Positions 1 to 64,000 of a stretch of 64,000 nt of DNA are shown in pieces. This stretch comes from Actinomycetes bacterium (lineage in GTDB: Bacteria; Actinomycetota; Acidimicrobiia; Acidimicrobiales; RAAP-2), in the NCBI GenBank assembly GCA_021791145.1, contig JAJYXE010000003.1, positions 38,679-102,678 of the forward strand, written 5' to 3'. Position 1 is the stretch's first letter. Every line of letters begins with the position of its first letter. Under the pieces are notes generated by a model, which had not been told where the DNA came from, did not search any database, and worked only from the letters and a program-made list of their open reading frames with translations. The position numbers and the translations under genes are program-made.

Positions 1-624
1 CATGAGCTGAAGTCGCAGGCCTTGTCCCAAGGACTGGACCCCGCACTCGAGTACCGGGCTCTGCGCGCCCGGGGCTCCGAGCACCTCGCCTTCTACGAGG
101 TCGAGCGAGAGCTCTTGGCCGGCGGGGCCCACATGGTGGGGATCATCGGCGGCGACCTTGCCGGGGTTGCCTCAGCGCGGGTCGCCGTGCACCACGAAGA
201 GATCACCGTCGGGATGGGGCCTCCGAGCCCGTTGTCGGGGCTGGCAACCTCCTTCGCCGAGGCCACCCGACTGCTGCGCTGTGCCGTCGGCTTCGCCATG
301 CACGGCGTGCTGGACCAGGAGGCGTTGGGCTTACGCGTCGCGGTGTTCGCCGAGGACTCGATCGGCGACCTGCTGATCGAGCGTCTCCTGACGCCGCTCC
401 GGCGCCTTCGGAACGACGGCAGCGAGGTGGAGGAGTCGCTTCGGGTCTACCTGGCCGAGGGAATGCGGATCGGCCCGGCGGCCCGGCGCCTCTACCTGCA
501 CCCGAACTCGCTTCGGTACCGGCTGGGCAAGTTCCAAGAGGCCACGGGGGCCGACCTCTCCGACACCGAGACGGTGGTCCAGCTCTGGTGGGCCCTTGAG
601 CGGGCGCGCCTGGCGCACGGGTAG
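1..624 (+). CDS. PucR/CdaR-family transcriptional regulator, C-terminal part (5' end outside window)
   Basis: The reading frame is open from the first base, so the gene starts before the window; the TTG at 22 is only an internal candidate. The last ~60 residues match the PucR-type C-terminal helix-turn-helix (HTH_30): ESLRVYLAEG, then GPAARRLYLHPNSLRYRL, then a leucine-rich end. The preceding ~130 residues resemble the GGDEF-like CdaR middle domain. Such proteins usually activate catabolic genes in response to a ligand. The target is not visible here, because the next gene is convergent and unrelated. Family confidence is high and specific role unknown. Confidence 0.82.
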   Translation, partial: HELKSQALSQGLDPALEYRALRARGSEHLAFYEVERELLAGGAHMVGIIGGDLAGVASARVAVHHEEITVGMGPPSPLSGLATSFAEATRLLRCAVGFAMHGVLDQEALGLRVAVFAEDSIGDLLIERLLTPLRRLRNDGSEVEESLRVYLAEGMRIGPAARRLYLHPNSLRYRLGKFQEATGADLSDTETVVQLWWALERARLAHG

Positions 625-643
625 ACGAGGGATCAGGTCGACA

Positions 644-677
644 TGCTCTCGTGCTCGACGTGCTCTCGTGCTCGAGA
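644..677. repeat. 17-nt direct repeat, 2 copies
   Basis: Two head-to-tail copies of tgctctcgtgctcgacg lie in the 140-nt gap between the convergent PucR-type and secreted-protein genes. No gene is seen in the gap. Confidence 0.8.
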
Positions 678-764
678 CAGGACGCGGCGACGTCGCCCCG
701 GCCTGCGACGTGGTTCAGCAGCGCGAAGATCCCTAAAGTCCCACCCCCGGACCCCGGGCGGGAC

Positions 765-1403
765 CTACCAGCCCCCGCCCGAGCTGGAGGACTTGGAGCT
801 GGAGGACCCCGAGCTGGAGCTGGAGCTGGAGCTGCCCGAGCTCGAGCCGTAGCCGTAGCCGCCCGAGCCGGAGCCGCCGGAGCTGCTCTTCGACGACGCC
901 AACGCGGCCTTGACCGGCGCACCCTTCGGGCTCAGCACGTACCAGATGCCGCCGAAGCTCGCGATGCCTTCGCCGTTCACCTGCCCGCGCGCGCTGTCGC
1001 CGGCGTACATGTACAGCGGGTGGCCGTCGAAGGTGACCTGGAGGAGCTTCCCCCGCTTCTTGGTCCCGAGCTTGTGCGTTGCGATCCCCTTGCCAGCGTG
1101 TGGCTTGCCCTTGGTGAGCAGCGGTGGCCACAGGCCGGTGCACCCGGTCGCGCACGCGAACTTCTTCCCCTGTGTCGCGGTGAGGAAGTACAGCGTCTTG
1201 CCGGAGGCGTCGACGAGGATCTTGCCGTACTTCTTCGACTTCTCCAGCTTGATCAGGACGCCGTGGGCGTCGGCCCGGTGCTTGTGGTGCCCGTGGTTCG
1301 ACGCGCCGGCCACGGTTGGCGCGGCGACTGCCGCCACGAGGGTGAGACCGGACACCACCGCGCCGGCGGCGGCCAGGATCCGATGTGACGAGGGCTGAGC
1401 CAT
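765..1403 (-). CDS. Secreted repeat protein (COG4315/PF03640-like) with Ser/Gly-rich tail
   Basis: This 212-residue protein starts at the ATG at 1403, chosen because AGAGGAG lies just upstream and a signal peptide follows (hydrophobic AAAGAVVSGLTLVAAVAA, residues ~11-28). The body carries the family hallmarks GKTLYFLTA, a CATGCTGLWPPL cysteine pair and a second repeat with GHPLYMYAGD. The last ~45 residues are almost only Ser, Gly, Tyr and Lys. Homologues are exported, sometimes as lipoproteins, and have no firmly established function. No lipobox cysteine is evident after the signal, so the protein is probably secreted or wall-associated. Confidence 0.85.
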   Translation of the reverse strand: MAQPSSHRILAAAGAVVSGLTLVAAVAAPTVAGASNHGHHKHRADAHGVLIKLEKSKKYGKILVDASGKTLYFLTATQGKKFACATGCTGLWPPLLTKGKPHAGKGIATHKLGTKKRGKLLQVTFDGHPLYMYAGDSARGQVNGEGIASFGGIWYVLSPKGAPVKAALASSKSSSGGSGSGGYGYGSSSGSSSSSSSSGSSSSKSSSSGGGW

Positions 1404-1445
1404 ACTCCAGCTCCTCTCTGTGTCTGTGCTCGGCGGTTTGCGTGC

Positions 1446-1473
1446 CTTGAGCAAACGGTCTTGAGCAAACGGT
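1446..1473. repeat. 14-nt direct repeat, 2 perfect copies upstream of the secreted-protein gene
   Basis: Two perfect contiguous copies of cttgagcaaacggt lie 43-70 nt upstream of the ATG at 1403, in the likely promoter of that minus-strand gene. They could be a repeated operator or a small minisatellite. The rest of 1404-1613 is C-rich sequence with loose gcgagccc repeats and no gene. Confidence 0.7.
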
Positions 1474-1613
1474 ACAGCCCAAAGCCCCCGCGCGCGCATC
1501 GCCCCCACTCGCCGGGCGAGCCCCGTCGCCTGGCGAGCCCCCCTGCCGGACGAGCCGTGGCGAGCCGAGTCCGGGCGTGCCGTGTGCGGGCCGTCAGGCA
1601 GCCCCCTCAACGG

Positions 1614-2837
1614 TCAGCGCACGCTGAGCTCGCGGCGGTAGACGCGCGCGGGGCCGATCGCGAGCAGCGCAGCGGCGAGCGCGTCGAAGGCGCGTGCCGC
1701 CTCTCCGTCAGGCTCGCGCAGGGCGACCGGGACTCCCTCGTCCCCGCCTTCGCGTAAGCCTGGGACGAGCGGCACCTGCCCGAGGAGCGGGACGGCGAGG
1801 TCGTCGGCGAGCGCCTGGCCTCCCCCCCGTCCGAAGAGCTCGTAGCGCGTCCCGTCGTCAGCGGTGAACCAGCTCATGTTCTCGATGACTCCCCGGACCG
1901 AGAGCTTCAGCTTCCGGGCGGCGAACGCCGACCGCTGGGCGACGCGCTGCGCCGCCGGCTGCGGGGTGGTGACGACGAGGATCTCCGCGCGGGTCATGAA
2001 CTGCGCGAGTGAGAGGGTGACGTCCCCGGTCCCCGGCGGCATGTCGACGAGCAGGACATCGGGGTCCCCCCAGTACGCATCGGAGAGGAACTGCTCGATG
2101 GCCTTGTGGAGCATCGGGCCGCGCCAGATCACCGGGGTGTCGTCCGGCACGAAGAAGCCCATGGAGAGCACCCTCACGCCGTGGCACACGGCCGGGACCA
2201 CCATGTCGCCGATCACTGCCGGATCGTGGTCGGCACCGACCATCTTGGGAATCGAGAAGCCGTACACGTCGGCGTCGAGGATGCCCACGCGCTGACCGGC
2301 CTTCGAGAGCGCGATCGCGAGGTTGACGGTGACCGACGACTTGCCCACGCCGCCCTTGCCCGACGAGATGCCGACGACGCGCGTCTTGGACCCCGCCTGC
2401 AGGAAGGAGGGGGTGGGACGCCCCTGCGCCCCGTGGCCGTGGTCGCCGTGGCCGTGGTCGCCGTGGCCGTGGTCGCCGTGGCCGTGGTCGCCGTGCGCCG
2501 GCCCCTCGGCGGCCTCGCCGGGCGGCGCTGTGAGAGCGTCACCCGCCATGCGCCGTCGCAGACGGGACCGCAAAACGTCGCGGTCGCGATCGGCCATGAG
2601 CCCGACCCCGACCGACGTCTCGCGGATCCCGGGAACCGCCGCCGCCGCCTCGGCGACCCGCTGGCGCAGCTCCTCCTCGCTCGGCCACGGGGAGACCGGC
2701 AACGCGAGGACCACCTCCGCGCGATGGCGCCGGACGTCCACCGAATGCACCATCCCGGCCTCTCCGAGCGTCAGGTCCAGCTCGCGGTCGACGACCGCTG
2801 CGACCGCACGCTCGAGCGCCCTCTCCTCGACTGCCAT
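1614..2837 (-). CDS. mrp: Mrp/ApbC-type P-loop Fe-S carrier ATPase with His-rich linker
   Basis: The 407-residue protein has an N-terminal DUF59 (MIP18-like) domain (~1-95), a linker (~100-145) and a ParA/MinD-like ATPase domain with the deviant Walker A GISSGKGGVGKSS and the VDMPPGTGD Walker B region. Family members bind and transfer 4Fe-4S clusters in the cytoplasm. The C-terminal CxxC of E. coli Mrp is absent (ENMSWFTADDGTRY), which I believe is usual in actinobacterial Mrp. The linker contains DHGHG tandem repeats, an unusual potential metal-binding segment. The ATG at 2837 has GGGAGG immediately upstream; an in-frame ATG at 2879 lacks a ribosome site. The gene diverges from a SufR-like regulator, consistent with an Fe-S role. 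Confidence 0.93.
   Translation of the reverse strand: MAVEERALERAVAAVVDRELDLTLGEAGMVHSVDVRRHRAEVVLALPVSPWPSEEELRQRVAEAAAAVPGIRETSVGVGLMADRDRDVLRSRLRRRMAGDALTAPPGEAAEGPAHGDHGHGDHGHGDHGHGDHGHGAQGRPTPSFLQAGSKTRVVGISSGKGGVGKSSVTVNLAIALSKAGQRVGILDADVYGFSIPKMVGADHDPAVIGDMVVPAVCHGVRVLSMGFFVPDDTPVIWRGPMLHKAIEQFLSDAYWGDPDVLLVDMPPGTGDVTLSLAQFMTRAEILVVTTPQPAAQRVAQRSAFAARKLKLSVRGVIENMSWFTADDGTRYELFGRGGGQALADDLAVPLLGQVPLVPGLREGGDEGVPVALREPDGEAARAFDALAAALLAIGPARVYRRELSVR
2431..2490. repeat. 15-nt tandem repeat x4 in mrp (DHGHG-coding)
   Basis: Four copies of ccgtggccgtggtcg encode a run of His, Gly and Asp between the DUF59 and ATPase domains. The unit is five codons, so copy-number change keeps the frame. 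Confidence 0.95.
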
Positions 2838-2898
2838 GGCCTCCCTCAGCCGTCCTGCCTGGTCGAGCCGCGTGTGCATCGGCGTCGGCCAGGCACCC

Positions 2899-2915
2899 GT
2901 CGGTAGACTACCGAC
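2899..2915. promoter_or_regulatory. 17-bp perfect palindrome between mrp and the SufR-like gene (putative operator)
   Basis: GTCGGTAG-A-CTACCGAC is an 8+1+8 perfect inverted repeat ending one base before the GTG start of the SufR-like gene and 62 nt upstream of mrp. The position suits autorepression by the adjacent regulator and joint control of mrp. Binding is inferred. Confidence 0.6.
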
Positions 2916-2916
2916 C

Positions 2917-3660
2917 GTGCACACCGCGCCAGACGGGACGCGCGCACCCACGCGCCGGCTCGCAGAGGCCGAGGACGCGCGCTTCGCGTCCCACGTCGCT
3001 GCCGTCGCCGCCGCATTCGGGGACCCGACCCGCCGCGACATCTTCCTGCGCGTCCGCGCGTCCAAGGGCATGACGGCGACGGAGGTCGCGGCCTGCTTCT
3101 CGCTGCACCCCAATGTCGCGCGGCACCATCTCGAACGCCTCGTCGCGGGCGGCTACCTGCGCGTGGAGACCGAGCGTCGTCCTCAGGGCGCGGGCCGGCC
3201 GTCGAAGCGCTTCCTCCCCGTCTCGGGCGACGCGGCGGTCGAGTTTCTCACCAAGCGCGACGACCTCCTCGTCACGCTCCTCGGGAAGGCGCTCGACCTG
3301 CTCGGTCCGGAGGCGGCCGAGCGGATGGCCGCCGAGGTGGGAGAGACCTACGGCCAGTCGCTCGCCTCGGCCATGGGCCCGGGCGAAGGGCAGCGCTCCG
3401 TGCGCAACGCGATGCGGGTGGTCGCGGACATGCTCACCGCCCACGGCTTCGCCGCGCACGCAGAGGACCAGGTCGACGGCACCGCAGTGGTCGCCGAGCA
3501 GTGCCCGTTCGGAGCCGCCGCCGTGAGCCACCCGGTCCTGTGCGCGGTCGACCGCGGGATGGTGAAAGGGCTCCTGTCGGGGCTGTGCGGCGAGATGCCG
3601 GCGCCTGTCGTGCTCTCCTCGAGGGCACGCGGCGACGACACCTGCGCCGCCCTCGCCTGA
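2917..3660 (+). CDS. sufR: SufR-like Fe-S cluster-sensing transcriptional repressor
   Basis: This is a 247-residue winged-helix regulator. The N-terminal ArsR/DeoR-like domain (FGDPTRRDIFLRV, then TATEVAACFSLHPNVARHHLERLVAGGYL) is followed by a dimerisation region and a cysteine cluster near residues 192-221 with spacing C-X12-C-X14-C (CPFGAAAVSHPVLC, then C before GEMP). SufR proteins use a similar cluster to hold a 4Fe-4S centre and repress Fe-S assembly genes when it is occupied. The GTG start sits directly after a 17-bp palindrome. The flanking mrp and NifS-like genes support an Fe-S homeostasis role. Confidence 0.8.
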   Translation: MHTAPDGTRAPTRRLAEAEDARFASHVAAVAAAFGDPTRRDIFLRVRASKGMTATEVAACFSLHPNVARHHLERLVAGGYLRVETERRPQGAGRPSKRFLPVSGDAAVEFLTKRDDLLVTLLGKALDLLGPEAAERMAAEVGETYGQSLASAMGPGEGQRSVRNAMRVVADMLTAHGFAAHAEDQVDGTAVVAEQCPFGAAAVSHPVLCAVDRGMVKGLLSGLCGEMPAPVVLSSRARGDDTCAALA

Positions 3661-3697
3661 CCGGCCGGTCGGACCGGCGCGCCCTTCGTCCGCGCCC

Positions 3698-4825
3698 ATG
3701 CGACGCCACTATCTCGACAATGCCTCGACGGTACCGCTGCGCCCCGAGGCGGCTGCAGCGATCCGCGAGTGGCTCGACTCCCCCGCGGGCGACCCCGGGA
3801 GGGTCCACGAGGAGGGCCGCGCGGTGCGCGACGCCGTGGAGGCGGCCCGCGAGCAGGTGGCTGCGCTCCTGGCGGTCCGCCCCCGCCAGGTGGTGTTCAC
3901 CTCGGGGGGCACCGAAGCCGTGCACGCGGCGGTGTGGGCGGCGATGTGGGAGCGCCCCGGCGGCGCGGCACTGTGCGCGCCGGTGGAGCACTCCTCGGTG
4001 CAAGAGTCGTCCGCCCGCCTCGCACCGGTCGTACCGCTGCCCGTGGACCGCACGGGCAGGATCGACCCCGAGGGGGTCGACGACGCCCTCGACCGTGCCG
4101 GACGCGCCGTCTCGCTCGTCCACTGCCAGTGGGCGAACCACGAGGTCGGCACGCTGCAGCCCGTCCTCGAGATCGTCGAGCGGTGCCGCCGCGCGGGCGC
4201 GCCCGTCCACGTGGACGCCGCAGCGGCCTGCGGCCACCTAGAGATGGACCTCGAGGACGGCCCCGACTTCGTCTCGGTCAGCGCGCACAAGCTCGGCGGT
4301 CCTCCGGGGGTGGGGGCGCTCGTGGTCGGTCGCGGGCGACGGGTTGCGCCGCTCTTCGTCGGGGGTCAGCAGGAACGGGCACGACGAGCCGGCATGGAGA
4401 ACGTCTGCGGCATCGTCGGCTTCGGCGCCGCAGCGGCCGCGCTCAGCGAGGGCGCGCTCGGGGAAGAGACCCTGCGGGCGCGCGCGCAGACCGCGAGCCT
4501 CGCCGGCGCGGTGCTCGGCGTGCCGGGCACCCTCCAGGTGGGGGACCCCGACTCCCGGCTCCCCCACGTCGTGTGCTTCGGCGTCGAGGGGGTCCAAGCA
4601 GAGCCGGTGGTGATCGGGCTCGACCGCCTCGGGATCGCGGTGCATTCGGGGTCCGCGTGCGCGTCAGAGGCGCTCGAGCCCTCAGCGGTGCTCGCGGCGA
4701 TGGGCGAGGACCCCACCCACTCGCTTCGCCTCTCGGTCGGATGGTCCACGACCGACGCGGACATCGAGGCGTTCGCCGAGGCCTTCCGGCGCGTCGTCGG
4801 CGAGCTACGCGCGCTGCGCCCCTGA
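3698..4825 (+). CDS. Cysteine desulfurase-like class V aminotransferase (NifS/IscS family)
   Basis: The 375-residue PLP enzyme begins MRRHYLDNAST, the usual IscS/NifS opening. It has HVDAAAACGH, the PLP lysine motif SVSAHKLGGPPGVGAL (~residues 190-205) and the C-terminal mobile-loop cysteine in HSGSACASEALEPS (~314-327). The reaction would be cysteine to alanine plus enzyme persulfide, supplying sulfur for Fe-S clusters or thiolated tRNA. It lies 37 nt after the SufR-like gene on the same strand, probably in one operon. Its 3' end overlaps the convergent YbaK gene by 21 nt. The physiological acceptor is not evident. Confidence 0.88.
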   Translation: MRRHYLDNASTVPLRPEAAAAIREWLDSPAGDPGRVHEEGRAVRDAVEAAREQVAALLAVRPRQVVFTSGGTEAVHAAVWAAMWERPGGAALCAPVEHSSVQESSARLAPVVPLPVDRTGRIDPEGVDDALDRAGRAVSLVHCQWANHEVGTLQPVLEIVERCRRAGAPVHVDAAAACGHLEMDLEDGPDFVSVSAHKLGGPPGVGALVVGRGRRVAPLFVGGQQERARRAGMENVCGIVGFGAAAAALSEGALGEETLRARAQTASLAGAVLGVPGTLQVGDPDSRLPHVVCFGVEGVQAEPVVIGLDRLGIAVHSGSACASEALEPSAVLAAMGEDPTHSLRLSVGWSTTDADIEAFAEAFRRVVGELRALRP

Positions 4826-5296
4826 GCCTGCATCGTCGACGCGAAGATCGGCCACCTCGCCGCCCGAGGCAGCGACGAGCTCACCGAACGTCGTCGGGTA
4901 GACCGCGTTGGGCGTGCCGGCAGCAGCCCACACGACGTCGTACGCCGCGAGCGCGCCGTCCACGAGCACCCGGGTGCGGTGGCCGACCGGGCTGACCCCG
5001 CCGATGGGGAACCCGGTGGCGCTGCGGACCGTGTCCGCGTCCGCACGCTCGACCGTGCCGCCTGCGAGCACCGTGCGGAGCTTCTCCGTGTCGAGCCGGT
5101 CGACTCCAGAGAGCACCGCCACGACCGGCTCGCCGTCGACGACGAACACGAGCGACTTGGCGATCTGTCCGACCTCGACGCCGATCGCAGCGGCAGCCTC
5201 TGCCGAGGTGCGCGTCGACGCCGAGAGCTCGAGGACCTGCGCGTCCGACCCTGCGGCGCGCAGCGCCTCCTGCACTCGCTGGACGTTCCTGTGCAT
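4805..5296 (-). CDS. YbaK/EbsC-family aminoacyl-tRNA deacylase
   Basis: The 163-residue single-domain protein has the YbaK/ProX fold: VGQIAKSLVFVVDGEPVVAVLSG with the conserved Lys, then ATGFPIGGVSPVGH and the closing VWAAAGTPNAVYPTTFGEL. Relatives hydrolyse mischarged tRNA (for example Cys-tRNAPro) in trans. Nothing identifies the substrate. The gene is just downstream of ccmI on the same strand (6-nt gap) and could be read through from the ccm operon. Confidence 0.85.
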   Translation of the reverse strand: MHRNVQRVQEALRAAGSDAQVLELSASTRTSAEAAAAIGVEVGQIAKSLVFVVDGEPVVAVLSGVDRLDTEKLRTVLAGGTVERADADTVRSATGFPIGGVSPVGHRTRVLVDGALAAYDVVWAAAGTPNAVYPTTFGELVAASGGEVADLRVDDAGSGAQRA

Positions 5297-5302
5297 GCCG
5301 GT

Positions 5303-6181
5303 TTACCCCCCAGGGACCGGCGCGGGCACGGGCTCGTGCACCGCACCATAGGCCGCACGGAGCTCGGGCGCCGCCTCGTGCAACCACGCCGCTGACGGCT
5401 TGTCGGCGAGGAACTTCGCGAAGTGCGACACCGCCTTTTGACGCGCACCCTCCTCGTAGAGGACGACGCCCAGGTAGTACTGCGCCGCGTACAGGCGGGG
5501 GTCCACCTTCACGGCCTCTTCCAGTGCGGACGCGCCCTCGGCGGCGATCGCCTGCGCCTTTGCACGAGTGGCGGCTCGCCAGTCGAGCCAGCCCCACTCT
5601 GCGAGCGCGACGGGCTGGCGCGGGTCCTCGGCGAGCACGTCGCCGTAGAGCTGCAGTGCCTCGGCGGTCTTCCCTGCGGCGGCGAGCGAATCGGCCTGCG
5701 AGAGCCGCTGCTCGATCTGCTGGGCCGTGTTGAGCGCGATGCTGCCCGTCGCGTCTTCGCCCGGGAGGCGCGGGCTGCTGAGCTCGGCGACGAGCAGCAC
5801 GGTCGCCGCCGCGACCGCGACCGTCCCGACGAGGGCCATCCACCATCGGCGACGCCACTGGAGGCGCCGGCGCAAGACGAGCCGCACCGAGCGCCGGCCG
5901 TCGGTCGCGATGGTGGGCTCCCCGAGCCCACCGACCCGACGCGAGGCACGGAGCGGCCCGGGGTCCGCTCCGCTCGTCGCGCTGAGCGCCGCATCGACCT
6001 CAACGAGCCTTCGCTCGTCCCTCGCCCGGAGCAGCGCGTAGTCCTCGTCGGAAAGGTCACCTGCGCCGTGCTCGCGAGCCGCGTCCTCGAGCGAGCGGAC
6101 GAGCAGCTCACGCTCGTCTTGGAGGTGCCAGCTCTTTGTGTCGAGACGGACCCGCTCGACCCGGCTCACTCCGCCTCTCAT
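5303..6181 (-). CDS. ccmI: CcmI-like cytochrome c biogenesis protein (TPR)
   Basis: The 292-residue protein starts at the ATG at 6181, which overlaps the ccmH stop as ATGA. An N-terminal charged region ([35 protein letters not shown]) matches the CcmI start. One membrane span (WWMALVGTVAVAAATVLLVA, ~118-137) and TPR-like helices (AGKTAEALQLYGDVLAEDP, LYAAQYYLGVVLYEEG) follow. CcmI presents apocytochrome c to the CcmF/CcmH haem-ligation complex. A proline-rich tail ends the protein. It is the last ccm gene of the operon. Confidence 0.82.
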   Translation of the reverse strand: MRGGVSRVERVRLDTKSWHLQDERELLVRSLEDAAREHGAGDLSDEDYALLRARDERRLVEVDAALSATSGADPGPLRASRRVGGLGEPTIATDGRRSVRLVLRRRLQWRRRWWMALVGTVAVAAATVLLVAELSSPRLPGEDATGSIALNTAQQIEQRLSQADSLAAAGKTAEALQLYGDVLAEDPRQPVALAEWGWLDWRAATRAKAQAIAAEGASALEEAVKVDPRLYAAQYYLGVVLYEEGARQKAVSHFAKFLADKPSAAWLHEAAPELRAAYGAVHEPVPAPVPGG

Positions 6182-6663
6182 GTTGAGACCTGCGCACGGA
6201 GCCGGCGCCACGAGCGTGACCGTCGCCAGAAGAAGGCCGCGAGCGTGCCCACGGCGAGACACCCGGCAACGAGCGGTACCAGCCAGACGAGGGAGGACAA
6301 CCCCGAGTCTGGGGGCGCCAGCAGGATGCTCGGCCCGTACTGGGAGACGAGGCGCTGCTCGATCTCGCGGTCGCTCAGGCCGGCCGCGCTGAGGCGCGCC
6401 ACCTCGTGGCGCACCGCGATCGCCGACGCGGCCGAGGACTGCGCGACCGACACGTCCTCGCAGCTCGGACACCGGATCTGCGTCTCGAGCGCCGCGGCGC
6501 GCTGCGCGGCGGTCGGCACCGCCGAGGATGCCGCGCCGCTGCCGAGCACGAGGGCAACGCCAAGCGTGGCGAGCGCGAGCACGAACGACGCGCGCCCGGC
6601 GACACCGCGCCCGGCGATGCGGCGCGCGGCGATACGGCGCCCGGCGACGGCACCCTCAGCCAT
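6178..6663 (-). CDS. ccmH: Cytochrome c maturation protein CcmH
   Basis: The 161-residue protein has a signal/anchor (~25-48), the redox motif RCPSCEDVSVAQSSA with cysteines at 65 and 68, the helical stretch LSDREIEQRLVSQYGPSILL, and one C-terminal membrane span (LVWLVPLVAGCLAVGTLAAFF). CcmH reduces the apocytochrome haem-binding cysteines outside the membrane, in partnership with CcmG. It overlaps ccmG by 8 nt and ccmI by ATGA. The N-terminal Ala/Gly/Arg stretch ahead of the signal anchor is made by a 15-nt tandem repeat and is atypical. Confidence 0.92.
   Translation of the reverse strand: MAEGAVAGRRIAARRIAGRGVAGRASFVLALATLGVALVLGSGAASSAVPTAAQRAAALETQIRCPSCEDVSVAQSSAASAIAVRHEVARLSAAGLSDREIEQRLVSQYGPSILLAPPDSGLSSLVWLVPLVAGCLAVGTLAAFFWRRSRSWRRLRAQVST
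6592..6651. repeat. 15-nt imperfect tandem repeat x4 at the ccmH N-terminus
   Basis: Four copies of a gcgcccggcgacacc-like unit encode the Arg/Ala/Gly-rich residues ahead of the CcmH signal anchor. The unit is in frame. Confidence 0.85.
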
Positions 6664-7303
6664 CGGCGCTCCCCGTGCCGCCGCTGAAGAGCTCTCCCCG
6701 GCGCGCCGCCGACAGCATCTGGTCGAGCTGCGCGACGGTCACCGGGCCGATCCAGGTCCCGACGACGACCCCGGCGGGGTCGACGAGGAAGGTCATCGGC
6801 GGGGACCCCACGCCATAGCGGTTGGCGATCGTCCCTTCGTCGTCCAAGACGACCGGCCAGCGCACCCCCCAGTCCGAGACGAACCGGCGGGCGTCGCGGA
6901 CGGTGTCGTTGAAGACCACGCTCACCAAGCGTGCGCCGCTGCTGCCGAGGCGCGACTCTCGAAAGGCGAAGTCGACCAGCGCCGGCTCCTCCTGCTGGCA
7001 CGGGGGGCACCAGCTGGCGAAGAAGTTGACGTAAACGTAGTGACCCCGCTCGGCGGAGAGGGAGAAGTGCCCACCCGCGAGCGTCGTCGCGCGCAGCGTT
7101 GGGGCCCGGTGGCCGACGAGCGGGCTCTGCACCTGCGTGGCCTGGGAGGAGGGCCTCGTGGCGACGACGACCGCGACCCCGACGAGCACGGCGAGGACCG
7201 CCCCGGCGACCCAGCGGGTGAGGTGGCGCCGCCGCCCCGCTCCCTGGGGGTCGCCGTCCGCGCCCCGTGGCGGGGTCCCTCGAGGAGCCGACGTGAGGGT
7301 CAC
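6656..7303 (-). CDS. ccmG: Thioredoxin-like CcmG/DsbE/ResA protein
   Basis: The 215-residue protein starts at the GTG at 7303, overlapping the ccmF stop as GTGA. A single N-terminal membrane anchor (~31-49) precedes a TlpA-type thioredoxin domain with NFFASWCPPCQQEEPAL, catalytic cysteines at 99 and 102, and the cis-proline segment VGSPPMTFLVDPAG. It acts outside the membrane as reductant for CcmH/apocytochrome disulfides, receiving electrons from CcdA; a ccdA gene lies at 13832-14872. A longer upstream frame runs inside ccmF and is not needed. Confidence 0.92.
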   Translation of the reverse strand: MTLTSAPRGTPPRGADGDPQGAGRRRHLTRWVAGAVLAVLVGVAVVVATRPSSQATQVQSPLVGHRAPTLRATTLAGGHFSLSAERGHYVYVNFFASWCPPCQQEEPALVDFAFRESRLGSSGARLVSVVFNDTVRDARRFVSDWGVRWPVVLDDEGTIANRYGVGSPPMTFLVDPAGVVVGTWIGPVTVAQLDQMLSAARRGELFSGGTGSADG

Positions 7304-9378
7304 CGCACCTCGCTGCCCACCGTGGCCCGCTCGCCCGCACGCTCCACGTTCGCCTGGTGCGCCGCCGAGAGGGGCGCCCTCTCGACCAGCGGCGAAGCGG
7401 CGGAGACCGGATCGGTCGCGCGTCGGCGCGTCCCGGGCACCATGGCGAGGAGCCCGCCGATCCCGACGAGCAGGCCGCCCGCCCACATCCACGCGATCAG
7501 CGGCTCGACGATCGCGCCAACGGCGATCGCTGTCCTCGGCAGTGTCGGGACGACGTTGCCCCCGGTCGACCGGCCTGTCCGCCCTGTGGCTTCCCAGGTG
7601 AGGTAGACGTCGCCGAAGAGACCCGAGTCGATCGCAGGCGTCCCGACCGCCTCAGAGCTCGGCCCGCCGTACTGGCTCACCGCCGGCGTGAAGGGGCCCC
7701 CGCCGTCGACGCGCACGAGCGCCTCGGTCGCCAGCCGCTGGGGGGTGTCGACCGTGCGCAGGCCTTCGAAGACGAAGGTGTGACCGGCGAAGCGGACGAG
7801 CTTGCCCGGGCGGAGCACCAGCTCGGCCTGGGACCGGAAGGAGGTCGCTGCCACGAGCCCGACCGCGAGCACCACCACGCCGAGATGGACGACCATCCCG
7901 CCGTTGGTGCGGCCCACGAGACCGCGCCAGAAGCCGGCACCCCGGCGGACGCTCGCTCGGACCGCGAGGACCAACGAGCGCAGGGCCGAGGACGCCGCGA
8001 ACGCAGCGAGGCCGAACCCGAGGAGCGGCTCCACCCCGCGGACCCCCCCGGCCACGCATGCGACGACCGTCAGCACCCCCGCCCACGCAGGCAGCGCGAG
8101 CCGGCCCCACAGCACGCCAGCGTCGACCTTGCGCCAGGAGAGCGCGGGAGCGACCGCCATCAGCAAGAGCAGGGCGAGGCCGGCGGGCACCGCCACGGTG
8201 TCGAAGTAGGGGGCCCCGACGGTGACCGCCTGGTTCTCGAGCGCCTGGTAGAGGAGCGGGAACAGCGTCCCGAGCAGCACCACGAAGGCGAAGCCGACGA
8301 GCACCAGGTTGTTCACCAAGAACGCGCCTTCCCTCCCGAGCGGGGCGTCCACGCCGACCGGTGAGCGCAGCCGGTCGCCGCGCCACGCGATGAGGCCGAA
8401 GCCGACGACGACGACGAGCAGGAAGAACCCGATCAGGACCGGGCCGAGGTCCGACTCGCTGAACGCATGGACGGAGACGACGACCCCCGAGCGGGTAAGG
8501 AAGGTGCCGAGGATGGTGAGCGCGAACGTCGCCACCGAGAGGGAGAGGTTCCAGACGCGGAGCAGCCCGCGCCGTTCCTGGACGAGGACCGAGTGGAGGT
8601 ATGCGGTCCCGCAGAGCCACGGCATGAGGGCCGCGTTCTCGACCGGGTCCCACCCCCAGAAGCCTCCCCAGCCGAGCACCTGGTACGACCACCAGGCGCC
8701 GAGCACGATGCCGACGCTGAGCGCGGTCCACGCGATCAGCGTCCAGCGGCGCACCTCCGCCTGCCACTGCTCCCCCACCCTTCCGGTCGCGAGCATGCCG
8801 ACGGCGAAGGCGAAGGGGACCGTGAAGCCGACGAAGCCGATGTAGAGCAGTGGAGGATGGATCGCGACGAGCGGGTTGTCCTGGAGCAGCGCGTTCGGGC
8901 CGGCGCCCTTGAGCGGCGCGGCGCTCGTGAGGAACGGGTTCGCGGGCCCCACCATGAGACCGAAGAAGAACGCCGACACCCCGTACATGACGAGCGACGC
9001 CCACCGGACCACGTCGTCGTCGGCGCGACGCCGGTAGCGCCACACGACGAGCGCGCAGAAGACCGCGAGGATGAACCCCCACAGCAGGATCGAGCCCGCG
9101 AGCGCCGACCACAGGCCGGTGATCGAGTAGAGGAGCGGCGTCGCCTTCGCGTTGTCGTCCGCCACGTAGACGAGGTGGAAGTCGTGCGTCACGAGCGCGA
9201 GCTCCATCGCCGCCACTGCGACCACGGCGCCCAGCAGCACGACGGGTGCGAGCAGCCTCGCGTCGAGCCGGCTCGTCGGCCTCCGGCGCACAAGGCCGGC
9301 CGCGCACACGGCGACCCCTGCGACAGCGCCCACAAACGCGAGCCACACGCCTGCGGACCCAAGCACCCCGGGGAACAT
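7300..9378 (-). CDS. ccmF: Haem lyase subunit CcmF
   Basis: The 692-residue polytopic membrane protein has the family opening (FPGVLGSAGVWLAFVGAV), the WWD haem-handling motif WGGFWGWDPVENAALMPWL, and conserved ATPLLYSITGLWSALAGSILLW and NPLVAIHPPLLYIGF blocks. A large extracytoplasmic domain lies near the C-terminus. CcmF with CcmH and CcmI ligates haem to apocytochrome c. The ATG at 9378 shares one base with the ccmE stop (TGATG). Confidence 0.96.
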   Translation of the reverse strand: MFPGVLGSAGVWLAFVGAVAGVAVCAAGLVRRRPTSRLDARLLAPVVLLGAVVAVAAMELALVTHDFHLVYVADDNAKATPLLYSITGLWSALAGSILLWGFILAVFCALVVWRYRRRADDDVVRWASLVMYGVSAFFFGLMVGPANPFLTSAAPLKGAGPNALLQDNPLVAIHPPLLYIGFVGFTVPFAFAVGMLATGRVGEQWQAEVRRWTLIAWTALSVGIVLGAWWSYQVLGWGGFWGWDPVENAALMPWLCGTAYLHSVLVQERRGLLRVWNLSLSVATFALTILGTFLTRSGVVVSVHAFSESDLGPVLIGFFLLVVVVGFGLIAWRGDRLRSPVGVDAPLGREGAFLVNNLVLVGFAFVVLLGTLFPLLYQALENQAVTVGAPYFDTVAVPAGLALLLLMAVAPALSWRKVDAGVLWGRLALPAWAGVLTVVACVAGGVRGVEPLLGFGLAAFAASSALRSLVLAVRASVRRGAGFWRGLVGRTNGGMVVHLGVVVLAVGLVAATSFRSQAELVLRPGKLVRFAGHTFVFEGLRTVDTPQRLATEALVRVDGGGPFTPAVSQYGGPSSEAVGTPAIDSGLFGDVYLTWEATGRTGRSTGGNVVPTLPRTAIAVGAIVEPLIAWMWAGGLLVGIGGLLAMVPGTRRRATDPVSAASPLVERAPLSAAHQANVERAGERATVGSEVR

Positions 9379-9863
9379 CAGCGCGAGGTGCCGTTCGGTG
9401 CCCGGACGCGTGTCGGGTGCTCGGCGATGTATGTGGCCGAGTGCTTGACCATGATCTGGTTCGACACGAAGACGTCCGAGCGCGCCGAGGTGAAGTGGCC
9501 GACGACGACGACGGGGATGTCGGGCTGGAAGAGCTGGGGCGGCGAGCCGGTGTTGTGCACCACGACCCGGTGACCGCTCCCCGACACTTCGAAGGTGGCG
9601 CCCCGGGCGGTCCGGCGGACGGTGCCCGGCACGACGACTCCCTCAAGCCTGATGACGCTGGTCCCGATCTTGGCCCTGTGGGCGGTCGCCTGCCCCACCG
9701 TGTCGAAGTAGTCGAGTGAGCTCCCGAGCCCCTCGACGAGCAGGTAGACGATCGCAGCTGCGAGCAGGACGAACACCGCAAGGAGCCGCGCACGGCCGCG
9801 GCGCGCCGGCCGACGGGTCGCCGGAGCCCGGGTGACGCCGGCGGGAGCGCTCGCGACCGTCAC
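9378..9863 (-). CDS. ccmE: Haem chaperone CcmE
   Basis: The 161-residue protein starts at a GTG overlapping the ccmD stop as GTGA. It has one N-terminal anchor (ARLLAVFVLLAAAIVYLLVEGL) and an OB-fold domain. The haem-attachment region near the C-terminus reads VKHSATYIAEHPTR: the usual covalent-ligand His and the Tyr that follows a few residues later appear as H141 and Y145. LEGVVVPGTV and VVVGHFTSARSDVFVSNQIMVKHS match the family. It shuttles haem from CcmC to CcmF. Confidence 0.92.
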   Translation of the reverse strand: MTVASAPAGVTRAPATRRPARRGRARLLAVFVLLAAAIVYLLVEGLGSSLDYFDTVGQATAHRAKIGTSVIRLEGVVVPGTVRRTARGATFEVSGSGHRVVVHNTGSPPQLFQPDIPVVVVGHFTSARSDVFVSNQIMVKHSATYIAEHPTRVRAPNGTSR

Positions 9864-10096
9864 GACCGGAGGCGCCGGGCGGTCACCCGGTCGGACCCGA
9901 CCGCAGCCCCGCCGGTGCCGTCCCCTGGGTTGCCGGCCGCGCCGCTTCCTTCCGGCCCCTCGCCGCCGGTCCCGTGCAGCGCGGTCGCCCCTCGGGCGGC
10001 GGCGCGCTCGAGCCGTCGCCGGCGCGCGAGCAGCGCGAGCGTGTAGAGCGCGAGCACGCTGAGCGCGATCGCGTACCCGGCGTCGACGTAGCTCAC
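9860..10096 (-). CDS. ccmD: CcmD-like small membrane protein
   Basis: The 78-residue protein starts at the GTG at 10096, overlapping ccmC as GTGA. It has one membrane helix (YAIALSVLALYTLALLARRRR, residues ~8-28) with a charged cytoplasmic end, the standard CcmD layout. The Gly-rich tail is longer than usual. It is assigned largely by position between ccmC and ccmE; CcmD releases holo-CcmE from the CcmABC complex. Confidence 0.8.
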   Translation of the reverse strand: MSYVDAGYAIALSVLALYTLALLARRRRLERAAARGATALHGTGGEGPEGSGAAGNPGDGTGGAAVGSDRVTARRLRS

Positions 10097-10959
10097 CGGG
10101 GCTCCCCCGCCGGCTGGGCGAGCGGTGCCGCGCTGACGCCGCCCTCCGCCCGCGGGGCGCCGAGCAGGCCGCCGGCGTCGGGTCGGGGGACGGCCCCGGG
10201 AGCCGCGCCGGCGAGCGCGGCTCCCGGGGCCGCAAGGCGCGCCTCCGCCCACCGCTCCGACAATGAGACCTCGAGCTCCTCATCACCGATCCGGTCCGAG
10301 AGCACCTCGACGCGGTAGCGCACGAGCACCATCCAGACGAACACGAGGGTCATTGCGACGAAGCCGAGGCCCATGGTCCACGCCATCAGTCCGTGCACCT
10401 TCAGTGTGAGCCCGGGGTTGAGCACCGTCCCGCGCTGGTGCAGCGTCTGCCACCAGTCGACCGAGAACGTCACGATCGGCACGTCGACGAAGGCAACCAG
10501 CGCCGCGACCGCGCAGCGCCGCGCACGGACCTGCGGGTCCGCGGGCACGCGGCGCAGCGCCAGGTAGCCGAGGAAGAGCACGAGCAGCAGCGCGGTCGAG
10601 GTGAGACGCGCTGTCCACGTCCACCACACGCCCCAGGTGGGGCGCCCCCACAGCGAGCCGGTCACGAGCGTGAGCGCGGTGAACACCACGCCCACCTCGA
10701 CGGCTGACGCCCCCAGGCGGTCCCAGAAGAGCGACCGGGTGCGCCTCCACAGGTACAGGACGCTCGAGAGCGCGGCCAGCCCGAAGGCGCAGTAGAGCGC
10801 GACCCAGGCGATCGGCGGGTGAAGGTAGAGAAGCCGCGCGAGTGTCCCCTGGACCTTCGCCGGCGGGGTCACCCACAGTCCCAGCCACACCGTGAGCACG
10901 GTGCAGACGAGGGCCAGGAGCCCGACCGCACGCGTCGTGAGACGCAGCCGGGAGCTCAC
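10093..10959 (-). CDS. ccmC: Haem-handling protein CcmC
   Basis: The 288-residue protein starts at a GTG overlapping ccmB as GTGA. It has six predicted membrane spans and the tryptophan-rich motif WGVWWTWTARLTSTALL. In most CcmC proteins the motif is WGxWWxWDxRLTS; here the Asp position is Thr (codon ACA near 10620). Conserved haem-ligand candidates are present in LYLHPPIAWVA and LTLKVHGLMAW. A Pro/Ala-rich cytoplasmic tail of ~55 residues follows the last span. It loads haem onto CcmE. Confidence 0.92.
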   Translation of the reverse strand: MSSRLRLTTRAVGLLALVCTVLTVWLGLWVTPPAKVQGTLARLLYLHPPIAWVALYCAFGLAALSSVLYLWRRTRSLFWDRLGASAVEVGVVFTALTLVTGSLWGRPTWGVWWTWTARLTSTALLLVLFLGYLALRRVPADPQVRARRCAVAALVAFVDVPIVTFSVDWWQTLHQRGTVLNPGLTLKVHGLMAWTMGLGFVAMTLVFVWMVLVRYRVEVLSDRIGDEELEVSLSERWAEARLAAPGAALAGAAPGAVPRPDAGGLLGAPRAEGGVSAAPLAQPAGEPR

Positions 10960-11624
10960 GCCGCCTCCTGGAGCGGCCCGTAGAGCGCGATCCCGACGGC
11001 CAGGTAGACGGCGGCGAAGGGACCGAGGATCTTGAGCCAGGAGGCGCCCGAGGCGACCGCGCCGCTCACCGCGGCGGACCACGCGCGCGAGCCTGCGATC
11101 AGGACCGGAGCGACGATCGGCAGCACGAGCAATGGGAGCAGCGTCTCGCGGACGCGCAGCCCCGCGGAGAGCGCCCCGTAGAGCACGCCTGCAGCCGACA
11201 GTCCCACCGTGGCGAGGAGCGACGCGACGAGCGCGAGCCACCACGTCTGGATGTGCACGCCGAAGAGCACCACGATCCCCGCTCCCAAGAGCACCTGGAT
11301 CGCGGCGAGCTGGAGCCCCACTGCGGCCGCCTTTCCCAGGAACACCCCCGCGGGGTCGATCCCCGAGAGCCGCAAGCCGTCACGCGTGCCCTCGCCCGAC
11401 TCGATCGCCATGCTCCGCTGCGTCGCGAGCACGGTCGAGAACAGCACGGCGAGCCAGTAGAGCCCCGGCGCGGCCGTGCGCAAGGCTACTGGCCCGGGAC
11501 CGAGCGCGAAGCCGAAGAGCACGAGCACGAGCACTGCGAACGGCAGCACCTGCCAGATCGCCACGCGCGATCGCAGCTCGATCCGGACGTCCTTGCCCGC
11601 GACGAGCAGCGCGTCACGCCACAT
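10956..11624 (-). CDS. ccmB: Haem exporter ABC permease CcmB
   Basis: The 222-residue protein has six membrane segments and the CcmB opening WRDALLVAGKDVRIELRSRVAIWQVLPFA. The characteristic loop AIESGEGTRDGLRLSGIDP matches the family. It pairs with CcmA as the ABC transporter that drives release of haem-loaded CcmE. Its start overlaps ccmA by 11 nt and its stop overlaps ccmC. Confidence 0.94.
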   Translation of the reverse strand: MWRDALLVAGKDVRIELRSRVAIWQVLPFAVLVLVLFGFALGPGPVALRTAAPGLYWLAVLFSTVLATQRSMAIESGEGTRDGLRLSGIDPAGVFLGKAAAVGLQLAAIQVLLGAGIVVLFGVHIQTWWLALVASLLATVGLSAAGVLYGALSAGLRVRETLLPLLVLPIVAPVLIAGSRAWSAAVSGAVASGASWLKILGPFAAVYLAVGIALYGPLQEAA

Positions 11625-12339
11625 CGGCGTCGGCCTCCCCCACGGCCACGAGGACCGGCGACGGGCGGTCCCGCCCGCCTCGTTGGACCTCTGCGATCCT
11701 CCCGCCGGACATCAGCGCGACCCGGTCGGCGAGCGGCAACGCGAGCGCCGGCTCGTGGGACGTGAGCACCACCGTCACCCCGCTCGCGACGACTTCGGCG
11801 ACGAGCGATCCGACGAGCGCGCGAGCGTCGGCATCGAGTCCCGCGTGCGGCTCGTCGAGCAGCCACAGGTCGGGACCGCGCGCGACGAGCGCCGCGAGGG
11901 CGGTCCGGCGCCGTTGTCCCGCCGACATCCGCATGGCCGGGGTCCGTCGCAGTCGCCCGGTGAGCCCCAGCCGATCGAGCGCGCCGTCCACGCGATCGGT
12001 TCCCCCGCCTGCCGCGCGCACGGCGAAGCGCACGTTCTCGACCGCGGTCAGTTCGTCGTAGAGCGAGGGGTCGTGACCCAGCAGCCCGACCCTGCGGCGC
12101 ACGTCGGTCCGGTCCCTCCGCAGGTCGCAGCCGAGGACCGACGCCTCGCCGGAGGTCACGGGGATCAGTCCTGCGCAGGCCCTGAGCAGGCTCGTCTTCC
12201 CCGCGCCGTTCGCACCGAGCACGGCAACGACCTCTCCGGGGGCGATGTCGAGATCGACTCCGGAAAGAGCGGGGAAGCGGCCGGCCAAGGCGACCGCCGA
12301 GCGAAGGTGGACTGCGAGCTCCATGACTCGAGACGACAT
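11614..12339 (-). CDS. ccmA: Haem exporter ABC ATPase CcmA
   Basis: The 241-residue ATPase has Walker A GANGAGKTS (~42-50), signature MSAGQRRRTALAALVA, Walker B LWLLDEPHAGLD and the switch His in LTSHEPA. It is the first gene of the ccm operon, so the promoter should lie in 12340-12487, shared with the divergent SGNH hydrolase. An in-frame ATG at 12324 (MELAVHL) is an alternative start. It hydrolyses ATP to release holo-CcmE with CcmB, CcmC and CcmD. Confidence 0.95.
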   Translation of the reverse strand: MSSRVMELAVHLRSAVALAGRFPALSGVDLDIAPGEVVAVLGANGAGKTSLLRACAGLIPVTSGEASVLGCDLRRDRTDVRRRVGLLGHDPSLYDELTAVENVRFAVRAAGGGTDRVDGALDRLGLTGRLRRTPAMRMSAGQRRRTALAALVARGPDLWLLDEPHAGLDADARALVGSLVAEVVASGVTVVLTSHEPALALPLADRVALMSGGRIAEVQRGGRDRPSPVLVAVGEADADVA

Positions 12340-12487
12340 GCTACGGGCGGCCGCCCGGAGGGTCCAAGCGGCAGGTCCCCGATGCCACGTCCCCCAGCGG
12401 GCCGGCTGCCGTGCCCTCGCATCCGCGCCTCGCCGGGCGTCAACGCGCGCTCATCGGGCCGTCATCCCCCGGGGGTAGAACGACCAG

Positions 12488-13486
12488 GTGCACGCTCTTC
12501 CCCGCGCGACCACGCGCGTCCTGCTCACCCGCCTCGCCGTGCTCGTCGCCGTCGGCGCCGCGGCCGGCAGCTCCCTGGCGCCGCTGGTCGGTGCCGCGGC
12601 GGCGACAGCGGCCCCGCCCCGGCGCTCGCGCCCGGCCTACTACCTCGCCTTCGGCGCCTCCGAGTCCCTGGGGATGCAGCCTGTCGGGGCGAGGGGGCGG
12701 GAGATCCCCACCGACCAGGGCTACGCCGACGCGCTCGTCGCCATGGAGCGAGCGCGTTGGCCGGGCCTCCGACTGGTGCACGTCGGCTGCCCGGGCATCA
12801 CGGCCCAGGCGGCGCTCGAGGGCGACGGACCCTGCCGCTTCGCTGCGGGCTCCGAGCTGGCGGCGGCGGTCGAGTTCCTCCGGCACCATCCGGGCCAGAC
12901 CGTGCTCACGACCGTCGACCTCGGCTTCAACGACGTCTGGCCCTGCTTCGTCTCCGACGTCGTGGACGAGTCGTGCGTGACGGCCGCCCTGGCACGGGTC
13001 TCACGCGCGCTGCCGCCGATCCTCGGGCAGCTGCGGGCGGCAGGCGGCCCGACGATGAAGATCGTCGGGTTGCTGCACAACGACCCATACCTCGCCGAGT
13101 ATCTCCGAGGACCCGAGGGGCGGGAGTTCTCCGACGGCGCGCTCTCGGCCATCGACCGGCTCAACGCCACCTTGGCGGCCGCGTACGCACAGGCGGGCGT
13201 CCCGGTCGCCGACGTGGCGTCCGCGTTCTCGCTCGGCACATCGACGCCCGTCTTGGTCCGCGGCGGCGCGACGCTCCCACGCGACGTGCAGAAGGTCTGC
13301 GAGCTGTCCTGGATGTGCGAGAGGCACAACATCCACCTCAACGCCGCCGGGTACAGCGCCGTCGCCACGGCCATCGCTGCCGCGCTCGAGCGCACACCCG
13401 GCCCGAGCGTGAGGGGAGGCACGAGGCTGAGGGGCGGCCCGGTCGTGAGGGCACGGCACGGTCGTGAGGGGGCGGCACGAGGCTGA
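12488..13486 (+). CDS. Secreted SGNH/GDSL-type hydrolase
   Basis: The 332-residue protein has an N-terminal signal (VLLTRLAVLVAVGAAAGSSLAPLV). The SGNH catalytic blocks are visible: block I LAFGASESLG with the nucleophile Ser, a GFNDVW segment with the Asn, and the C-terminal NIHLNAAGYSAVA with the catalytic His. Four or more cysteines suggest disulfides in an exported esterase. The last ~30 residues are a low-complexity Arg/Gly tail. The GTG start is the only one giving a full signal peptide. Substrate unknown. Confidence 0.82.
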   Translation: MHALPRATTRVLLTRLAVLVAVGAAAGSSLAPLVGAAAATAAPPRRSRPAYYLAFGASESLGMQPVGARGREIPTDQGYADALVAMERARWPGLRLVHVGCPGITAQAALEGDGPCRFAAGSELAAAVEFLRHHPGQTVLTTVDLGFNDVWPCFVSDVVDESCVTAALARVSRALPPILGQLRAAGGPTMKIVGLLHNDPYLAEYLRGPEGREFSDGALSAIDRLNATLAAAYAQAGVPVADVASAFSLGTSTPVLVRGGATLPRDVQKVCELSWMCERHNIHLNAAGYSAVATAIAAALERTPGPSVRGGTRLRGGPVVRARHGREGAARG

Positions 13487-13490
13487 GGGG

Positions 13491-13550
13491 CCCGGCGGGA
13501 CCGCTCCCATCGGCGGAGGGTGAGAGGAGCGGCCCCCTGCTCCCGCCGGG
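13491..13550. terminator. Two-tier stem-loop after the SGNH hydrolase gene
   Basis: An outer 10-bp stem (cccggcggga at 13491-13500 with tcccgccggg at 13541-13550) encloses a 7-bp stem (ccgctcc at 13501-13507 with ggagcgg at 13526-13532). It begins 5 nt after the stop codon. No T-run follows, so it is terminator-like rather than a classical intrinsic terminator. Confidence 0.6.
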
Positions 13551-13831
13551 CGACGACCGAAGGATACTACGGTTCAATGACGACCCAGTGACGGGTCGAT
13601 GACAACCGGGATGACGAGGGGATCATGACTTCCCCAGGAGCACGCGGATGGGACGTTGGTCCCTACTTGGCGGGGCTGCCGAGGGATCAAACTGGTCTTG
13701 CAGGTGAGAGCCCCCCTCCACCTGCCATAGCAGAGTCACAGCGACGACCGGGGCACCCATCGCGAGGTGCCTCGGTTGCCGTCTGGGGGTAGGTCCGGGG
13801 TCCCCCTGCGGTGGCGTGGCCCCAAGTCCGC
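13551..13831. other. Non-coding region rich in hairpins between SGNH hydrolase and ccdA
   Basis: No convincing gene is seen. Inverted repeats occur at 13700-13725 (gcaggtg...cacctgc with a C-rich loop) and 13748-13775 (CCGGGGCACC with GGTGCCTCGG, 10 pairs including one G-U). Both lie downstream of ccdA on the minus strand and could be its terminator region or a small RNA. Confidence 0.4.
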
Positions 13832-14872
13832 TCAGCTGACCGTCAGGCGCTCGAGCCCGAGATGGTCGAGGAGCGAGGAGAACTGGGCGGAGAGCCATCC
13901 GAGGTCGCCTGCGAGGAGGATGGCCCCGAAGGCGACCAAGACCGCCCCCGCCAGCACCTGCACCACGGCGAGCGGCTTGCGGGCGCGGGCGAAGAAACCG
14001 GTGAGCCGGTCGAAGGCGATGCCGGTGAGGAGGAACGGCACGCCGAGGCCGAGCGAGTAGGCGAAGAGCAAGACGACTCCCCCCGCCAGGGTCGCGCGCG
14101 TGAAGGTGAGGGCGAGCACCGCACCGAGCACCGGGCCGAGACAAGGAGTCCAGGCGAAGGCGAAGGCCATGCCCAGCACGGGGGCGGCCCACACGCCGAG
14201 CTTCTCCGGGCGGACGTGGAGGTGGCGGTCGCCGATCAGCCAGGCGGCCCTGCCCGCCACCCGCGGGCCGAGCCGATGCCAGACGCCCGCGGGTGCCGTG
14301 CTCACGAGCATCACGGTCCCGAGCACGACGATCACGGCCCCCGAGACCGTGACGAGCCCGCTCTTGTGGCTGATCAGCAGGTGCCCCACTCCTGACGCCG
14401 TCGCGCCCAGAGCCACGAAGACGACGGTGAACCCGATTACGAACAGGACCACCCCGCGGAGCAACGGTGCGAGCGGCCGTTCCGGCCGTCCCCGCCTCGT
14501 GGGCGCGACCCGGGTCGGGCGAGAAGCTGAGGACGCGGACGGGGCGGCGGAGGAAGGGGCGGAGGAAGGGGCGGCGGAAAGAGGGTCGGCGGAGGAAGGG
14601 GCGCTAGGGGCGGGGACGGAGGGGGCCGCCCGGGTGGCAGGGCCGCTCGGGGATGGCGCGCCGACGAGTGCGAGCTCTCGCGCAGCGACCACCGCATGCC
14701 GATCGCCTCTCGGCCCCCCCTTCGAGCTGAGCTCGGCGGCGGACAAGCCCGAAACGAGCGACAAGTAGCCCGGCACGAGGGGCAGCACGCACGGGGAGAG
14801 GAACGACAAGATGCCCGCGCCGAACGCGACGAGCACCCCGAGCGGGTCGGCGGTGATCGTCCCGGCGAGCAC
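13832..14872 (-). CDS. ccdA: CcdA/DsbD-type membrane thiol-disulfide transporter
   Basis: The 346-residue protein has the CcdA hallmarks GILSFLSPCVLPLVPGYLS (first redox Cys) and FAFAWTPCLGPVLGAVLAL (second Cys) within about six membrane spans. It carries electrons from cytoplasmic thioredoxin to CcmG/CcmH, so it complements the ccm operon 1.5 kb away. Oddly, a ~75-residue Ala/Pro/Ser-rich segment (~residues 55-130) separates the first span from the rest, making the protein much longer than the usual ~240. The GTG start lies one base after the gmd stop, implying coupling. Confidence 0.9.
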   Translation of the reverse strand: MLAGTITADPLGVLVAFGAGILSFLSPCVLPLVPGYLSLVSGLSAAELSSKGGPRGDRHAVVAARELALVGAPSPSGPATRAAPSVPAPSAPSSADPLSAAPSSAPSSAAPSASSASRPTRVAPTRRGRPERPLAPLLRGVVLFVIGFTVVFVALGATASGVGHLLISHKSGLVTVSGAVIVVLGTVMLVSTAPAGVWHRLGPRVAGRAAWLIGDRHLHVRPEKLGVWAAPVLGMAFAFAWTPCLGPVLGAVLALTFTRATLAGGVVLLFAYSLGLGVPFLLTGIAFDRLTGFFARARKPLAVVQVLAGAVLVAFGAILLAGDLGWLSAQFSSLLDHLGLERLTVS

Positions 14873-14873
14873 C

Positions 14874-17130
<2,257 letters not shown>

Positions 17131-17189
17131 CCACTCCTCCCCGAAAGACCCGAAAGAGTCGACGGCGAGGCGCGCGGCCTCGGAGGGGA

Positions 17190-19187
17190 TCAGGACCGCA
17201 GACGGTCCCCGGAAGCGATCTCCACGGGCTCGAGGTGGTCGGCCGGCTCGAACCCGAGCACCTTGGCGTAGAAATAGAGCTCGGCCTCAGTCGTGCGCTT
17301 CACGTTCTCGGCCCTCCGGAAGCCGTGCTGCTCGCCCTCGTAGGCGACATAGGCGTGCGGCACGCCCTTGTCGCGCAACGCGGCCACCATCTTTACGGCC
17401 TGATCTGGTGGGACGACCTTGTCCTCGAGCCCCTGGAACACGATGAGCGGCGTGCGGAGCCGGTCGGTGTGGGCGATGGGCGAGCGATCCCGGTACCGCT
17501 TCGCTGTCTCGGGCCACGGACCGATCAGCCCGTCGGTGTAGTGCGATTCGAACTTGTGGGTCTCCGCGGCGAGCGCGCTGGCGTCCGCGACGCCGAAGTA
17601 GCTCGCGCCGGCAGCGAAGACGCTGCTCCACGTGCACGCGCAAAGCACGGTGAAGCCGCCGGCGCTCCCTCCGTGGATGAGCAGCCGGTGGGCGTCCACC
17701 CGCCCTGCGCGCGCGAGCGACTGGGCGGCGTGCACGCAGTCGGCGACGTCCACGACGCCCCACTGGCCCCGCAAGCGATCCCGGTACTCCCGCCCGTAGC
17801 CCGTGCTGCCGCCGTAGTTCACGTCGACCACCCCGAAACCCCTCGAGGTCCAGAACTGGATGGAGTAGTTCAGGATGGGATGGGCTTCCGAGGTGGGACC
17901 GCCGTGGACCGTGACGATGAGGGGCGGACGCTCGTCCACGGGCGCGGCGAAGTCGCCGTTGGTGGGTGGATAGAAGAGGGCATGTGCTTCTTTGTCATCC
18001 GCGGTGGAGAACGTGACCGGCTCGGGGACCGAGAGGTACGCGGGGTCGACGGTCTTGTGGCGCGACGGCTTGAGGACCTCGGCGTCCCCGCCGGCGGTGC
18101 CCGGCGCCGCTGACCCTGCCGGCGTGAAGCGGACGACCGAAGGGGGCTCGGTCGCCGAGGCTGCGACCGCGAGCACCGAGCGCCCGTCGGCGCTGGCGCA
18201 CAACGCGCTGAAGTAGGTCCATCGCGTCGGCCACGGCGCGAGCTCGGACGCGCCTGGACGAAGGACTCCGAGCCACCCGAGGCCGTCCTTGCTCCAGGTG
18301 GCCACGATCGAGCCGTCGTCGAGCACGGCATAGTTCGAGTTCCCGAACTGCCAGTCGGCTGACGCGAACTCGGCCTGCATCGGCGCGAGCGCCGTGGGGG
18401 CGCCGCCGTCGTGGTCCGCCGCGTAGAGGTTCCACCATCCCGTGCGGTCGGAGACGAAGAGGAGCCGCCCGTCCGGGGTGTACTTGGGCTGGGTCACCGA
18501 TTCGCCTGGCCCGCCGGCGACGAGCCTGGCGCGCACCGGGACGAGCGACGCATCGAGCTCCGCCTCCCACAGCTCCGTCCCGTCCCAGGGCATGTTCGGG
18601 TGGTCCCACGACGTCCATGCCAGGCGCCTGCCGTCTGGAGAGAGCACCGGGTGCGAGTAGAAGTCGTGTCCCTCGGCGATCACGCTGATCCCGCTCCCGT
18701 CGGTGCGAACGGCCACCAGGTCGTTCACGACCGCGCTCGGGAGGTCCGGGTCCGCGTGGCGCTCGCGCACGGCGATCAGATGGGTCCCGTCCCCCGCCGA
18801 CAGCGGTGCGGCGTAGCGCCACGCGCCCGGGGTCGGCGGCGATGGCGTGATGGGAACCGGCTGCTCGCCAGGGCCCGTGCGGTACAGCCGCTGGTCCGAG
18901 AAGTTGGCGAAGTAGACGGTGTCGCCCCAGCCAGCTGCACATGCGCCGCCGTACTCGTGGACCGTCGTCCGCGCGCTCAGGTCGGGGCCGAAGACGTCGT
19001 GGGCGTCACCGTTGCCCTCTCGCGGGGCCCGCACGAGGACCGAACGCCCTCCTTCGTCCGGGCGCGACTCCAACCAGTACACGAAGTCGCCCGACTCGAA
19101 GGGGAAGGAGAGGCCCACAGCGTCGGTGACGAGGGTCTCGAGGGAGATGGGCGATGCCCAGGAGCCGTAGGGTGCGAGGCGGGTCAT
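17190..19187 (-). CDS. S9-family prolyl oligopeptidase-like peptidase
   Basis: The 665-residue protein has an N-terminal beta-propeller (~1-400) with repeated WD-like strands (LSPDGRRLAWTSWDHPNMPW, KYTPDGRLLFVSDRTGWWNLY) and a C-terminal alpha/beta hydrolase. The catalytic Ser is in HGGSAGGF (~506), followed by VVPPDQ (Asp region) and GEQHGFR (His). No signal peptide is seen, so it is cytoplasmic. The ATG at 19187 precedes TRLAPYGSWASP, the normal family start. Confidence 0.92.
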   Translation of the reverse strand: MTRLAPYGSWASPISLETLVTDAVGLSFPFESGDFVYWLESRPDEGGRSVLVRAPREGNGDAHDVFGPDLSARTTVHEYGGACAAGWGDTVYFANFSDQRLYRTGPGEQPVPITPSPPTPGAWRYAAPLSAGDGTHLIAVRERHADPDLPSAVVNDLVAVRTDGSGISVIAEGHDFYSHPVLSPDGRRLAWTSWDHPNMPWDGTELWEAELDASLVPVRARLVAGGPGESVTQPKYTPDGRLLFVSDRTGWWNLYAADHDGGAPTALAPMQAEFASADWQFGNSNYAVLDDGSIVATWSKDGLGWLGVLRPGASELAPWPTRWTYFSALCASADGRSVLAVAASATEPPSVVRFTPAGSAAPGTAGGDAEVLKPSRHKTVDPAYLSVPEPVTFSTADDKEAHALFYPPTNGDFAAPVDERPPLIVTVHGGPTSEAHPILNYSIQFWTSRGFGVVDVNYGGSTGYGREYRDRLRGQWGVVDVADCVHAAQSLARAGRVDAHRLLIHGGSAGGFTVLCACTWSSVFAAGASYFGVADASALAAETHKFESHYTDGLIGPWPETAKRYRDRSPIAHTDRLRTPLIVFQGLEDKVVPPDQAVKMVAALRDKGVPHAYVAYEGEQHGFRRAENVKRTTEAELYFYAKVLGFEPADHLEPVEIASGDRLRS

Positions 19188-19262
19188 GCCACACAGTAAC
19201 GAACCATTTGCCCCGGACAAGAGTGCCTTGCCTCCGGGCGAAGCTAACTAACGTCCCTTGTC

Positions 19263-19940
19263 GTGACGTCGGCGGGAGCCCCGGGCCACTCGACTCCCCG
19301 CGAAGCGGGTCGTCGCTGGCGCACGCTGCGCCTCACCGGCGACGAGCGACGCCGGCAGCTCTGCGCCGTCGCCCTCGCGCTCTTCGCCGAGCGCGGGTAC
19401 GAGTCGACGACGATGGACGAGATCGCCGAGATGGCGGGGGTGACGAAGCCCCTCCTCTACCAGCACTTCTCGTCGAAGCGAGGGTTGTACCTCGAGCTCG
19501 TCGACACGGTCGCCGAAGACCTCCTCTCGGAGATCTCTGCTGCCACGGCAGCCGCGGGGGGCCCCCGGGAGCAGGTCGAGGACGGTTTTGCAGCCTACTG
19601 CCGCATGGTCGTCACGCACGAGACAGCCTTCCGACTGCTCTACAGCCGGAGCAGCCGGACCGACGCCGAGCGGGGCAGCGCCTTGCGCAGGGTGGAGGAC
19701 GCGATCGCCGAGGCAATCGATCCCCTCATCGCCGCCGGCCTCGACCCCGACCACCGCCGCTTCCTGGCCTACGCGGTCGTCGGCATGGCGGAGGGCGCGA
19801 GCCGCCACTGGATCGAGACGCGCAGGGCTGACACCCTCGCCCGCAGCGACCAGCGTCGGCTCGACGAGGAGGCGCAGCGCCTTGCGCGTCGCCTCGCCAA
19901 CCTTGCATGGGCTGGGCTGCGCGCGATCCACGCGGACTGA
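19263..19940 (+). CDS. TetR-family transcriptional regulator
   Basis: The 225-residue regulator has an N-terminal TetR helix-turn-helix (RRQLCAVALALFAERGYESTTMDEIAEMAGVTKPLLYQHFSSKRGLY, ~30-78) and an all-helical ligand domain. It diverges from the S9 peptidase across 75 nt. The gap contains gctaactaac, a possible half-site, but no clear palindrome. The ligand is unknown. Confidence 0.9.
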   Translation: MTSAGAPGHSTPREAGRRWRTLRLTGDERRRQLCAVALALFAERGYESTTMDEIAEMAGVTKPLLYQHFSSKRGLYLELVDTVAEDLLSEISAATAAAGGPREQVEDGFAAYCRMVVTHETAFRLLYSRSSRTDAERGSALRRVEDAIAEAIDPLIAAGLDPDHRRFLAYAVVGMAEGASRHWIETRRADTLARSDQRRLDEEAQRLARRLANLAWAGLRAIHAD

Positions 19941-20022
19941 CGGCATCCGCCCTGCCCCGACCCGCAGACCTGCGCAGGTTCAAGCTGCACAGACCCGCAG
20001 TGCGAGAGGATCCCCGGGGTCC

Positions 20023-20637
20023 TCAGAGTGACCGCACCAGCGCGGCGCACAGTGACCAGAGCTCGGCGGCGCACGCGGCGTATGGGGCATCGGGGTCATC
20101 GGGGTCAGCAGGGGCATCGAGGGCAGCATGACCGGCGGGGTCTTCGACGTCGTCGGCGGGGTCGAGGGGGGCGTCGGCGAGCCGAAGGGCGGCGATCCTC
20201 TCGGCGAATGGGGACGGCGACCCGAACGGGGCGAGCTGGGCGGGCGGGGCGAGGTCCCGCACGAGCGTCCGGAGCATCCCGGTGCGTCCCGCTGCAGCGG
20301 GGTAGCGGCGCCGGACGTGGCGCACGTGCGCGGCCTCCATCGCCACGACGAGGTCCGCCCGGCCCAGTGCGTCGGCGTCCAGTTGGCGGCTCCGATGAGC
20401 GCGCGCTCCCGCCGCCGCCCGCTCCAGCTCGGGCTCGAGCACCGCGACGGTGCCGAGCGCGGCGAGGGTCCTCGCGCCGGGCGGCACGCCCTCGGCCGCG
20501 TGCGTCCCGGCGGTCATCACGCAGAGCGTGAGCCCCCTTCGGGCGGCCGCGAGCTCCAGCATCACCCCCGCCATCACAGAGCGGCACGTGTTGCCCGTGC
20601 ACACGGCCAGCAGCGACAAGGAACGTCGCACGGCCAT
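20023..20637 (-). CDS. Low-molecular-weight protein-tyrosine-phosphatase family protein
   Basis: The 204-residue protein starts VRRSLSLLAVCTGNTCRS, placing the CX5R P-loop (Cys13, Arg19) at the N-terminus as in LMW-PTPs. LGRADLVVAMEAAHVRHV matches the family middle, and DDVEDPAG near the C-terminus contains the general-acid Asp-Pro. Actinobacterial members dephosphorylate protein tyrosines or arginines; the substrate here is unknown. Seven further codons upstream (GTG at 20658) are possible. Confidence 0.85.
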   Translation of the reverse strand: MAVRRSLSLLAVCTGNTCRSVMAGVMLELAAARRGLTLCVMTAGTHAAEGVPPGARTLAALGTVAVLEPELERAAAGARAHRSRQLDADALGRADLVVAMEAAHVRHVRRRYPAAAGRTGMLRTLVRDLAPPAQLAPFGSPSPFAERIAALRLADAPLDPADDVEDPAGHAALDAPADPDDPDAPYAACAAELWSLCAALVRSL

Positions 20638-20690
20638 CGACAGTACCGGGACCCGCACGGCGACCTGGTGCCGCGCGTAGGTTTACGCCG

Positions 20691-21257
20691 GTGGACGGTC
20701 ACCCCCCTCGGCTCGACTCGACCGATCTCGCCCTCCTCCGCCAATTGCAGCGAGACGCGCGCCAGACCAACAAGGACCTCGCCGAGGCCGTCGGGATCGC
20801 CCAGTCGACGTGCCTCGAGCGCATCAGGGCGCTGCGCGCGCAGGGGGTCGTCAAGGGGTGGCACGCGGACGTGGACCTCGAGGCGCTCGGGAGGCCCTTG
20901 CGCGCCATGATCAGCGTCCGGTTGCGGCCGAAGACCACCGCTTCGGTGCGGGCGTTCCAGCAGGAGATGCTCGACGCGCCCGAGGTGCTCGAGGTGTGGA
21001 CCGTCACCGGCGCCGACGACTTCCTCGTAGAGGTCGCCACGCACGATGTCGCCCACCTCCGGGACTTCGTGCTCGACCACGTGACGGGCAGGAGCGAGGT
21101 CGTCGACGCGCGGACTGCCCTCGTCTACGACCAGGTGCGCCGCTGGGAGATCCTGCCGGCGGAGCAGATCCTCCCCACAGCGGAGCTCACGCGAGCGAAA
21201 AACGCGCCAGGCGCGCCGCGAGCTCCTCGCGGTACGACGCCACGCTCCTCTCCTTGA
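20691..21257 (+). CDS. Lrp/AsnC-family transcriptional regulator
   Basis: The 188-residue regulator has an N-terminal HTH (LDSTDLALLRQLQRDARQTNKDLAEAVGIAQSTCLERIRAL) and a RAM domain (EVLEVWTVTGADDFLVEVATHD). Its 3' end overlaps the convergent oxidoreductase gene by 71 nt. Lrp proteins often control adjacent amino-acid catabolic genes, so the oxidoreductase is a plausible target. The tail after ~165 is low complexity. Confidence 0.92.
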   Translation: MDGHPPRLDSTDLALLRQLQRDARQTNKDLAEAVGIAQSTCLERIRALRAQGVVKGWHADVDLEALGRPLRAMISVRLRPKTTASVRAFQQEMLDAPEVLEVWTVTGADDFLVEVATHDVAHLRDFVLDHVTGRSEVVDARTALVYDQVRRWEILPAEQILPTAELTRAKNAPGAPRAPRGTTPRSSP

Positions 21258-24200
21258 CGGACTCGTAGCCGCGGACACGATCGGGGAGCCTGGCGATGCC
21301 GGTGGCGGCATCGAGGTTCGACTGGGAGAGCGCGGGGAGGATCGAGCGGATCGCGTCGGCGTACTCGCCTGGCAGCGCCCGCTCGGTGCGGCGGAGCGGG
21401 GTGCGCCCGAACGGATCGAACCTGGTGCCGCGGACGCGCCGGGAGGCGCGCAGCGCCTGCATCGCCGGGCGCGACCAGCTCCCGAGCCGGATCTTGCGGC
21501 CGAGGCCCCGCGCACGCAGTGCCGGCGGGTGGAGGAGCCAGGTGGTCTCGCCCTCCGACGGATCGGTGGCTGGGAAGTGGAGGAGGAGCCTCGCGACCTC
21601 GTACTCGTCCTTGTACGCGAGGAGCTTGTGATAGCCGAACGCGACCGCAGCGGTGAGCCGGCCGTCGCTGCCCACACGCCGCTCCGCACCTGCGGCCTCC
21701 CCGACGAGCGCGGCAAAACGCCGCGCGAGCGCCTCGTCCTGGTAGTCGGCGAGGTCCCCGGCGAGCCACTGGACGTGTCGCCGGTCCACGGCGGGGAGCG
21801 ACGAGAAGTCGACCCCCGAAAGGATCCGTGCGCCAACGTCGAACGCGCTGGGCCCGGGCGGGACGCCGAAGACAGCGTCCGCGCCGGGTGAGCCGCCGGG
21901 TGAGCCGCCGGGTGAGCCGCCGGGCGGAGCACCGGGGACCGCGGGAGCTCCGTCGAGCGCGCCACACGTCGTCCCGGCGTGAGCGGCGACCCAGCGCCGC
22001 CCTGCCTCGAATGCCGCCACGTTGGCGTCGACCGCCACCCCGTTGCGCTCGATCGCCGTGGTGATGGACAGCGCGGACACCGGCAGCATGCCGAGCTGGC
22101 TCGCCGCCCCGAGGAGGACGACGTTCGCCGCCGTCGCGGTGGCCCCGGCCTCGTGGGCCACCGCGACCGCGTCGAGGAAGACGGCACGACCGCCGCCCGC
22201 CGCGCCGGTGAGAGCCGCCTCGAGCTCGGCCACCGGCACCTCGCGTGGCTCGAGGCCGAGGACCATCGGCCCGCTCAGGCTCGTGGCAGAGGAGCCGACG
22301 ACCGCCGTGCGTCCCGGGACCATGCTGGAGAGCACCTCGGGGGTGCTCGCAGCGACCAGGTCCGCCGCGACCAGCAGGTCGACCTCGCCTTCGCCCAGCA
22401 CGTTCGAGCGCTCACCGGCGCCGGGGCCGATGCGAAGGTCCGAGATGACCGGTCCCGCCTTCTGCGAGAGCCCGGTCTGGTCGAGCCCCCAGACTTCCAA
22501 CCCTTCGAGCAGCGCAGCCCACGCGAGGAGGTGCGCGACGGTGACCACCCCCGTCCCGCCGATCCCGGCGATCCGCACGGTGAGCGCGTGGTCGCGCATT
22601 GCGACCGGCCCAGGCGCGAGCACCTTCTCGCTGCGGCCGACCGCCTCTTGTGCCCGCGTCACAGTCGAGGGGGGTCGCGCGAGGTCGACCTTCACGAGCG
22701 TGAACGCAGGGCAGTCGCCCTTGAGGCACGAGCGGTCGACGTTGCAGCTGTCGTCGTCGATCCGGGTCTTCGTGCCGAGCGGAGTGTCGACCGTCTGCAA
22801 CGCCAGGCAGTTGGACTTCACCTGACAGTCGCCGCAGCCTTCGCAGACCCGCTCGTTGATCACGACGCGCTCGGTCGGCAGCGGCGCAAGACCGCGCTTC
22901 CTCGCCCGGCGCAGCTCGGTCGCGCACGGCTGGTCGTGCACGAGGACCGTGACGCCGTCGACGGCGGCGAGCTCCTCTTGGACGGCGACGACGTCGTCAC
23001 GCGGACGGACCGACACCCCCTGCGGCAACCGCAGGCACCGGTAGCGGCGGGTGTCGTCGGTCGTGATCACGACGCGCCGGACCCCCTCGAGGAGCAGCAT
23101 GCGAGCGAGATCGACCGGGGAGCCGGTCCCCCCCACGACGTGCTGACCGCCGGTCATCGCCGTCGCACCGTTCCAGAGCAGCTTGTAGGTGATCGACACC
23201 CCCGCGGCGACCGCCGCGCGAACTGCCAGCTGGCCCGAGTGGAAGAACGTGCCGTCGCCGAGGTTCTGGACGAGGTGGCGCTCTCCGACGAAGGGCGCCA
23301 TGCCGATCCACTGCGCGCCTTCACCGCCCATCTGCGTGAGGCCCACTCGGTGGCCGACCCGCGCGTCGGGCATGTAGTGGACGATCGTGTGGCAGCCGAT
23401 GCCCTCGCCGACGAGCGTGCCCTCTGGCACCACCGTGCTCACCGAGTGGGGGCACCCGGGGCAGAACCACGGCACCCGGGTCGGCCGTGCCGCGCCGACC
23501 CCGTCGGGCTGGCGGGTCGCGCCGACCCCGTCGGGCTGGCGGGTCGTGCCGACACGGAGCTCGATCCGCCTGCGCGGCTCGGGCGGGTCCTTTACGGCTG
23601 TGCCGATGCTTGCACGCAGCACCGGCAGGAGCACTCGGGCGATCGACGCGGCGTCGAGCACGCCGTGGCGCGGGACGAGCGGTCGTCCCTCGAGGTCGAG
23701 CCTTCCCAAGACGGCAGGGCTGCCGGGGCGCCGGGCGATCATCGACAGGAGCTGGCTCTCGACGAGGTCGCGCCGCTCCTCGACGACGACGAGCCGTTCG
23801 ACCCCGCGCGAGAGCGCCCGCGCGAACCCCTGCCCGATCGGGAAGGGCATCCGGATCTCTCCGAGCACCACACCGCTGGCGTGCAAGCTGGCCGCGTCGA
23901 GGCCGAGGAGCGCCAGTGCCTCGACCAGCTCCGAATAGACGATCCCTGCGGCGACGATCGCCAGGCGGGGCCGCTCGGGCGTGACCACGAGGCGGTTGAG
24001 CCCGTTCTCGTCCCCATAGCGCGCGGCGGCCGCGATGCGGTCGGTGAGCACCGCCTGCTCCCGCTCGAGGGTTCCCGGCGTGAGGAGGTCGCCGGAGACC
24101 GGAGGTGCGACGTACCCGTCGGGGACGACCGGTTCGGGCCATTCCCGCAGCGCCACGGTGCCTTCTGCGTCGGCGAGAGCGGTGGCGAGCTTCATCCCCA

Positions 24201-24840
24201 CCCACGCGCCGCTGAAGCGGGAGAGCGCGACGGCGTGGCGGCCGAGCTCGAGCACGCAGGCGAGCGACCGGGGGAACACCACCGGCATGCCGAGGTCCGA
24301 GAGGGAGGCCTCCGAGGCACTGGGCAGGGTCGAGGACTTGGCGGAGGGGTCGTCGCCCACGATCGCGAGAGCGCCGCCGTACGCCGAGGCGCCCGCGAAG
24401 CTCGCGTGCCGGAGCGCGTCCATGCTCCGGTCGAGACCGGGTGCCTTGCCGTACCAGACGCCGAGGACGCCGCCGACGCGAGCGGAGCCGAGCGTGCTCG
24501 CCAGCTGGCTGCCCATCACCGCGGTCGCCGCGAGCTCCTCGTTGACGGCCGGGCGGTGGACGATCTCCACGTCGAGGTGGGTGCGCAAGGCGGTCTCGAG
24601 CTCCTTGTCGAAGCCTGCGAGGGGCGACCCCTGGTACCCCGAGACGAATGCCGCGGTCCGCCTGCCCGCGGCCCGGTCCGCGCGCAGCGTGTCGATCAGC
24701 ACCCTGATGGTCGCCTGGACGCCGGACAGGTGCACGCTCGGGACGTCAGCGGCCCAGTGGTCGCCTGGATCGAGGTCGGAGAAGAGCCGCGTACCGCCGG
24801 TGACCGTCACACGCTCAGTATGGAGGCGATTCGCCTGCAT
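21187..24840 (-). CDS. Fused indolepyruvate/2-oxoacid:ferredoxin oxidoreductase
   Basis: The 1217-residue fusion contains, in order, an IorA-like pyrimidine domain (VSGYQGSPLAGFDKEL near the N-terminus), a TPP-binding domain (GEGIGCHTIVHYMPDARVG, QNLGDGTFFHSGQLAVRA), a ferredoxin-like cysteine cluster (CEGCGDCQVKSNC, then further cysteines including CLKGDC) and a gamma-type domain (RIAGIGGTGVVTVAHLLAWAA). It oxidatively decarboxylates aryl- or branched-chain 2-oxoacids to acyl-CoA with reduced ferredoxin. Two tandem-repeat linkers are inserted. It lies downstream of the leucine-catabolic genes on the same strand with a 105-nt gap, so a branched-chain substrate is possible but unproven. Confidence 0.92.
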   Translation of the reverse strand: MQANRLHTERVTVTGGTRLFSDLDPGDHWAADVPSVHLSGVQATIRVLIDTLRADRAAGRRTAAFVSGYQGSPLAGFDKELETALRTHLDVEIVHRPAVNEELAATAVMGSQLASTLGSARVGGVLGVWYGKAPGLDRSMDALRHASFAGASAYGGALAIVGDDPSAKSSTLPSASEASLSDLGMPVVFPRSLACVLELGRHAVALSRFSGAWVGMKLATALADAEGTVALREWPEPVVPDGYVAPPVSGDLLTPGTLEREQAVLTDRIAAAARYGDENGLNRLVVTPERPRLAIVAAGIVYSELVEALALLGLDAASLHASGVVLGEIRMPFPIGQGFARALSRGVERLVVVEERRDLVESQLLSMIARRPGSPAVLGRLDLEGRPLVPRHGVLDAASIARVLLPVLRASIGTAVKDPPEPRRRIELRVGTTRQPDGVGATRQPDGVGAARPTRVPWFCPGCPHSVSTVVPEGTLVGEGIGCHTIVHYMPDARVGHRVGLTQMGGEGAQWIGMAPFVGERHLVQNLGDGTFFHSGQLAVRAAVAAGVSITYKLLWNGATAMTGGQHVVGGTGSPVDLARMLLLEGVRRVVITTDDTRRYRCLRLPQGVSVRPRDDVVAVQEELAAVDGVTVLVHDQPCATELRRARKRGLAPLPTERVVINERVCEGCGDCQVKSNCLALQTVDTPLGTKTRIDDDSCNVDRSCLKGDCPAFTLVKVDLARPPSTVTRAQEAVGRSEKVLAPGPVAMRDHALTVRIAGIGGTGVVTVAHLLAWAALLEGLEVWGLDQTGLSQKAGPVISDLRIGPGAGERSNVLGEGEVDLLVAADLVAASTPEVLSSMVPGRTAVVGSSATSLSGPMVLGLEPREVPVAELEAALTGAAGGGRAVFLDAVAVAHEAGATATAANVVLLGAASQLGMLPVSALSITTAIERNGVAVDANVAAFEAGRRWVAAHAGTTCGALDGAPAVPGAPPGGSPGGSPGGSPGADAVFGVPPGPSAFDVGARILSGVDFSSLPAVDRRHVQWLAGDLADYQDEALARRFAALVGEAAGAERRVGSDGRLTAAVAFGYHKLLAYKDEYEVARLLLHFPATDPSEGETTWLLHPPALRARGLGRKIRLGSWSRPAMQALRASRRVRGTRFDPFGRTPLRRTERALPGEYADAIRSILPALSQSNLDAATGIARLPDRVRGYESVKERSVASYREELAARLARFSLA
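21884..21931. repeat. 12-nt tandem repeat x4 in the oxidoreductase gene (GGSP-coding)
   Basis: Copies of ccgggtgagccg encode GGSPGGSPGGSP in a linker of the C-terminal part. In frame. Confidence 0.92.
23492..23545. repeat. 27-nt tandem repeat x2 in the oxidoreductase gene
   Basis: Two perfect copies encode TRQPDGVGA units between the first domain and the TPP-binding domain. In frame. Confidence 0.9.
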
Positions 24841-24945
24841 GTGAAGGGTCCAACAAGATATTCGGATACTGGGCTCTATAGCGTGTATGATTCGTTCAGT
24901 CTGAGCGCGAGAGGTCTGGGCCGAACGATGCTCGGCGGGCCGGGA
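24841..24945 (-). promoter_or_regulatory. AT-richer gap upstream of the oxidoreductase gene (likely promoter)
   Basis: This 105-nt gap is strikingly less GC-rich than its surroundings. It contains TATA-like stretches (agatattc, ctatag, gtatgattc) upstream of the ATG at 24840. A promoter for the oxidoreductase is likely; no exact box is assigned. Confidence 0.4.
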
Positions 24946-26118
24946 TCACGCGCCGCGGCCGATCCCCAGGTGGCGGGCGATCACCATCCGCTGCACCTCC
25001 GAGGTGCCCTCGCCGATCTCGAGGATCTTGGCGTCCCGGTAGAAGCGGCCGACCGGCGTCTCGTTCATGAAGCCGTAGCCGCCGAATATCTGGGTCGCCT
25101 CCCGGGCGTTCACCATCGCCGCGTCAGACGCGACGAGCTTCGCGATGGCGGCTTCCCGCTTGAACGGCTTCCCGGCGACCAGCAGCCGTGCGGCCTCGTA
25201 GTACGCCAGGCGCGCGACATGAGTGCGCGCGTCCATGTCTGCCACCTTGAACTGCAGGACCTGGGACTCGCCGAGCTTCCGTCCGAACGCGACGCGCTCG
25301 CCGAGGTACCGCACGCACTCGTCGACGCATCCCTGGGCCAGGCCGACGGAAAGGGCGGCGATGGCGACCCTGCCTTCGTCGAGGATCGACAAGAACTGCG
25401 CGTACCCGCGTCCCTCCTCGCCGAGCAAGTGGTCGGCGGGGACCCGGCAGTCGCTGAACGCGAGCTCATGGGTGTCCGACGAGGACCACCCCACCTTGGA
25501 GTAGGCGGGGGCGACGGTGAAGCCCGGCGTGCCGGAGGGAACGATCACGCTGGAGATGGATGGGCGGCCCTCTGCGTCCCTGCCCGTCACCGCGGTCACC
25601 GTCACGAACGCGGTGATGTCGGTGCCCGAATTCGTGATGAACGCCTTGGAGCCGTTCACCACCCACTCGTTGCCTTCGCGCACCGCGGTCGTGCGCGTCG
25701 CACCCGCGTCGGAGCCTCCGCCGGGCTCGGTGAGGCCGAAGGCGCCGAGCGTCCGGCCCGCGCACAGGTCGGGCAGCCAGCGGCGGCGCTGCGCGTCGGT
25801 GCCGAATCGGAAGATCGGCATCGCGCCGAGTCCGACGCCTGCCTCGAGCGTGATAGCGACCGAAGAGTCGACGCGAGCGAGCTCCTCGAGGGCGAGGCAC
25901 AGCGCGAAGTAATCGCCTCCCATGCCACCGAGCTCCTCGGGGAACGGCAGGCCGAAGAGCCCCATCTCCCCCATCTTCTCGACGAGCGGGTATGGGAAGG
26001 CCTTCTGTTCGTAGTACTCGGCGGCCACGCGCGCGACCTCGTCGCGAGCGAACCGCCGGACCGTCGCGCGAAGCTCCTCGTGCTCAGGGCCGAGCTCCAC
26101 TGTGATCGCACTCGTCAT
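24946..26118 (-). CDS. Acyl-CoA dehydrogenase, probable isovaleryl-/branched-chain acyl-CoA dehydrogenase
   Basis: The 390-residue flavoprotein has the ACAD N-terminal helical domain, AFGLTEPGGGSDAGATRTTA (FAD/substrate region), the beta domain KAFITNSGTDITAF, and the C-terminal QIFGGYGFMNETPVGRFYRDAKILEIGEGTSEVQ signature. The ATG at 26118 overlaps the HMG-CoA lyase stop (ATGA), so it is the last gene of a carboxylase-lyase operon. That context makes isovaleryl-CoA to methylcrotonyl-CoA the likely reaction. Family is certain, substrate inferred. Confidence 0.93.
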   Translation of the reverse strand: MTSAITVELGPEHEELRATVRRFARDEVARVAAEYYEQKAFPYPLVEKMGEMGLFGLPFPEELGGMGGDYFALCLALEELARVDSSVAITLEAGVGLGAMPIFRFGTDAQRRRWLPDLCAGRTLGAFGLTEPGGGSDAGATRTTAVREGNEWVVNGSKAFITNSGTDITAFVTVTAVTGRDAEGRPSISSVIVPSGTPGFTVAPAYSKVGWSSSDTHELAFSDCRVPADHLLGEEGRGYAQFLSILDEGRVAIAALSVGLAQGCVDECVRYLGERVAFGRKLGESQVLQFKVADMDARTHVARLAYYEAARLLVAGKPFKREAAIAKLVASDAAMVNAREATQIFGGYGFMNETPVGRFYRDAKILEIGEGTSEVQRMVIARHLGIGRGA

Positions 26119-27158
26119 CGGGATGCCTCCGTCGGGTGGTGTGCCTCGGTCGGGTGGTGTGCCTCGGTCGGGTGGTGTGCCTCGGTCGGGTGGTTGGCCT
26201 CGGTCGGGTGGTTGGCCTCGGTCGGGTGGTTGGCTTGGACGACCTTGGAGGGGCTCGGGCGACCGAGGTGCGAGGCCATCCACATCGACACCTCCACCAG
26301 CTGATCGAGGTTCACGCCGGTCTCGACCCCCGCGCCGGCGAGCGCCCAGCAGAGGTCCTCGGTGGCGAGGTTGCCGGTGGCGCTCTTGGCGAAGGGGCAC
26401 CCGCCGATCCCGCCCGCCGACGAGTCGACGGTCGTGACTCCCCAGGCCAGGGCGGCCATCGTGTTGGCCAGCGCCTGCCCGTAGGTGTCGTGGAAGTGGA
26501 CGGCAAGGCGTGTCGCGGGGACCCCGGCTCGGCTGAGCGCGTCCAGGAGCTCGACCACGTGTCCGGTGGTCGCGACGCCGATCGTGTCGCCGAGGCTGAG
26601 CTCGTCCGTCCCCATCTCGAGGAGCCGCTCGCAGACGCCGACGACGTCACCCTCCGCCACCGCTCCCTCCCAGGGGTCGCCGAAGCACATCGACACGTAC
26701 GCGCGCACGGCCATGCCGTCGGACTTTGCCTCGGCGACGACCGGCGCGAACATCCGGAGCGCCTCGTCGCGAGAGCGGTTCAGATTCTTGCGCGCGAACG
26801 TCTCGGTGGCGCTCGCGAACACACACACGTCGCGCACGCCGCACGATCGCGCTCGCTCGAGCCCTGCCAGGTTGGGGACGAGTGCGGGAAGGTGGACGTC
26901 GGGTCTGGTCTCGCGAAGCGGCGTCAGAAGCGCGAAGACCTCCTCGGCGTCGGCGAGCTGGGGGACCCACGCCGGGTTCACGAAGCTCGACGTCTCCACC
27001 GTGGTGAGCCCCGCGCCGACGAGGCGGGTCACGAGCTCAGCCTTGATCTGCGCGGAGAGGATGGTGCGCTCGTTTTGCAAGCCGTCTCGCGGCCCGACCT
27101 CCCAGACCCGGACTCGTTCGGGCAGGTCCGCCCGCCGGTGCACCCATGGAGCGTTCAC
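26115..27158 (-). CDS. Hydroxymethylglutaryl-CoA lyase with repetitive C-terminal tail
   Basis: The 347-residue TIM-barrel enzyme has the HMG-CoA lyase motifs VGPRDGLQNE, ELSLGDTIGVA, the metal-binding HFHDTYGQALAN and the catalytic-Cys loop GGIGGCPFAKSATGN. It cleaves HMG-CoA to acetyl-CoA and acetoacetate, the last step of leucine catabolism. Its GTG start overlaps the biotin-carboxylase stop (GTGA). After residue ~300 the protein ends in six repeats of HHPTEA/NHPTEA, a His-rich tail not expected in the family. Confidence 0.95.
   Translation of the reverse strand: MNAPWVHRRADLPERVRVWEVGPRDGLQNERTILSAQIKAELVTRLVGAGLTTVETSSFVNPAWVPQLADAEEVFALLTPLRETRPDVHLPALVPNLAGLERARSCGVRDVCVFASATETFARKNLNRSRDEALRMFAPVVAEAKSDGMAVRAYVSMCFGDPWEGAVAEGDVVGVCERLLEMGTDELSLGDTIGVATTGHVVELLDALSRAGVPATRLAVHFHDTYGQALANTMAALAWGVTTVDSSAGGIGGCPFAKSATGNLATEDLCWALAGAGVETGVNLDQLVEVSMWMASHLGRPSPSKVVQANHPTEANHPTEANHPTEAHHPTEAHHPTEAHHPTEASR
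26131..26238. repeat. 18-nt tandem repeat x6 at the 3' end of the HMG-CoA lyase gene
   Basis: Six copies of gtcgggtggtgtgcctcg (three with a tg/gt swap) encode the HHPTEA/NHPTEA tail. The array ends 12 nt before the acyl-CoA dehydrogenase ATG on the coding strand, so it also sits in that gene's translation-initiation region. Confidence 0.96.
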
Positions 27159-29305
27159 CCGCCGTCCTCCTCGTCCTCCTCGTCCACGCCGCGGCGCTCG
27201 TCCACGTCCTCCCCGTCCTCCTCGTCCTCGCCGCGGCCCTCGTCGGCACTTGCCTCCACGCGCGCCAACGGTGCGTCGATCCCCACCGACTGCCCAGGCC
27301 GCACGAACAGCTCCGTCACCACTCCGTCCACCGGGGCGACTACCGAGTGCTCCATCTTCATGGCTTCGACCGCGACGAGCTGCTGTCCTGCACGCACCTT
27401 CTCACCGACCCGCACGTGGACGGCGGCGACGACACCGGGCATCGGGCTCGTCACCGGTCCAGAGGCGCCGACCGCCCAAGGCCCCTCGCCCCGCGCCGCA
27501 CGGTCGAATGTGAATTTCCAGGCGTCACCGCGGCGGCCGACCCACACTGCGTCACTCTGGACAGCCGTGCGCCACGTCGTGCTCGAACCGTCGATCGTCA
27601 CGACGAGCCCGGCGACGTCGTGCTCATCCTCGAACCCCTGGTGCTCCTCGGCGCGCACACGCAAGGAAGCCCCGTCGTCCACCCGCGCCTGCGCACCGTC
27701 ACGCAGCCGGCCCCGCACGTGCACCGGGACAAGGCGCCTCCCGTGGCGGAACGCAAGGGTCCAGTCGCGCGGACCCGCGACGGACCAGCCGTCGGGCACC
27801 TCCCAGGGGTCGACGAGCGGACCGGCCGGCTCCAGGCCGGCCGCGAGGCTGCACGCGGCGGCGACCGCCGCGTCGCGGGTGTCCGTGCCGTCGGGGGAGG
27901 ACAGCTCGCTCGAGGTGCGCTCGACGAGCCCGGTGTCCAGCCGGCCGGCAACCACCTCGGGATGCGCGAGCAGCCGGGTCAGGTAGCCGAGGTTGGTCGT
28001 GACGCCCAGCACGGCCATCTCCTCGAGGGCGGACCGCAGCCTGCCGAGCGCCACGCCGCGCGTCTCGCCCCACGCGATCACCTTCGCGAGCATCGGGTCG
28101 TAGCGCGTCCCGATCGTGGCGTCCGCCGCGAGCGCGGCGTCGACGCGGACGTGCGCTCGCCGCGAGGGCTCGTTCACGAGAGCCAGCACGCCGCTGGCCG
28201 GAAGGAATCCTCGTGCAGGATCCTCCGCGTACACGCGTGCCTCGACGGCGTGCCCGCGCGGCACGAGCGACGTCTGTGTGAGAGGGATCGGCTCTCCGGC
28301 CGCCACCCGTAGCTGCCACTCGACGAGGTCCACTCCCAGGACCTCTTCGGTCACGGGGTGCTCGACCTGCAGGCGGGTGTTCATCTCCATGAAGAAGTAC
28401 TGGTCGGGGCGCTCACCCGAGACGATGAACTCGACGGTCCCAGCTCCCACGTACCCGCAGGACCTCGCCGCGTCGAGCGCGCTGCGCGCCATGGCCGCGC
28501 GCGTCGGCGCGTCGAGGACGGGCGAGGGCGTCTCCTCGACGATCTTCTGATGGCGGCGCTGCAGGCTGCACTCGCGCTCGCCCAGGTGCACCACGTTGCC
28601 CATCGTGTCGGCGAAGACTTGGACCTCGATGTGCCGTGGGCGCTCGATCCAGCGCTCCACGAGGAGGGTCCCGTCACCGAACGCACCCTGCGCCTCGCGC
28701 CGTGCGGCGGCGATCGCGGGCCGGAGGTCCCGAGCGGCGCTCACCCGCCTCATGCCCTTCCCCCCGCCGCCCGCGGCGGGCTTGAGGAGGACCGGCAGGC
28801 CGACGTCGAGCGCCGCCGCCGCCAGCGCATCGTCGTCCATGCCGGGACGCCCCGCACCCGGGACGACCGGCACGCCCGCCGCAGAGACGGTCTCCTTGGC
28901 GCGGATCTTGTCCCCCATCGCCTCGATGGCCCCGGGCGGAGGGCCGATCCACACGAGCCCCGCCCCCATCACCGCGCGAGCGAACGCGGGGTCCTCCGAC
29001 AAGAACCCGTAGCCGGGGTGCACGGCGTCGGCGCGTGCAGCCTTCGCGGCATCCACGATCGAGCTTGCGTCGAGATAGCCGTCGACTGCGACGGCCTCGT
29101 CGGCCACCCGGGTGTGCACGGCGTCGGCGTCGTCCGGCGCGAACACCGCCACCGAGCGGATGCCGAGCGCGCGCAGCGTCCGGCAGATGCGCACGACGAT
29201 CTCGCCGCGATTGGCGACGAGGACCGAGCGGATCGAGCCGAGGGAGCCCACGGGGTCCGCCGGGCCGAGGGAGCCCACCGGGTCCACGGGGGTGCCCGCG
29301 CTCAC
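27155..29305 (-). CDS. Acyl-CoA carboxylase biotin-carboxylase/BCCP subunit (probable methylcrotonyl-CoA carboxylase alpha)
   Basis: The 716-residue protein has biotin carboxylase (SVLVANRGEIVVRICRTLRALG, ATP-grasp KPAAGGGGKGMR, EMNTRLQVEHPVTEEVLG), a middle BT-like domain and a C-terminal biotinyl domain with the target lysine in AMKMEHS (~650). The partner carboxyltransferase is 13 nt upstream and HMG-CoA lyase overlaps its 3' end. This fits the leucine-degradation carboxylase, as at the M. tuberculosis accA1-accD1 locus. The extreme C-terminus is very acidic (Glu/Asp-rich). The GTG at 29305 is used because longer frames run into the upstream gene. Confidence 0.93.
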   Translation of the reverse strand: MSAGTPVDPVGSLGPADPVGSLGSIRSVLVANRGEIVVRICRTLRALGIRSVAVFAPDDADAVHTRVADEAVAVDGYLDASSIVDAAKAARADAVHPGYGFLSEDPAFARAVMGAGLVWIGPPPGAIEAMGDKIRAKETVSAAGVPVVPGAGRPGMDDDALAAAALDVGLPVLLKPAAGGGGKGMRRVSAARDLRPAIAAARREAQGAFGDGTLLVERWIERPRHIEVQVFADTMGNVVHLGERECSLQRRHQKIVEETPSPVLDAPTRAAMARSALDAARSCGYVGAGTVEFIVSGERPDQYFFMEMNTRLQVEHPVTEEVLGVDLVEWQLRVAAGEPIPLTQTSLVPRGHAVEARVYAEDPARGFLPASGVLALVNEPSRRAHVRVDAALAADATIGTRYDPMLAKVIAWGETRGVALGRLRSALEEMAVLGVTTNLGYLTRLLAHPEVVAGRLDTGLVERTSSELSSPDGTDTRDAAVAAACSLAAGLEPAGPLVDPWEVPDGWSVAGPRDWTLAFRHGRRLVPVHVRGRLRDGAQARVDDGASLRVRAEEHQGFEDEHDVAGLVVTIDGSSTTWRTAVQSDAVWVGRRGDAWKFTFDRAARGEGPWAVGASGPVTSPMPGVVAAVHVRVGEKVRAGQQLVAVEAMKMEHSVVAPVDGVVTELFVRPGQSVGIDAPLARVEASADEGRGEDEEDGEDVDERRGVDEEDEEDGG
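29238..29291. repeat. 27-nt tandem repeat x2 at the N-terminus of the biotin-carboxylase gene
   Basis: Two copies encode a DPVGSLG repeat between the start codon and the conserved SVLVANRGE. In frame. Confidence 0.85.
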
Positions 29306-29318
29306 GCCGGCCTCGAAG

Positions 29319-30965
29319 TCACATCCGGAAGACGCCGTAGCCGACGTCCTCGAGCGGTGCGTGCGCGGCCGCGGACAGCCCCAGCCCGACGATCCTGCGG
29401 GTGTCAAGCGGGTCGATCACGCCATCGTCCCACAGCCGGGCCGTCGAGTAGTACGGGTTGCCCTGCTCTTCGTACTGCGCACGGAGGGGAACCTTGAACG
29501 CTTCTTCCTCCTCGGCGCTCCAACTCCCCCCGCGCGCTTCGACCTGGTCGCGCCGGATCGTCGCGAGCACTGACGCCGCCTGCTCACCGCCCATCACCGA
29601 GATGCGGGCGTTGGGCCACATCCACAGGAAGCGGGGGCTGTACGCGCGCCCGCACATCGAGTAGTTGCCCGCGCCGAAGCTGCCGCCGATCACGACGGTG
29701 AGCTTCGGGACCCTCGCGCACGAGACGGCCGTGACCATCTTGGCCCCGTGCTTGGCGATGCCCCCTGCCTCGTAGTCGCGCCCCACCATGAACCCGCTGA
29801 TGTTCTGCAGGAAGAGCAGCGGCACGCAGCGCCGGTCGCACAGCTCGATGAAGTGCGCACCTTTCAGCGCAGACTCCGAGAAGAGCACCCCGTTGTTCGC
29901 CACGACACCGACGGGGTGGCCCCAGACGTGGGCGAAGCCGCACACCAAGGTCGGACCGTACTCGGCCTTGAACTCCAAGAACCTCGAGCCGTCGACGATG
30001 CGGCCGACGACCTCCCGGACGTCGTAAGGGGTTCGCAGATCAGCGGGGACCACGCCGTACAGGTCGGCGACGTCGAGCACGGGCTGCTCGGGCGGCGCGG
30101 AGTCCCAGGGGCGCGCGGGTGCATCCTGCACGGCTTGCATCCCGAGGGTCGAGACGATCTCCCGCACGATGGCCAGCGCCTCACGATCGTCGTGGGCCAG
30201 GTGATCGGTGACGCCGGACCGGCGGGCGTGGAGGTCTCCGCCTCCGAGGTCCTCGGCCGAGACGACCTCCCCCGTCGCCGCCTTCACGAGGGGCGGTCCG
30301 CCGAGGAAGATGGTGCCCTGGTTCCTCACGATGACCGCCTCGTCGCTCATCGCGGGCACGTAGGCACCGCCTGCCGTGCAGGACCCGAGCACGGCGGCGA
30401 TCTGCGCGATGCCCTTCTCCGACATCGTCGCTTGGTTGAAGAAGATCCGGCCGAAATGCTCTCGGTCGGGGAAGACCTCGTCCTGGAGCGGCAGGTACGC
30501 ACCCCCGGAGTCGACGAGGTAGACGCAGGGCAGGCGATTGGCGAGCGCCACCTCCTGGGCACGCAGGTGCTTCTTCACCGTCAACGGGTAGTAGGTGCCG
30601 CCCTTCACCGTCGCGTCGTTCACCACGATGACGCATTCCCTCCCCGCCACCCTCCCGATGCCGCAGATGATCCCCGCGGCCGGGGCTTCGTCGTCGTAGC
30701 AGCCCGTCGCGGCGAGCGGCGAGAGCTCGAGGAACGGCGAGCCAAGGTCGAGGAGCTGTGCCAAGCGTTCCCTCGGGAGCAGCTTCCCTCGCTCGACGTG
30801 CCGTCGCCGAGCCGACTCGGGTCCGCCGAGCGCCGCGCGTTCGAGGCGTGCACGGAGGTCTGCGACGAGCTCGCGGTGACGCGCGGCGTTCCGCTGAAAG
30901 TCCGGCGTCGAGGGGTCGGCCGTCGAGCTGAGGACGGGGAACGGCGCAGGCGACACCCGGGTCAT
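29319..30965 (-). CDS. Carboxyltransferase subunit, probable methylcrotonyl-CoA carboxylase beta
   Basis: The 548-residue crotonase-fold carboxyltransferase has the MCC-beta hallmark [25 protein letters not shown], then [18 protein letters not shown], the oxyanion segment [17 protein letters not shown] and [37 protein letters not shown]. It transfers carboxyl from biotin to 3-methylcrotonyl-CoA. It is first in the operon, and the promoter carries a perfect TetR-type palindrome at 30976-30991. Confidence 0.94.
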
Positions 30966-30975
30966 CGCCGGATAT

Positions 30976-30991
30976 GTTAGCGATCGCTAAC
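30976..30991. promoter_or_regulatory. 16-bp perfect palindrome GTTAGCGATCGCTAAC (putative TetR operator)
   Basis: The palindrome sits 11 nt upstream of the carboxyltransferase ATG and 21 nt upstream of the divergent TetR gene, where it could repress both. It fits GTTA-N8-TAAC, as does a site at 46714-46729 in front of a second acyl-CoA dehydrogenase. Confidence 0.75.
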
Positions 30992-31012
30992 TAGTTCCGC
31001 TAGTTTCGTGCT

Positions 31013-31669
31013 GTGCCCGCCGCCACCTCCGGCCCCGCCGCCACCTCCGGCCCCGCTGGCGCCTCCGGCCCCGCCGCCGCCACGCCGCGGCACGCGCCAC
31101 GGACCCCTCGTACCCGCGGACGCAGGCAGCGGATCCTGGCGTGCGCCGCGCAGCTGTTCGCCGCCCGTGGCTTCCATGGGGTGTCCGTCGACGACCTCGG
31201 CGCGGCCGCGGGGGTGACCGGCCCCGCGCTGTACCGTCACTTCCGAGCGAAGGAGGACATCCTCGCGGAGCTCCTCGTCGGGGTGAGCCAGCGACTGCTC
31301 GACGGGGGGAGGGCGCGCGTCCGCGACGCGAAGGACGACCAAGAGGCGCTCGGGGCGTTGGTCGAGTTCCACGTCGAGTTCGCGTTGGACGAGCCGGACG
31401 TCATCACGGTCCAGACGCGTGACCTCGAGAGCCTTCCCACCCCGGCGCGCCGTGCCGTGCGGGCCCTGCAGCACGACTACGTCTCAGTGTGGACGGACGT
31501 CGTCGAGCGGCTGACCGGCTGCACCCGGCAGCACGCTGTCGCTGCAGCGCATGCCGCGTTCGGCCTCATGAATTCCACCCCGCACTCGGCTCGCCTCCCC
31601 AGATCGGAGATGGCGGCGCTCCTTCGCCAGATGGCCGGCGCAGCGCTGCGATCGGCCGCCGGCGCCTGA
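31013..31669 (+). CDS. TetR-family regulator, probable repressor of the leucine-catabolic operon
   Basis: The 218-residue protein has an N-terminal low-complexity Ala/Gly/Pro segment from an 18-nt repeat, then a TetR HTH (RRQRILACAAQLFAARGFHGVSVDDLGAAAGVTGPALYRHFRAKEDIL, ~38-84) and a ligand domain resembling acyl-CoA-responsive TetR proteins (TVQTRDLESLPTPARR). It diverges from the carboxylase operon across the 16-bp palindrome. The M. tuberculosis accA1-accD1 locus has a comparable TetR neighbour. Ligand and regulon are inferred. Confidence 0.9.
   Translation: MPAATSGPAATSGPAGASGPAAATPRHAPRTPRTRGRRQRILACAAQLFAARGFHGVSVDDLGAAAGVTGPALYRHFRAKEDILAELLVGVSQRLLDGGRARVRDAKDDQEALGALVEFHVEFALDEPDVITVQTRDLESLPTPARRAVRALQHDYVSVWTDVVERLTGCTRQHAVAAAHAAFGLMNSTPHSARLPRSEMAALLRQMAGAALRSAAGA
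31019..31072. repeat. 18-nt tandem repeat x3 at the N-terminus of the TetR gene
   Basis: Copies of gccgccacctccggcccc encode AATSGP repeats ahead of the HTH domain. In frame. Confidence 0.9.
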
Positions 31670-31725
31670 GCGCGCGGCGGGGGAAGGGAGGCGGCGACCG
31701 AGTGGCCGCCGGGAACGCTCGACCG

Positions 31726-32388
31726 TCAGGCGAGGACGGCGATCGTGGAGGGCGGTCGCGGGACCACGAGCGTGGGCTCGGTCGCCTTCTGGACGTCGGC
31801 GACGGTCACGCCGGGGGCGACCTCTCGTAGGACCAGCCCCTCTGGCGCCACGTCGATCACCGCGAGGTCGGTGATGATCCTGTCCACCACGCCTGCGCCG
31901 GTGAGCGGCAGGGAGCAGCGCTCCACGATCTTGTAGGAGCCGTCCTTCGCCACGTGCTCCATCATTACGATGACCCGCCCCACCCCGTGCACGAGGTCCA
32001 TCGCCCCTCCCATCCCCTTCACCATCTTGCCGGGGATCATCCAGTTCGCGAGGTCCCCGGTTGCCGAGACCTGCATCGCGCCAAGGACCGCGGCGTCAAC
32101 GTGCCCGCCGCGGATCATGCCGAAGGAGAGCGAAGAGTCGAAGAACGACGCGCCGGGCTCCACGGTGACGGTCTCCTTGCCGGCGTTGATGAGATCGGGA
32201 TCCTCTTCGCCTTCGTAAGGGTACGGCCCGACCCCGAGGATCCCGTTCTCGCTCTGCAGCACGACGTGGACGCCGGGTGGGAGATGATTGGAGATCAGCG
32301 TCGGCATACCGATGCCGAGGTTCACGTACTCCCCGTCTTGAAGGTCCATCGCGGCGCGCGCCGCCATCTGCGCGTGAGTCAGGCTCAT
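31726..32388 (-). CDS. scoB: 3-oxoacid CoA-transferase subunit B
   Basis: The 220-residue subunit has the catalytic glutamate motif [28 protein letters not shown] at the start and [20 protein letters not shown]. With subunit A it moves CoA from succinyl-CoA to acetoacetate. HMG-CoA lyase 5 kb away makes acetoacetate, so the two operons form one route. Its ATG overlaps the subunit A stop (ATGA). Confidence 0.95.
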
Positions 32389-33212
32389 GCGCGCACCTCC
32401 TGGGCCGCGGGTGGCTCGTCTCGCGCGGCGGCCGGGAGGGCTGTTGGGTCACCCGCACGGGCGCGCAGCGTTCGCTTCTCGATGCGCTTCTCGCGCGTCG
32501 TGTCCGCCTGCACGACCCGCTGGACGAAGATCCCCGGCAGGTGCACGGCTGCAGGGTCGAGCGCTCCAGCCGGAACCAGCTCCTCGACCTCGGCGATCGT
32601 CACCCTGCCGGCCATCGCGCAGAGAGGGTTGAAGTTCCGGCTTGCCTTTTCGAAGAAGAGGTTGCCGGCAGTGTCGCCTCGGCTGGCACGGACGAGGGCG
32701 AAGTCGGTCGTGACGGCATGCTCCAGCACGTACTTGCGTCCTTCGAACTCGCGCACCTCGCGCGGCGGCGACGCGAGCGTGACGCTGCCGTCCGCCCCAT
32801 AACGCCAAGGGAGTCCCCCCTCTGCGATCAGGGTGCCGACCCCGGCAGGCGTGTAGAAGGCAGGGATCCCGCACCCGCCGGCGCGCAGCCGCTCAGCGAG
32901 CGTGCCTTGGGGAACGAGCTCCACCTCGAGCTCACCGGCAAGGAACTGCCGCGCGAACTCCTTGTTCTCACCGACGTACGAACCGGTCACGCGCACGATG
33001 CGGTGCTCGTCGAGCAGCCGGCCGAGCCCCCAGCCGTCGACGCCGCAATTGTTGGAGACCACGGCGAGGTCGGTGGCGCCGCTCTCGACGAGCGCGTCGA
33101 TGAGGTCGATCGGCACCCCGCACATCCCGAACCCCCCGACCGCGAGCGATGCGCCGTCGCCGATGTCCGCCACGGCCGCCGACGGGCTGTCGACGAGCTT
33201 GCTCGATGCCAT
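32385..33212 (-). CDS. scoA: 3-oxoacid CoA-transferase subunit A
   Basis: The 275-residue subunit has the glycine-rich CoA loop [28 protein letters not shown] and the family strand [21 protein letters not shown]. It pairs with the overlapping subunit B. About 40 extra residues after the conserved domain are Ala/Arg-rich. The ATG at 33212 has a GGAGG-like site upstream. Confidence 0.95.
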
Positions 33213-33296
33213 GGAACCTCCTCCAACGTCCCAGCCACGCTACCGCTGCGCGAGGATCCTCTGAGTGAGGGCGTTGACGCTTCCGGGGCGAGGGAC

Positions 33297-33653
33297 ATGA
33301 GCGCCGTCACGATCTACGGACTGTGCGCCGTGTCCTTCATGATGGGGATGTACGCGCTCGAGCGCCGTGGCCGCGTCTTCATCGTCGGCTTCGCGCTCGG
33401 GTGCCTGCTCTCGAGCGCGTACGGGTTCCTGTCGGGCGCGTGGCCCTTCGGCGCGGTCGAGATCGTCTGGTGCGGCGTGGCGCTGATGCGGCTGCGCCGG
33501 CCGCCCACGGTCCCGGCGGACGCCACGCTCGCGCCGGCGGATCCCGCCGGCCCGCCGGCAGAGCGTCCCCGCACGACTGGAGCCGGCGACCCTGCAGACC
33601 CACGTCGGGGCCCCTCACCCACCGACGATCCGCGTAGCATCGAGGGCTCGTGA
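33297..33653 (+). CDS. Small membrane protein of unknown function
   Basis: The 118-residue protein has two or three predicted membrane segments in residues 1-65 (VTIYGLCAVSFMMGMYAL, VFIVGFALGCLLSSAYGFL, WPFGAVEIVWCGVALMRL) and a disordered Pro-rich tail. Similar short proteins are common in actinobacteria and unnamed. Its TGA overlaps the kynureninase GTG (GTGA), so the two are translated together. Confidence 0.7.
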   Translation: MSAVTIYGLCAVSFMMGMYALERRGRVFIVGFALGCLLSSAYGFLSGAWPFGAVEIVWCGVALMRLRRPPTVPADATLAPADPAGPPAERPRTTGAGDPADPRRGPSPTDDPRSIEGS

Positions 33654-34864
33654 CGACGACCGACTCGACGTGGACCCTCGACCGTGCCAGGTCACTCGAC
33701 GCGGAGGACCCGATCGGCGACGTGCGCAAGAGGTTCTCGCTGCCGCCCGGCGTCATCTATTTGAACGGCAACTCGCTCGGGCCTCTGCCTCGCACAGCCG
33801 GCTCGCGGGTCCGGCGGACCGTCGAGGACGAGTGGGGCGCCTCGCTGTCCTCGGGATGGACCGGCCAGGGGTGGATGGACGCGCCCCAGCGCCTCGGGGA
33901 CCGGATCGCGCCTCTCATCGGCGCGGGTCCCGGCGAAGTGCTCGTCGCGGACACGACGTCGGTCGCGCTCGCCAAGCTCCTCGGTGCCGCGCTCGCCGCT
34001 CGCCCGGAACGGCACACCGTCGTGTCCAGCTCCGACAACTTCCCGAGCGATCTTTACGTGGCAGCCGGCGTCGCCCGACGTGCAGGTGCGTCGTTGAAGG
34101 TGGTCGACCGGGCCGAGCTCGCCGAGACCTTGGACGGTCTCGCCGGCGACGTCGCGGTGTGCTGCCTCACCCAGGTCGACTTTCGCACCGGAGCGCTCCT
34201 CGACCTTCCGGCGGTCACCGAGGCCGTCCATGCGGCCGGTGCGCTCGCGCTGTGGGATCTCTGCCACTCCGCGGGCGTCGTGCCGGTCGGCTGCGAGACC
34301 AACGGAGTCGACCTCGCCGTCGGGTGCACGTACAAGTACCTGAGCGCAGGACCGGGCGCTCCCAGCTTCGTGTACGTCCGTCGAGCGCTCCAAGAGCCCC
34401 TCGACAACCCGATACCCGGCTGGCTCGGCCACGCGGATCCGTTCGGGTTCGATCTTCGTTGGGAGCCGGCACGCGGCATCCGCAAGTTCCTCACCTCGAC
34501 GCCGCCCGTCCTGGCCCTGAGCGCGCTCGACGCTGCCCTCGACATCTTCGGAGGCGTCGCGATCGAGCAGGTACGCGAAAAGTCCATGGCGCTCGGTGAG
34601 CTCTTCGTCGAGGTCGTGGAGACCGCCGCGGTGCCTGGTCTCGAGCTCGCGTCGCCCCGGGAGCCCCATGCGCGCGGCGCGCAGGTGTCCCTGCGCCACC
34701 CTCGGGCAGCAGAGCTCCTCGGGGCGGCGGCCGCGCGCGGGGTGGTCGGCGACCTCCGGCCCCCCTCCCTCTGCCGGTTCGGTCTCGCGCCCCTCGCACT
34801 GTCGTTCGAGGACGTCTTCAACGGAGCCACCGCCGTCGTCGACGCGGCGCGATCACTCGAATAG
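33650..34864 (+). CDS. kynU: Kynureninase
   Basis: The 404-residue PLP enzyme has YLNGNSLGPLP near the N-terminus, SDNFPSDLY, LWDLCHSAGVVPV and the PLP lysine in VGCTYKYLSAGPGAPSFVYV. It hydrolyses kynurenine (or 3-hydroxykynurenine) to anthranilate plus alanine in tryptophan degradation. No other kynurenine-pathway gene is in the window. GTG start overlapping the small membrane protein gene. Confidence 0.93.
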   Translation: MTTTDSTWTLDRARSLDAEDPIGDVRKRFSLPPGVIYLNGNSLGPLPRTAGSRVRRTVEDEWGASLSSGWTGQGWMDAPQRLGDRIAPLIGAGPGEVLVADTTSVALAKLLGAALAARPERHTVVSSSDNFPSDLYVAAGVARRAGASLKVVDRAELAETLDGLAGDVAVCCLTQVDFRTGALLDLPAVTEAVHAAGALALWDLCHSAGVVPVGCETNGVDLAVGCTYKYLSAGPGAPSFVYVRRALQEPLDNPIPGWLGHADPFGFDLRWEPARGIRKFLTSTPPVLALSALDAALDIFGGVAIEQVREKSMALGELFVEVVETAAVPGLELASPREPHARGAQVSLRHPRAAELLGAAAARGVVGDLRPPSLCRFGLAPLALSFEDVFNGATAVVDAARSLE

Positions 34865-34910
34865 CCACGGCGTCGCCTTTCTCCAGCCTCGCCTCGCTAG
34901 CCTGGCCGTC

Positions 34911-35465
34911 GTGAGCGTCCCCGTCCCGCTCGGCGAGCTCGCCGCCGCCTTGGCTCGACGTGGCAACTGGGTCTATCTCCTCACCGTCGGCGACGATCAG
35001 CGGGCGCACTGCGTGGCGTCGCCCCTCGCGTGGGCAGGCGGCGAGATCGAAGTGCAGGCCGGGACGACGTCGCGACGCAACGCCACGGCACGCGGGAACG
35101 CGGTGCTCCTCTCGCCTCCGTGCCTCTCGCCTGCACGCTTCTCGCCTCCTGTCTCACCGCCCGAGGACGCCGGCGGTGACCATCTCGACGCCTACAGTCT
35201 CATCGTTGACGCCGAGGTGCCCGGCACCGACGGCGGGTCGCCAGCAGGCACCCTGCGAGTGCGGCCGACCCACGCGGTGCTCCACCGTCCTGCACCCGCT
35301 CTCCCCGGCGGCCCCGGCCACGACTGCGTCCACCTCTATGAGCGACCCGCTATGAGCGACCCGCGGAGTGACCCCCCCTCGGGCATGACCGCGCTCGGAC
35401 ATGACCGCCCTCAGGGTTCGGCAGGGAGCGAGGGCGGCCGTCTGCCACGAAGCCGTTGGACGTAG
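34911..35465 (+). CDS. PPOX-type flavin/F420-binding protein
   Basis: The 184-residue protein has a split-barrel PPOX-like domain (VPLGELAAALARRGNWVYLLTVGDDQRAHCVA, then RRNATARGNAVLLSPP, DAYSLIVDAEV). A short SPP-rich insertion follows the middle strand and a low-complexity tail follows residue ~150. Cofactor and substrate are unknown. Its 3' end overlaps the convergent metallo-hydrolase by 55 nt. The GTG at 34911 is the start matching the domain boundary. Confidence 0.75.
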   Translation: MSVPVPLGELAAALARRGNWVYLLTVGDDQRAHCVASPLAWAGGEIEVQAGTTSRRNATARGNAVLLSPPCLSPARFSPPVSPPEDAGGDHLDAYSLIVDAEVPGTDGGSPAGTLRVRPTHAVLHRPAPALPGGPGHDCVHLYERPAMSDPRSDPPSGMTALGHDRPQGSAGSEGGRLPRSRWT

Positions 35466-36244
35466 CGGTCGGCCGAACGGCGGACCGCCGCCGCTCCGTC
35501 GTCGACGATGACCCGCCCCCACCAGCCTCCGTAGATTCGGTCGAAGCGGAATCGGCCGACGCGCCGAGCGATGTCGCGGACCGTCTGCTCGTCGAGAGGG
35601 ATGAGGTTGGGATAGCTCCACATGAAGCTGGCCCATCCGCGGGCCGGCACCACCTGGACGGTGTCGCCGGTGAACAGCGCGCCCCGTCCTTCTGCGCCCG
35701 CCGGCCAGTGCAAGACCGCCGCGCCGTCGAAGTGGCCGCCGATCCGTGCCAGGGTCAGCCCGGGTACCGGCTCCACCTCGTCGTCGAAGAGCTCCACGCG
35801 TGGAGACGGTCGCCGCACCCACCCGGCGTCGGCGCGCGCGATGAGCACACGGGCGTCGAAGGCGTCGGCGAATTCGACGTAGGCGCCGTAGAAGTGAGGA
35901 TGGGACATGCAGATCGCTGCGATCCCGCCGAGCTCGGAGAGGCGCGCACGTGCCGCGTCGTCGAGGAGCGGGATGCAGTCCCACAGGACGTTCCCCGACG
36001 CGGTCTGGACGAGGAGGGCACGCTGGCCGATCCCGACGGACGGCTCGATCCCCACACCGAAGAGACCCGGCTCCTCTTCGGCGACCACGACGTGGTGCGT
36101 CCGGGCCAGCTCCTCCGTGGTCGTCCACTGCTGCCCGTCGTCTCCCACGTACTGTCGCTCGTCGTCGCAGATCGCGCAGCGCGCGGGAGGCACCCGAGTC
36201 TCGGCGTGCTGGACGCCGCAGGTCGCACAGATCCAGGCGGCCAT
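35411..36244 (-). CDS. Metallo-beta-lactamase-fold hydrolase with N-terminal zinc ribbon
   Basis: The 277-residue protein begins with a rubredoxin-like zinc ribbon (CATCGVQ, then CAICDDERQY) followed by an MBL domain. The HxHxDH motif is degenerate (SHPHFYG), the next metal His is in IGGHFDGAAV, and the bridging Asp is in LFTGDTVQV. The final His position appears to be Gly/Trp (YGGWWG). It may bind fewer metals or have lost lactamase-type chemistry. Function unknown. Confidence 0.82.
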   Translation of the reverse strand: MAAWICATCGVQHAETRVPPARCAICDDERQYVGDDGQQWTTTEELARTHHVVVAEEEPGLFGVGIEPSVGIGQRALLVQTASGNVLWDCIPLLDDAARARLSELGGIAAICMSHPHFYGAYVEFADAFDARVLIARADAGWVRRPSPRVELFDDEVEPVPGLTLARIGGHFDGAAVLHWPAGAEGRGALFTGDTVQVVPARGWASFMWSYPNLIPLDEQTVRDIARRVGRFRFDRIYGGWWGRVIVDDGAAAVRRSADRYVQRLRGRRPPSLPAEP

Positions 36245-36390
36245 GCGTCGGACCTCTACGCCGAGCCCACGCGAAGGGGACCCGGGACGAGGCTCCCGTG
36301 CACGGCGAGGGTCGATGCCGCAAACGGCGCTCGTGGGCGGGGCACGGAGGGGGGCGTTGGTGGCACGAACGTTCGGGGCACGAAGAGGAA

Positions 36391-36436
36391 TTGTCGCCGC
36401 CTGCCCGACCAGTCAGCAACCGGGGCGCGGCGACAA
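36391..36436. other. 10-bp stem-loop in the gap before the K+ channel gene
   Basis: TTGTCGCCGC (36391-36400) pairs perfectly with GCGGCGACAA (36427-36436) around a 26-nt loop. It lies about 140 nt upstream of the channel ATG in a 328-nt gap (36245-36572) that otherwise shows no gene. It could be a leader element, a terminator for neighbouring transcription, or incidental. Confidence 0.4.
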
Positions 36437-36572
36437 CCTACTCTCAGGCGATGACTTGCGCTGCAGAAGCGGGGCCCCGAAGTGCGTGCGGGGGTCGCCC
36501 CGACGGATCGGGAGGCCGGCAGGACACAGGGGACCTGGGGGTGACCCCAGCAGACCGAGGAGACCGGCTCGC

Positions 36573-37523
36573 ATGATCACCACCATCGCGCTGGTGGCCA
36601 GCCGGCTCATGCGCTCCCAGACGGCGCGGCTGGTCCTCCTCGGCGCGCTCTGCCTCGTTGGCGGCGCCGCCGCCTTCGCCGCCACCCAGCACCGTTCGAT
36701 CGGCACCGGCCTGTACTGGGCCATCACCACCGCGACGACCGTCGGCTACGGCGACGTCACCCCGACCAACACGTCTGGCAGGGTGGTCGCCTCGCTCGTC
36801 ATGCTCACGACGATCCCCCTTTTCGCCTCCGCCTTCGCACTGTTCGCGGGGGCGGTCGCATCCACCCACTTGCGTAGGCTGCTCGGGATGGAGCGCCACG
36901 AGCCATCCGGCCAGGAGGTCGTGATGTACGGGACGCACCCCGCCCTGCCGGTCGCCGCCCAGGAACTGGTCAAGGCGAACCGTGACGTCGTGGTGGTCAC
37001 GACGGCGGACAGGTCGGCGTTCCCCGACGAGGTCCACGTCGTCAAGGCCGACCCCACCACCGAGGCCGGCATGCGTCGCGGCCACCCGGAGAAGGCCGCC
37101 CAGGTCCTGGTCGCCGGCGAAGACGACTCGTCGGTCCTCGTGACCGCGGTGCTGGTTCACCAGGTGGCCCCGCACACTTCGACGCTTGCCATCGCCTCGT
37201 CTCCCAACGTGTGCCAAGCCCTGCGTGAGCTCGGGATCGACGCGGTCTCGGGCGAGGAACTGCTGGCGCACACGATCGCGAAGTCCCTCGAGGCGCCTCA
37301 TGCGGGTGAGCTGCTCTTGGCGTTGCTCGACTCCGAGGGGTTTCGCTTGCAGGAGGTGGCGGTGGGCGACGACGCCGGCAAGCCGATCAGCGCGCTGCGC
37401 GCCCGGCGGCTCGGCGTCGTCATCGGCGCCGTGCACGGCGGCCGCGTCGTCATGGGCGTCGCCGACGATCCCGTGCTCGATCCACAAGACCGCCTGCTCG
37501 TCCTCACGCCCGATCCCCGCTGA
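36573..37523 (+). CDS. Two-TM potassium channel with RCK (TrkA-N/C) domains
   Basis: The 316-residue protein has TM1 (~19-38), a pore with selectivity filter TVGYGD at residues 56-61, TM2 (~73-95), then a Rossmann-like RCK domain (VVMYGTHPALPVAAQELVKANRDVVVVT) and a C-terminal TrkA-C-like domain. The nucleotide glycine motif is degenerate. It resembles MthK/GsuK-type ligand-gated K+ channels. The ATG has an AGGAG site upstream. Confidence 0.92.
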   Translation: MITTIALVASRLMRSQTARLVLLGALCLVGGAAAFAATQHRSIGTGLYWAITTATTVGYGDVTPTNTSGRVVASLVMLTTIPLFASAFALFAGAVASTHLRRLLGMERHEPSGQEVVMYGTHPALPVAAQELVKANRDVVVVTTADRSAFPDEVHVVKADPTTEAGMRRGHPEKAAQVLVAGEDDSSVLVTAVLVHQVAPHTSTLAIASSPNVCQALRELGIDAVSGEELLAHTIAKSLEAPHAGELLLALLDSEGFRLQEVAVGDDAGKPISALRARRLGVVIGAVHGGRVVMGVADDPVLDPQDRLLVLTPDPR

Positions 37524-37641
37524 GCAGCGGCGAAGAGGCCCGTGCCCACAGGCCCAGGACTGCACCGCGCTCCCCCGCGCCTCCCCTCGGCGCGAGCGCG
37601 AGCGCGAGCGCGAGCGCCAGCGCGCTCGCTACCCTGTCGGC

Positions 37642-38025
37642 ATGCTCGACGCCGCCGTGAGGGAGCTTGCATCACAGAAGAGCTTCGCCGCGCTCACGAC
37701 CCTGATGCCGGACGGTCAGCCGCAGACGCACATCATGTGGGTGGATGCGACCGACGACCAGTTGCTGGTGAACACCGAGGTGGGACGCCAGAAGTTCCGC
37801 AACGTCACGCGTGACCCCCGCGTCACCGTCACGATCTTCGATCCACAGAACCCGTACCACTACGCCGAGGTCAGGGGTCGGGTGACGAGCACCGTGACCG
37901 GTGACGAGGCGCGACGGCACCTGGACGTCCTCAGCCAGAAGTACCAGGGCACGCCGTACGGACAGCCGATCGGCAGCGAGCGCGTGATCCTGCGGATCTC
38001 GCCCGAGCGCCAGGTGACTCACTAG
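37642..38025 (+). CDS. PPOX-class F420-dependent oxidoreductase-like protein
   Basis: The 127-residue split-barrel protein has [37 protein letters not shown] and [22 protein letters not shown], typical of Rv1155-like PPOX-class proteins. These reduce substrates with F420H2 or bind flavin. The leader (37593-37628) is a gcgcga-type microrepeat. The following luciferase-like gene is on the same strand and nearly abutting, so they may be co-expressed. Confidence 0.88.
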
Positions 38026-38117
38026 GTCCTGCCACGCCGCCGCCGCTTTCGATCCTCGACCTGGCACCCGTCGGTCCCAACGAGACCCCGGGAGAGAGCC
38101 TGCGCGCCAGTGTCGTC

Positions 38118-39074
38118 TTGGCCCAGCACGCGGAAGCGTTCGGCTACACCCGCGTCTGGTACGCCGAGCACCACAACATGGCGCGCATCGCGTCGTCGGC
38201 CACCAGCGTGCTCATCGGGCACGTCGCCGACCATACGACCACGATCCGCGTGGGCGCCGGAGGGATCATGCTGCCCAACCACGCCCCGCTCACCGTCGCA
38301 GAGCAATTCGGCACGCTGGCGGAGCTGCATCCGGGGCGCATCGACCTCGGCCTCGGCCGCGCGCCGGGGTCCGACCGGGCCACCCTCGCGGCCCTGCGCC
38401 GCGACCCCGCTGCAGCAGAGCGGTTCCCCGAGGACGTGCTCGAGCTCCAGGGCTATCTCGGCGACGCCAGCCGCGTCCCCGGCGTGAGCGCCACCCCCGG
38501 CAAGGGGACGCACGTGCCGCTCTACATCCTCGGATCGTCCCTCTTCGGTGCCCAGCTCGCCGCGCTGCTCGGCCTGCCGTACGCGTTCGCCTCCCACTTC
38601 GCCCCCTTTGCGTTGGAGCAGGCGGTGTCCCTCTACCGGGAGACCTTCCGCCCGTCGGCGCAGCTGGCGCAGCCCTACGTGATCGCCGGGCTGAACGTCA
38701 TCGTCGACACGGATCCCGACGTGGCCCGCGCAGAGCTGCGCACCACCTTGCGCCAGCGAGCGGTGTGGCTGGTCGCGCGGGGCCAGCCGCTGACCGACGA
38801 GGAGGCTGACGCGCTGGTGGACTCGCCCGCCGGAGCCCATGTCCGCCAGATGCTGACCTACTCGGCGGTCGGCACGCCTCTCGAGGTGGCCGGCATGGTC
38901 GCGGACTTCGCCGCCCACGCGCACGCCGACGAGGTGATCGTGGCACTGCAGTCTCCGACTGCCCAAGGACGGCTGCGATCGCTCGAGCTGCTGGCAAGGT
39001 CCGTCGCCGCCGGCGCCGAGCACTCCGGTGACGCTCGCCAGCGTCTCGAGAACCCACTCCCAGGGAGCCCGTAG
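38118..39074 (+). CDS. Luciferase-like monooxygenase (LLM); start codon uncertain
   Basis: The frame encodes a bacterial-luciferase-like flavin protein: [69 protein letters not shown] and [17 protein letters not shown]. The first ATG/GTG/TTG in frame is TTG 38118. However, conserved family N-terminal sequence ([22 protein letters not shown]) is encoded upstream in the same frame from about 38046 with no canonical start. The real start may be non-canonical (CTG 38061 or ACG 38034), or a start was lost or frameshifted. Substrate unknown. Confidence 0.88.
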
Positions 39075-39144
39075 GCCACCGAGGCCCCCTGGGGAGGCCC
39101 GTGAGCCACGGAGGCCCCATGGGGAGCCCGTTTCCCACGGCAGC
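39068..39144. repeat. ~29-nt imperfect tandem repeat, 2.6 copies, at and after the LLM gene end
   Basis: Units beginning cccgtgagccacggaggc recur at 39068, 39098 and 39127. The gap 39075-39246 holds no gene. Confidence 0.75.
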
Positions 39145-39246
39145 TCCTCTCGCCAGAGCGTCGTTCGCCCAGGTCGCGTCCAGGTCAGCGGATCGATGGG
39201 AGTGACGCGGCCAGTGGCGCCTGGCCGTGCCCTATCGTGCTGAGCG

Positions 39247-40113
39247 ATGTCCCGGATCACCGCCAACCGTGGAGCCGGTGAAGGCGATCCCCCGAACGCG
39301 CCACCCCCGAACGCGGCACCCCCGAACGCGGCACCCCCGAACGCAACGCGACCGCAGCCGTCCCGGGGGACCCTTCGACGGTGGCTCGTGCCGGTCCTCG
39401 CCGCTGTCGTGCTGGCCGGCAGCGCGGCTTTCGCCGTGTTCGCGTGGGTGCAGGCGCACTCCACAGCGTCCCAACGGCAGACAACCCTCAGCGCGATCCG
39501 GGTGTCGGGCATCCCCGCCACCGTCCCGACGCGTCTCGCCAGCCTGATGGGCCTCCAGCCCGAGAAGCCCCTCACCGCGCCGGGCTTCACGCTCACGGAC
39601 CAAGCTGGCCGGACCGTCTCCCTTGCCAGTTTCCGGGGCCGCCCGGTGGTGCTCACGTTCTTCGATCCGCACTGCCACACAGAGTGCCCGCTCGTCTCCC
39701 AGGAGTTCGTCGACGCCGAGCACGACCTCAGCGGCGCGCACACCGGCGTGGTCTTCCTCGCGATCAACGTGAACCGGCACGCGCTGAGCGTGGCGACAGT
39801 CCTCGCCTTCTCGAAGGAGCACGAGCTCACCACGATCCCCACCTGGCACTTCCTCACGGGATCCCTCCCAATACTCCGCCGACTCTGGCGCGAATACGGC
39901 ATCGAGGTAGCCACACGGATCGTGCACGGGCACTGGACAGTGCTCCACACGTCGATCGTCTTCTTCATCTCCCCGCAGGGCCAGGAGCGCTACGTCGCCG
40001 CGCCGCTCGCCGACTACCACGACACACCGACACACCGCGCCTACCTCCCGCAGCTCACGCTCAAGGCGTGGGGACGCGGCATCGCGCTGGTCACCAAGTC
40101 GCTCGTGCACTGA
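39247..40113 (+). CDS. SCO1/SenC copper chaperone for cytochrome oxidase
   Basis: The 288-residue protein has an N-terminal repeat segment (PPNAA units), one membrane anchor (WLVPVLAAVVLAGSAAFAVF, ~46-65) and an outward thioredoxin-like domain. Copper ligands are Cys143 and Cys147 (DPHCHTECPL) and His234 (VLHTSIVFF). It inserts copper into the CuA site of cytochrome c oxidase, fitting the cytochrome c machinery in the window. Confidence 0.92.
   Translation: MSRITANRGAGEGDPPNAPPPNAAPPNAAPPNATRPQPSRGTLRRWLVPVLAAVVLAGSAAFAVFAWVQAHSTASQRQTTLSAIRVSGIPATVPTRLASLMGLQPEKPLTAPGFTLTDQAGRTVSLASFRGRPVVLTFFDPHCHTECPLVSQEFVDAEHDLSGAHTGVVFLAINVNRHALSVATVLAFSKEHELTTIPTWHFLTGSLPILRRLWREYGIEVATRIVHGHWTVLHTSIVFFISPQGQERYVAAPLADYHDTPTHRAYLPQLTLKAWGRGIALVTKSLVH
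39291..39350. repeat. 15-nt tandem repeat x4 at the N-terminus of the Sco gene
   Basis: Copies of cccgaacgcggcacc encode PPNAA repeats in the cytoplasmic tail before the membrane anchor. In frame. Confidence 0.92.
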
Positions 40114-40385
40114 CGACGGTCCTGGCCGCGCGCGGTCATCGGGCGCTTGCCCCTCTTGACCTCGTCGTCTTGCCACGTCGGCGCATCTCGGCCGTTCCTA
40201 CACAACTCGATCTGCGCCTGCTTCCGGGGAGGAAGGCACCCGGAAGCCGGCTGGAAGCGACCCGGAACAGCAACCCGGCATCGTGCCCTCGCCGAGGGAC
40301 GCGTTGCCGAGGGACCGCGTGCACGGAGCTCCCCGGCTGCCCTGCCGCCTCCGACCACGTGCTCGGACGCCGGTACGATCCTCCG

Positions 40386-41174
40386 ATGAGCACCAAGCCG
40401 CATGACCTGCGCCGCGAGGTTCTCGATCAACTTCGGTGGACGGTGGACGAGCTCACCGACGAAGTGGCGCGAGTCGGACCCGGCTGGCTGGCACGAACCC
40501 GCTCGCTTCCGCTCGTCCACACCCTCAACCGATTCCACGTCACCGAGGTCGCCGGCGCGGCTGAGATCCTCGCCGTCGTAGAGGAGCACCAAAGGGACCT
40601 GCCCTACCGCCACGTTGTCGTCGATGACGAGGGGACGGCACGAGAGTTGTGGGCTGCACTGGGCAAGGAAGGCTGGAGAGTGGAACGTGACGCGCTCATG
40701 GTGCTCGCCGCACGCGCGAGCCGTGAGATCGATACGAGCGCGGTCACCGAGCTGAGCCAGGAGGAGACGGAGCAGCTGATGCGCCGCTGGGCCGTCGAGG
40801 ACCATCTCGATACCCATGAAGGCGTGCTGGAGCAGTTGGCGCGGTACAACCGGAGGGAAGGTGCGCTGTGGAACGAGCGTCTGCTCGGGATCCGAGCACC
40901 AGCCGGGCAGCCCGCGGCACTCACCAAGCTTCGCCGTCGGGGAGCGACGGCGTGGGTGGAGCACGTCTACACCGTTCCCGAGCAACGAGGCAGGGGGCAT
41001 GCTCGCGCGCTGGTCACCTATGCCGCCAACGAGGCCCGAGCAGAAGACGCGGACTTGACGTTCATCATCGCCGACGACGACGACTGGCCGAAGCATCTCT
41101 ATGCCGACGTCGGGTTTCGCTTGGTGGGCACCAGTTGGAGCTTTCACAAGGAGGTCGGCGATCCCGCACGTTGA
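40386..41174 (+). CDS. GNAT-family N-acetyltransferase
   Basis: The 262-residue protein has an N-terminal region of unknown fold (~1-120) and a C-terminal GNAT domain with acetyl-CoA motif A (YTVPEQRGRGHARALVTYAAN) and a C-terminal FRLVGTSWSF strand. The substrate cannot be read from sequence. The 272 nt upstream (40114-40385) contain only loose repeats and presumably the promoter. Confidence 0.85.
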   Translation: MSTKPHDLRREVLDQLRWTVDELTDEVARVGPGWLARTRSLPLVHTLNRFHVTEVAGAAEILAVVEEHQRDLPYRHVVVDDEGTARELWAALGKEGWRVERDALMVLAARASREIDTSAVTELSQEETEQLMRRWAVEDHLDTHEGVLEQLARYNRREGALWNERLLGIRAPAGQPAALTKLRRRGATAWVEHVYTVPEQRGRGHARALVTYAANEARAEDADLTFIIADDDDWPKHLYADVGFRLVGTSWSFHKEVGDPAR

Positions 41175-41198
41175 GCGCGACGGGGTCGGGGGGAGCGA

Positions 41199-41792
41199 AT
41201 GCCGGGTCGCGGGCGCACGGGCGGTGGCGCACGTCATGATCACGGGGTGCGCTTCTTCGACGACTTCCCCGGCCATGTAGAGCGGCGGCTCCCCGACGGG
41301 GCCTCGGGGCCGCCGTCAGGAATGATCGGAGGCTTCGTCCCGTGGCGGACGACCCTCGTCCGGACCCACAATGCCTGGGCCGCGGTGCAGGACTTCGAGG
41401 CATTTCCGTCGGGCATCCTCTTCGAGTTGGTCGCACGAGTCGAAGACTGGGACCCCGACCCCTCGGCACGAACCCACACACTTCTTGGACACCCGACGTC
41501 GCTGCGTCTCGGTGTCCGCTTCAGCGACGGGCGCGCGGGCGCGACCGATCGCTTCGCCGAGCGAGCACGACCGATGCGGCTCGGAGAGGTGATTTTCTTC
41601 CCCAAAGGCGGGTCCGGGCACCCGCACGAGTACCGCCATGCATTCTGGCTCTGGCCACTCCCACCTCCCGGTCCCATGACCTGGATCTGCGTCTGGCCAG
41701 CGGTGGGCGTCGGCGAGGAGACCGTCGAGGTGGACGCGTCGGAATTGGTCGAGTCTGCTGCGTCGTCAGAACGCCTGTGGACGGAGGTATGA
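41199..41792 (+). CDS. Hypothetical protein
   Basis: The 197-residue protein is not recognised. It contains two tryptophan-rich strand-like stretches (FAFWLWPLPPPGPMTWICVWPAVGV-like near the C-terminus, VEDWDPDPSARTH in the middle) suggesting a beta-rich fold. The ATG at 41199 has GGGGGGAG upstream; GTG 41247 (VRFFDDFPGHVE) is an equally reasonable start. It borders the decayed stretch that follows. Confidence 0.6.
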   Translation: MPGRGRTGGGARHDHGVRFFDDFPGHVERRLPDGASGPPSGMIGGFVPWRTTLVRTHNAWAAVQDFEAFPSGILFELVARVEDWDPDPSARTHTLLGHPTSLRLGVRFSDGRAGATDRFAERARPMRLGEVIFFPKGGSGHPHEYRHAFWLWPLPPPGPMTWICVWPAVGVGEETVEVDASELVESAASSERLWTEV

Positions 41793-41974
41793 AGGCACCT
41801 ATTCGCTGAACGCGCCGAGGACGAAGACGATGTCCTCGCCGCTTCGCTCGACGACCTCGGGGACGAGTGGACGGACGTGGGCTCCCGATCCTGCCCCGAC
41901 GCCCCGATCGGAGCGCGCCGGCCGAGGGTCCTACCAGGATCGGGAGGTTGCGTTCCACAGAAGACGGACCGGCG

Positions 41975-42034
41975 CCTCAGGGGCCATAGCCTCAGGGGCC
42001 ATAGCCTCAGGGGCCATACCCTCAGGCGCCATAG
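41975..42034. repeat. 15-nt tandem repeat x4
   Basis: Copies of cctcaggggccatag lie at the 3' end of a decayed reading frame. The surrounding stretch 41793-42021 has no convincing gene. Confidence 0.92.
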
Positions 42035-42371
42035 ACGGTGTCGATGTCCGCGAGCTGGACGACTCGCTTTGATCGGCTGTCTCGCACGAGGTCCTTCGAG
42101 AAGCCCGATGCCGAACGCGCGGTCTTGCCCTTCGGACCCGATCGAGCCCCAAGCGCCACCACGTCCACCTCGAAGCGAGCGACGTCGGGGTCACGGATCG
42201 CTCGGTTGAAGTGGACGAGGGGATCGGTGACCGCGTTCTTCCGTCGCCAAACCGGTGAGCGAAGACCACGCGGGGCTTGCCGATCGCTTCGCGCCCGCCC
42301 TTTCGGCAACCGTCGAGCTCGGCCTCCATGGCAGAACCAGCTGCAGCGATGCCGTCATTGGTGCAGTCCAT
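42022..42371 (-). pseudogene. Possible frameshifted remnant of an unrecognised gene
   Basis: Protein-like sequence starts at ATG 42371 (MDCTNDGIAAAGSAMEAELDG) and continues to about 42236. It then seems to carry on in another frame (DPLVHFNRAIRDPDVARFEVDVVALG) to a stop at 42022. A single frameshift would join them. I do not recognise the family; the assignment rests only on protein-like composition. Confidence 0.3.
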
Positions 42372-43731
42372 CCCGATGAGGGTCGCCGCCGTCGCACCAC
42401 CCCGCTGTGGGCGGTCCACGACCCGGCGGATCCGCCTCTCCTGTGGATGGGGAGTCGAGCTGTGCATTCCGCGTCTCGGGGATGACGAAGATCACAATCG
42501 GGACCGCGACGAGGAAGACGGCTGCCAACGCCGTGACTGCGGTGCCGATGCTGTGCAGCGGAGCGTCGCTCGCCCCCAGGACCCCGACTGCAGCGGGGCC
42601 GAGCACCGACCCGGTGTTGCCGAATCCGTTGCGGATCCACGCCGACGCCTGAGCCCGGACGGAGGTGTCGAAGAGCTCGGTGGCGAAGGCCGAGAGGACC
42701 GGCGCGATCCCGATGCCGAACTATGCCGTGCCGATGAGGAACGGGAGCATCACCCAGCGATCGGCCACCTGGAAGGTGACCACCGCGCACCCGACAGCGC
42801 CGAGCGTGAAGGCCACCGCCGTCGGTCGCCGACCGAGCCGGTCCATCATCCGACCGCATGCCAGGTACCCGAGCACCGAGACGAGGGCCGCGGCGGCGAA
42901 GAACGTCCCCGCGGTGCCGGTCCCGAAGTGGCGGTCGTGCTCGGCGTAGTAGGTCCACCACCCGACGGCAGCGGCGGACGCCATTCCTTGGAGAAAGGCG
43001 ATGCTGCCAACGGCCAGGGCCCGCGGTCGTGTCTGGCCCCGGAAGACCGCCACCGAACCGATGATCGTTTGTCGGACCCCCCGCCGCTTTGTGCTTTGAG
43101 CAGTTCGAGCGAGCAAGAAGGCACGGCTCTCGCGTAGCCAGTGCCGGGCCACCGCAACGGCCAGGAGCGGCACGGCAGCCAGGAGAAAGAACGCTCTCCA
43201 GCCGATCCCGTTGTGAAGGAACCCGACGGCGACGAGAAGACCGGCAAGCACGGCACCCAAAGGGCTCACGAGGAGCAGCCACGAGAGGAACCGGCCTCGG
43301 CGCTCAGGTGGGACCTCTTCGGCGAGCAGGGTCACCGCCACCCCGAACTCCGTCCCGATGAACACTTGTGCTCCGAACTGGAAAGCCGCGAACGACCACA
43401 GGTTCCAGGACACGGCCGTGAGGGTGGTGAACACGGTGTAGCCGAGGATGGACCACAAGAGGATCGGGCGTCGTCCGATCCGGTCGGCCAGCAGCACTGC
43501 GAAGAAGGCGACGAACTGGCCGGCCCCGATGGGGATGTTCGCGACGCCGATCGCGGCCGTGCCGACGTGGAAGGACTCCTTCAGCTGAGTGAGCAGCACC
43601 GCGCGAAGCTCGCCGTCATAGGAGTTGAACAGTGCAGCCGGCAGGAGGAGGATGAGCAGCAGCCGCAAGTACGCAGGCGAGCGAGGCTTGACCGTTGGAC
43701 CCGTCGATGCATCCGTTGCGCGCGGAACCAT
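42355..43731 (-). pseudogene. MFS transporter interrupted by an in-frame amber codon
   Basis: The N-terminal 336 residues form a major facilitator protein (YLRLLLILLLPAALFNSYDG, LADRIGRRPILLWSILGYTVF, ACGRMMDRLGRRPTAVAF). A TAG at 42721-42723 interrupts it after FLIGTA. The same frame continues FGIGIAPVLSAFATELFDTSVRAQ and two more membrane spans (TAVTALAAVFLVAVPIVIFVIPETR) to a stop at 42355. The full frame of 458 sense positions is the normal length for a metabolite:H+ symporter-like MFS. The gene is probably inactivated by a point mutation, though readthrough cannot be excluded. Confidence 0.85.
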
Positions 43732-43797
43732 GACGCTTCCTAGGTCCAGATCGGCGGGCGGCGTGGCACGCTCATGGTCATGGGCGCTTTCCCCGAA

Positions 43798-43959
43798 TCA
43801 AGGCCGACCGTGGGTGCCCGTGATCGCACGGGCACCGCTGTCGCTTGCCAGCCGGTAGACCTCCCACGTCGCTTCGAAGATGATGTCGATCTTCGCACTT
43901 GTGATGTTTTCCCCGGTCAGCCGCTCGCAGTCTTGCCAGAGCTTCCCACAGTCCTCCAA
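43798..43959 (-). CDS. Small ORF, possible fragment
   Basis: A 53-codon frame from TTG 43959 reads LEDCGKLWQDCERLTGEN, then ITSAKIDIIFEATWEVYRLA, and ends at TGA 43798. The composition is protein-like and unlike a shadow frame. Its 5' side abuts a tandem-repeat array, so it may be the 3' end of a destroyed gene. Family unknown. Confidence 0.3.
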   Translation of the reverse strand: MEDCGKLWQDCERLTGENITSAKIDIIFEATWEVYRLASDSGARAITGTHGRP

Positions 43960-43966
43960 AACGACC

Positions 43967-44070
43967 CGTCAGCTGCCCATCAGCTGCCTGCCATATGCCC
44001 GCCAGCTCAGCTGCCCGTCAGCTGCCCGCCATATGCCCGCCAGCTCAGCTGCCCGTCAGCTGCCCATCAG
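43967..44070. repeat. 38-nt tandem repeat (2 full copies plus flanking cagctgccc units)
   Basis: Two 38-nt units at 43981-44018 and 44019-44056 each contain nested cagctgccc and ccatatgcccgcc elements; partial units flank them. Confidence 0.88.
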
Positions 44071-44549
44071 CCTGGATGAAGCCCTGCAAGTGTGCAGCGG
44101 TTGAATTGCCGTATGTCGTCGGCATGTTTGGGGTAGAGAGAGGAGCTCGTCGGGCTCTGGGCGTCCCCGCTCTTTGGGTGAACGGCAAGGAGATCGCCGA
44201 CGGCGACGGGGCTGGGACCCGGCAAGGAAGCGACCGGGACCCGGACGGCGCTTTCGACGTGCCGATGAGCCTGGATGAGCGTGTGGATGAGTGGATGAGC
44301 CTGGATGAGCGTCGATGAGGCGGGGGGCGATCAGGGAGCTGCGGTCTCGGTTGCGAGCCGATCTCCGTCCCACCTGCTGCCACCGTCGTCGAGCGCGGAT
44401 CGGATCGAAACAGGAGGTGCGAACGCAACCAGCGAAGCGCAGCGACAGCAACTCGACCCGTGAGGACGCGGACTCAGTTCCCCGGGGTCTGCACGCATGC
44501 GGACGGAACACTCGTCCGCGAATGGGCGACGTGCGTCACGACCGACAGA
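44071..44549. other. No confident gene; weak coding-like fragments
   Basis: On the plus strand, 44091-44190 reads VELPYVVGMFGVERGARRAL, then GVPALWVNGKEIADGDG, loosely like a thioredoxin-fold tail but without a start or domain. The rest shows no supported gene. It is part of the decayed 41.8-45 kb stretch. Confidence 0.35.
44263..44319. repeat. Short ggatgag-type tandem repeat
   Basis: gatgagcctggatgagcgt recurs with a partial unit between; imperfect repeat of about 28 nt. Confidence 0.7.
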
Positions 44550-44849
44550 TCAGAGAACCTCTGGACGTCTTGGCCACGGGACTTCGCCCGTGACCACGCG
44601 TCCGTCCCCAAGGCGCACGCTGAGATTATCGGGCGGATCGTCTTCGGGGAGCGCCGCCGCACCGAAGCGCAACCCGAACTCCTCGATCACCCGCGAGAGC
44701 GTGACCTGAACGGTCTTGCCTCCGCTCGTCAGGACCATGGCCTCTTCGATCAAGGGAGCTCCCCGAATCAAGATGAACGGTGGCGTTCCGTCGCTCTTGC
44801 CCGCCCAGACGTTCACGACATCATCGCCGTACAGCTTCGGTCCGCCCAT
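44550..44849 (-). CDS. Hypothetical protein, possibly the frameshifted 3' part of the upstream gene
   Basis: The 99-residue frame (MGGPKLYGDDVVNVWAGKSD, then PFILIRGAPLIEEAMVLT and VIEEFGLRFGAAALPEDDPP) is compact and protein-like but not recognised. Its ATG lies inside the previous small gene in another frame. One indel near 44845-44880 would fuse them into a protein of ~150 residues. Confidence 0.5.
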   Translation of the reverse strand: MGGPKLYGDDVVNVWAGKSDGTPPFILIRGAPLIEEAMVLTSGGKTVQVTLSRVIEEFGLRFGAAALPEDDPPDNLSVRLGDGRVVTGEVPWPRRPEVL

Positions 44850-45007
44850 GCCCGAACGTGCCGAACGTCCGTCGGCGCGGCCCGGCGCACGTGGGTGAAG
44901 AGCCCGTGGTTGCAGGCGGGATCCGGACGGACGTCGACTGACCACGTGGTGCCATCCGGTTCGTGTCCTTCGAGCACCACCCGGAGCGGTTCGTCTTCAG
45001 TCTGCAT
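44813..45007 (-). CDS. Hypothetical protein, N-terminal part of a possible split gene
   Basis: The 64-residue frame begins MQTEDEPLRVVLEGHEPDGT, then WSVDVRPDPACNHGLFTHVRR. It lies 6 nt after the stop of the preceding gene and overlaps the next frame by 37 nt. The last ~12 residues look random, suggesting the true product continues in the following frame. Confidence 0.5.
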   Translation of the reverse strand: MQTEDEPLRVVLEGHEPDGTTWSVDVRPDPACNHGLFTHVRRAAPTDVRHVRAWADRSCTAMMS

Positions 45008-45013
45008 GCCGGC

Positions 45014-45361
45014 TCACCCTCTCGCCTTGGAGTCGCTCAGCGAGCGGGCAGCGCTCGGTCGGCGCACCCAGGTCCACGCGCCCGCGTCTTCGAAGAGGAC
45101 CTCCCACTCCTCACCGAGCTCGTCTTGAGCCTGCTCGGCCAGATCGAGCTCCATGGCTCTCCAGCACGCCACCTGGTCCTGGTCCGGCTCGATCACTCGT
45201 CCGTTGAAGAGCCGCTCCCCCCAGTCGTTCCACCGCTTCAGGTCCTCGTGCAGGCGAGGAGAGAGCACGCTTCCGAACGACGGCTGGCATGCGTCCGGAT
45301 CGCTCGGCAGCAGCCAGACGCCTGACGCCCCGTAGTCCCAGGAGATGAGGCAACGGCGCAC
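45014..45361 (-). CDS. Hypothetical protein
   Basis: The 115-residue acidic, tryptophan-rich protein (CLISWDYGASGVWLLPSDP, EDLKRWNDWGERLFNG) is not recognised. It has no signal or membrane span. It starts a small minus-strand operon with the two frames downstream, in a 'two-partner' layout common for contact-dependent or immunity genes, but nothing identifies it as such. Confidence 0.6.
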   Translation of the reverse strand: MRRCLISWDYGASGVWLLPSDPDACQPSFGSVLSPRLHEDLKRWNDWGERLFNGRVIEPDQDQVACWRAMELDLAEQAQDELGEEWEVLFEDAGAWTWVRRPSAARSLSDSKARG

Positions 45362-45435
45362 GGGTTCATGCTACGGCCAGCGACGCGAGCGCTCACTCCC
45401 GAGGCAATCGTCCCTGTGAGATCTTCCCTGTGAGA

Positions 45436-46650
45436 TCAGTCGATGTGCACGCCGGAGATCGCCCGGGCGATGACGAGGCGCTGGATCTCGCTCGTCCCCT
45501 CGAAGATGGTGTAGATCTTGGCATCGCGGTGCCAGCGTTCGACCGGGTACTCGCGGATGTACCCGTAGCCGCCGAGGATCTGGATCGCCTGCTCGGTGAC
45601 CCACACAGCCGTCTCGCCGGCGAACAGCTTCGACTGCGAGCCCTCCCCTGCGTCGAACCTCTTCCTGTTCGCGGCCATCCACGCCGCGCGCCAGCACAGC
45701 AGCCGGGCAGCGTCGGTGCGCATCTTCATGTCGGCCAGCTTGAATGCGATCGCCTGGTTCTCGACGATCGCCCGGTTGAACTGCCTGCGCTCCTTGGCGT
45801 AGTCGAGCGCGTACTCGTACGCCGCCCGGGCAATGCCGACGGCTTGCGCACCGACGGACGGCCTGGACGCCTCAAACGTCGCCATCGCTGCTTGCGAGGA
45901 GGTCGGCTTGCCTTCCCTCGCCCTGGCGAGTCGCTCGTCGAGCTTCTCCTTGCCACCGAGCAGGCAACGGCCAGGCACCCGGCAGTCGTCGAGCACCACC
46001 TCTGCGGTGTGCGAAGCGCGGATACCCATCTTCTTGAACTTCTGTCCCTGGCTGATTCCCGGCGTGCCCTCGGGGATCACGAAGCTCGCCTGCCCGCGCG
46101 CCCCGAGCTCCGGTGTGACCGACGCGACGATGACGTGCGTGTTGGCGAGGCCGCCGTTGGTGATCCAGGTCTTGGTGCCGTTCAGCACCCACTCGTCCTT
46201 CGCCTCGTCGTAGACGGCCCGGGTCTTGAGCGAAGAGACGTCAGAGCCCGCATCCGGCTCGGACACCCCGAAGGCGGCGAGCTTGACGTCGTCGGCGGTC
46301 CCGAAGCACTGCGGGATCCACTCCGCGTGCTGCTCAGGCGTGCCGTTGGCGAAGATCCCGGCCACCGCGAGCGTGGACCCGAAGATGGCGAGCGCGATGC
46401 CGGCGTCTCCCCAGCTCATTTCCTCGTTGACCAGCACCATCGTCAGTCCCGTCGGGTCGAGGAAGGCGTTGGCGACGAAGTCGAACGAGTACAGCCCGAT
46501 CTTGGCGGCCTCCTCGATGATCGGCCAGGGCGTCTCCTCCCGCTCGTCCCACTCGTGGGCGGCGGGTCGCATGACGTTCTCGGCGAAGTCGTGGACCCAC
46601 TTCTGGATCTGAACCTGGTCCTCGCTGAGCTCGAGGGAGAACTCGGCCAT
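45436..46650 (-). CDS. Acyl-CoA dehydrogenase (second copy)
   Basis: The 404-residue flavoprotein has [19 protein letters not shown], the catalytic region [40 protein letters not shown] and ACAD N-terminal helices. It differs clearly from the enzyme at 24946-26118, so it is not a recent duplicate. A GGTTAC-N6-GTAACC inverted repeat lies 63 nt upstream. It is monocistronic; its substrate is unknown. Confidence 0.94.
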
Positions 46651-46712
46651 CTACGCGCGCTCCTTGGGGTCGTCCCGGTCCCACCGCGGTGTTGCGCGGA
46701 GGACCGACCAGA

Positions 46713-46730
46713 GGTTACCCGGAAGTAACC
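46713..46730. promoter_or_regulatory. Inverted repeat GGTTAC-N6-GTAACC (putative TetR-type operator)
   Basis: The inverted repeat sits 63-80 nt upstream of the acyl-CoA dehydrogenase ATG. Its inner 16 bp fit GTTA-N8-TAAC, the same pattern as the perfect palindrome at the leucine-catabolic promoter (30976-30991). Confidence 0.6.
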
Positions 46731-46885
46731 ACGCCAACGGCGCGCCCTCCCGACGGGACGGCGAGGCGTGCGCCGGTGCGATCAGGGTCCCGGGTGGCAC
46801 TCACCTGGGCGCGCGCGACCGAGGGACGGACCTACACGAGAGTGTCGGACGGAGCCCCGGCACGCCCGGGGCGGGCGGCACCGGC

Positions 46886-47092
46886 TCAGCCGGCGGGGCG
46901 CACGTCCTTCGCCATGAGCCCCTTCGGGCCCTCCTCCACGCTGAACTCCACCTGCTGCCCCTCTTCGAGCACGCGGTAGCCGTTCATCTGAATAGCGGTG
47001 TGGTGCACGAACACGTCGGCCCCTCCGTCGGGCTGCGAGATGAACCCGTAGCCCTTCTCCGCGTTGAACCACTTGACCGTCCCCGATGCCAC
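46886..47092 (-). CDS. Cold-shock protein (CspA family)
   Basis: The 68-residue OB-fold protein has RNP1 KGYGFIS and RNP2 VFVHH. It melts RNA structure, at low temperature or constitutively. The GTG start has AGGGGA eight bases upstream. It follows a 364-nt gap that should contain its long 5' leader. Confidence 0.97.
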
Positions 47093-47456
47093 GGTGGCGA
47101 TCCCCTTTCATCCTGCTTGTCTTTGCCGTGCGGGCGGTGGGCCGCGCCGGCTGCCCGGCGATGGCCCCGGCGCCGATGCACCGGCGCCCCGTTGCCGCAA
47201 GGACGCTAGTACACGAGACGCCCCGCGGTGCGAGGAGGGCCGTTCGCGGCGTGGCCCGAGGGCCGGTGGGCGGCGCAGCCGTGTCGAGTCCGGGACCTTC
47301 GTGTTGCGCCACGGGCCGGCTCGAGCGCTCGCCAACCTCCTCGAAGCAGTCGGCTTCTATCATCCTCGGGGGTGCTCGCAGCAGTCCCCGTGATCTTCCT
47401 CGGGGGTCCTTGCAGCAGTCGGGGAGCCTCGGCCTCGGGGGTCGTCGTGTCCCGCC
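47093..47456. other. Gap containing the cold-shock gene leader; no gene
   Basis: The 364 nt between cysS and the cold-shock gene should hold the latter's promoter and 5' leader. A 34-nt repeat lies on the cysS side. No tRNA or ORF is supported. Confidence 0.5.
47363..47430. repeat. 34-nt imperfect direct repeat x2
   Basis: tcctcgggggt followed by gcagcagtc recurs at 47363 and 47397, with a third cctcgggggt at about 47432. It is just downstream of the cysS stop. Confidence 0.7.
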
Positions 47457-48854
47457 TCACCGACGCACCACGGTGCCCTCGGGGCCGTCCTCCACGATCC
47501 ACCCCGCGGCCGCGAGCTCGTCGCGCAACGCGTCGGCACGGGCGAAGTTCCGCTCCCTCCTGGCCGCGTCCCGCTCGTCGACGAGCCGTTGGGTGGTCTC
47601 GTCGATGTGGCCCACCGCTCCCCGGAGCCGCAGCCCGAGCGCGCCGCACAGGAGCGACACCGTGGCACCCAGACGTGCTGCAGTCTCGGTCTCCTTGGCG
47701 TCTGCGGCGGCGTGCGCGCGGTTCACGATGTCGAAGACGAAGGCCATCGCCCCCGGGGTGTCCAGGTCGTCGTCCATGTGCGTGCAGAATCGGGTGACCG
47801 CATCGTCGTCCACCGGGCCGGAGGCTGCGGAGTCAGCCTCCGCGCAAACGACGAGCGCTCGCTCCATCGGGTCCGCGAGCGAGAGCCGGCGCGCCAGCGC
47901 GTCGAGGCGTTCGAGCCCCTTTTCGGCATCGGCGATCGTCTCGGGGGTCACTTCGATCGGAGACCGGTAGTGCGAGCGCAAGACGAGCAGCCGGTAGGCG
48001 CGCGGGTCGTTGCGCGCGACGAGCTCGGCGATGGTCGTGAAGTTGTGGAGGGACTTCGACATCTTTTCCCCGCCCACCGTGACCCACCCGTTGTGCATCC
48101 AATGGCGCGCGAAAGCCCGGTCCTCGGCGACGGCCTGCGCGCGCTCGTTCTCGTGGTGGGGGAAGATCAGGTCCTGGCCTCCCCCGTGGAGGTCGAAGCC
48201 GTCCCCAAGCAAGGCGAGCGACATCACGACGCACTCGGTGTGCCACCCCGGTCGCCCGTCTCCCCATGGCGACGGCCAAGTCGGCTCGCCCGGCTTGGCC
48301 TTCTTCCAAAGTGCGAAGTCGAGCGGCGACCGCTTCTGCTCGGTGGGCTCGACCCGGGCACCCGCCCGCAACGACTCGAGCGGCTGGCGTGCCAGCAGGC
48401 CATAGCCCGGCACCGTGTCGACCTCCAGGTACACACCGTCGTCCGTCTCGTACGCCGAGCCGCGGGTGACGAGGTCCGCAATGAGCTCCACCATGCCGGA
48501 GATGTAGCCGGTCGCATGCGGGACTTCGCTCGGGCGCAGGACGTCGAGGGCGTCCATCGCCGCCCACCACTGCTCCTCGTACTCAGCCGCAACCTCTTTC
48601 TCGCTACGGTGCTCCCTGGCGGCCCGATCGATGATGTGGTCGTCGATGTCGGTCACGTTCGACACGTAGTCCACCTCCAGACCGGCGAACGTGAGGTAGC
48701 GGCGCAGCACGTCGAAAACGAGCGCGAAGCGACCGTGACCGAGGTGCGGTGCCTCGTAGACAGTCGGGCCGCAGACGTAGATCGACACGCGGCCGGGGTC
48801 CCGCAGCTCGAGGGGTCGGACCCTCCCGGTCGCCGTGTCGTAGAGCCGCAGCAT
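47457..48854 (-). CDS. cysS: Cysteinyl-tRNA synthetase
   Basis: The 465-residue class I synthetase has Cys28 in YVCGPTVYEAPHLGHGR (zinc ligand plus HIGH-type motif), GWHTECVVMSL and HGGGQDLIFPHHENE (remaining zinc ligands), and KMSKS in GGEKMSKSLHN. The C-terminal anticodon domain includes ERNFARADALRDELAAAGW. It attaches cysteine to tRNACys. It is full length and not the mycothiol ligase paralogue, which lacks this C-terminal domain. It diverges from valS across 20 bp. Confidence 0.97.
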   Translation of the reverse strand: MLRLYDTATGRVRPLELRDPGRVSIYVCGPTVYEAPHLGHGRFALVFDVLRRYLTFAGLEVDYVSNVTDIDDHIIDRAAREHRSEKEVAAEYEEQWWAAMDALDVLRPSEVPHATGYISGMVELIADLVTRGSAYETDDGVYLEVDTVPGYGLLARQPLESLRAGARVEPTEQKRSPLDFALWKKAKPGEPTWPSPWGDGRPGWHTECVVMSLALLGDGFDLHGGGQDLIFPHHENERAQAVAEDRAFARHWMHNGWVTVGGEKMSKSLHNFTTIAELVARNDPRAYRLLVLRSHYRSPIEVTPETIADAEKGLERLDALARRLSLADPMERALVVCAEADSAASGPVDDDAVTRFCTHMDDDLDTPGAMAFVFDIVNRAHAAADAKETETAARLGATVSLLCGALGLRLRGAVGHIDETTQRLVDERDAARRERNFARADALRDELAAAGWIVEDGPEGTVVRR

Positions 48855-48859
48855 GAAGG

Positions 48860-48866
48860 TACGGTA
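48860..48866. promoter_or_regulatory. Overlapping divergent -10 elements between cysS and valS
   Basis: TACGGTA contains a plus-strand TACGGT (48860-48865) and a minus-strand TACCGT (48866-48861), each matching TANNNT. The minus hexamer is 6 nt from the cysS ATG, implying a leaderless mRNA. The plus hexamer is 9 nt from the valS ATG. Confidence 0.5.
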
Positions 48867-48874
48867 ACGCGGTC

Positions 48875-51859
48875 ATGTCCGAGCCGAGAGAAGCGCCGGG
48901 AGAGGTGCCGGGAGAGGTGCCGGGAGAGGTGCCGGGAGAGGTGCCGGGAGACGGCGAGCCCCCCCGGCCGGTCGGCGTGGCCACGCGCCCGGTACGCGTG
49001 CCCGACAAGCCGACTGTCGAGGGGCTCGAGGCGAAGTGGGGCGAGGCGTGGGAGGCAGCCGGCACCTATCGCTTCGACGCGTCTGCGCCCGCTGACCGCA
49101 TCTTCTCAATCGACACCCCGCCACCCACGGTGTCCGGGTCCCTTCACATCGGGCACGCCATGTCCTACACGCACACCGACGTCATGGCCCGCTTCGAGCG
49201 CATGCGGCACAAAGCGGTGCTGTACCCGATGGGGTGGGACGACAACGGCCTTCCCACCGAGCGCCGCGTGCAGAACTACTTCGGGGTGCGCTGCGAGCCC
49301 GAGCTTCCCTACGACCCCGGCTTCGAGCCGCCGTCCCAGCGCGGCTCCGAGCTCGTCCCAGTGTCGAGACCCAACTTCGTCGAGCTCTGTCACCGCCTCA
49401 CCGCTGAGGACGAGCGTGTCTTCGAGCACGTGTGGAGGAGGCTCGGACTGTCAGTGGACTGGAGCCGGACCTACACCACGATCGGCGATCGATCGAGACG
49501 GATCTCCCAGCGTGCCTTCCTGCGCATGCTCGCGAGGGGCGAGGTCTACCAGCACGAAGCCCCCACGCTCTGGGACGTCGACTTCCGCACGGCGGTATCC
49601 CAGGCTGAGCTCGAGGAGCGCGAGCGGCCGGGCGCCTACCACCGCATCCGCTTCCCCCTCGACGGCGGTCGCCGGGGAGGTGGCCGAGGCGAGAGCGGCG
49701 GAGGCGAGAGCCGCGGAGGCGAGAGCCGCGGAGGCGAGAGCCGCGGAGGCGACCACACGTCGTCTGTCGAGATCGAGACGACCCGCCCCGAGCTCCTGCC
49801 AGCCTGCGTGGCTCTCGTCGCGCACCCCGACGACCCCCGGTACCGCCCGATTTTCGGGCGAGAGGCACGCACCCCGCTCTTCGGGGTGCGTGTCCCAGTC
49901 GTCGCTCACCCGCTCGCCGACCCCGAGAAGGGAACCGGCATCGCCATGGTGTGCACCTTCGGTGACACGACCGACATCGTGTGGTGGCGAGAGCTCGACC
50001 TTCCGACCCGTACGGTGGTGGGGCGCGACGGGCGTCTCGAACCGGTGCCTTGGGGAGCGCCGAACTGGGAGTCCGACGATCTCGACAGCGCGCTCAGCGC
50101 CTACGGCGAGCTCGTGGGCCGGACCGTCCACCAGGCGCAGGAGCGGATCGTCGAGCTGCTCGCCAGCTCCGGTGCCCTCGTCGGCGAACCCCGTCCGATC
50201 ACCCATCCCGTCAAGTTCTACGAGAAGGGCGAACGACCCCTCGAGATCGTCTCGTCGCGCCAGTGGTTCGTGCGCACCCTCCAGCTGCGTGGCCGGCTCC
50301 TCGAGCGAGGCGACGAACTACGTTGGCATCCCCCGTTCATGGCACATCGCTACCGCGCCTGGGTCGAGGGGCTGAACAGCGATTGGAACATCAGCCGCCA
50401 GCGGTTCTTCGGGGTCCCGTTCCCCGTGTGGTACCGGCTCGACGACGACGGCGTCGTCCACTACGACGAGCCGCTCCTGCCGTCAGAGGACCTGCTGCCC
50501 GTCGACCCCTCGACGAACGTCCCCGAGGGGTACTCCCCTGACCAGCGCGGCCGCCCCGGAGGCTTCGTAGGGGACCCGGACGTGATGGACACGTGGGCGA
50601 CCTCGTCGCTCACTCCGCTGATCGCCGCGGGCTGGGAGGAGGAGCCGGAGCTCTTCGAGCGGGTCTTCCCGTTCGACCTGCGTCCGCAGGGACACGACAT
50701 CATCCGCACGTGGCTCTTCTCCACTGTCGTGCGTTCGGAGCTGGAATTCGGGCAGCTCCCTTGGTCGGACGCGGCCATCTCCGGCTTCGTCACGGACCCC
50801 GACCGCAAGAAGATGTCGAAGTCCAAGGGCAACGCGACCACTCCGTTGCCCTACCTGGAGCGGCACGGCGCGGATTCGGTCCGGTACTGGGCGGCGAACG
50901 GCAAGCTCGGCACGGACACCGCGCTCGACGAGGGTCAGATGAAGGTCGGCCGCCGTCTTGCCATCAAGATCCTCAACGCGTCCAAGTTCGTGCTCGGAAG
51001 ACAGGCCGGCTCGGCAGGGGGGGACGCCGGCTCGGGAGAAGGCGCCGGCTCGGAAGGGGACGCCGGCTCGGGAGAAGGCGCCGGCTCGGAAGGGGACGCC
51101 GGCGCAGGGGGGGACGCCGGCGCGGGGGGGGACGCCGGCGCAGGGGGGGACGCCGGCCTCTCGGAGCCGATCGACCGGGACCTCCTGCGGCGGCTCGGCG
51201 GCGTCGTCAGAGTGGCGACCGCCGCTTTGGCTGACTACGACCACTCCCGTGCCCTGGAGGCGACCGAGAGCTTCTTCTGGTCCTTCTGCAACGACTACCT
51301 GGAGCTCGTGAAGAGCCGCTCCTACGGCGGTAGCGACGACCCTGGAGCCATCTCGGCGAGACGGGCGCTCTCGCTGGCCCTCTCGGTCCAGCTCCGACTC
51401 TTCGCGCCGTTCCTTCCTTACGTGACCGAGGAGGTGTGGAGCTGGTGGCAAGCCGGCTCGGTCCACCTCGCTCCCTGGCCGGACCCTGAGGCCGAGCTCG
51501 CTCCGCTCATCGCCACCAGGCTCGTCGACGCCGCAGGACCGTCCGTCGGTGAGAGATCCGCCGAGGGTGCTGGACCGGCCACGGATGGAGGACCGGCACC
51601 TGTCCGCTGGGGTGACGCGCCGGTGCTCGAGGTCACCTCCGAGGTCCTCGCCGCCGTCCGAAGGGCGAAGACGGAGGCCAAGCGCTCGATGCGGGCGAGA
51701 GTCGCACGCCTCACCGTCATCGACCGGCCTGATCGCCTCGAGAGCCTCCGCACGGCCCAACGGGATCTCCTCGAGGCCGGTGTGATCGACCCCGGGTGTC
51801 TCGTCCTGGAGGAGGGCGAGCAGCCGACAGTGTCCGTCGAGCTGGACGGGTCGTCGTAG
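48875..51859 (+). CDS. valS: Valyl-tRNA synthetase with three repeat insertions
   Basis: The 994-residue class I synthetase has the HIGH motif in TPPPTVSGSLHIGHAMSYTHTD, a CP1 editing domain, RWHPPFMAHRYRAWVEGLNSDWNISRQRFFGVPFP, and KMSKS in RKKMSKSKGN (~645). The C-terminal half has the anticodon-binding fold. It lacks the usual long C-terminal coiled-coil arm. Three tandem-repeat insertions occur: EVPG repeats at the N-terminus, GGESR repeats in the editing domain (~residues 270-292), and a Gly/Ala/Ser/Asp stretch (~715-760) joining the catalytic and anticodon domains. Confidence 0.95.
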   Translation: MSEPREAPGEVPGEVPGEVPGEVPGDGEPPRPVGVATRPVRVPDKPTVEGLEAKWGEAWEAAGTYRFDASAPADRIFSIDTPPPTVSGSLHIGHAMSYTHTDVMARFERMRHKAVLYPMGWDDNGLPTERRVQNYFGVRCEPELPYDPGFEPPSQRGSELVPVSRPNFVELCHRLTAEDERVFEHVWRRLGLSVDWSRTYTTIGDRSRRISQRAFLRMLARGEVYQHEAPTLWDVDFRTAVSQAELEERERPGAYHRIRFPLDGGRRGGGRGESGGGESRGGESRGGESRGGDHTSSVEIETTRPELLPACVALVAHPDDPRYRPIFGREARTPLFGVRVPVVAHPLADPEKGTGIAMVCTFGDTTDIVWWRELDLPTRTVVGRDGRLEPVPWGAPNWESDDLDSALSAYGELVGRTVHQAQERIVELLASSGALVGEPRPITHPVKFYEKGERPLEIVSSRQWFVRTLQLRGRLLERGDELRWHPPFMAHRYRAWVEGLNSDWNISRQRFFGVPFPVWYRLDDDGVVHYDEPLLPSEDLLPVDPSTNVPEGYSPDQRGRPGGFVGDPDVMDTWATSSLTPLIAAGWEEEPELFERVFPFDLRPQGHDIIRTWLFSTVVRSELEFGQLPWSDAAISGFVTDPDRKKMSKSKGNATTPLPYLERHGADSVRYWAANGKLGTDTALDEGQMKVGRRLAIKILNASKFVLGRQAGSAGGDAGSGEGAGSEGDAGSGEGAGSEGDAGAGGDAGAGGDAGAGGDAGLSEPIDRDLLRRLGGVVRVATAALADYDHSRALEATESFFWSFCNDYLELVKSRSYGGSDDPGAISARRALSLALSVQLRLFAPFLPYVTEEVWSWWQAGSVHLAPWPDPEAELAPLIATRLVDAAGPSVGERSAEGAGPATDGGPAPVRWGDAPVLEVTSEVLAAVRRAKTEAKRSMRARVARLTVIDRPDRLESLRTAQRDLLEAGVIDPGCLVLEEGEQPTVSVELDGSS
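48896..48955. repeat. 12-nt tandem repeat x5 at the valS N-terminus
   Basis: Copies of ccgggagaggtg encode PGEV repeats before the conserved domain. In frame. Confidence 0.95.
49688..49747. repeat. 15-nt tandem repeat x4 in the valS editing domain
   Basis: Copies of ggcgagagccgcgga encode GESRG repeats in a loop just before the VEIETTRPELLPA strand of the CP1 editing domain. In frame. Confidence 0.95.
51023..51148. repeat. 36-nt x2 and 18-nt x3 tandem repeats in valS
   Basis: Two 36-nt units (51023-51094) and three 18-nt units (51095-51148) encode a flexible GDAGSGEGAG/GGDAGA linker before the anticodon-binding domain. Both unit sizes are in frame. Confidence 0.95.
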
Positions 51860-51982
51860 ATAGCGCACCGTGGGGTTTGACGCTTCCCCACCGCGGAGAG
51901 GTAACCGGTTGAGACGCGATTGCACCGGGGGAGCGGCAGTGCACCTTTGGGACCGGAAGTACGGAGAGGACCGACGATAGAC

Positions 51983-52087
51983 GTGTCGACGAAGGACGTG
52001 TCGACGAAGGACGTGTCGACACAGGTCGTGCCGACGAAGGACATTCCGACTAAGGGGGTGTCAACCAAGGGGGTGTCGACCACGGAC
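51983..52087. repeat. 15-nt tandem repeat x7 at the 5' end of the RsbW-like gene
   Basis: Units of gtgtcgacgaaggac (the last four diverged) encode VSTKD repeats. Each intact unit begins with an in-frame GTG, so the array multiplies possible start codons. Confidence 0.95.
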
Positions 52088-52522
52088 ACGGCGCCGGCAA
52101 CGAGGGAGCGACCGCAGGCATCACCGCCTTTGTCACGGGCTGCAGGTCAGCCGGCGCCGCGGCGGCTCCGCATGGCGGGCGACGCGGCGTCGGTCCGCGA
52201 CGCGCGCCGCTTCGTCGAGGACGCCATGGCAGCGTCCCCCTCCGACGTGAGGGACATCGCCGTCCTTCTCGCAGGCGAGGTCGTCACCAATGCCGTCGTC
52301 CACGGCGGGGGGTGGTTCTGCCTCGAGGTCGACGCCGCGCCCGACCGCCTCCGCGTGCAGGTCACCGACTCCGGCGCGGGCCTCCCCCGGGTGCTCAAGA
52401 TGAACGGCGAGCGCGAGCACGGACGCGGTATGGCGATCGTCGACGCGATCGCCACAATGTGGGGAACCGAGCAGCTGGGAACCCACAAGGTGGTCTGGTT
52501 CGAGCTCGACTTGATGCCGTGA
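51983..52522 (+). CDS. RsbW-like histidine-kinase-fold ATPase (anti-sigma factor type)
   Basis: The C-terminal ~115 residues form an HATPase_c_2 domain: N-box LLAGEVVTNAVVHGGG, VTDSGAGLP and HGRGMAIVDAIATMWG. Such proteins bind sigma factors or phosphorylate RsbV-type partners. The N-terminus is a VSTKD-type tandem repeat of seven 15-nt units. The start is placed at GTG 51983, the first base of the array, with TTG 51920 as an alternative; later copies also supply in-frame GTG codons. It precedes the rsbV-rsbW-sigma operon on the same strand. Confidence 0.82.
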   Translation: MSTKDVSTKDVSTQVVPTKDIPTKGVSTKGVSTTDTAPATRERPQASPPLSRAAGQPAPRRLRMAGDAASVRDARRFVEDAMAASPSDVRDIAVLLAGEVVTNAVVHGGGWFCLEVDAAPDRLRVQVTDSGAGLPRVLKMNGEREHGRGMAIVDAIATMWGTEQLGTHKVVWFELDLMP

Positions 52523-52740
52523 CCCACCAGTTCAGCCTCGCGTCGCGCCCTTTCGTCGCGCCCCCGCGTCGTACCCGCACATAGCCCTGCGAGGCCGCAA
52601 TCCGGCCTAACCTCGTGTCCGCGGGTGTAGCGGTCGCCCCGCGGGGGTATCCCTGGCGTCCGGGCACCCGAGGTTGCAGGGCCTCGCTGCACCGCGTGTG
52701 CTGGATCGGCGCCCGCATCGGGGCTCGAAACGAGACCCTT

Positions 52741-52780
52741 CCACTGAGGGGACCACGAATCCACTGAGGGGACCACGAAA
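52741..52780. repeat. 20-nt direct repeat x2 in the rsbV leader
   Basis: Two copies of ccactgaggggaccacgaat lead directly into the AAAAGGAG ribosome site of the STAS gene. The rest of 52523-52740 shows no gene. Confidence 0.9.
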
Positions 52781-52794
52781 AGGAGCCGTGACGT

Positions 52795-53142
52795 ATGGAC
52801 CAGAGCTTCAAGATCCAAGATGGCGTGGTCGACGGCGTGCCGGTCGTCGCGGCGTCCGGGGAGATCGACGTCGCGACCGCCCCCCCGTTGCGAGACCGAT
52901 TGCAGGCACTCACCACGTCGGGCAATGCCAACGTCGTCGTCGACCTCCTCGGCGTGACCTTCCTCGACTCCACGGCGCTCGGGGTCCTCGTAGGCGCCCT
53001 CAAGCGCTGCCGTGAGGCGGGTGGCGACCTCCCCTTGGTGATCGCAGAGCCACGGATCCTGAAGGTCTTCGAGATCACGGGTCTGACCGGCGTCTTTTCG
53101 ATCTTCGAGACCGTGCACGAAGCGGTGGGGAGCGTGAAGTGA
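52795..53142 (+). CDS. rsbV: STAS-domain anti-anti-sigma factor (RsbV-like)
   Basis: The 115-residue STAS protein has GEIDVATAPPLRDRL and the phosphorylation-site strand VDLLGVTFLDSTALGVLVGALKR, with the candidate Ser in LDSTALG. When unphosphorylated it binds RsbW and frees the sigma factor. AAAAGGAG lies 9 nt upstream of the ATG. Its stop overlaps the next gene's GTG (GTGA), so kinase and target are coupled. Confidence 0.95.
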   Translation: MDQSFKIQDGVVDGVPVVAASGEIDVATAPPLRDRLQALTTSGNANVVVDLLGVTFLDSTALGVLVGALKRCREAGGDLPLVIAEPRILKVFEITGLTGVFSIFETVHEAVGSVK

Positions 53143-53549
53143 GCATGGTCGAGGACAAGACGAGCACCGTCTCGGTCGATCTTTCCATTCCTGTCCAGGC
53201 CGATCTCGTGGTCCTCGCACGACTTGCCGCGGCGACCGTCGCGAGCCGGGCAGGCTTTGGCGTGGAGGACATCGAGGACCTTCGCCTCGCTGTCGAAGAG
53301 CTTTGCCTGTCGCTCGTCGGTTCACGTGAAGACGGCCGGCTCCATCTCAACTACGAATGCGACGGAGACGCGATCACCGTGCATTGTGCGTACGAAGTGG
53401 GCGACCCGACGCGCGGTCCGAGCGGAGCGGACGCCGACGACCTGTCTCTTCGGATCCTCGACGCGCTCGTCGACGAGCACGGCCATGGGCCGAGCAACGG
53501 GCAGCCGGCCGCGTGGTTGCGCAAGCAACGGTCGGACGGGACGGTCTGA
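53139..53549 (+). CDS. rsbW: RsbW-type anti-sigma factor/serine kinase
   Basis: The 136-residue protein has a recognisable N-box helix (VEDIEDLRLAVEELCLSLVGS), but the GHKL glycine boxes are weak, as in divergent actinobacterial anti-sigma ATPases. It is assigned by position: it overlaps rsbV (GTGA) and precedes the sigma gene. An ATG at 53145 is an alternative start. Its last codons are themselves part of the 20-nt repeat array that runs to the sigma gene. Confidence 0.85.
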   Translation: MSMVEDKTSTVSVDLSIPVQADLVVLARLAAATVASRAGFGVEDIEDLRLAVEELCLSLVGSREDGRLHLNYECDGDAITVHCAYEVGDPTRGPSGADADDLSLRILDALVDEHGHGPSNGQPAAWLRKQRSDGTV

Positions 53550-53683
53550 CGTAATGACGGGACGGTCTGACGCATGACGGGACGGTCTGACGTAATGACG
53601 GGACGGTCTGACGCATGACGGGACGGTCTGACGCATGACGGGACGGTCTGACGCATGAATGATGACGGTCTGACGCATGAATG
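53535..53683 (+). repeat. 20/21-nt tandem repeat forming a chain of ATGA-linked mini-ORFs between rsbW and the sigma gene
   Basis: Six units of gacgggacggtctgacgcat (two are 21-nt gtaat variants) and one diverged unit span from the end of rsbW to the sigma gene start. They encode consecutive mini-ORFs: 53554-53577 (MTGRSDA), 53574-53618 (MTGRSDVMTGRSDA), 53615-53638 and 53635-53658 (MTGRSDA each), and 53655-53684 (MNDDGLTHE). Each stop overlaps the next ATG as ATGA, and the last overlaps the sigma ATG at 53681. I verified this codon by codon. Whether they are translated is unknown. Confidence 0.9.
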
Positions 53684-54556
53684 ATGACTGACGAGGCCCG
53701 CTGGCTGGGCGAAGACACGAAGGAGCTTTTCCTCGAACTTGTCGCGAACCGGGACCCCGCCGTGCGGGACCGGCTCGTGACTGCGCATCTCGGGTTGGCG
53801 CACCAGCTCGCTCGTCGCTACGCCAACCGGGGAGAGCCTTACGAGGACCTGGTGCAGGTCGCCTCGCTCGCGATCGTCAAATCGGTCGACAGGTTCGATC
53901 CCAATCGCGGCGTCGAGTTCACCACCTTCGCGACGCGCACGGTCATCGGCGAGCTGAAGCGTCACTTCCGCGACAAGGGGTGGGCGGTGCGCGCACCGAG
54001 AAGGGTCCAGGAGCTCTACCTCGAGCTAGGCAAGGTGACCGAGACCCTGTCCCAGGAGCTCGGTCGCTCGCCGACCGTGCACGAGCTCGCTGTGGCGACC
54101 GCGGCCACCGAGGAGGCCGTGCTCGAAGCCCTGGAAGCCGGGCAGGGGTACCGCACCTCCTCGATCGACGCGACCGACCGGAACGAAGAGACCCTCGCGT
54201 CCCACATCGGAGAGGACGACGCGTCGTTCGACACCATCGAGGACCGCGAGCTGCTGGCCCCTGCCATTGCCCAGCTCGCGCCGCGTGAGCGGCTGATCCT
54301 CCAGCTCCGTTTCGCCAACGGGCTCACCCAGTCCGAGATCGCCGCTCGGGTCGGCATCAGCCAGATGCACGTCTCAAGACTGCTGGCTGCCAGCCTCGAG
54401 CAGCTGCGCAGGACCGTAGCGGCCACCCGTGAGGACGATTCAGCCCACGCCACATCAGGCGATCGCACGCTCCCCGCCAGGCCCGAGCACATCCCGACCA
54501 AGCCCGGGCACCCCACCCGGGGGCGCCCAACTCGCCTTGACGGACAGGCTCGATAG
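53681..54556 (+). CDS. Sigma-70 family factor, SigB/SigF group
   Basis: The 291-residue sigma factor has region 2 (LVTAHLGLAHQLARRYANRGEPYEDLVQVASLAIVKSVDRFDPNRGVEFTTFATRTVIGELKRHFRDKGW), region 3 (RSPTVHELAVATAATEEAVLEAL) and the region 4 HTH (LTQSEIAARVGISQMHVSRLLAASLEQLR). It directs RNA polymerase to stress or developmental promoters and is held by RsbW. The ATG at 53681 overlaps the stop of the last mini-ORF in the repeat array; ATG 53684 is the next codon. The tail after ~250 is disordered. Confidence 0.96.
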   Translation: MMTDEARWLGEDTKELFLELVANRDPAVRDRLVTAHLGLAHQLARRYANRGEPYEDLVQVASLAIVKSVDRFDPNRGVEFTTFATRTVIGELKRHFRDKGWAVRAPRRVQELYLELGKVTETLSQELGRSPTVHELAVATAATEEAVLEALEAGQGYRTSSIDATDRNEETLASHIGEDDASFDTIEDRELLAPAIAQLAPRERLILQLRFANGLTQSEIAARVGISQMHVSRLLAASLEQLRRTVAATREDDSAHATSGDRTLPARPEHIPTKPGHPTRGRPTRLDGQAR

Positions 54557-54614
54557 AGCTGCAAGGAGCTCGGTGGTGGTCGTGCGCACCATCCGCCGGT
54601 AGCGTCGGCGTTCG

Positions 54615-56333
54615 ATGCCCGACACCTCGACATCCTCGCCGGCCTCGACATCCTCGCCGGCCTCGACATCCTCGCCGGCCTCGCCGGCCCCGGCGACCGG
54701 CCTGCCCGGACCTCTCCGCACCCGCCCCGGATACGGCTCCCTCGAACGCCATCGCTCCGAGATCGACGGGATCCAGCTGCGCGAGCTCTTCTCGAGCGAT
54801 CCAGGGCGAGCGCAGCGGATGAGCTTGGAGGCGGCCGGGCTCTACCTGGACTACTCGAAGAACCTGGTCACCGACGAGACGCTCCGCCTGCTCGTGCAGT
54901 TGGCCCGGGAATCGGATCTCGAGCGACGGCGAGACGCCATGTTCGCCGGCGCCCACGTCAACGTGTCCGAGGACCGGCCGGCGCTCCACGTCGCCTTACG
55001 CATGCCCGAGCACGCCTCGCTCCTCGTCGACGGCGTCGACGTGGTGTGCGAGGTCCACGAGGTGCTCCGACGTATGGCGGCGTTCTCGACGCAGGTGCGC
55101 GAGGGAAGGTGGACCGGGTTCACGGGGCGCCCCATCCGCAACGTCGTGAACATCGGGATCGGTGGCTCCGACCTCGGGCCGGTGATGGCCTATGAGGCGC
55201 TTCGCTGGTACTCACGGCGCGACATGACGTTTCGTTTCGTCTCCAACATCGACGCCGCTGACTTCGTCGAAACGACTCGCGACCTCCTCCCCGAAGAGAC
55301 GCTCTTCATCGTGTCGTCCAAGACCTTTACGACGCTCGAGACGATCGAGAACGCAACCACGGCACGCGAATGGATCGTGGGCTCTCTCGGAAGCGACGCT
55401 GCCGTCGCGAGGCATTTCGTCGCGGTCTCCACGAACGCCGAGCTCGTCGCCGACTTCGGCATCGACACCAAGAACATGTTCGGATTCTGGGATTGGGTCG
55501 GGGGACGCTATTCAATGGACTCGGCGATCGGGCTCTCGACGATGCTCGCCGTGGGGCCCGAGCACTTCGAAGAGATGCTCTTTGGATTCCACGAGATGGA
55601 CGAGCACTTCCTCACTGCACCGCTCGAGCGCAACATGCCGGTCATCATGGGACTGTTGTCGTTCTGGTACAACGAGTTCTTCGGCGCGCAGACTGTGGGC
55701 GTCCTTCCCTACAGCCAGTACCTGAAGCGCTTCCCCGCGTACCTCCAGCAGCTCACCATGGAGTCGAACGGAAAGCGCGTGACCGTATCGGGCTCGCCCG
55801 TCGACTATGACACCGGCCAGGTGTACTGGGGAGAACCGGGGACGAACGGGCAACACAGCTTCTACCAGTTGCTCCACCAGGGAACCCGTCTCGTGCCGGT
55901 GGACTTCATCGGGTTCGGCAAGAGCCTGAACCCACTGCGCGAGCACCACGACCTCCTCATGTCCAACGTCTTCGCCCAGGCCCAGGCGCTCGCCTTCGGC
56001 CGCACGCAGGAGGAGGTCCGCGCGGAAGGAGCCGCTGAGGCTGTGGTCCCCCACAGGGTCATGCCCGGTAACCGGCCGTCCAACGTGCTTCTCGCCGAGC
56101 TGCTCACTCCACGCCTCCTGGGCGCGCTGGTGGCGCTCTACGAGCACGACGTGTTCGTCCAGGGGGCCCTGTGGGACATCGACTCCTTCGACCAGTGGGG
56201 TGTGGAGCTCGGCAAGCAACTGGCAAAGGCGATCGTCCCGGAGCTCGAGAGCAGCTTGGAGCCCGACCTTGCGCACGACGCGTCGACCAACGCGCTGATT
56301 CGCCACTACCGGGCCCTCAAGCAGCGCGGCTGA
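54615..56333 (+). CDS. pgi: Glucose-6-phosphate isomerase
   Basis: The 572-residue enzyme has [19 protein letters not shown], the active-site block FSWDW-equivalent [40 protein letters not shown] and C-terminal [12 protein letters not shown]. It interconverts glucose-6-P and fructose-6-P. The first ~30 residues are TSSPAS repeats absent from the family. It leads a plus-strand run with gnd and pgl. Confidence 0.97.
54629..54682. repeat. 18-nt tandem repeat x3 at the pgi N-terminus
   Basis: Copies of gacatcctcgccggcctc encode TSSPAS repeats. In frame. Confidence 0.95.
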
Positions 56334-56389
56334 GCTGGGGCACGCTCGCCACTGGACCGCGCAGGCGGGATCGGGCCTAGGGTGGCGAC

Positions 56390-57427
56390 ATGGCCACGGA
56401 CACTCCGATGCAGCTCGGCATGGTCGGTCTCGGCAGGATGGGCGCGAACCTCGTCCGACGGCTGATGCGTGACGGACACCGAGCCACCGTCTACGACGTC
56501 GACCCGCGAGCGGTGGCACCGCTCCAATCGGAGGGGGCGACGGGCGCGACGTCGCTTGCCGACCTCGTTGCCAAGCTGGAGCCGCCGCGTGCCGTGTGGC
56601 TCATGCTCCCGGCGGCCATCGTCGGCTCGACCCTTTCCGAGCTCGTCGGTGTGCTGGATGCGGGAGACACCGTGATCGACGGCGGCAACTCGTACTACCG
56701 CGACGACATCGCGAGGGCGAAGGACCTCTCCGCACGCGGGATCCACTTCGTCGATTGCGGCACGAGCGGAGGTGTCTGGGGACTCGAGCGCGGCTACTGC
56801 CTGATGATCGGTGGTGAGACCGAAGCGGTACGAAGGCTCGACCCGATCTTCAAGACGATCGCCCCAGGGCGCGCCAGCGCGCCCCCCACGCCGGGCAGGA
56901 CCAGGGCGGACGGCACGGCACCTGAGGGCTACCTCCACTGTGGCCCGAGCGGTGCGGGCCACTTCGTGAAGATGGTGCACAACGGAGTGGAATACGGGAT
57001 GATGGCGGCGATCGCCGAAGGCTTGAGCATCATCGGACACGCCGACGCGGGCACGAAGCCGCAGGAGAGAGACGCGGAGACGACGCCTCTGCGTGACCCC
57101 GAGGCCTATCAGTACTCCATCGACCTCGCGGAGGTGGCCGAGCTCTGGCGACGCGGCTCGGTGGTGGGCTCCTGGCTCGTCGATCTCACCGCCGACGCGC
57201 TCGCCCGCACACCGAAGCTCGAGCAGTTCGCAGGGCGCGTGTCCGACTCGGGAGAGGGTCGCTGGACCGTCCTCGCGGCAATCGACGAAGGAGTCCCGGC
57301 GCCGGTGATCTCCGCGGCGCTGTACGAGCGGTTCGAGTCCCGGGCGCTCGGCGAGCTCACGGCCAAGCTTCTGTCGGCGATGCGCAGTGAATTCGGCGGG
57401 CATGCAGAGATGCCCGCCGGGTCGTAG
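56390..57427 (+). CDS. gnd: 6-phosphogluconate dehydrogenase (short, decarboxylating type)
   Basis: The 345-residue enzyme has the dinucleotide motif GMVGLGRMGANLVRRL, the substrate block VIDGGNSYYRDD, DCGTSGGVWGLERGYCLMIGG, and the catalytic Lys-Asn region GAGHFVKMVHNGVEYGMMAAIAEG. Its length is typical of the short (~300-335) NAD-preferring clade rather than the ~470-residue form. It oxidises 6-phosphogluconate to ribulose-5-P plus CO2, using the product of the downstream lactonase. A short Thr/Gly/Ala insertion lies near residue 165. Confidence 0.96.
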   Translation: MATDTPMQLGMVGLGRMGANLVRRLMRDGHRATVYDVDPRAVAPLQSEGATGATSLADLVAKLEPPRAVWLMLPAAIVGSTLSELVGVLDAGDTVIDGGNSYYRDDIARAKDLSARGIHFVDCGTSGGVWGLERGYCLMIGGETEAVRRLDPIFKTIAPGRASAPPTPGRTRADGTAPEGYLHCGPSGAGHFVKMVHNGVEYGMMAAIAEGLSIIGHADAGTKPQERDAETTPLRDPEAYQYSIDLAEVAELWRRGSVVGSWLVDLTADALARTPKLEQFAGRVSDSGEGRWTVLAAIDEGVPAPVISAALYERFESRALGELTAKLLSAMRSEFGGHAEMPAGS

Positions 57428-57436
57428 TCGCCCGAG

Positions 57437-57527
57437 ACCCCTCGCCCCTCGCCTCCCGCTCGCCCCAGAACCCTCGCCCCTCGCCCCAGAACCCTCGCCC
57501 CAGAACCCTCGCCCCAGAACCCTCCCC
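57437..57527. repeat. ~14-16-nt tandem repeat in the gnd-pgl gap
   Basis: Units like ccagaaccctcgcc recur about five times and run up to the pgl ATG. The array replaces any clear ribosome site for pgl. Confidence 0.85.
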
Positions 57528-57528
57528 C

Positions 57529-58200
57529 ATGCACCATGACCTGATCGTGTTCGACGGCGTCGACTCGCTCTCCAACGCCGCAGCCCGCTATGTCGCCGAT
57601 CTCGCACGCGACGCAGCCCACGACGAAGGCACCTTCCACTTCGCCGTCAGCGGCGGCCACTCGCCGTGGCAGATGTTCGGCATCCTGACCACGCTCGAGA
57701 TGCCCTGGGAGCGCACCGTCGTCTGGCAGGTCGACGAGCGGATCGCGCCCCGGGGCGATCCGGACCGCAATCTCGTCCACCTCCAAGAGGCGCTGGGCGA
57801 CAGGGACGCCGAGGTCCGACCGATGCCGGTCGAAGACAGCGACCTCGAGGGCGCAGCGACCCGCTACGGAGCGTCGTTGCCCCATCAGTTCCACTTGGTG
57901 CACCTGGGGATCGGCGCCGACGGCCACACGGCATCTCTCGTGCCCACAGACCCGGTCCTCGAGGTCCGGGACCGGCCGGTGGCACTGACCGCCGGGCCCT
58001 ACGAGGGCCGGCGGCGGATGACCTTCACGTACCCGGGAATCGAGCGTGCCCGCCAGGTGCTGTGGCTGGTGAGCGGCGAAGACAAGCGCGGACCACTCCA
58101 GAAACTCTTGTCGGGCGACCCCTCCGTTCCGGCGGGCCGGGTGCAGGCTGCCGCGTCGCTCGTGATGGCAGATCGCGCTGCCGCGCCCCTTGCCAGCTGA
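57529..58200 (+). CDS. pgl: 6-phosphogluconolactonase
   Basis: The 223-residue DevB-type lactonase has FHFAVSGGHSPWQMFGIL, the hallmark VVWQVDERIAPRGDPDRN and LVHLGIGADGHTASLVPTDPVL, plus a C-terminal MTFTYPGIERARQVLWLVSG. It hydrolyses 6-phosphogluconolactone in the oxidative pentose phosphate pathway, next to gnd. The glucose-6-P dehydrogenase gene is not in the window. Confidence 0.95.
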   Translation: MHHDLIVFDGVDSLSNAAARYVADLARDAAHDEGTFHFAVSGGHSPWQMFGILTTLEMPWERTVVWQVDERIAPRGDPDRNLVHLQEALGDRDAEVRPMPVEDSDLEGAATRYGASLPHQFHLVHLGIGADGHTASLVPTDPVLEVRDRPVALTAGPYEGRRRMTFTYPGIERARQVLWLVSGEDKRGPLQKLLSGDPSVPAGRVQAAASLVMADRAAAPLAS

Positions 58201-58231
58201 CCCTGATCGCACCCCAAGGTGCGTGGCCCGG

Positions 58232-58347
58232 CAGACCCGCTCGTGCCCGCTCGAGCCCGGCAGACCCGCTCGTGCCCGCTCGAGCCCGGCAGACCCGCTC
58301 GTGCCCGCTCGAGCCCGGCAGACCCGCTCGTGCCCGCTCGAGCCCGG
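58232..58347. repeat. 29-nt tandem repeat x4 between convergent pgl and rpiA
   Basis: Four near-perfect contiguous 29-nt units (58232, 58261, 58290, 58319) each contain the palindrome gctcgagc. They fill most of the 227-nt gap between the gene ends. Confidence 0.96.
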
Positions 58348-58358
58348 GAGAGCGGGTC
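58321..58358. terminator. Possible bidirectional stem-loop terminator
   Basis: gacccgctc (58321-58329) pairs with gagcgggtc (58350-58358) across the last repeat unit. It lies between two convergent genes. No T-run is present. Confidence 0.45.
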
Positions 58359-58427
58359 GTGCCCGAGTCGCAGCGCCGACCCGGGTCGCGCACCGCCGAC
58401 CCTGCCCACCTCGCCCCAGGCCATCAC

Positions 58428-59243
58428 TCACTTCCCCCTGCCGCTCGACGGTGCGCGAAGATGCCGCGCTCGCGCTCGACCCTTGCGGCCGACGATGATC
58501 TCGGCGACCATCTCGGGGGGGAACAGCCCGTGTTCCACCACCCCTGGGACGGCTTCCAGCGCCGCGGCGAGCGAGCGGGGGTCCACCACGTCTCCCAGGT
58601 AGTCGCAGATGACACCGCCATCCGGGCTGCGCGCCACACCGTCACGCCTGCGCACAGGTCCGATCGCACCAAGACGCCTGAGCGAGGAGGCGATCCCGAA
58701 TCCGAGCAGCTCGAGCGGAACGGGCGGGGTGAGCACGGCAACGAGCTTCGTCGAGTCGACGATCACGATGAACCGATCGGCCGCCGCCGCCACGAGCTTC
58801 TCGCGGGTGTGGGCCGCGCCGCCGCCCTTCACGAGCCACCCGTCAGGCGCGACCTGGTCTGCGCCGTCGACGGCGACGTCGAGACGGTCGATCGTGGAGA
58901 AGCGCTCGATCCTGAGGCCGACCTGGCGTGCGAGCGCAGCAGTGTGCGGGGAGGTCGCTACGCAGCGAATGTCGAGCCCACGGCGGGCGAGAGCCGGCAG
59001 CAGATGTGCGACCGTCGTGCCGGTGCCGAGCCCGACGGACATGCCATCCTCGACCAGCTCGGCGGCGGCTTCCGCGGCCACGCGCTTTTCGCGATCTGCC
59101 GAGCCCATGGCTGCCGAGCCCGTGGCTGCCGAGCCCGTGGCTGCCGAGCCCATGGCTGCCGAGCCCGTGGCTGCCGAGCCCGTGGCTGCCGAGCCCGTGG
59201 CTGCCGAGCCCGTGGCTGCCGAGCCTATTGTGGCGGCGTCCAT
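58428..59243 (-). CDS. rpiA: Ribose-5-phosphate isomerase A with repetitive N-terminus
   Basis: The conserved body has VGLGTGTTVAHLLPAL, the active-site block VDGADQVAPDGWLVKGGGAAHTREKLVAAAADRFIVIVDSTKLV and a C-terminal ICDYLGDVVDP strand. It interconverts ribose-5-P and ribulose-5-P. The longest start (ATG 59243) gives 271 residues, the first ~45 being ATGSA repeats. ATG 59153 and ATG 59108 lie inside the array, and ATG 59108 (MGSADREKRVAAEAAAELV) gives the normal ~226-residue size. The true start is unresolved. Confidence 0.93.
   Translation of the reverse strand: MDAATIGSAATGSAATGSAATGSAATGSAAMGSAATGSAATGSAAMGSADREKRVAAEAAAELVEDGMSVGLGTGTTVAHLLPALARRGLDIRCVATSPHTAALARQVGLRIERFSTIDRLDVAVDGADQVAPDGWLVKGGGAAHTREKLVAAAADRFIVIVDSTKLVAVLTPPVPLELLGFGIASSLRRLGAIGPVRRRDGVARSPDGGVICDYLGDVVDPRSLAAALEAVPGVVEHGLFPPEMVAEIIVGRKGRARARHLRAPSSGRGK
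59101..59220. repeat. 15-nt tandem repeat x8 at the 5' end of rpiA
   Basis: Eight units of gagccc[a/g]tggctgcc encode (A)[T/M]GSA repeats. A single transition switches the unit between ACG and ATG, so two of the eight units carry in-frame start codons. Confidence 0.97.
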
Positions 59244-59313
59244 CGTGGCGGATTGTCGCACTTGTGGGCTCTCCGAGGTCAGCGGACGAAGCGGCGCACG
59301 GAGCGCAAGGAGG

Positions 59314-61101
59314 TCATCCGTGCAGGGCCGGACGGTACGCCCTGCGCGCGTACTCGTCGACCATGCGATGTGCCGAGAAGAACGAGGCATTGAGCGCCAC
59401 CGCGTGACGACCCATCGCCGTGAGCGCGTCTCGGTCCTTGTAGTAGGTCGGCGCGACTGCCGCCTCGAGGACACGGTAGAGGAGCTCGGCGTCGTCTGCG
59501 TCACCGCTCCCCCGGGGATCGCTGCACGCGACGCGAGCACCGATCTCGGCGCCGAGGTCTCGCGGGTTGCCCTCGGGCACGTCGATCGCCCAGCCCGTCA
59601 CCCCTTCGATCCAGCCCTCGATCCACCACCCGTCGAGGGTGCTGAGGCTCGGCACGCCATTGAGCGCCGCCTTCATCCCGCTCGTGCCGGACGCCTCGTT
59701 CGGCGGGATGGGGGTATTGAGCCACACGTCGCTCCCTGCGCACAGCGTGCGGGCGAGCCGCATCCCGTAGCCCCCCACAAACGCGATGATCAGTCCTCCG
59801 TCGCGGGTGCCCGAGACCGACGTCACGCGCCGGATCATCTCCCTCGCCTCTTCGTCGCTGGGATGCGCCTTGCCCGCGAAGACGATCTGGAGCGGGGTGG
59901 TCCGAGCGATCGCGACGAGCCGGTCCAGATCGTTCAGCACGAGATCGTTGCGCTTGTACGTGGCGAAGCGACGGGCGATCCCGATCGTGAGCACCTCGGG
60001 GTCCATAGAAATGCCGGTGCCGCGGTGGACTTCGTCGCACAGAGCCCTCTTGTTGCGCTCATGTGCCGCCCGGAGCTCGGGGATCGGGAGCCCCGAGGCA
60101 TACCGGAGCTGGCTGCTGTCCCGGCGCCATCCTGGAAGGTGGCGGTCGAAGACCTCAGCGGTTGCAGGTGCAGCCCAGGTGGCGCTGTGCACCCCGTTGG
60201 TCACCGCCTCGACCTGCTGAGACGGGAACATCGCTCGGGTCACGTCGCGGTGCCTGAGCGAGACCCCGTTCACGAAACCCGCTCCGCGCATTCCGAGGAG
60301 GGTCATGTTCAGCCAGCCGTCCTCCTCGAGGCACCCAAAAGCGCGCAACGCGTCGAGCACCGGTCGACCGAGCACCGCCTCGGCCACCTCGGGAGCGAAC
60401 CGGTCATGACCTGCGGGCACCGGAGTGTGGGTCGTGAACACGCATCGACGCCGGATGGCGTCGAGATCCTCCTCGCCGGCCCCGAGGAGCCCGCGCGACA
60501 GCACGCCGGCGGGATCGAAACCCGCGAGGCGGCGAGCGAGCAGGGCGACGGGCACGAGGGCGCCGTGGCCCTCGTTGAGGTGGTGAACCCGGAGGTCCTG
60601 GCAGCCGAGGGCGTCGAGCACGAGCGGGCCCCCGAGGCCGAGCACCGCCTCCTGGCGCAGGCGGTCGAACGGGTCGGTCGTGTAGAGGCGGTCGGTGATC
60701 CGCCGGTCCTCCGGCGCGTTCTCCTCCACGTCGGTGTCGAGGAAGTGGACCGGGACGCCGTGACCGTCCACGCCTTCGACCACCCTCCTCCAGACGCGGA
60801 TCTCGACTCTCCGGCCGGCCACGACGACCGCGACGCGCACGGGGAGCTCCTCCAGCTGCGCAGTCGGGGACCACTCGACGGGTGCGTCCCGCTGCTCGCC
60901 GTCGACGATGGACTGCGAGAAGAACCCGCGGTTGTACAAGAGGGTGACGGCGCCGAGCGGCAGGGCGCGGTCAGCCGCTGCCCGGATGTGGTCCCCGGCG
61001 AGCACGCCGAGGCCCCCGCTGAACGTGGGCAGCCCGTCGTCGAGCGCGATCTCCATCGAGTAGTACGCGATCTTCACCGGGACGAGGTGTGACCGGCTCA
61101 T
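59314..61101 (-). CDS. glgP: Alpha-glucan (glycogen/maltodextrin) phosphorylase, GT35
   Basis: The 595-residue protein matches the shorter GlgP clade: YYSMEIALDDGLPTFSGGLGVLAGDHIRAAADR, HHLNEGHGALVPV, TTHTPVPAGHDRF, TNGVHSATW, and the PLP/active-site region EASGTSGMKAALNGVPSLSTLDGWWIEGW. It releases glucose-1-P from alpha-1,4-glucans, feeding the neighbouring pgi and pentose-phosphate genes. The ATG at 61101 (MSRSHLVPVKIAYYSMEI) is chosen at the conserved N-terminus; longer frames are low complexity. Confidence 0.95.
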   Translation of the reverse strand: MSRSHLVPVKIAYYSMEIALDDGLPTFSGGLGVLAGDHIRAAADRALPLGAVTLLYNRGFFSQSIVDGEQRDAPVEWSPTAQLEELPVRVAVVVAGRRVEIRVWRRVVEGVDGHGVPVHFLDTDVEENAPEDRRITDRLYTTDPFDRLRQEAVLGLGGPLVLDALGCQDLRVHHLNEGHGALVPVALLARRLAGFDPAGVLSRGLLGAGEEDLDAIRRRCVFTTHTPVPAGHDRFAPEVAEAVLGRPVLDALRAFGCLEEDGWLNMTLLGMRGAGFVNGVSLRHRDVTRAMFPSQQVEAVTNGVHSATWAAPATAEVFDRHLPGWRRDSSQLRYASGLPIPELRAAHERNKRALCDEVHRGTGISMDPEVLTIGIARRFATYKRNDLVLNDLDRLVAIARTTPLQIVFAGKAHPSDEEAREMIRRVTSVSGTRDGGLIIAFVGGYGMRLARTLCAGSDVWLNTPIPPNEASGTSGMKAALNGVPSLSTLDGWWIEGWIEGVTGWAIDVPEGNPRDLGAEIGARVACSDPRGSGDADDAELLYRVLEAAVAPTYYKDRDALTAMGRHAVALNASFFSAHRMVDEYARRAYRPALHG

Positions 61102-61350
61102 GGAGGCGGACGCTACCGGAACGGGTGTCGCCCCGGAATTCGAGGTCGCTGCGCTGCTCTGGCCCCAGCATTCCCGGTAGACGTGTCGGCCCCCGGGATT
61201 CCAGGGCGCCGCAGGAAGCCGGTCCGCCTGGGAGGCTCCCACGGGGAGCCGGGAGCCACCAGAGGAGCTGGCCGGACCTGCCCTGCCATGCTCGCAGGAC
61301 CTGCCGCGCCGGAGTTCACTAGTCTCACCGCCATCACGGACCGTCCCGCA

Positions 61351-63021
61351 ATGGCAATTGCCGACGTCTCCCCCCCGTCCCCGCCACTCGACGGCGCGGG
61401 GGCTGTCAACGGCGAACGCGCACCCACCGCAGCGCCTGGAGCCCACCCGGCGTCGGCCCGTCGGGCGCACCTCATGAGCTCGGTGGTCGGCGTCGTCGGG
61501 GCCATCGTGGTCGGCTCACTGGTGTGGTTGACCGGATTGGTCAACTCGCACGCCCAAGCACATCTCCTGGCCACGCAGACCGACGCGGCCGGGGTCGTGC
61601 TGAACGAGGCGGTCCGTACGATCAAGACACCCCTCACCACGGCCGTCGCCGTCGCGGACGCGAGCCATGGCGACGTCGCGGACGTCGAGCGCTATGTCGT
61701 TCCCGACGTGGGGAAGCGTCCCCGGATGTTCCTGTCGTTGTCGCTGTGGCGCATCTCTCCCTCCGGTCCGGTCCCGCTCATGCAGCTGGGGCAGCGGAGC
61801 CGGCTCAGCACCGAGCCGGCGGCGCTCGAGCGGATCTTCTCGAAGGTGCCCGCGCCCGAGGCGCTCTCCGTCGTCGACCTCGTCGGCCAGTCGCCGCCCC
61901 GAATCGGGTACGCCGTGGAGAGCATCGGCGCCGCGCCGCGCTACGCCGTGTTCGCGGAGTCCTCGCTCCCGCCCCGCCACCATGCAGCCATTCCCCCGTC
62001 CTCCGCGTTCCACGACTTGAGCTATTCGCTGTACCTCGGCACCCGGCCAGTTGCGAGCCACCTGCTCGAAGCGACCACACCCGGTCCAACGGGACCCACC
62101 ACCAGCCTCCACGTCCCGTTCGGCACGACCACCCTCGACCTCGTCACCTCGGCGCGGCGACCGCTGGGGGGCGGCATACTCCCCGCACTGCCCTGGATCA
62201 TCGGCGTCGTCGGCGTCGCCCTCGTCGCGGCTGCGGTGGTCATGACCGAGTGGCTGACTCGACGGCGAAGCACCGCCGAGCACCTCGCCCAGGAGAACCT
62301 CCGGCTCTACGCCGAGCAGCGCTCGATCTCCCAGACGCTCCAGAATGCGCTCCTGCCGAAGCGCCTGCCCGCCGTGCCGGGCATGGCCTTCGCCGCGAGG
62401 TACGTCCCGGGTGATTCGTCAGCCGACATCGGGGGCGACTGGTACGACGTCATCCGATGCGACGACAGGTCCTTCATCTTCGCGATCGGGGACGTCTCGG
62501 GACGCGGCCTGCCCGCTGCGAACACCATGGCCTCCCTGCACTATGCGATCCGTGCCTACGCAGCCCAGGGAGACGACGCCGAGACCATCCTTTGCAAGCT
62601 GACTGCACTGCTGGACGTCGCGCAGGACGGCCACTTCGCAACCGTCCTGCTCGGGCACGTCGACGTCCCTGAGCACCGGGTGACGGCTGTGAGCGCCGGC
62701 CACCTGCCCCCCTTGGTCATCTCGCACGACGGCGCGGAATTCGTGCCCGTCGTGTCCGGCGCACCGATCGGTGTCTCGGAAGTCGAACAGTACGAGCCCC
62801 TCACCGTCGAGGTCCCATCGGGAGCGTCCGTCCTCGCCTACACCGACGGCCTGGTCGAGCGACGCGGCGAGTACCTTGACGCCGGCCTCGAGCGGTTGCG
62901 CAGGTTCGCCGGAGCGGCGTCGGGCCCTCCAGACCGGCTTCTCGACCACGTGGTCACGATGCTCGCCGGGGAGTCGGCAGCAGATGACGTCGCCCTGCTG
63001 GCGATGACCTGGACGGAGTGA
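61351..63021 (+). CDS. Membrane-bound SpoIIE/RsbU-type PP2C phosphatase
   Basis: The protein has a hydrophobic span (VVGVVGAIVVGSLVWLTGLV), an extracytoplasmic sensor region of ~210 residues, a second span (LPWIIGVVGVALVAAAVVM), a short coiled-coil linker (STAEHLAQENLRLYAEQRSISQTLQNALLPKRLP) and a PP2C domain with metal-binding GGDWYDVI, IGDVSGRG, AGHLPPLV, YTDGLVERRG and ADDVALL. It would dephosphorylate an RsbV-type protein; one is encoded 8 kb away. ATG 61351 is taken as start; GTG 61183 and ATG 61288 are in frame. Confidence 0.92.
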   Translation: MAIADVSPPSPPLDGAGAVNGERAPTAAPGAHPASARRAHLMSSVVGVVGAIVVGSLVWLTGLVNSHAQAHLLATQTDAAGVVLNEAVRTIKTPLTTAVAVADASHGDVADVERYVVPDVGKRPRMFLSLSLWRISPSGPVPLMQLGQRSRLSTEPAALERIFSKVPAPEALSVVDLVGQSPPRIGYAVESIGAAPRYAVFAESSLPPRHHAAIPPSSAFHDLSYSLYLGTRPVASHLLEATTPGPTGPTTSLHVPFGTTTLDLVTSARRPLGGGILPALPWIIGVVGVALVAAAVVMTEWLTRRRSTAEHLAQENLRLYAEQRSISQTLQNALLPKRLPAVPGMAFAARYVPGDSSADIGGDWYDVIRCDDRSFIFAIGDVSGRGLPAANTMASLHYAIRAYAAQGDDAETILCKLTALLDVAQDGHFATVLLGHVDVPEHRVTAVSAGHLPPLVISHDGAEFVPVVSGAPIGVSEVEQYEPLTVEVPSGASVLAYTDGLVERRGEYLDAGLERLRRFAGAASGPPDRLLDHVVTMLAGESAADDVALLAMTWTE

Positions 63022-63413
63022 GCCGCACCGGGGACCGAGCGGTGGGAAGACGACATGACCGTGGGTTCGTCGTTCCACGGCGCCTCCTCGCTCCGGATCA
63101 GCCCTCGGCCCGTAACGGCCGGACGTGCCAGCCGCCCCCGTCCCGACGGCGGCTGACGAAGGGACTCACACCCCAGGGGCGCGGCCCCGTCCTGCAACCC
63201 GAACCTCGCAAGGGCTGACCCGCCGCGGACACGGCGCGCCGTTCGGCGTCCCATGACGCCAACGAACGGCTCGCCGTGCCGGTGCCGGGTCGCCGCTGCT
63301 CTGGAGCGCGGGGCGCGCAGCGAGGAGACGCTCTGGGGGCTACAGCGGGGCCGGGGAGAGACTCTGTGGGGCGGCTCGGGGCCATGGCGGGGCATGGCGG
63401 GGCTATGGCGGGG
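63022..63413. other. Gap without a gene
   Basis: No supported gene or RNA is seen between the phosphatase and the HNH gene. The right end carries an 11-nt repeat. Confidence 0.5.
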
Positions 63414-63420
63414 CTATGGC
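63381..63420. repeat. ~11-nt tandem repeat, about 3.5 copies
   Basis: ggggctatggc-type units (some lacking 'ct') run into the 3' end of the HNH gene. Confidence 0.75.
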
Positions 63421-64000
63421 GCTCGCGTGCTCGTCGTGCCTGTCACACCCGCGGTGCCTGTCACACCGGCCGTCCCGGCCGTGCCTGTCACACCGGCCGT
63501 CCCGGCCGTGCCCGTCACACCGGCCGTCCCGGCGGTGCCTGGCACAGCTCCCGTCGGGTCCCTTCTCGTCGGTGGGCCGGGGCCTCGGGCCTTGGCCTTC
63601 TTGCCGAGCCGCCCGGCCAGACGGTCACGCTCGGTCTTTTCCTGGTGGCAGGGGTAGCAGAGGTCCCGCACGTTGCGAAGGGACGTCTCGCCGCGATTGG
63701 CGACCGGGTTGATGTGGTCGCGCTCGAGGCGAAAGGTCCTGTTGCACGCAGCACAGGCCCTGCCCAAGAAGCCCGGCGCAGGTCCGAGGTCCAAGGCGGT
63801 GCGCAGCGCTGCTGTGTAGCGCCGGCCGAAGTGGCGGACCTTCAGGACGTCTTTTCCGTCGTGGACGACAGCCTTCAAGAAGGCGTCTTCTGCCAGCTGC
63901 TTTGCGACCTCGACGGGGATCGGGCCGCCCCCGAGGAGATGGCAGGGCTCACCTTCATGGGCGTGGCCCCTCCGCCAGGCAGAAAGGTCACAGACGATCA
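63414..64000 (-). CDS. DUF222/13E12-type HNH endonuclease-like protein (5' end outside window)
   Basis: The frame is open to the window edge. It reads WRRGHAHEGEPCHLLGGGPI, then PVEVAKQLAEDAFLKAVVHDG and RHFGRRYTAALRTALDLG, the actinobacterial DUF222 ending. The HNH domain follows: CAACNRTFRLERDHINPV, then LRNVRDLCYPCHQEKTERD, with two CxxC pairs and the DH catalytic motif. The last ~50 residues are GTAGVT repeats. These proteins are abundant in actinobacteria with no settled function. TTG 63878 would give a shorter product but cuts the conserved region. Confidence 0.88.
   Translation of the reverse strand, partial: IVCDLSAWRRGHAHEGEPCHLLGGGPIPVEVAKQLAEDAFLKAVVHDGKDVLKVRHFGRRYTAALRTALDLGPAPGFLGRACAACNRTFRLERDHINPVANRGETSLRNVRDLCYPCHQEKTERDRLAGRLGKKAKARGPGPPTRRDPTGAVPGTAGTAGVTGTAGTAGVTGTAGTAGVTGTAGVTGTTSTRAP
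63439..63537. repeat. 27-nt tandem repeat x3 (plus an 18-nt partial) at the 3' end of the HNH gene
   Basis: Units starting cctgtcacaccggcc encode the TAGTAGVTG tail of the HNH protein. In frame. Confidence 0.95.

Follow-up and report, generated by a model that had tools for sequence, protein, structure and literature searches.

The locus described here raises the question of how translation could pass from an rsbW-like anti-sigma gene to the sigma gene behind it across 131 nt of tandem repeat, and whether the chain of very short reading frames encoded by that repeat is a coupling device or a by-product of repeat growth. We analyzed it within a 64,000-nt stretch of DNA (hereafter, the window) with 70.8% G+C content. 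The closest RsbW relatives among genome contigs came from Acidimicrobiales or "Actinomycetes" metagenome-assembled genomes, with at most 79% identity over the best segment, and a search of viral contigs returned no relative.

The operon and the array at its rsbW-sigma junction

Three plus-strand genes, in the order rsbV, rsbW and a SigB/F/G sigma gene, reproduce the arrangement of STAS antagonist, HATPase anti-sigma factor and sigma factor that defines RsbV-RsbW-SigB partner-switching operons. The rsbV-like anti-sigma antagonist (52795..53142; PF01740, 7e-22; TIGR00377, 3e-25) overlaps the rsbW-like anti-sigma kinase (53139..53549; PF13581, 1e-6; with RsbW relatives) through a GTGA at the rsbV stop, and rsbW ends with the TGA at 53547-53549. 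The SigB/SigF/SigG-family sigma gene occupies 53681..54556 and scores above the TIGR02980 cut-off (1e-77); the window RsbW scores below the RsbW equivalog cut-offs.

Upstream of rsbV, a pattern scan with what we take to be the SigB-type consensus located GTGTAG-N14-GGGTAT on the plus strand (52625..52650), which at the level of the motif supplies the SigB-type promoter of such operons and is the sole site in the 64 kb, both strands included. Nine of 22 relatives (L001-L005, L007-L010) carry this motif 493-547 nt upstream of rsbW; the full motif is absent in the other 13, where L006, L011, L013 and L015 have GGGTAY only and the rest lack even that. In L009 the promoter stretch is doubled, one copy being placed about 774 nt and the other about 547 nt upstream of rsbW, 227 nt apart. 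The original prediction presupposed that the sigma gene has no strong promoter of its own within the array, and a motif scan of 53139-53700, which takes in rsbW and the array, agreed, finding neither a SigB-type nor a TANNNT -10 motif. A sigma-70 promoter scan found 0 sites with 0.0 expected, and is uninformative.

Shine-Dalgarno pairing is poor at the sigma start (-2.5 kcal/mol, versus -8.1 at rsbV, -7.5 at rsbW and -7.2 at the mini-ORF starts), and the word behind the mini-ORF value, GGGACGG, is weak to moderate, its score being reached by 7% of random positions. At the aligned sigma starts of 22 relatives, some of which are not true starts, values range from 0.6 to -8.6. Several are good (about -7 in L006, L013 and L015; -8.6 in L021), so coupling need not be the sole route to sigma translation in those genomes. 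The rsbV leader carries an exact 20-nt duplication adjoining the Shine-Dalgarno sequence (52740..52779, plus strand; TRF period 20, 2.0 copies, 100%), and the operon therefore holds two independent tandem repeats, this one and the junction array. Elsewhere in the window, in-frame 12-, 15- and 18-nt repeats occur in ValRS and RsbA-like genes (48883-48951, 49686-49752, 51020-51157 and 51972-52080), and of the 24 coding arrays in the window 19 have periods that are multiples of three.

The junction array extends over 53535..53685 on the plus strand, and TRF delimits it at 53535-53680 with period 20 and 7.1 copies. A 20-nt unit had been proposed, which holds for the period but not for every copy, as seven units of 21, 20, 21, 20, 20, 27 (20+7) and 22 nt follow one another. 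The unit reads GACGGGACGGTCTGACGCAT, and every one of them repeats the rsbW end, TCTGA included, and has an ATGA downstream.

Re-reading confirmed, coordinate by coordinate, the chain that the original prediction had described from the rsbW stop through five mini-ORFs to the sigma ATG, together with the five ATGA junctions that join mini-ORFs 1-5 and the sigma gene. Mini-ORF 1 (MTGRSDA, 7 codons; 53554..53577) starts 4 nt past the rsbW stop. Mini-ORF 2 (MTGRSDVMTGRSDA, 14 codons; 53574..53618), mini-ORF 3 (MTGRSDA, 7 codons; 53615..53638) and mini-ORF 4 (MTGRSDA, 7 codons; 53635..53658) follow through ATGA links, and mini-ORF 5 (MNDDGLTHE, 9 codons; 53655..53684; all five on the plus strand) ends in a TGA (53682-53684) that overlaps the sigma ATG 53681 as ATGA and a second ATG, 53684, as TGATG. 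It is ATG 53684 that aligns with the MTDEAR start of relatives. More than one route through the array is possible because additional ATGs are present (53595, 53659, 53662 and 53677), and a 21-nt unit keeps the chain while extending one mini-ORF in frame. The spacing from stop to next start is +4, followed by five overlaps of -4. Every step of the chain falls within the range of about -8 to +10 nt associated with termination-reinitiation, and the direct spacing of 131 nt from rsbW stop to sigma start falls outside it.

The array looks like a tandem expansion of an old rsbW/sigma junction, comprising rsbW tail, stop, spacer and start, because its last unit keeps the 7-nt gap from TGA to first sigma ATG that is common to eight relatives (L001, L003, L006, L008, L009, L010, L013 and L015). 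Its breakpoints have short words in common (GA and GAC, by eye), and the 22-nt and 20-nt units suggest that more than one duplication event lies behind it.

The junction in relatives and at other gene pairs

The RsbW search gave 33 loci, of which 11 Eremiobacterota with partial matches were excluded. Further loci were added from later searches and identical contexts were merged, which gave 54 distinct junction contexts, window included; L071, L073, L085 and L086 have no adjacent rsbW-sigma pair. A short, mostly coupled rsbW-sigma gap prevails in related genomes, with an ATG/GTG path, direct or through mini-ORFs, tight or near, in 47 of the 53 distinct relatives. Close geometry of a kind that would allow coupling is thus the rule among them. 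Direct overlaps account for 35 relatives (22 NTGA overlaps of 4 nt and 13 of 1 nt), and one more has a direct start within -8 to +12 nt. NTGA-linked mini-ORFs occur singly in six relatives and as a pair in one, and a near-linked mini-ORF in four, 2 of these 11 relay calls being doubtful (in L061 there is a direct start as well, and the gap in L072 is 194 nt long). Among the six relatives with no ATG/GTG path, four (L021, L022, L079 and L081) show, as judged by eye, a TTGA that sits in frame at the stop codon. In L004 the sigma gene starts 20 nt past the rsbW stop without an ATG/GTG path, and its frame (protein P0128) seems to continue open through the end of rsbW, which would make an in-frame extension possible.

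The close relatives L001, L002, L003, L008, L009 and L010 have one or two GTGA-linked mini-ORFs at this junction. L002 contains an extra 11-nt copy of GTGATGACGGC with the links retained, and the mini-ORFs of L002 and L003 resemble 11-nt duplications; the units of L001 and L008-L010 are too diverged to tell. A long tandem array at rsbW-sigma occurs in the window only, among the 54 contexts. Our tree has weak support at key nodes (41-90), and we therefore make no claim about how many times the first mini-ORF arose.

The array of linked junctions is not a one-off, and putative relays like it recur in related genomes. Our survey covered about 2 Mb of related DNA plus eleven small stretches picked by pattern scan; gene calls in the relay scripts were crude (G+C by codon position), and the junction survey kept one best period per stop, so that some junction duplications were missed; the analyses of 229 gene pairs and 535 junctions described below addressed these duplications directly. 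Strict NTGA paths were found between MoxR and VWA/DUF2201 genes in G001 (offsets -1, 13, 27; 14-nt units, one base different), an ABC ATPase gene and a gene without a Pfam match in G056 (-1, 40, 54, 68), the gene pair L210 in G056 (-1, 16), adk and map in G054 (-1, 31, 42, 53), and coxE and xdhC in G056 (-1, 19, 33, 47, 61, 75). Two more were seen, in G052 from gltB to gltD (-1, 25) and in G044 from a permease-like gene to an unknown one (-1, 25, 51, 77, 85, 111, 125), with names assigned by eye and the downstream start uncertain in both; these are period-13 arrays, so period class 1 (period 1 mod 3) makes relays too. Near paths were seen between a molybdopterin oxidoreductase gene and a NuoF/2Fe-2S fusion gene, a formate-dehydrogenase-like pair, in G006 (-1, 10, 27), and at L250, which is doubtful and ends 172 nt downstream.

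Periodic RTGA arrays lie between co-directional genes without a linked path at L093, L162, L178, L206 and L248, and L242, L243, L246 and L247 have no clear co-directional junction. The L093 array (G001:C4, minus strand, about 1342-1440) consists of six copies of the 16-nt ATGACGGCAGAGGAAG, with a Shine-Dalgarno-like word and ATGA, between two co-directional genes and with no linked path. Two relatives of the MoxR-VWA pair, L231 and L232 (about 70% MoxR identity), have no array and no near ATG/GTG path. Long ATGA/GTGA tandem arrays of exact or near-exact units are also present in other genomes of the family (G022:C140:2382-2462, G052:C223:6172-6252 and G061:C28:44618-44741). Some matches with GTGA at 11-nt spacing (e.g., G077:C55 and G093:C2) have unlike units and are not tandem arrays; they resemble PHO-box direct repeats.

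Across 229 gene pairs with a TGA stop and a gap of 8-200 nt, strict relays with one, two and three mini-ORFs numbered 12, 5 and 1, versus 117, 12 and 0 in 2290 shuffled spacers. Single mini-ORF paths are therefore at chance, and those with at least two mini-ORFs exceed it about fivefold. Three of the six relays with at least two mini-ORFs are tandem (L002, L119 and L224; by eye).

The copy-number comparison that had been proposed for related genomes was run at a non-sigma junction, that of the molybdopterin oxidoreductase and NuoF-like genes in G006 and G053 (97.0% identity over 1301 aligned columns, gaps included), and there the units change and the linkage stays. G006 has two ATGA units and G053 five (+33 nt), with linked paths of -1, 10, 27 and -1, 10, 21, 32, 43, 60, respectively. 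A 15-nt in-frame repeat at the end of the upstream gene (L203, L241) also varies, with three versus two copies, and the net length difference is 18 nt.

Chance, robustness and the period-class test

The longest ATG-only chain in the window has five links, compared with a maximum of 3 in 60 Markov-1 shuffles of one strand. When GTG and TTG were also allowed as starts, 16 of the 60 shuffles gave five or six links, and the chain is therefore unusual for ATG only. When the 20-nt unit was shuffled and six copies were placed in tandem between the original ends, 333 of 3000 trials gave a linked path; shuffling the spacer gave one in 221 of 3000. The repeat itself is certainly non-random; linkage, given such a repeat, is not astonishing.

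Provided that no other in-frame stop intervenes, a repeated NTGA links each unit to the next when the period is 2 mod 3, links every second unit when it is 1 mod 3 and fuses the copies in frame when it is 0 mod 3. Duplications were simulated in the collapsed window junction and in 13 relatives' junctions (14 in total). Within -8 to +12 nt, a path was kept in at least 0.98 of cases, except in L004, which has no path at the outset and gave 0, and for period class 1 in L005, L007 and L012 (0.55-0.60). Under the stricter limit of -5 to +5 nt, retention of a path fell to 0.01-0.30 of cases for the collapsed window junction, to 0-0.10 for L006, L013 and L015 and, in class 2, to 0.67 for L001; the remaining relatives kept it in at least 0.96, save for about half of class 1 in L005, L007 and L012.

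That every added or lost unit keeps the chain, as originally claimed, is correct for the 20- and 21-nt units and not for the others. With zero to five 20-/21-nt units ahead of the last two, 63 of 63 orders kept a path, as did 31 of 31 copy numbers tried in the real array (both within -6 to +5 nt). In two arrangements without the 27-nt unit that precedes the 22-nt one, and also when the 22-nt unit was doubled, no path remained within -6 to +5 nt, although one persisted within -8 to +12 nt. The chain was broken by 28 of 125 single-base deletions and 36 of 375 substitutions. The chain is robust, and its presence requires no selection once an NTGA junction is repeated. Linkage is weak evidence of selection because duplication mostly yields it and 7-11% of shuffles are linked, and the copies are nearly identical, hence without a record of purifying selection.

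Selection on the chain was also sought through period classes, in tandem RTGAx4 arrays from 172 family genomes (mean adjacent identity 0.8, one array per contig). The count took in periods 11, 13, 14, 16 and 17, leaving aside 10, 19 and 20; matches whose units differed from one another were discarded, as were arrays that reduce to a shorter primitive period. A scripted count gave 82 arrays with periods 11/14/17 to 29 with periods 13/16, versus 39 to 32 among arrays without RTGA in about 2 Mb (Fisher p 0.010), in a comparison that mixes samples and thresholds of different kinds. Against the same 39 to 32, identity cut-offs of 0.75 and 0.85 gave 86 to 29 (p 0.006) and 76 to 24 (p 0.005). The 82 to 29 ratio had p 0.04 against non-coding arrays without RTGA (26 to 20) and p 0.16 against a reversed-pattern control (25 to 16 genomes; p 0.11 at 0.75 and 0.10 at 0.85).

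Non-coding arrays with periodic RTGA fell into 12, 3 and 3 for periods of 2, 1 and 0 mod 3 (n = 18), and those without it into 51, 37 and 73 (n = 161); Fisher p was 0.007 over all classes, although the coding filter biases class 0, and 0.15 for classes 2 versus 1 alone. For arrays between co-directional genes only, the counts for classes 2, 1 and 0 were 5, 1 and 1 with sense RTGA and 17, 13 and 9 with RTGA on neither strand. At 535 junctions, repeated RTGA 11-mers occurred at 10 (6, 1 and 3 for classes 2, 1 and 0), and control words gave mixed results (GTGG/ATGG 4, 0, 0; GAGC/GAGG 5, 4, 5; CGAC/CGAG 2, 5, 9), so that the RTGA pattern is not distinctive. With p 0.15 for classes 2 versus 1 and mixed control words, we rejected period class as a sign of selection on the chain.

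A putative reinitiation relay, its alternatives and known systems

The chain is probably a relay of successive reinitiation steps, in which the repeat can grow while rsbW and the sigma gene stay coupled. A ribosome ending rsbW would restart at mini-ORF 1, stop at its TGA, restart at the overlapping ATG and repeat this across the five mini-ORFs to the sigma gene. Since a repeated NTGA junction usually leaves a linked path, the copy number could rise or fall with the two genes still coupled. Relay output would be the product of the per-step efficiencies, which over six steps comes to 0.53 at 0.9 per step and 0.016 at 0.5. The number of steps should alter the amount of sigma factor per RsbW, with neither the size nor the direction of the effect fixed, because the units also carry the weak Shine-Dalgarno-like GGGACGG. 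The six UGA terminations between rsbW and sigma predict a strong dependence on release factor 2.

Such a relay would carry coupling over 131 nt, where direct reinitiation should fail according to most studies. According to PMC10666635, reinitiation is almost zero by about 20-38 nt: in E. coli, a distance of 38 nt reduced it by 80-90% for two gene pairs and abolished it for a third, and in Haloferax 22-23 nt nearly or fully abolished it. The same paper reports that an upstream gene needs no more than its final 15 nt for reinitiation. Exceptions appear in the review PMC12548453, where some E. coli reporter studies show long-gap coupling without relays. None of the experiments considered used an upstream reading frame as short as the 7-codon mini-ORFs. 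The originally proposed termination-reinitiation at rsbW-sigma draws support from the geometry and the relatives' short junctions, and linkage alone adds no evidence of selection.

An unlikely alternative is that the chain has no role, the junction having been expanded by slippage in a repeat-prone genome while sigma is translated otherwise, by weak initiation or long-range scanning. The window does hold 44 merged tandem arrays in 64 kb, or 6.9 per 10 kb (0-8.1 in 22 relatives), simulated duplications mostly keep a path outside L004, L005, L007 and L012, and the near-identical copies carry no trace of purifying selection; such neutrality sits poorly with the weak sigma Shine-Dalgarno sequence, with the lack of a SigB-type or TANNNT motif inside and with a short junction order-wide. 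Equally unlikely is a copy-number rheostat under selection, in which slippage would shift the step number and the sigma:RsbW ratio and so create heritable stress-response variants. The change from two to five units between close genomes is in keeping with it but concerns another gene pair. The excess of periods 11/14/17 among RTGA arrays (p 0.010) likewise favors it, but that comparison mixes samples and thresholds, weakens to p 0.04 and 0.16 against other controls and, for non-coding arrays alone, to 0.15, and period-13 arrays form relays too. That RsbW:SigB stoichiometry matters, as PMC13068326 and PMC8073009 indicate, also fits a rheostat.

It is improbable that the array acts as a spacer that reduces or abolishes sigma translation: 131 nt from stop to start and the multiplication of per-step losses would have that effect, but a linked path spans the array and the sigma gene is intact. 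Slighter still is the prospect of a DNA- or RNA-level element, either tandem regulator sites at about two helical turns per unit or an RNA structure. The 20-22-nt units and the fold (z = -2.5, with 1 of 200 shuffles folding equally well) point that way; against it, the unit core occurs elsewhere in the window at chance level (21 hits with at most 2 mismatches versus 21.95 expected, all 7 exact hits lying in the array), relatives' junctions lack such a repeat and the array has no Rfam match. An assembly artefact is very improbable. The source appears to be of metagenome type and the array is near short-read length, but assemblers usually collapse repeats rather than expand them, and similar arrays occur in several independent assemblies.

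Returning to the relay, we suggest only tentatively that repeated stop-start junctions are a general Acidimicrobiales element, forming slippage-prone relays that would preserve coupling at almost any copy number and serve as evolvable dials of protein ratios, here of sigma to anti-sigma. Most studies treat reinitiation as strictly local. A repeat that rebuilds a stop-start junction in each unit could extend it over long distances, and changes of copy number could shift the ratio of the two proteins with neither gene acquiring a point mutation. If ribosomes use the relay, it would provide a natural multi-step assay of reinitiation efficiency and a source of heritable variation in the stress-response threshold, and gene callers may be listing such spans as empty intergenic DNA.

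The original prediction knew of no tandem mini-ORF relay, and none was described in the open-access literature searched, most subscription papers lying outside that scope; the feature is, however, not confined to the rsbW-sigma locus studied here. The putative relay is best seen as a variant of termination-reinitiation coupling in which the tandem mini-ORF series is the new part. In iraD, a short upstream ORF reportedly drives iraD by being translated; the likeness lies in a short ORF driving the next gene, and the difference in that iraD has one ORF and no repeat array between two genes. The ATGA/TGATG coupling treated in PMC6728339, PMC12548453 and PMC10666635 has the same junction type, expected local mechanism and layout as rsbW-sigma in most relatives, but it is a single step, whereas the window has five repeat-made mini-ORFs over 131 nt.

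The TAACTGA heptamer repeats that precede start codons in Beggiatoaceae, Cyanobacteria and Bacteroidetes are, according to PMC4679880, likewise stop-containing tandem repeats just ahead of starts, some overlapping an upstream stop. The author suggests translational control and reports indels in 7-nt steps between two strains; "reinitiation" and "translational coupling" occur 0 times in the main text. Those repeats differ in being a fixed heptamer with no start codon in the unit and no linked ORFs, in place of the GACGGGACGGTCTGACGCAT unit of the window. Within the partner-switching family, Listeria rsbW start-codon changes alter SigB activity (PMC13068326), and in B. subtilis a shortage of release factor 2 at the stop of the rsbV-rsbW AUGA activates sigma B (PMC8073009). 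This B. subtilis operon is likewise a partner-switching system in which an NTGA junction sets the stoichiometry, but with a single overlap that is placed between rsbV and rsbW.
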